A DNA stretch of 14,253 nucleotides from an uncultured Burkholderiales bacterium (GTDB lineage: Bacteria; Pseudomonadota; Gammaproteobacteria; Burkholderiales; Burkholderiaceae_F). The position numbers and the translations under genes were made by a program. Each line of letters begins with the position of its first letter. Positions within the stretch are counted from its first letter, which is position 1. Under the pieces are notes generated by a model. It worked only from the letters and a program-made list of their open reading frames with translations. It did not search any database and was not told the origin of the DNA. Below are positions 1-14,253 of the stretch, piece by piece. The stretch lies in NCBI GenBank assembly GCA_903871435.1, contig CAIQGU010000412.1, positions 1-14,253 on the forward strand, in the 5' to 3' direction.

Positions 1-204
1 CAACGCCGCCACCAGGTGGTTGTAGGCATCGGTGGCCCGCGTGACGGGGGAGCTGGCGATGTGCCCGTCGAGCCAGCGGGACACGACGGCGTCCCAGTGC
101 TCGATCTGGCTGCAATGCGCACCCACTGCCTCTGAAACCGCGTTCAAAGGGGTTTCAGAGGGCGTTTCAGCGGGCGTTGAAACATCTGACATCAGGGGCT
201 CCAT
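1..204 (-). CDS. Partial hypothetical protein, N-terminus only
   Basis: A reading frame starts at ATG (202-204), sharing one base with the stop of the upstream gene (TGATG), and stays open for 68 codons to the left edge, so the C-terminus is missing. The product starts MEPLMSDVST, followed by a threonine/proline/glutamate-rich stretch made of four-residue repeats (TPAE, TPSE, TPLN). From about residue 30 it looks folded (CSQIEHWDAVVSRWLDGHIA). I do not recognise the family. Its position right after a tail-terminator-like gene suggests a connector or tail-assembly accessory protein. A second in-frame ATG at codon 5 is an alternative start. Confidence 0.6.
   Translation of the reverse strand, partial: MEPLMSDVSTPAETPSETPLNAVSEAVGAHCSQIEHWDAVVSRWLDGHIASSPVTRATDAYNHLVAAL
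129..161 (-). repeat. 11-bp perfect inverted repeat inside the partial gene
   Basis: CCTCTGAAACC (129-139) and GGTTTCAGAGG (151-161) are exact reverse complements around an 11-nt loop. The downstream copy of GTTTCAG is followed by a 12-bp imperfect tandem copy (GTTTCAGCGGGC) and then a GTTGAAAC remnant. In mRNA this would form a stable hairpin about 45 nt after the start codon. There is no U-run, so it is not a typical terminator. It may simply come from expansion of the TPxE repeat. Confidence 0.5.
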
Positions 205-641
205 CAGGGCAGCAGCATGGTGACGGGGATGCCGGCGGCGGCTCGGCTGGTCTTGATCGCCTCGAACGTCTCGATCACGCCTTCGATCCAGGCATGGGCC
301 ACCACGCCGCCCAGCGTCTGCTGCGCCGCGATGCCGGTGGGTGCGAGAGCGGCCTCGATCGCATCGAGCAGCGTGTTGAGCTGGATGCCGGAGGCGACGT
401 GCTGATCGGGGCTGGAGACGTAGAGGAACAGCCGCGCGCCCAGCGTCCGGCGCGGCGGCAGACCGGCCTTCACCTGGCGCGTCTGCTTGTCCAGCGTCAC
501 GAACAGCGCCGGCAGCTCCGGATCGTTCATATCGTCCAGCGTGCGCAGCCGGCGGGACAGCGTGACGATCGGGCCGCCGCTCGTGCTCAGCAGCGGCAGG
601 AGCTTGGCGAACAGCGCGGTGTAGGCGGCCTCGCGGCTCAT
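204..641 (-). CDS. Putative tail terminator / minor tail completion protein
   Basis: The 145-aa product starts MSREAAYTALFAKLLPLL and contains PELPALFVTL, LGARLFLYV and LLDAIEAAL. This alternation of an N-terminal helix, strands and a helix resembles siphophage tail-terminator or neck proteins (lambda gpU / HK97 gp10-neighbour type), but the family call is by pattern and position only. The start at 641 overlaps the upstream gene by 4 bp (ATGA). A longer frame to 755 exists, but its extra N-terminus is arginine-rich shadow sequence of the neighbouring gene. It would act at the junction of head and tail during assembly. Confidence 0.6.
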   Translation of the reverse strand: MSREAAYTALFAKLLPLLSTSGGPIVTLSRRLRTLDDMNDPELPALFVTLDKQTRQVKAGLPPRRTLGARLFLYVSSPDQHVASGIQLNTLLDAIEAALAPTGIAAQQTLGGVVAHAWIEGVIETFEAIKTSRAAAGIPVTMLLP

Positions 642-1090
642 GCCACACCCGCCACGGCCTGGGTGAGTGCGGCGCGAATGCCGTCCGCGCGCTCGGCGAG
701 GGTGGAGCGGAGATAGGAGCGCTCCGGCATCACCACGCGTTTCACTGTCACCCACTGGCCGTTGATCTGGAACCGCAGCGCCAGCGCGTTCTTCGGTTCG
801 ATCACGCCGCCATATTCGTGGATGCGGGCATAGGGCGTGTTGGCGCCGACGATGCCCATCACGCTGGAGCCGTCTTCCACCACCTGGCTGAAGATGCTGC
901 TGACCAGCAGGCCGGAGCGCTGGTTGAGCACCTGGCCGGACAGCTTGGTCTCGATCACAGCGGCCTCGAACAGCAGTGCCTCGGTGGTGATCGCGGCGGT
1001 CAGCCGGTTGCTCGCGGCGTCGCCGAGATGCTGGAGCTCGACCACCACCTCGTCCAAGCGGCCGGCCTCGATGGTGAGCTCGTCGCTCAT
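638..1090 (-). CDS. HK97 gp10-like / Mu G-like virion morphogenesis protein
   Basis: This 150-aa protein carries the signature TPYARIHEYGG (about residues 87-97) followed by MPERSYLRSTLAE (about 122-134). That combination is typical of the HK97 gp10 and phage virion morphogenesis (Mu gpG) proteins that complete the tail or head-tail joint. The start at 1090 forms an ATGA overlap with the upstream connector gene. A longer frame extending to 1684 is rejected because its N-terminal part is the wrong-frame copy of that gene. In Mu the G gene follows F directly; here it has moved downstream of the capsid gene, next to the connectors, as in HK97-like siphophages. Confidence 0.75.
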   Translation of the reverse strand: MSDELTIEAGRLDEVVVELQHLGDAASNRLTAAITTEALLFEAAVIETKLSGQVLNQRSGLLVSSIFSQVVEDGSSVMGIVGANTPYARIHEYGGVIEPKNALALRFQINGQWVTVKRVVMPERSYLRSTLAERADGIRAALTQAVAGVA

Positions 1091-1635
1091 CGCGGCACCA
1101 CGGCGCGGTATTGGCTGAGGATCGTGGCGACCTGAGCCGGCATGTCCTTCAGCGAATAGGATGTGGTCTCGCCGTCCGCATGCACGCTGGTCAGGCCGAT
1201 GCGCGAGCGTTCGCGGTAGCGCATCGCCACCAGCTCGATCACTGCCTGGGAGATATCGGCCGGGATCGTGGCGAAGCCGGCGCTGTAGCTCAGCAGGACG
1301 TTGGAGTTGCCGCGGCAGAATTCGTAGCCGAACAGCAGGATGGATTTGCCGGCCAACCACCAGCCGGGCTGCATGAAAGCTGGCGCGGCCGGCACCACCG
1401 TTGTGTCGACCGTGACGCCCGAGACCGACACGATCGGCCGGACATAAGGCGTGATGCGGTTGAGGCCGTTGCCGTCGCGCACCTCGGAATAGGCCGTCAC
1501 CCCGAGCGTGCGATCGCACCAGGTCTCGACGAAGGTGCTGGCGGCGGTGAGCAGACGCGTGAGCAGGGCTTCGTCGGTGTTGCCCGACGCCAGCCCCAGC
1601 CACGCCTCCACATCCGCCAGCGCCGCCAGGGCCAT
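1087..1635 (-). CDS. Head-tail connector protein, gp6-like
   Basis: The 182-aa product has the layout of HK97 gp6/SPP1 gp15-type connectors. It opens with helices (LADVEAWLGL, LLTRLLTAASTFVETWCDRTL), continues with a beta-rich middle (RPIVSVSGVTVD, SNVLLSYSAGF), and then a helix with ISQAVIELVAMRYRERSRIG. Such proteins form the ring below the portal. There is a 3-nt gap after the upstream gene and a 4-bp overlap with the downstream gp10-like gene, which fits co-translation. The family assignment rests on this helix/strand layout and the neighbouring capsid and gp10-like genes. Confidence 0.72.
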   Translation of the reverse strand: MALAALADVEAWLGLASGNTDEALLTRLLTAASTFVETWCDRTLGVTAYSEVRDGNGLNRITPYVRPIVSVSGVTVDTTVVPAAPAFMQPGWWLAGKSILLFGYEFCRGNSNVLLSYSAGFATIPADISQAVIELVAMRYRERSRIGLTSVHADGETTSYSLKDMPAQVATILSQYRAVVPR

Positions 1636-1638
1636 GGC

Positions 1639-1902
1639 TCAGCCCCTCTTCTTGCCGGCGCGGTCCGCCATTTCGGCGGCCCACTTCGCCTCAAGCTCGG
1701 CGACGCGGGCCTCCAGATCGCCGAGGCGGTCATGGGCCTTCGCGGGCGCATCGAACGGCTCGCGCGCGCAGCCGTGGCTGAGCGCCTGATCGACGTGGGC
1801 GGCCGGCACCGTCACGGTGCCGTCGGCTGCCACCTCGTGGACGTCGTCGCCGATGTGCAGGCTGTGCAGTCCCGGGCGGGCGTGAAGCTTCACCTTGACC
1901 AT
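1639..1902 (-). CDS. Small protein downstream of capsid, C-terminal coiled coil
   Basis: This 87-aa protein has a short beta-rich N-terminal half (MVKVKLHARPGLHSLHIGDDV, EVAADGTVTVPAAH) and a C-terminal predicted coiled coil (LGDLEARVAELEAKW) ending in a basic tail. It sits one base after the major capsid stop codon, where head-decoration or head-fibre base proteins and small connector factors are often encoded. I do not recognise the family. The ribosome binding site is weak, so translation is probably coupled to the capsid gene. Confidence 0.65.
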   Translation of the reverse strand: MVKVKLHARPGLHSLHIGDDVHEVAADGTVTVPAAHVDQALSHGCAREPFDAPAKAHDRLGDLEARVAELEAKWAAEMADRAGKKRG

Positions 1903-1903
1903 G

Positions 1904-3409
1904 TCAGCCGTTCCCGATGTTGGTGATCATGCCGTAGGCGGCGGGGAAGTAGTTCTGCAGCACGCCGTCGAACGACACGCTGAACTCCACCTTCCGCTTG
2001 GTCTGCGGCCATACCTCGGCGCGGTAATCCTCGCGCAGGCGCTTCACCAGCGGCGCATCCACCTCCGACATCGGATACGGGATCTGCTCGCTGTCGAAGA
2101 AGATGGTGCCGGGCGGCAGGTTGGGATGCAGGCGCACGGCCAGCGGCTTCGAGCCACTGAGCGTGAACTTGTTCAGATAGCTGGTGACCAGGTCGCCACC
2201 GGTGATGTTGCCCTTGTTGCTGTTGATCATGAAGCGCTGGCCACCGCTGGTGCCGGCCGTCAGCACCTTCTGGGTGATGTTCTTCGCCTCCTGGCTGGAG
2301 ACCCAGATCGTGTCCGGGCTGAGTCGGTAATTGTCCCAGAAGGCCTGTAGCGCGGTGTCGATCTCGACCACGGCGCCCTTGTTGTCGCCCGTGAGCGGCG
2401 TGCCGGTGCCGGCGGTGCCGGTGGCCATGGCGGCGAAGTAGCCGCCGTAGCCGGTCTTGGCCACCTGCGTCAGCACACCGTCATAGACCAGGCCGTTCGT
2501 GCTGTAGTCGCTCGCGCCCAGCGACGATGCCAGCTGCGTGCCGGTGCCGGCGGCGGTGGTGATCACCGTGCTGTTGATCGTGGTGATCGCGCCGAGCGTT
2601 TCTGAGCCGGACGCACCCCAGAACCAGGCATAGGCCGCCGTGCCGGCGATCGCCGCGGTGCTGGCCGAGATGGAATGCGCGGTGCCGGCGTCGTTCGCGG
2701 TCGTGACCACCTTCGCGGTGGACGGGATGCCCGATCCGCCGCCGTAGGTATCGGTGGTGCCGTCCGCGTTGGTGCGGGTCACCTGGCGCTTGATGCCGCC
2801 GGCCACCGAGCCGGAGACATAACCCTGCAGCGACAATGGCACCACGATGATCGAGACGGCGGTGTTGAAGTTGATGGCGCCGCCGGTGGTGATGTCCGCG
2901 GCCGTCGGCGTGGCGGGCTTGCCGAGCGCGTTGGAGGTGTTGCCCCAGAGGTCGAGCAGCTCCTCGCCGAGCATTGTGGCCCACAGCAGATGCGTCTGGG
3001 CTGCGGCCAGCAGGTCCATGAAGCCGCCGGCGGCCAGCTTGGCGGCGCGCGTGACACTGTCTTCGAGGCCGAGCTGCTTGTAGCTGGCGTAGTAATCGGC
3101 CGTGGTGCTGGACATCACCGCGCCGCGGTTGCCGTCCGACAGGCCGAGCTCGACGGCGGTGGTGTTGATGCCGGTGAAGGCGCGCCAGTTGGCCTGGATG
3201 CTGCCATCGGCCATGCGGCGCGGGATACGGTTGCGCAGCGGCGTCAGCACCGGGACGAGAAATTTCGCCGGGCGTTCCAGCGAGTAGTTGGTGATGCCGG
3301 AGACGGCCGAGCTGGCCTGGGTGAAGGCCTTGGCAAGATCGGAACTCGCGATCGACTGACGGGTCTGGTCGATGCTGTCCTGGGTCACGGCGGCGAGGAG
3401 GGCACTCAT
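1904..3409 (-). CDS. Major capsid protein
   Basis: At 501 aa this is the largest structural protein after the protease and has the features of an HK97-fold capsid subunit. It has a helical N-terminal arm (residues 1-40), then LRNRIPRRMADGSIQANWRAF (about 58-78) and a long helix at about 120-155. The C-terminal half has DTIWVSSQEAKNITQKVL (366-383), RLHPNLPPGTIFF and WPQTKRKVEFSVSFDG. Residues about 185-300 are rich in Thr, Ala, Gly and Ser with an AAYAWFWGASGSETLGAIT core, and look like a surface insertion. An AAGGA ribosome binding site lies 8 nt before the ATG. The protease-scaffold gene directly upstream supports the call. It corresponds to Mu gene T by position. Confidence 0.85.
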   Translation of the reverse strand: MSALLAAVTQDSIDQTRQSIASSDLAKAFTQASSAVSGITNYSLERPAKFLVPVLTPLRNRIPRRMADGSIQANWRAFTGINTTAVELGLSDGNRGAVMSSTTADYYASYKQLGLEDSVTRAAKLAAGGFMDLLAAAQTHLLWATMLGEELLDLWGNTSNALGKPATPTAADITTGGAINFNTAVSIIVVPLSLQGYVSGSVAGGIKRQVTRTNADGTTDTYGGGSGIPSTAKVVTTANDAGTAHSISASTAAIAGTAAYAWFWGASGSETLGAITTINSTVITTAAGTGTQLASSLGASDYSTNGLVYDGVLTQVAKTGYGGYFAAMATGTAGTGTPLTGDNKGAVVEIDTALQAFWDNYRLSPDTIWVSSQEAKNITQKVLTAGTSGGQRFMINSNKGNITGGDLVTSYLNKFTLSGSKPLAVRLHPNLPPGTIFFDSEQIPYPMSEVDAPLVKRLREDYRAEVWPQTKRKVEFSVSFDGVLQNYFPAAYGMITNIGNG

Positions 3410-3426
3410 GCTGGGGTCCTTCTGGG

Positions 3427-4887
3427 TCAGGCCGACAGGCGGCCGGTCATGGCGAGGCGGGTTGCGACGGCGGCTTTGGCCAGGCCGTCCGGCATGGCAT
3501 GGAAGGCTGCGAGTTCGGGATCGCCGGCGGAGGACGGCGCGATGTCCTCACCGCGCCCGACGGCGCGCAGCCGCACGCCGCCCGGCTGCGGCATGGCACG
3601 CAGCCGCTCCAGCTCGGCGCGCATGCTGTCGGTGGCGGCGTTGGCCTTGGCCAGGCTCTCGCGCGCGGTGGCGAGCTCGGTGACGGTGTTGATCACCATC
3701 CCCATCACATCGCCGGGCAGCCGCGCGCCTTTCATCATCGGATCGTCATCGTCAGAAACGATCTCGACGACCGGCTTGGGCATGGCCGGCAGCTGCGCCA
3801 CGGCGGCGGACAGACTGGCCACGGCCTCCATCGTTTCTTCGCCGGCCATCGCCTGGAAGATCGCGGCACCCTCGGCGATCCAGGCGGACAGCCGCGCCGG
3901 GATCGCGCTGCCATCGCCTTCCCAACCGGCTTCGCATGTCACGTCCGCAGCGAGGCTGGTGAGGCTGTCGATCAGGCTGGCCATGCGGGAGACGCTGTAG
4001 AGGCCCTTGATCATCATGGTGGGCGGGCGCCACGCCTCCGGCAGGGACGCCGCAAGGCCCAGTGCCTCGGCCCGCGCGATCACATGCGCCTGGGCGTCCG
4101 CATCGGCGGCCTTCAGTAGCACCAGCGAGGCCGCCTCGATGTCGGCGAGGGCTGCGATCGGGAACCGGCCATCCGCCATGGCCACGCCCTGCGCGGCCAG
4201 ATCACGGCGCGTCGCCGGGTTCCAGAGATGCGCCGCCTCGGCCGGGGCGTTCATGGCCGAGGTGTCGCCGAGTGCCTTCGCCAGATCATCAGCCGCGAGG
4301 CCGATCACGAGAGCGCCGAGCTCGGCCGGGGATTGCGCGGCACCGAAGGCTTTCAACAGATCCAGCGTGTCGGGCGATACGCCCGGTTGCGCCGGTTCAA
4401 TGAACGAGACGGCCTGCTCGCCGCCATCGGCCTTGATCAGCGTGAACGTCGCATTCGGGTTGCAAGGCGTATCGACCAGCGACAGCTCGTGCATGCTGGT
4501 CACCGAGAAGCGGCGGATCGTGCCGTCCATGCGCCTGGCCGCTTTGCCGCCGGGCGAGATGCCGGTGTAGACGCCCTTGAGAACCTTCTCCCACTCGCCG
4601 TCGTCCACCACCTCGATGTCGAAGGAGATCGCCCGCGTGTCATCGTCAAAGGCGATCTCGCGCACGACGCCGGCGGCTGTGCCCAGCGGGAAGCCCGCGT
4701 GCATGCCGCGCACGTTGCCCTTGCTCAACCCCTGGCTGGCGGCGAACTGCTCATCGGACCATGCCTGCACCACCGGCTTGCTCGCCGCGTAGTCCATCGC
4801 CTCGCCTGCTCGATCGACGCTCTCGTCGAGCGACGCAATGACGCGACGGCTTGTCGCGTCGGCCTTGCGGAGCGGAAAGATCAGCAT
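3427..4887 (-). CDS. Head maturation protease with C-terminal scaffold domain (XkdF/S78-like)
   Basis: The 486-aa product has a protease domain in the first 155 residues. His63 in VRGMHAGFP, Ser111 in VYTGISPGGKA and Glu134 in HELSLVDTPCNP are spaced like the catalytic His-Ser-Glu of the S78/XkdF prohead proteases; this assignment is by motif. The long alanine-rich helical remainder, with a coiled-coil stretch near residues 395-440 (TELATARESLAKANAATDSM), would serve as scaffold and be degraded after assembly. The start at 4887 is chosen because AGGAGG lies 5 nt upstream; a longer frame to 4956 includes the regulatory gap. The gene corresponds to Mu gene I and heads the capsid/connector operon. 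Confidence 0.82.
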   Translation of the reverse strand: MLIFPLRKADATSRRVIASLDESVDRAGEAMDYAASKPVVQAWSDEQFAASQGLSKGNVRGMHAGFPLGTAAGVVREIAFDDDTRAISFDIEVVDDGEWEKVLKGVYTGISPGGKAARRMDGTIRRFSVTSMHELSLVDTPCNPNATFTLIKADGGEQAVSFIEPAQPGVSPDTLDLLKAFGAAQSPAELGALVIGLAADDLAKALGDTSAMNAPAEAAHLWNPATRRDLAAQGVAMADGRFPIAALADIEAASLVLLKAADADAQAHVIARAEALGLAASLPEAWRPPTMMIKGLYSVSRMASLIDSLTSLAADVTCEAGWEGDGSAIPARLSAWIAEGAAIFQAMAGEETMEAVASLSAAVAQLPAMPKPVVEIVSDDDDPMMKGARLPGDVMGMVINTVTELATARESLAKANAATDSMRAELERLRAMPQPGGVRLRAVGRGEDIAPSSAGDPELAAFHAMPDGLAKAAVATRLAMTGRLSA

Positions 4888-4936
4888 GCGGCCTCCTGTG
4901 GATCGGAGGCCAGAATGGCTGTCTGCGGCATGCCGG

Positions 4937-4951
4937 ATCAGTCCGGCCGAC
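4937..4951 (-). promoter_or_regulatory. 15-bp late-promoter candidate motif upstream of the protease gene
   Basis: On the minus strand the sequence GTCGGCCGGACTGAT lies 50 nt upstream of the protease start. An exact copy lies 51 nt upstream of the lysis operon at 11690-11704. The two flanks differ, so the 15 bp are not part of a larger duplication. A weak -10-like CATTCT lies 19 nt downstream. Mu has late promoter PI in this place, before gene I. This copy also sits in a 6+4+6 inverted repeat (GCCGGA / TCCGGC, 4932-4947). Function is inferred. Confidence 0.5.
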
Positions 4952-4966
4952 AGCACCCGAACCGCA

Positions 4967-5050
4967 GATTTTGGGAGGCCGATTTTTCGCCCGCTGGCGG
5001 CGCTGTGGGTTTGGCCGCTTCAACGGGACGATCGATGCCCCAAAATCGGC
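4967..5050. repeat. Inverted repeats sharing one AAAATCGGC arm
   Basis: GCCGATTTT (4978-4986) is the exact reverse complement of AAAATCGGC (5042-5050). GATTTTGGG (4967-4975) is the exact reverse complement of CCCAAAATC (5039-5047). The same right arm can therefore pair with either of two left arms. These are among the most AT-rich stretches of the 222-bp gap between the endolysin and protease genes. They could be protein-binding sites or alternative RNA structures; nothing in the sequence decides. Confidence 0.45.
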
Positions 5051-5097
5051 TTAGAACCGTCTAACGGCATCTAATGACGTATGTCCGCGTCTAAGCG
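5051..5097. promoter_or_regulatory. Helically phased TCTAA array
   Basis: TCTAA occurs at 5060, 5070 and 5090, that is at 10-bp steps with one unit degenerate (CGTATGTCCG at 5078-5087). Units read CGTCTAACGG, CATCTAATGA and CGTCTAAGCG. Each has short inverted arms around a CTA centre (CCGT-CTA-ACGG, CAT-CTA-ATG, and a 6-bp stem GTCCGC/GCGGAC around the last). An inverted TTAGA at 5051-5055 faces the first unit. The array lies just after the endolysin gene in a non-coding gap. It looks like a multi-copy protein-binding site on one face of the helix. Confidence 0.45.
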
Positions 5098-5109
5098 GAC
5101 CGGCGCCTG

Positions 5110-5769
5110 TCACCCAGCGGACAGACGGGCCGCCTGGAACGGCAGCCGGGCCAGCCGGCGGGACCATCCAAAGCCGTAGATGCGCCAGGTCGGCAGCTTC
5201 GCCATGAAGTCCATCCGCTCGGCCAGAACGTCGATCGCCAGGTCCTCGCCCGGGCCATTGCCGGCGAGGCGACGCACGGCGGCCATGGTGCCGTCACCGA
5301 TATCGCCATCGACATCGGTGCCCGCGGCTTCCTGCAGCCATCGCGCCGCGCGCCCCACGCCGTTGTTGAACGCGGCATCGAGCGTCATCAGCGCCACGGC
5401 CGGCGGCAGTTCGTCGCCACGGATCGGCTTCCAATAGGCGAAGCGGGTGAGCTCGCGCGCCTGGTCAAGCGTGAGGTCGCGCACCAGCGCCGGATAGCGC
5501 GGCGCCAACGCGGCCGGCAGCGCCTTGCGCGCATCGCAGTAGCTCGCCGTGTCGATACCGTAGCGCGTGCCGCCGAGCGTGCCGACGCCGACAGCGCCGC
5601 CGGTCCAGTTGCCGCTGTCCTCGCGGCTCATGTCCAGCCCGTCATCTTCACAGATGAACTGCCCGGCACCGATCGCCCTGCCGGACCAGGCGGACGGGTC
5701 CAGCGGATCGGCGCCGACCTCGTGCACCATCAGGGCCGCGAAGCATTGCTCGAAGATGGTGGCGGGCAT
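5110..5769 (-). CDS. Endolysin, glycoside hydrolase family 108 with C-terminal PG-binding domain
   Basis: The 219-aa product is a phage muramidase that would cleave peptidoglycan at host lysis. The N-terminal GH108 domain has the putative catalytic Glu17 in LMVHEVGADP, then SGNWTGGAVGVGTLGGTRYGI (about 52-72) and YWKPIRGDELPP (112-123). The C-terminal part matches the PG_binding_3 type, with LDAAFNNGVGRAARWLQEAAG (130-150) and DGDIGDGTMAAV. There is an insertion between the Glu loop and the TGG loop compared with the usual layout. No signal peptide is seen, so it needs a holin or pinholin. The start at 5769 follows a GGAGAG site; a frame to 5910 is a shadow extension. It lies in the head module, 5.3 kb from the spanin genes. 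Confidence 0.88.
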   Translation of the reverse strand: MPATIFEQCFAALMVHEVGADPLDPSAWSGRAIGAGQFICEDDGLDMSREDSGNWTGGAVGVGTLGGTRYGIDTASYCDARKALPAALAPRYPALVRDLTLDQARELTRFAYWKPIRGDELPPAVALMTLDAAFNNGVGRAARWLQEAAGTDVDGDIGDGTMAAVRRLAGNGPGEDLAIDVLAERMDFMAKLPTWRIYGFGWSRRLARLPFQAARLSAG

Positions 5770-6110
5770 CAGGCTCTCCTGCAATCGAGGTGGGCGAGGG
5801 CGACGGTGGGCGTACAGCCCATGCGCAAGGCCGCGTGATCGGCGCTGAGCGGATCCGCCGGATTGATCGCGGGCCGCAGCGCGCGCGGCAGGCTGGTGCG
5901 GAAGCGCCACGCCATCACGGCCACCTGGTGCCGCTCCTGCGGTGTCAGTGCTTCCGGCAGCCGCAGGCAGACGGATCGCGCGAACCGGTGATCCGCCCCG
6001 CCGGGCGCCAGGCGCAGCCGCGCCAGGGCCGCCATCCGCTGTTCGAGCAACGCCAGATCGACATGCTCCATACGGGCGATGTCGTCCTCGTCGAGCTCGG
6101 CCGGCCTCAT
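5769..6110 (-). CDS. Hypothetical protein between portal-F fusion and endolysin
   Basis: The start at 6110 overlaps the portal-F gene by 4 bp (ATGA), and the stop shares one base with the endolysin start (TGATG). The 113-aa product is acidic at the N-terminus (MRPAELDEDDIARMEHVD), then has a helix VDLALLEQRMAALARLRLA, and a second part with LTPQERHQVAVMAWRFRTSLPRAL. I do not recognise the family. A frame extending to 6671 is a shadow of the fusion gene and is not used. Tight coupling on both sides shows that it belongs to the same transcript. Confidence 0.7.
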   Translation of the reverse strand: MRPAELDEDDIARMEHVDLALLEQRMAALARLRLAPGGADHRFARSVCLRLPEALTPQERHQVAVMAWRFRTSLPRALRPAINPADPLSADHAALRMGCTPTVALAHLDCRRA

Positions 6111-8401
6111 GACGGCTTGCTCACGCCGGGCACCATCACGCAGTAGCAGGCCGGGTGAAACGGCGGCGCGAAGCCCACTTCCCAGCTGTCCTCGATCGGG
6201 ATGGCGCCTTCCAGCACGGCCGAGCGGCAGGCGATGCAGTGGTTCTCGTTCATGCCGAGGATCACCCGCTTGGTGATCGCCACGCCGCTGAGCCGGGAGC
6301 TCGCGCGCCAGCTGTCGATCTTGCCGAGGGACTGCGCCCGCTTCAGCTCGGTGCGCGCGATCAGCAACGCGCGATCCTCGCTGAAGGCATGATCGGCCAC
6401 GATCCGGTCGATCAGCTGCTGGGTGCTCCACCCCTCGGCGATTGCCTGACTGACCACCCGGTTGAGCGCCGCGCGCGTGGTGTCGCTTACGCCGCGCACC
6501 AGATCGGCGGCCTGGGCCTGCGCCGCCGCGATCGCATGCGGGTTCGCCAGCCGCGTGGCGTCCTTCACGGTGATGCCGGCGATCTTCGCCAGATCCTGCA
6601 TGCCCTCGCTCACACCGGCCGTGGCGGCCGTCTCCAACATGGCCGAGCTGCTGGCCTGCACCGCTGGCCACGGCATCGCGGCCACCGCCTTGTCGATCGC
6701 CTCCGTCACATTCTGCGGCACCGCCGGGGCGCCGGTGTGGACGGCGCGCGGGGCGAGCTGGTCCGCGATGCGCGACGCGTCCGCCAGATCATCGAAGGTC
6801 GAGGGCTCATCGGCCGGCTTGTCACCGGTCTCGTCGCCGGCCGCCTTCTGCATGCTGTCCGGCAGCAGCGCAGCGATGGCCTGCGCCACACGCGGGGCCT
6901 CGTGCGCCAGGAAATGAGACCAGATTGCCCCCAGCCGCGCATCGTCGCCGGCGGCCTTCAGCAGCTGCTCCTGGGCATCCGCCTCATCCGGCTTCGGCGC
7001 ATCCGCCCCGCCCATCACCGGCCCGCCGTTATGGCCGATCTGCGGCGGCGGTGGTGGCGGAGCCAGTGCTACGGACAGCGGCACGGCCCCGGTCGGCGTG
7101 TAGATCAGATTGACATCGCCACCCTCGATCGGGTCGCGTCCGATATCCGCCAGCACCTGGTTGATCGTCAGCACGCCCACCTTGAGGTAGCCGGTCGAGA
7201 CCGTCATCTGCTCGGCCGGGTTCGTCTCCATTTCCTCGTGCCAGGCGAACTCGATGTCGTGCCAGCCCCAGCCGGCCACGATGCACCGGTCGATCACCCG
7301 CTTCACCCACTGCATCAGCGGAGCGAGGCCCTCGGCATTGGCCATGCCGGAGGCGGTCTCGGCCGTGGCACGGTTGATCTGCTTCACCGCCCATTGCGGC
7401 GAAACGCTGAACGCGTAGCTGACGATGCGCGCCAGCCACTCGTCGAACTCATCCTTGAGGGCTGCTTCCTTGGTCTGGGTGAACCCCTTGGCAATGCCGC
7501 CCGGCACGAACCGCACCCGCCGCCGCGACGCCTGATCCCCAGTCAGCAGCTCGTCCCAATAGCGCTGGAAGTCGCCGATCTGCTCGACGGACCAGGTCTC
7601 CGGCACGCCGGCCAGCGCATCGGGGATCGTGCCGGCGGTGTAGTATTCGAGCTGATGCAGCTGCCGCCGCAGCGCGACGTTCACCGTCATCGCCACCTGC
7701 TGCACCTGAGACAGGCCGTAGAGCTTGTAGGAACGCAGGTTGCGCGGGAGGTAGAGCAGCTCCTCGCGCGTGTAGTTCACCGCCGGCAGACCCTTCAGCA
7801 CCTGCTGATAGGCCGGCGCCGGCGGCAGCGGCGTCCGCCCGAAATCGTCGATCACCCGCTTGATCGTGCCGCCATCCACGAACTCGAAGCCGTAGATGCC
7901 GCCGCCCATGGTCCGGCGCGGGAACAGCGTGGCGGCATCGAGCACGAACATGTCGTCCAGCAGCGGTCTGATCCACTCTTCCCAGCAATGCTCGCCGTCC
8001 GGCGTCTCGAAGAACGCCGCGAGCACGCCCAGCCGCTTGTCCGGCGTCTTGCCCCGCGCCGATTTGTCCTTCAGCTGGAACTGCCAAGTCTGGCCGCAGA
8101 GCTGATCCTTCCGCGTCTCGATCACCAGGCGCAGCACGTCGCAGTTCTCGGCCAGCGCGCGGAGCTGCTCGGCCGAGACGTCCTCGTCCTGGCGCGGGCT
8201 GGTGGTGAGGTTGGTGGCTGTCGGGAAATCGAACTGCCGGCCGCCGATGCCGGGCGGCGCCTGTGGCGCAATCGGCTCGGCGGGGCCGAACCAACTGGGG
8301 CCACGGCCCGTGACGGCATAGACCACAGCGGTAGCCAGACGAGAGAACAGCGCGGGCTTGCCGGGCGCGGGCACATTGCCGGGCTGCGTCGTGTCGCTCA
8401 T
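6107..8401 (-). CDS. Portal protein fused to Mu F-like minor head protein
   Basis: The 764-aa protein combines two jobs usually held by two genes. Residues about 60-445 are a portal protein: LAENCDVLRLVIETRKDQ (83-100), FVDGGTIKRVIDDFGRTPLPP (about 174-194), REELLYLPRNLRSYKLYGLS (212-231) and a C-terminal MTVSTGYLKVGVLTINQVLAD stretch. Six prolines (448-453) and IGHNGG begin a linker of about 110 residues. Residues about 570-755 are a Mu F-like (PF04233-type) domain with IARTELKRAQSLGKI (681-695), Cys722-x2-Cys725 and HPACYC (749-754), a possible metal site. The portal would form the dodecameric DNA gate and the F part would be a minor head protein inside the head. No stop or frameshift is visible at the junction. 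Confidence 0.88.
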   Translation of the reverse strand: MSDTTQPGNVPAPGKPALFSRLATAVVYAVTGRGPSWFGPAEPIAPQAPPGIGGRQFDFPTATNLTTSPRQDEDVSAEQLRALAENCDVLRLVIETRKDQLCGQTWQFQLKDKSARGKTPDKRLGVLAAFFETPDGEHCWEEWIRPLLDDMFVLDAATLFPRRTMGGGIYGFEFVDGGTIKRVIDDFGRTPLPPAPAYQQVLKGLPAVNYTREELLYLPRNLRSYKLYGLSQVQQVAMTVNVALRRQLHQLEYYTAGTIPDALAGVPETWSVEQIGDFQRYWDELLTGDQASRRRVRFVPGGIAKGFTQTKEAALKDEFDEWLARIVSYAFSVSPQWAVKQINRATAETASGMANAEGLAPLMQWVKRVIDRCIVAGWGWHDIEFAWHEEMETNPAEQMTVSTGYLKVGVLTINQVLADIGRDPIEGGDVNLIYTPTGAVPLSVALAPPPPPPQIGHNGGPVMGGADAPKPDEADAQEQLLKAAGDDARLGAIWSHFLAHEAPRVAQAIAALLPDSMQKAAGDETGDKPADEPSTFDDLADASRIADQLAPRAVHTGAPAVPQNVTEAIDKAVAAMPWPAVQASSSAMLETAATAGVSEGMQDLAKIAGITVKDATRLANPHAIAAAQAQAADLVRGVSDTTRAALNRVVSQAIAEGWSTQQLIDRIVADHAFSEDRALLIARTELKRAQSLGKIDSWRASSRLSGVAITKRVILGMNENHCIACRSAVLEGAIPIEDSWEVGFAPPFHPACYCVMVPGVSKPS

Positions 8402-9741
8402 GTGAGCGCTCCTGCATGGGTTTCAGGGGCGGCCTCGCGCGCCTTCATCGCGGCGTGCTGCTGGCGCATCCATTCCAGCATCCCGTCAGCCGGCTTGGTG
8501 ATGAACGGATCGGCGCCGGCGATCGCCATCATCCCGGCCCAGGCGCGGTCGGCGTGGCCCTCGCCGTCACGATCGGCGACTAGGCGCGGCATGCCGGTCT
8601 CGCTGGTGATCTTCTTGATCTTGTGCAGATCGGCCCGCAGCTTCGGATCGCCCGCGGGAATGCGCAGCTTGCGATCCTCGAACGCCATCTTCGCGGCGCT
8701 CGCCACGTTCATCCGCACGGCGCCGTTGAGATGCAGGCCAATCACCCGGCCGCGCCCGTAGCGTGCCTTGGCATCCTCCACCGGCTTCTCGCCCATGCCG
8801 GTCTGGTCCATCACCAGCCGCTCGACGGTGTAGCGCCCCATCAGCCGCTCGATCTCGGCATCCTGCGCCGCGAAGCTCGCGCCCTTGAGCGTCACGATCT
8901 CGCGCGTCCACATCACATCGCCCAGCAGCTCCAGCACCCAGGCGACCCAGAGGTCGTTCCGGCGCGCGATGTCGTTGCCGATGAACACCCGGCCGCCCTG
9001 GTAGCCTTCCGGCCTTCCTGCGGCCTCGTCCTCGCACTGGGTAATGATGTCGTAGCTCAGCCAGGCGCTGCTTTCGTCCAGGAACTCCAGCAGGAATTCT
9101 TGCCGCCACAGATCCTCGTCACCGGCGTTGCGGTGCAGCTCCTCGATGTCGCGTGGCAGGCCGTCCGCCACCGCCTGGTTGATGTCCACCAGGTGGCGGG
9201 ACCAGCCATCGTCCGCGCCGGTCATCAGCTCATAGAACTTGTTCTGCTTGCCGTTCGGCGTGCTCACCACGCGCAGCTTGAGCCCGGGCTTGGAGATCAC
9301 CGGGAACAGCGCGCGCCAGATCGCCCGGCTGTCCCGGTGAAACGCGAACTCGTCGAGCATCACGTTGGCGGAGAAGCCGCGCGCGGTGTCCGGATTGGCG
9401 GGCAGCGCCGTGATTTTGCTGCCGGACGGGAAGGTCACCTCGGCGGCGCGATGCGTCGCGTCATCGATCTTGAGGTCGAACTCCATGATCTCGCCGGCCA
9501 GGCCATAGGCCTTCATATGCGGGCGCACGCCTTCGTTCAGCGCCTCGAACGCCTGACGCTCGCCGCGCGACAGGATGATCCAGCGGGTGCGGCCCTTGTT
9601 GAGCTCGTGATCGACGCAGTCGTCGGTTGCTTCCAGGGTGGTGGTAAAGGTCTTGCCAGTCTGGCGGGCGAACATGCCGATCTTGAACCGCGTGCGATCC
9701 TTCAGCCAGCGCACCTGGTAGGGATAGAGCAGGCCGCTCAT
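8398..9741 (-). CDS. terL: Terminase large subunit (Mu gp28-like)
   Basis: The 447-aa packaging motor has all expected elements. The Walker A motif is ARQTGKT (25-31, Lys30), Walker B is NVMLDEFAF (126-134, Asp130-Glu131) and the coupling motif is VVSTPNG (158-164). In the nuclease half, Asp257 (IGNDIARRNDLW), Asp312 (VMDQTGMG) and the DGEGHADRAWA stretch (His396, Asp398) are candidate metal ligands. It uses ATP to drive DNA into the prohead and cuts it. It overlaps both neighbours by 4 bp (ATGA). The length is somewhat short for Mu gp28-type terminases but no part is missing. Confidence 0.93.
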   Translation of the reverse strand: MSGLLYPYQVRWLKDRTRFKIGMFARQTGKTFTTTLEATDDCVDHELNKGRTRWIILSRGERQAFEALNEGVRPHMKAYGLAGEIMEFDLKIDDATHRAAEVTFPSGSKITALPANPDTARGFSANVMLDEFAFHRDSRAIWRALFPVISKPGLKLRVVSTPNGKQNKFYELMTGADDGWSRHLVDINQAVADGLPRDIEELHRNAGDEDLWRQEFLLEFLDESSAWLSYDIITQCEDEAAGRPEGYQGGRVFIGNDIARRNDLWVAWVLELLGDVMWTREIVTLKGASFAAQDAEIERLMGRYTVERLVMDQTGMGEKPVEDAKARYGRGRVIGLHLNGAVRMNVASAAKMAFEDRKLRIPAGDPKLRADLHKIKKITSETGMPRLVADRDGEGHADRAWAGMMAIAGADPFITKPADGMLEWMRQQHAAMKAREAAPETHAGALT

Positions 9742-10295
9742 GCTTCGCCCGCATACAGCGCGCGGATGCGGGCGATCATCTCGGCCGGCGTCAGCGCCTC
9801 GGCCGTCGCTTCCACCTCAACCTGCGCGATCTTCTTCTCCAGCTCGGCGACGAGTTCCTTCTTCAGCCGCAGCGTCTTCTCAAGGTCGGATTTCTCGGCC
9901 GAGGACAAATTGGCGAGCGCCTTGGTCAGAAACTGCAGGTCCTTCGCGTTGAGGTTCACCGCCCCTTCCGGATCGACGCTGGCGACCAGCAGGCGCGTCA
10001 GCAGCGACTGCATGACGCGGATGTTGAGCCGGGCCTGTCGGTTCTCGGGTTCCTCGCCGATGCGGCGCACCAGCCCCTCGGACATCGCCTGCCCTTCGGA
10101 GATCAGCCCGGCCAGCGCATCGAGCCCCTGGACATGGCGATGCAGGCCGGAGCGGGACGGCAGGCCGTCTTCGTCCAGCCCCATCTTGCTAAGATAGACC
10201 AGGATTTCATCAAGCGTGTGGCCGTCCTGGCGCAGGCGCGTGATGGCGTCCCGGACGTCGCTCGGCAGTTTGTCAACCTTGGACGGGCGCGGCAT
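9738..10295 (-). CDS. DUF3486 family protein, Mu gp27-like small terminase candidate
   Basis: The 185-aa product begins MPRPSKVDKLPSDVRDAI, the typical opening of the DUF3486/Mu gp27 family. It continues with a helix-turn-helix-like segment (TLDEILVYLSKMG to LPSRSGLHRHVQGLD, about 27-59) and a long coiled coil (about 125-160, SDLEKTLRLKKELVAELEKKIA). The combination of DNA-binding N-terminus and oligomerising coiled coil, directly upstream of the large terminase with a 4-bp overlap, supports the role of DNA-recognition subunit. Its start shares one base with the stop of the preceding gene. Confidence 0.87.
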   Translation of the reverse strand: MPRPSKVDKLPSDVRDAITRLRQDGHTLDEILVYLSKMGLDEDGLPSRSGLHRHVQGLDALAGLISEGQAMSEGLVRRIGEEPENRQARLNIRVMQSLLTRLLVASVDPEGAVNLNAKDLQFLTKALANLSSAEKSDLEKTLRLKKELVAELEKKIAQVEVEATAEALTPAEMIARIRALYAGEA

Positions 10296-10597
10296 CAGCC
10301 GGGCGCCAGCCGCCAGCGCGACTGCTCCACGCCCGAAACGGCAATCCGCCCTTCGGCCGCCATCCGGCCGCGATCGGTCAGCGTGACCATGATCGCGTCA
10401 TCGTTGTCGAGCGCGATGCACTCCTCATCGGCGAGAAACGCCAGGTCCACCGCGTAGGTGCTGCGGCGGTCCCGCGCGAAGCCGCCATGCTCCAGCGCCA
10501 CGTAGATGACATCGGCCGGCGTCTCAGCGCCGATCCGCGCGAGCAGCCGCAGGATGAACACTCGTCGCGCTGCGTCCAGATCGGTTTGCAGGCTCAT
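10295..10597 (-). CDS. Small winged-helix-like phage protein (Mu gp26 position)
   Basis: The 100-aa protein has a helical N-terminus (QTDLDAARRVFILRLLARIGAETPADVIYVALEH), then a segment like a winged helix (RRSTYAVDLAFLADEECIALDNDDAIMVTLTDRGRMAAEG). The final TLTDRG is the usual wing strand. It resembles the small VpaChn25_0724-type proteins of Mu-like phages in size, layout and position just before DUF3486; the link is from memory of the family and not verified. Start and stop overlap the neighbours by 4 bp and 1 bp. Confidence 0.75.
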   Translation of the reverse strand: MSLQTDLDAARRVFILRLLARIGAETPADVIYVALEHGGFARDRRSTYAVDLAFLADEECIALDNDDAIMVTLTDRGRMAAEGRIAVSGVEQSRWRLAPG

Positions 10598-11010
10598 GCC
10601 CGGCCGGCTTTCAACGCACCGGCCTTCAGCGCGCCGTCCACAAGCACGTTCAACGGGCGTTCAATGCGCTCCAGCAGCTCGTGAACGCCTTGCACCTCCA
10701 CGCGGATGGCCTGGGCCGTGCCTTCCAGGCGCGTCATCCGCTCGCGGAGATCGGAGATCTCGCTGCTGCTGGGCATGTGCTTCATGTCGGTTTCCAGCAC
10801 GCTGATCCGCGCGCCCTGGGCGTCCATGTCCTCGCCCAGTGGCCCGATCGTCTCGGCCATATCCTTATGCGTCACGAGTGACTGCCGAATGACCCACCAG
10901 GCGGCGCCACTGAAAAGGCCGACGAAGCCGCCGATGAGCGTCAGAACGTCCACCCAGAACCGGGCGGACGAGGGGATGTCTTGAAGCAATTCTTTCTCCT
11001 GACCGATCAT
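10594..11010 (-). CDS. DUF2730-like membrane-anchored coiled-coil protein (Mu gp25 position)
   Basis: The 138-aa product has one hydrophobic span (about residues 18-42, FWVDVLTLIGGFVGLFSGAAWWV), then a charged coiled coil up to about 120 with heptads such as ISVLETDMKHM and ISDLRERMTRLEG. This is the build of DUF2730 proteins, found before gp26/gp27 in Mu-like phages. It ends with a short duplication (ALKAGALKAG). The ATG at 11010 overlaps the lipoprotein gene by 4 bp. A TTG at codon 8 has a GGAG site 7 nt upstream and is an alternative start. A longer frame to 11190 is a shadow. Confidence 0.78.
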   Translation of the reverse strand: MIGQEKELLQDIPSSARFWVDVLTLIGGFVGLFSGAAWWVIRQSLVTHKDMAETIGPLGEDMDAQGARISVLETDMKHMPSSSEISDLRERMTRLEGTAQAIRVEVQGVHELLERIERPLNVLVDGALKAGALKAGRA

Positions 11011-11276
11011 GGCGTGGGCGGGGGAACGGATGAGGACGCGGGGGCCGCGCCGGCGCAGGCGCGGACCACGGCGCGCAGCGCCGCGTAATCCGCCATGAAG
11101 CGCGGCAGCACCGAGGTGGGTGGCAGCGCTTCGAGCTCGTCCGCGGCCCGGGTCTGGTCCACCAGGTCGTATTCGACGAGCGGCGGGCAATCCGGCTCAG
11201 AAATGCCCGGCGCGCAGCTCGCGAGCCACAGCAGCGGGATCATGAGGCGCAGCGGTTTCGGCCACGAGTTCGGCAT
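11007..11276 (-). CDS. Rz1-like outer-membrane spanin lipoprotein
   Basis: The 89-aa product has a basic/hydrophobic signal (MPNSWPKPLRLMIPLLWLASC) ending in a LASC lipobox with Cys21 as the expected lipidated residue. The mature part is about 69 residues and proline-rich at its end. The first 80 bp lie inside the end of the upstream membrane protein gene in another frame, the usual Rz/Rz1 arrangement. It would join the inner-membrane partner across the periplasm to fuse the membranes in the last step of lysis. The AAGGTGA site before the ATG supports the start. Confidence 0.72.
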   Translation of the reverse strand: MPNSWPKPLRLMIPLLWLASCAPGISEPDCPPLVEYDLVDQTRAADELEALPPTSVLPRFMADYAALRAVVRACAGAAPASSSVPPPTP

Positions 11277-11424
11277 GGGTCACCTTGTCGGTTATGGCCA
11301 AATCCTTGGCCTGCTGCGCCGTGGCGCCGGCGCTGCGCAGGGCGGAGATGCCCCACACAGCGCCGCACACCACGGCCAGGGCGGCCGCCGCATACACGGC
11401 CGCCGAGATCCCGGCCGGGATCAC
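11197..11424 (-). CDS. Rz-like inner-membrane spanin candidate
   Basis: The 75-aa product starts at GTG in a GTGA overlap with the upstream gene. It has one N-terminal membrane span (about 5-27, ISAAVYAAAALAVVCGAVWGI) followed by a helical periplasmic part rich in Ala, Gln, Asp and Lys (ATAQQAKDLAITDKVTHAELV). It is short for an i-spanin. The call depends mainly on the out-of-frame overlap with a lipoprotein gene. It could be another small membrane lysis protein. Confidence 0.6.
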   Translation of the reverse strand: MIPAGISAAVYAAAALAVVCGAVWGISALRSAGATAQQAKDLAITDKVTHAELVAETAAPHDPAAVARELRAGHF

Positions 11425-11639
11425 TTCGCAGCGGGTGTGGGGACGGCCACCGGCGCGGGCGCCGGCTTCAGATTGCCGATGAAGTGGATGGCGCCGTAGA
11501 TCACCGAATAGACCGTGGAGCTGGCCGTGGTCGGCGCCGGCAGCAGCAGCAGCACGGCGGTCGCGATCGCGATGACGAAGGTGATGTAGGGGATGATGCT
11601 GGCATAGGGCGTGGCGGCCAGCAGGGATACGATGTCCAT
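11421..11639 (-). CDS. Small membrane protein, holin candidate
   Basis: The 72-aa product has one long hydrophobic segment (about 12-37, ASIIPYITFVIAIATAVLLLL), then a Ser/Thr-rich part and an Ala-Pro-rich tail with a lysine at the end. Size, single span and first place in the lysis cluster fit a holin or pinholin, but no family signature is recognised. An AGGAGA site lies 8 nt before the ATG. It is the first gene after a 92-nt gap that holds the repeated 15-bp motif, so it likely heads the lysis/packaging operon. Confidence 0.6.
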   Translation of the reverse strand: MDIVSLLAATPYASIIPYITFVIAIATAVLLLLPAPTTASSTVYSVIYGAIHFIGNLKPAPAPVAVPTPAAK

Positions 11640-11689
11640 GGGTGCTCTCCTGGGTGGGAGCCTGACCCTAGAAACCTGTGCTCGCGCGT

Positions 11690-11704
11690 ATCAGTCCGGC
11701 CGAC
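11690..11704 (-). promoter_or_regulatory. 15-bp late-promoter candidate motif upstream of the lysis operon
   Basis: Minus-strand GTCGGCCGGACTGAT is repeated exactly at 4937-4951, at almost the same distance from the start codon (51 against 50 nt). A weak -10-like TAGGGT lies 19 nt downstream, the same offset as in the other copy. A shorter related element (GCGGACTGAC) lies 41 bp further upstream at 11731-11740, about four helical turns away, over the stop codon of the helix-turn-helix gene. Mu has Plys in this position. The remaining gap (11640-11731) shows nothing else clear. Confidence 0.5.
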
Positions 11705-11731
11705 GCCACATGAAGGCGGCGCGGCCGATGG

Positions 11732-12133
11732 TCAGTCCGCCTGATGCGACGCGATCGCGGCAGCGGTCGCCACAGTCGATCCGCGCGGCACGACGTGAAC
11801 GCTTCTGCCGCATCGTGCCGCGATCTGCCCGAGCATTGCGGCGTGCGCGCCGACGCAGGGCCAGCCCAACGACTGAGCCTCGTGATCGTCCGACGCGATC
11901 CCCAGCTCGATGACGACACCGCCTGGATGTCGCGCGATCACGTCCAACGCCTGATCGGCACCCTTCTCGATGAGCCGATACAGCGCCCGCAGCTCGGCGA
12001 GGATGCCGTCTTTCACCGGATTGCGTCCAGATGCCCAGGATTTCACGGTGTCGGGTCGCACGCCGAGAAAGTCAGCGGCCTCTCTTTGCGAGAGGCCGCA
12101 CCGGTCGAGCAGCAGGGCAAATGCTGTGATCAC
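11732..12133 (-). CDS. XRE-type helix-turn-helix regulator, in the place of Mu C
   Basis: The 133-aa product has an N-terminal XRE/Cro-like domain. FALLLDRCGLSQREAADFLG (5-24) supplies the first helices and helix 2, and VRPDTVKSWASGRNPVKDGI (25-44) the recognition helix region. The C-terminal half (about 70-133, GGVVIELGIASDDHEAQSLGW) looks like a small alpha/beta domain and is not recognised. GTG at 12133 is chosen because it forms a GTGA overlap with the upstream gene; ATG at 12181 would add 16 residues inside that gene. It lies between a Mor-like gene and the lysis operon, so it may be the late-stage activator or a repressor of the promoter upstream. Confidence 0.8.
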   Translation of the reverse strand: MITAFALLLDRCGLSQREAADFLGVRPDTVKSWASGRNPVKDGILAELRALYRLIEKGADQALDVIARHPGGVVIELGIASDDHEAQSLGWPCVGAHAAMLGQIAARCGRSVHVVPRGSTVATAAAIASHQAD

Positions 12134-12360
12134 CGGATTACGTGGCCGCGCAGCCCGCAAATGCGGCTCTCGCCAAGCCACGCCTCCACGATGTCGCCCC
12201 GGTGATCGGTCCCGACGTGACTTCCCTTCGGGAGAAGGGCGGTCGCGCCAGCGGCGACGCGACGGGCGTTTTCATGAACAACGAGCGCCTCGCGAATGGT
12301 GGTCGCGTCGATCCACGTTGTCTGATTGGTGCGAGCGTTGGTGATCAGGAATTCGGTCAT
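12130..12360 (-). CDS. Hypothetical 76-aa protein, first gene of the middle operon
   Basis: The start at 12360 is supported by a GGAG site 8 nt upstream; an in-frame ATG at 12417 would lie inside the promoter palindrome and is rejected. The product (MTEFLITNARTNQTTWIDAT, then REALVVHENARRVAAGATALLPKG and GDIVEAWLGESRICGLRGHV) is a small mixed alpha/beta protein with no recognised family. It is coupled to the downstream helix-turn-helix gene through a GTGA overlap and is probably transcribed from the promoter just upstream. Confidence 0.68.
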   Translation of the reverse strand: MTEFLITNARTNQTTWIDATTIREALVVHENARRVAAGATALLPKGSHVGTDHRGDIVEAWLGESRICGLRGHVIR

Positions 12361-12404
12361 CTCAGGTTCTCCACCTCGTCCAGCGGGCCAATCCCACTGG
12401 GCAT

Positions 12405-12436
12405 CGTCAAAATACACGACCCGTGTATTTCGTCAA
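12405..12436 (-). promoter_or_regulatory. Promoter with 9+3+9 palindrome between -35 and -10
   Basis: On the minus strand TTGACG (12431-12436) and TATTTT (12409-12414) are separated by 16 bp and fit sigma-70 -35 and -10 elements (5/6 and 4/6 matches). The spacer is nearly filled by a perfect palindrome, AAATACACG-ACC-CGTGTATTT (12410-12430). It is one of the most AT-rich stretches of the window and lies in the 88-bp gap downstream of the Mor-like gene. Predicted transcription would start about 40 nt before the 76-aa gene. The palindrome is a likely operator or activator site. Confidence 0.65.
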
Positions 12437-12448
12437 TATCCGTCTTCG

Positions 12449-12964
12449 TCAGGCGTCCGTCAGACGAAGCCCGCGCCGATCGGGCGCAAACCCGAAATCC
12501 AGCTGCGGGCGATCGCCCATCGGCGCGGCATCGCGCCCACCGCGCCGCCCGCCGATCCCATAGCGCCGGCCCACGCCGCGGATCGCATCTGTGATCTCCA
12601 CACCCGCAGGATCGAACCCTTCCAGCAGCCGCGTCACCCAGCGCGGGCCGAGCTCCAGCTTCTGCGCGATCTGGGCATTGTTGCAGCCCAGCACCTTCAG
12701 CGCCCGCGCCTCGAACCAGTTCAGCGGGCCCTTGCAACTCGGCACCAGGCGCTCCTCGCCGCCCAGGCGCTGGCAGATCAGCTGCGCCGCGCGATGCCCC
12801 ACGCAGGCCGCGATCGGGTGCGAGGAATAGATGCGCTGCGGGAAATACACCTTCCGGCCGCTGAACGTCCGGGCGAAGCGCAGCGTCAGCGGCAGGCCGA
12901 CGAGATCGCAGATCTCGCCGAGCAGCGCAGGCAGCAGGTTCACCGGAAATTCGAGCGCGGCCAT
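12449..12964 (-). CDS. Mor/C-family transcription activator
   Basis: The 171-aa product fits the Mor transcription activator family. It has a helical N-terminus (NLLPALLGEICDLVGLPLTLRFA), a short strand GRKVYFPQ (37-43) like the dimer strand of Mor, then conserved-type HRAAQLICQRLGG and a C-terminal helix-turn-helix (FEARALKVLGCNNAQIAQKL, 84-103, and LGPRWVTRLLE, 105-115). Residues 116-171 form an Arg/Gly-rich extension not present in Mu Mor (129 aa). In Mu, Mor turns on the middle promoter just downstream; here a palindromic promoter lies 13-bp beyond the stop codon. A GGAG site 7 nt before the ATG supports the start. Confidence 0.82.
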   Translation of the reverse strand: MAALEFPVNLLPALLGEICDLVGLPLTLRFARTFSGRKVYFPQRIYSSHPIAACVGHRAAQLICQRLGGEERLVPSCKGPLNWFEARALKVLGCNNAQIAQKLELGPRWVTRLLEGFDPAGVEITDAIRGVGRRYGIGGRRGGRDAAPMGDRPQLDFGFAPDRRGLRLTDA

Positions 12965-12966
12965 GA

Positions 12967-13263
12967 TCAGCTCCGTCGGCTGGAATAATCGGGGGGCAAA
13001 ACCGTCACGATCATGGCGTGCATCGGTTCATAGACCACGCGAACGCCCCGCCCATCCGGCAGGCGCACCAGCCACAGCTCGCGGCCAAACCGCTGGCGCT
13101 GCAGCAGGATCGCGGTGCTGCGGTCACCCGCGAGCGTGAGAACGATGTCCGCCACCATCGCGCCAAACGCGGCCGGCGACAGAGACACGCCGTAACGTGC
13201 CAGCGCCTGTTCGGCGGCGTGGGGGCAGCCGTATTGATGCGCGGAAGGCGGGAGCGCGTTCAT
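12967..13263 (-). CDS. Hypothetical 98-aa phage protein upstream of the Mor-like gene
   Basis: The product has an N-terminal helical part (AEQALARYGVSLSPAAFGAMVADIV, about 16-40) and a beta-rich C-terminal half (RELWLVRLPDGRGVRVVYEP, MHAMIVTVLPP). The pattern of helix then four strands with RRG/VVYD-like and IVTVLP motifs is shared by small proteins often seen before Mor in Mu-like phages; no function is known to me. It has a distant RelE-like look, but no catalytic residues can be assigned. A GGGAG site lies 6 nt before the ATG. Its stop is 2 nt before the Mor-like start. Confidence 0.72.
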   Translation of the reverse strand: MNALPPSAHQYGCPHAAEQALARYGVSLSPAAFGAMVADIVLTLAGDRSTAILLQRQRFGRELWLVRLPDGRGVRVVYEPMHAMIVTVLPPDYSSRRS

Positions 13264-13290
13264 GGCGCGCTCCCGCTGCTGTGCCGGACG

Positions 13291-13470
13291 TTAAGCGGCG
13301 TCCAGCAGGTCTCCGGCCACCGCTTCGAGGCGCTCGCCCAGCAGGTCGAGCACAACGCCGAGGCCGGCCGTGGTGTCGTCAGAGAGCGAGATTTCGCCCT
13401 CCAGCAACCGGGCCAGCGCGCGCATCGCGGAGGATATCCGCGCCACGCACGCCCCGTGGTCAGGCGGCAT
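13291..13470 (-). CDS. Small hypothetical protein, 59 aa
   Basis: The frame opens with MPPDHGACVARISSAMRALA and ends in LGERLEAVAGDLLDAA, then TAA. It is a mostly helical, acidic protein with leucine heptads (RLLEGEISLS, VVLDLLGERLEAV), suggesting a small helical bundle or dimer. The ATG overlaps the end of the upstream small gene by 11 bp (ATGCCGCCTGA), and the downstream gene starts 27 nt after its stop. The codons end mostly in G or C, as in neighbouring genes. Family and function are not recognised. It fills an otherwise empty interval in the early operon. Confidence 0.6.
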   Translation of the reverse strand: MPPDHGACVARISSAMRALARLLEGEISLSDDTTAGLGVVLDLLGERLEAVAGDLLDAA

Positions 13471-13621
13471 CGGGTGGCAGCGCTGGAACTGCTTCCAGCT
13501 CTCCGTCGATCACCGTGAAAGACCAGCCTTCCAGTGCTTCGATCTGCTCCTTCGTGAGGCTGTCGAAATGGCATTTCATCAGAAATGCAGCTTCGTCTGA
13601 GGCCGTTTCCAACATTTCCAC
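13460..13621 (-). CDS. Small hypothetical protein, 53 aa
   Basis: The frame starts at GTG (13619-13621), 8 nt after a GGAGG site and 3 nt after the stop of the upstream gene. ATG two codons later is an alternative but lies far from that site. The product (MEMLETASDEAAFLMKCHFD, SLTKEQIEALEGWSFTVIDG, ELEAVPALPPDAA) is acidic, with one helix, one short strand and a Pro/Ala tail. No family is recognised. Tight packing with both neighbours and a good ribosome binding site argue that it is real. Confidence 0.6.
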   Translation of the reverse strand: MEMLETASDEAAFLMKCHFDSLTKEQIEALEGWSFTVIDGELEAVPALPPDAA

Positions 13622-13624
13622 GGC

Positions 13625-14253
13625 TTACGCCTCCGCGCCCGGCTCGAAGGCGAAAGACGGCTGCTCCGACGCGGGCGGCGTGGAAAAGGCAAACCACGCC
13701 AGCAAGTCGAGCTGCCCTGCCGTCAGACCAACCTGCCGCCCCAAGGCGTTGGCTTTGCGCCTCACCTCGCCGCGTTCGGCTTTGAACCCTTGGGTCAGCA
13801 CTTTTTCCTGGTGACGCAGAACCATGACGTCGTCGACCACCGGATGCTCCAGCCAGTCGGTTGGGCGCGCCGCCTGAAAAAACAGATCCTTGTTGACCCG
13901 CTTGCCGGTGTGCACCGGCAGGCCCTTCGTCGCGCACACCCAGGCGGCATAGAGCAGCTTGGCGCTCTTTGTCTGGAACGCGATCAGTGTGTTCCGCACC
14001 TTCGCCGAGTCTGGCCCCGCCCCTGCCACCTTGGGCCGGGTGCGCGAGACTGTCCTCCGCTGCTTTGCGGCCCTCGCGGCCTCGTCCGAGGGACGGCTCG
14101 CCCTCGGCTGGAGCCCCCCCGCCGACGAGTCATTGGGGTCGTCGCCGCTGGAGCCGCCGCCGCCGGGCGAGGGCGAGGGCGAGGGCGAGGGCGAGGGCGA
14201 GGAGGGTGCCGCGGGGCGGGCGCTGCTCGCGGCCGCGCCCTGGCTGGCGAGGG
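13625..14253 (-). CDS. Partial early-region protein with (Ser-Pro)n linker, N-terminus missing
   Basis: A frame ending in TAA at 13625 stays open for 208 codons to the right edge. No good start or ribosome binding site is seen at the internal GTG codons (14029, 13999), so the gene probably begins outside the window. The visible part starts with an Ala/Ser/Pro-rich stretch, an (SP)n tract, glycines and an Arg/Lys-rich segment (ARAAKQRRTVSRTRPK). A folded domain follows: LIAFQTKSAKLLYAAWVCAT, LFFQAARPTDWLEHPVVDDV and QVGLTAGQLDLLAWFAF. The last two resemble a helical DNA- or protein-binding module, but I do not recognise it. The alternative is a 134-aa protein from GTG 14029. Confidence 0.6.
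   Translation of the reverse strand, partial: LASQGAAASSARPAAPSSPSPSPSPSPSPGGGGSSGDDPNDSSAGGLQPRASRPSDEAARAAKQRRTVSRTRPKVAGAGPDSAKVRNTLIAFQTKSAKLLYAAWVCATKGLPVHTGKRVNKDLFFQAARPTDWLEHPVVDDVMVLRHQEKVLTQGFKAERGEVRRKANALGRQVGLTAGQLDLLAWFAFSTPPASEQPSFAFEPGAEA
14165..14200. repeat. GGGCGA hexanucleotide microsatellite, six units
   Basis: Six exact tandem copies of GGGCGA make a 36-bp tract. On the minus strand, in the open frame of the partial gene, it reads as alternating Pro and Ser codons (CCC TCG). Because the unit is a multiple of three, copy-number change would alter linker length without a frameshift. Confidence 0.85.

Follow-up and report, generated by a model that had tools for sequence, protein, structure and literature searches.

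Paired sites before two late operons of a Mu-like prophage, probably read by a Mor/C-family activator

Two identical copies of a 15-bp word, GTCGGCCGGACTGAT, precede two operons of a Mu-like prophage in the window, which is the whole 14,253-nt stretch of DNA that was analysed. Sequence comparisons make it very likely that the copies are activator sites of two late promoters and that they are read by a Mor/C-family protein. Site similarity between phages tracks the Mor/C protein, a YAnnnT hexamer recurs at a preferred spacing and third sites are found, which together point to a late promoter set of the Mor/C type with a diverged site. An activator-dependent late promoter set had been suggested by a first-pass annotation of this DNA, and the shared sites, their spacing, their relatives and the regulator family all support it.

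Results

The 15-mer occurs on the minus strand at 11690..11704, before the operon that starts at 11639, and at 4937..4951, before the protease/capsid operon. A window scan returned these two exact copies and no other, as first reported, with four further places at three mismatches and none at one or two. The copies are separated from the ATGs at 11639 and 4887 by 50 and 49 nt, respectively, so that the near-equal distance described earlier holds; the original values of 50 and 51 nt are coordinate differences rather than intervening nucleotides. The flanks of the two copies are indeed unrelated.

An exact 15-bp repeat by itself is not rare in 14 kb of such DNA, and it is the position that counts. 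Exact direct repeats of at least 15 bp are expected 0.82 times per Markov sequence, and the window holds another of 18 bp and two more of 15 bp in coding DNA, plus a simple tandem repeat. Two random sequences of the gap lengths, 92 and 222 nt, have a probability of 0.00125 of any common word of at least 13 bp, computed before equal distance to the start codon is required, and this value drops ~3.5-fold with each extra base. A chance match or a leftover of DNA exchange between the gaps is the least probable explanation considered here and can be nearly dismissed: a 15-bp repeat is expected about once per such window, but the copies combine a near-equal start-codon distance, an equal -10 distance and unrelated flanks, and the same pairing of gaps recurs in many phages with other sequences. 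Across the genome of the window (2.47 Mb, 64.7% complete, 532 contigs), no third exact copy was found; one place matches with one mismatch and six with two. The one-mismatch copy, on contig C328, looks chromosomal and by eye precedes an iron-transport-like gene.

The first gene behind the upper site (11421..11639, minus strand) encodes a 72-aa protein that appears by eye to be a membrane protein and has no PHROG or Pfam match; it is kept directly behind the site in the relatives L157, L158 and L161. The first gene behind the lower site (3427..4887, minus strand) is head protease-like (phrog_9427 and phrog_80, head maturation protease, E about 1e-4) and is collinear in relatives. It is followed in the same operon by a conserved capsid-position protein (1904..3409, minus strand), which is named by position and matches phrog_13692, of unknown function, at E=1.5e-112. 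The label "lysis operon" for the operon starting at 11639 should be used with caution: the GH108 endolysin gene sits elsewhere, at 5110-5763.

The 15-mer takes in the centre of a Mor/C-type element together with its downstream half; the element reads TGGCGT|CGGCCGGACTGA at the upper site (11708-11691, minus strand) and TGCTGT|CGGCCGGACTGA at the lower site (4955-4938, minus strand). The window's element is a poor palindrome whose upstream halves differ between the copies (TGGC vs TGCT); many relatives, L156 and L158 (TGAC-N4-GTCA) among them, have a clear dyad. The spacing of the window's element fits the Mor/C type. Two -10-like hexamers, TAGGGT (11665..11670, minus strand) and CATTCT (4912..4917, minus strand), each lie 32 nt downstream of the element's centre and, in agreement with the offset noted earlier, 19 nt downstream of the 15-mer.

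This spacing recurs among 47 sites, including three from L208, that were hand-picked because their centre could be placed. YAnnnT stands 32 nt from the site centre in 23 of the 47, with 8 counts at 31 nt, 7 at 30 nt and 0-5 at each of the 29 other offsets examined, where one site may count at more than one offset. In eight of the nine sites in the window's clade, CTG[A/C] and YAnnnT are separated by exactly 20 nt, but these nine are not independent because the hexamer and the 20-nt spacing were first noticed on them. In the remaining 38 sites, whose centre was set from the palindrome, YAnnnT is found at 32 nt in 15. L182, L199, L252, L301, L302, Mu and the L206 group have no clear dyad and were omitted from the hand-picked sets. 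In RhkS-P1 and PeaS-P1, a common RTGGCA, read by eye, occupies a fixed distance in place of YAnnnT.

The arrangement proved general among relatives, whereas the exact 15-mer is private to the window's phage. No match with zero or one mismatch was found in 82 relatives' loci, which rules out the exact 15-mer as a family-wide signal; seven loci hold two-mismatch matches, and the window's clade has in common only GnCrrwCTG[A/C]. Scans for the 15-mer gave at least 119 stretches from genome contigs, and 28 viral stretches with one match each; the sole one looked at, L123, is the window's phage in another assembly.

Each phage tends to repeat its own word. A phage-specific word common to the stretch behind the Mor/C-type gene and the gap upstream of the protease gene (score >=14) was found in 15 of 29 Mu-like loci, compared with 16 of 812 cross-phage pairs. 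The window is among the 14 loci that lack a strong common word in this test because its upper gap lies >400 nt from the Mor/C stop codon. In a wider two-gap test, a score >=16 was reached by 25 of 54 loci and 4 of 324 control windows; a score >=14 was also reached by 45 of the 324 controls. Duplicates were skipped (L162, L256, L257 and L258 in the 29-locus test; L163 as well in the later two-gap tests), and the L206-L231 phages within these counts are close kin. The control windows were taken from elsewhere in the same phage and replaced a reverse-complement control, which was unusable because palindromic sites match it themselves. Some phages have common words without a detected Mor/C gene, and Mu has only 10 bp in common between its own two gaps. 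The expectation that relatives with the same gene order carry a motif in both gaps was borne out in L157, L161 and L164, where both gaps are readable, but not in L168, which is collinear with the window and in which the two-gap search found no common motif.

Site similarity follows the regulator rather than general relatedness. In partial Mantel tests on 17 phages, chosen by hand where the site centre could be set, site similarity correlated with regulator similarity given the terminase (r=0.45, p=4e-4) and hardly with terminase similarity given the regulator (r=0.03). This bears on a host-type promoter, at which bacterial polymerase alone or an alternative sigma factor would act without a phage activator. 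The constant distance to the -10-like hexamer would suit such a promoter, and the RTGGCA box raises the possibility of a different sigma factor in some hosts; however, the upstream part, often a palindrome, differs between phages that have the -10 class in common, and the sites co-vary with the phage regulator. We regard a host-type promoter as very improbable and retain the phage-activator reading.

A third copy near the tail genes had been anticipated from Mu. The window's phage has a looser one in its tail region, on another contig (G000:C358:1454-1489, minus strand), which shares 99.96% identity over 12.3 kb with a 31-kb contig in which the window's DNA is found as well. With a matrix that includes the window's two sites and excludes the third, the third site scores 20.6 bits, compared with 20.8 and 18.8 bits for the window sites and 13.1 bits for the next best place (19.3 kb, both strands); its pattern matches two further places in the genome. 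Third copies also stand before late structural genes in three relatives (L161, L208 and a Pasteurella phage). A search before this phage's long tail gene, the counterpart of the gene behind the third site of L161, found no site. That the long gene and its relative in L161 are tape-measure-like is judged solely by eye and from their position, and neither has a PHROG match.

The likely activator is a 171-aa Mor/C-family protein (12449..12964, minus strand) that matches phrog_836, "late transcriptional activator", at E=1.3e-17. Mu C and Mu Mor match the same family (2e-11 and 1e-10), and a profile built from 26 relatives matches the Mor structure 1rr7 at 8.3e-6. An iterated profile recovers Mu Mor at 7e-13 and Mu C at 3e-7, E-values that may be circular since hits were added back, unlike the 1rr7 and phrog_836 results. 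Of 25 aligned members, 22 match the Pfam Mor family at E<=0.1; the 171-aa protein alone gives E=0.011, below the cut-off. The predicted model has a pLDDT of 88, falling to 50-69 beyond residue 140. Foldseek returned no match for it at E<=0.001, with 9l0x at rank 41 (E=2.4), and Mor/C structures were absent among the matches listed in a VIA-align comparison.

The Mor/C-family gene lies upstream of the lysis operon; the phage's early genes are located outside the window. Two more genes stand between the Mor/C-family gene and the site in the window, and in L157, L158 and L161 a gene of this family stops 93-106 nt short of the first lysis gene. One of the intervening genes encodes an XRE-type protein (11732..12181, minus strand), which had been named as a candidate and which, as activator or repressor, might bind both sites instead. 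Its weak helix-turn-helix matches and the position of its gene directly before the upper site speak for it; yet tblastn (E<=0.01) detected no relatives in 104 loci, although L157, L158 and L161, which carry the Mor/C gene, have sites of the clade type in this gap upstream of the lysis genes, and site similarity tracks the Mor/C protein in the Mantel comparison. A role for the XRE-type protein is therefore very improbable, and the Mor/C-family protein remains the favoured activator.

The C-terminal tail of the 171-aa protein contains QLDFGF (residues 154-159; codons at 12488..12505, minus strand), which is like a beta-clamp motif of the looser hexapeptide type. The beta-clamp consensus is of the QL(S/D)LF type and usually C-terminal, as given in the available part of PMC9690074. 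The penta-/hexapeptide clamp pattern, whose hexapeptide form was written after the tails had been seen, matches 74 of 95 unique Mor/C tails (last 25 residues), 69 of them within the last 15 residues, compared with a mean of 8.6 and a maximum of 18 for shuffled tails. The pentapeptide alone is found in 27 of 83 proteins (shuffled mean 6.6, maximum 15). Only 9 of 194 control tails match, six of which belong to the 15 tails of family g638. Before the 95 were counted, eight proteins were removed as fragments, non-members or longer duplicates (P0061, P0062, P0063, P0065, P0067, P0068, P0082 and P0083), two of which carried the motif. Examples are QPDLF in Mu C, QADMF in B23 and QLSLF in ThpS-P1, with QLSLPF as a six-residue form. 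In whole-genome draws, the motif occurs in only 10 of 30 loci with Pfam Mor and in 16 of 28 regulator-search loci; at least two of these 16 (L293 and L295) do not resemble the tail peptide. Many of the remaining loci end directly after the helix-turn-helix.

Mor/C proteins thus end in a peptide that resembles the bacterial beta-clamp-binding motif and looks like a clamp hook. We tentatively propose, at a little under even probability, that Mor/C late activators, Mu C and Mor included, dock through this peptide on clamps of freshly replicated phage DNA. A search of the open-access literature found no report of a clamp motif in Mor/C proteins. The Q-x-x-L-F peptide could instead touch RNA polymerase, which we consider rather unlikely although it has some backing: Mor activation requires the C-terminal domains of alpha and sigma, according to the accessible text of PMC4287176, and 9l0x is, by its title, a cryo-EM structure of Mu C in complex with polymerase (entry 9l0y holds Mor). 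Against polymerase contact, the tail variants fit the beta-clamp consensus at both lengths (QLSLF, QADMF, QLSLPF), and one 9l0x chain has 108 of 140 residues resolved, so that some ends, N- or C-terminal, are disordered.

Discussion

In the mechanism proposed here, the Mor/C-family protein (12449-12964) would bind as a dimer to the element ~44 nt upstream of the transcription start and substitute for the missing -35 box. It would thereby recruit the host sigma-70-type polymerase to the poor -10 boxes TAGGGT and CATTCT and turn on the lysis and packaging operon and the protease/capsid operon; through the third, looser site, genes behind the tail tip may be turned on as well. Binding, dimerization, activation and the start points are predictions from these comparisons. 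Because one protein must read all sites of a phage, the sites would stay alike within a phage and diverge between phages along with the protein. Clamp binding by the tail peptide would mean that the paired late promoters are active mainly on genomes undergoing replication.

Comparison of two gaps within one phage can yield a likely late-activator binding site, even for phages on metagenome contigs. Many regulator-site pairs can be obtained in this way, a route to learning the DNA choice of Mor/C proteins.

The window resembles the C-dependent late promoters of Mu (Plys, PI, PP and Pmom) in having sites before the lysis and head operons, weak -10 boxes and a regulator gene of the Mor/C family that precedes the lysis operon. 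It differs in site sequence, in the far greater identity of its two sites (15/15) and in a regulator that is only distantly related. The earlier description of the site as unlike that of Mu C is correct for the sequence but not for the architecture, in which the distance of 32 nt between centre and -10 box equals that of Mor to within a base. Comparison of the two gaps in Mu gives the 10-bp word TCCCGCACCT, which is probably the 10-bp match between Plys and PI reported in the available part of PMC4461284. No shared late-site motif was found in the accessible portions of the papers that describe Fc02 and PaMx73/H70, Mu-like phages of Pseudomonas. Mu Mor binds a 16-bp dyad centred at -43.5 and replaces the -35 box (PMC4390567, as far as its text is available). 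The window's element, centred 32 nt before the -10 box and hence at about -44, is similar; Pm, however, is a single middle promoter, whereas two or three late promoters appear to depend on the one protein of the window.

Late transcription of Mu requires Mu replication, and in T4 late transcription depends on gp33, gp55 and the clamp gp45. For transposing phages, Mu included, the tail peptide would directly explain how late expression could be tied to replication. If it binds the clamp, the likeness to T4 would lie in a late switch coupled to replication via a sliding clamp. The difference would be that T4 employs its own clamp and a promoter-specificity factor, whereas Mor/C phages would combine a sequence-specific DNA-binding activator with the clamp of the host.

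A shared element in both probable late promoter gaps

Two exact minus-strand copies of the 15-mer GTCGGCCGGACTGAT lie at 4951-4937 and 11704-11690, and a scan of the whole window located no other place within two mismatches. The copies are separated by 49 and 50 nt from the start codons of the protease/capsid operon and of the operon starting at 11639, respectively, and a -10-like hexamer (CATTCT and TAGGGT, in that order) lies 19 nt past the 15-mer in both. With 0.82 repeats of such length expected by chance in 14 kb of window-type DNA, the repeat alone is unremarkable; its placement in both promoter gaps, at near-equal start-codon distance and equal -10 spacing, is remarkable. The pair of sites described in the first-pass annotation, with its common hexamer offset and near-identical distances, is real, and its reading as a late promoter pair is probably correct in outline.

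On the minus strand, the window represents the middle of a Mu-like phage. The gene order starts with a 171-aa regulator (12449-12964), a 95-aa frame and an XRE-type protein (11732-12181), followed by the upper gap with its site, a Mor/C-type element overlapping the 15-mer. Next come three short frames that by eye resemble membrane or spanin proteins, then a DUF2730-type gene, a gene for 100 aa at the gp26 position, one similar to gp27, the terminase and a 764-aa protein (6107-8401) that combines a portal and a Mu F-like domain in a single chain, the latter just under the Pfam cut-off. A GH108 endolysin gene (5110-5763), placed apart from the operon called the lysis operon, separates the F-like gene from the lower gap with its site, behind which the protease, capsid and connector genes end the order. 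Frames of 75 and 89 aa overlap at 11007-11424; the 89-aa frame (phrog_26778, unknown function) contains a lipobox-like LASC and, from its sequence, looks like an embedded outer spanin. A GGGCGA hexanucleotide tandem repeat is found at 14165-14202, close to the contig end.

A second metagenome assembly contains the window DNA on contig CAIQQQ010000339.1 (Rhodospirillales; 31.3 kb). Identity between this contig and the window is 100% along 7.2 kb and 99.96% along 5.1 kb; with C358, another contig of the genome that the window comes from, it is 99.96% along 12.3 kb. The window and C358 are therefore parts of one prophage, which is nearly identical in the two assemblies.

Conservation and geometry of the site

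Relatives were collected from viral contigs (80 loci by terminase-based retrieval). The expected conservation between phages applies to the site but not to the exact 15-mer, which is absent from the nearest collinear phages. Both gaps contain CGCATCGGACAGwCTGA in L161, TGACATykGsCAGTCTGA in L157 and a palindromic word of a different kind in L164, whereas the gap comparison found no shared word in L168, so that retention by same-order relatives holds for the first three. Single readable gaps display TGAC-N4-GTCAGACTG in L158 (upper) and L156 (lower), whose contigs share 92% identity across 2.9 kb, and ACGTCAATCTGA in L159 (lower). The pattern GnCrrwCTG[A/C], followed by 20 nt and YAnnnT, is observed in 8/9 sites of the window's clade.

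In 47 sites, hand-picked because their centre could be set, the -10-like YAnnnT occurs 23 times at exactly 32 nt from the centre, 8 times at 31 nt and 7 times at 30 nt, compared with between 0 and 5 occurrences per offset at the 29 others examined. Both window sites adopt the 32-nt distance. This prevailing distance places the centre near -44. In Mu, according to PMC4390567, the -35 box is replaced by a 16-bp dyad centred at -43.5, to which Mor binds. In RhkS_P1 and PeaS-P1, CCCCCGAAAC... sites are followed at a near-fixed distance by RTGGCA, not YAnnnT, which may be another -10 or reflect another sigma factor.

Phage-specific words shared between the gaps

For 29 loci in which both a Mor/C-type and a protease gene are present, the ∼400 nt following the Mor/C-type gene were compared with the 230 nt preceding the protease gene. 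An ungapped word scoring at least 14 is common to both stretches in 15/29 loci, against 16/812 cross-phage pairs. A wider search that did not use the regulator as anchor (54 loci, 324 control windows) yielded such words in 38/54 loci versus 45/324 control windows, and words scoring at least 16 in 25/54 versus 4/324. The words are specific to a phage or a close group: TCCCCCTGAGATTTCGCAGGCTCAAA in L188 (26/26), TTTATTGACAyGTGTCAATyCA in L179, L191 and L220, CCCCGGACACyTGTCCGGGT in L194, CCTGAAnnnCTTCAGG in L207, L214 and L235, CCCCCGAAACwCCATCCCC in Rhodovulum phage RhkS_P1 and TCTTTAAAsCACTTTAAAATC in Pasteurella phage AFS-2018a. In Mu, TCCCGCACCT is the sole shared word seen, and is probably the 10-bp match between Plys and PI already described in PMC4461284.

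Close-kin Mu-like phages (L206, L209-L211, L215, L218, L221-L223, L225, L231) have ATCTGCCCsCGTTCArATTAC in both gaps, and L212 shares a word of this type at score 13. In these L206-type phages the profile search detected no Mor/C-type gene, and their activator may come from another family.

Third sites near late structural genes

A third copy of the anticipated sort precedes late structural genes in three other phages. L161's phage contains a 19-bp copy, GTCGCATCGGACAGACTGA, identical to its lower-gap copy, with TAGCAT spaced from it as usual. Directly downstream is a long late gene that by eye resembles a tape-measure gene. Its start codon (locus L342) is just 6 nt behind TAGCAT, so that either the transcript would lack a leader or the true start lies further downstream. 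L208 has an 18-bp palindrome in three identical copies: one before a small lysis-position gene, one before the protease and one before a gene that by eye also resembles a tape-measure gene. In the Pasteurella phage, a third copy, mismatched at 3 positions, lies 66 nt upstream of a gene annotated as tail assembly, which the tape-measure gene follows.

The window's phage has no copy before the gene corresponding to L161's third-site gene. A matrix built from the clade's sites finds a copy at C358:1454-1489 (minus strand) with 20.6 bits; the window sites score 20.8 and 18.8, and the runner-up location 13.1. The search pattern for the C358 copy also matches two more places in the genome. This copy occupies a gap: an open frame lies 14 nt upstream, and a 375-aa frame lacking a PHROG match follows. 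The site is downstream of a 996-aa tail protein (phrog_1101).

The regulator and its C-terminal peptide

The 171-aa protein, the probable activator, belongs to PHROG 836, late transcriptional activator (E=1.3e-17), which Mu C and Mu Mor also match. Alone it scores under the Pfam Mor cut-off; a profile built from 26 relatives matches 1rr7, a Mor structure, at 8.3e-6. Among the 17 phages compared, the more alike the regulators, the more alike the sites (r=0.59; 0.45 with terminase controlled, p=4e-4), whereas the correlation of sites with terminase falls from r=0.42 alone to 0.03 given the regulator, and terminase thus adds nothing. The XRE-type protein has no relative in the 104 loci searched. 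In L157, L158 and L161 the first lysis-position gene is just 93-106 nt away from the Mor/C gene.

The regulator alignment reveals a short C-terminal peptide after a variable linker (QLDLF, QLSLF, QGSLF, QFDMF, QLDFGF, etc.), encoded in the window at 12488-12505 (minus strand). The peptide is present in 74/95 unique tails, where shuffling the tails 1000 times gives an expectation of 8.6 and a maximum of 18. It occurs in 33/1747 internal stretches and in 9/194 tails of other proteins from these phages; wider genome draws gave lower shares (10/30 and 16/28). It is carried by each of the eight named proteins examined, which represent seven phages and all match phrog_836: Mu C (QPDLF), Mu Mor (QPSLL), RhkS_P1 (QMPLPL), PeaS-P1 (QLSLPF), ThpS-P1 (QLSLF), B23 (QADMF), StopSmel (QMDLF) and Pasteurella Mor (QFDMF). 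The replicative polymerase, too, has the QADMF peptide. By its sequence, the C-terminal peptide of Mor/C-family activators, including Mu C and Mu Mor, is beta-clamp-motif-like; PMC9690074 gives the bacterial beta-clamp-binding consensus as QL(S/D)LF at the C-terminus. The open-access literature searched contained no report of a clamp-like peptide in Mor/C proteins. In the model of the window protein, the tail region has low confidence, as expected of a flexible tail.

Beyond expectation are the clamp-like tail and a family-wide rule, in which the site is the same within a phage, differs between phages and tracks the regulator. In architecture, the window's pair, taken as a promoter set, belongs with the Mu Mor/C-dependent promoters, although its site and regulator have diverged from those of Mu.
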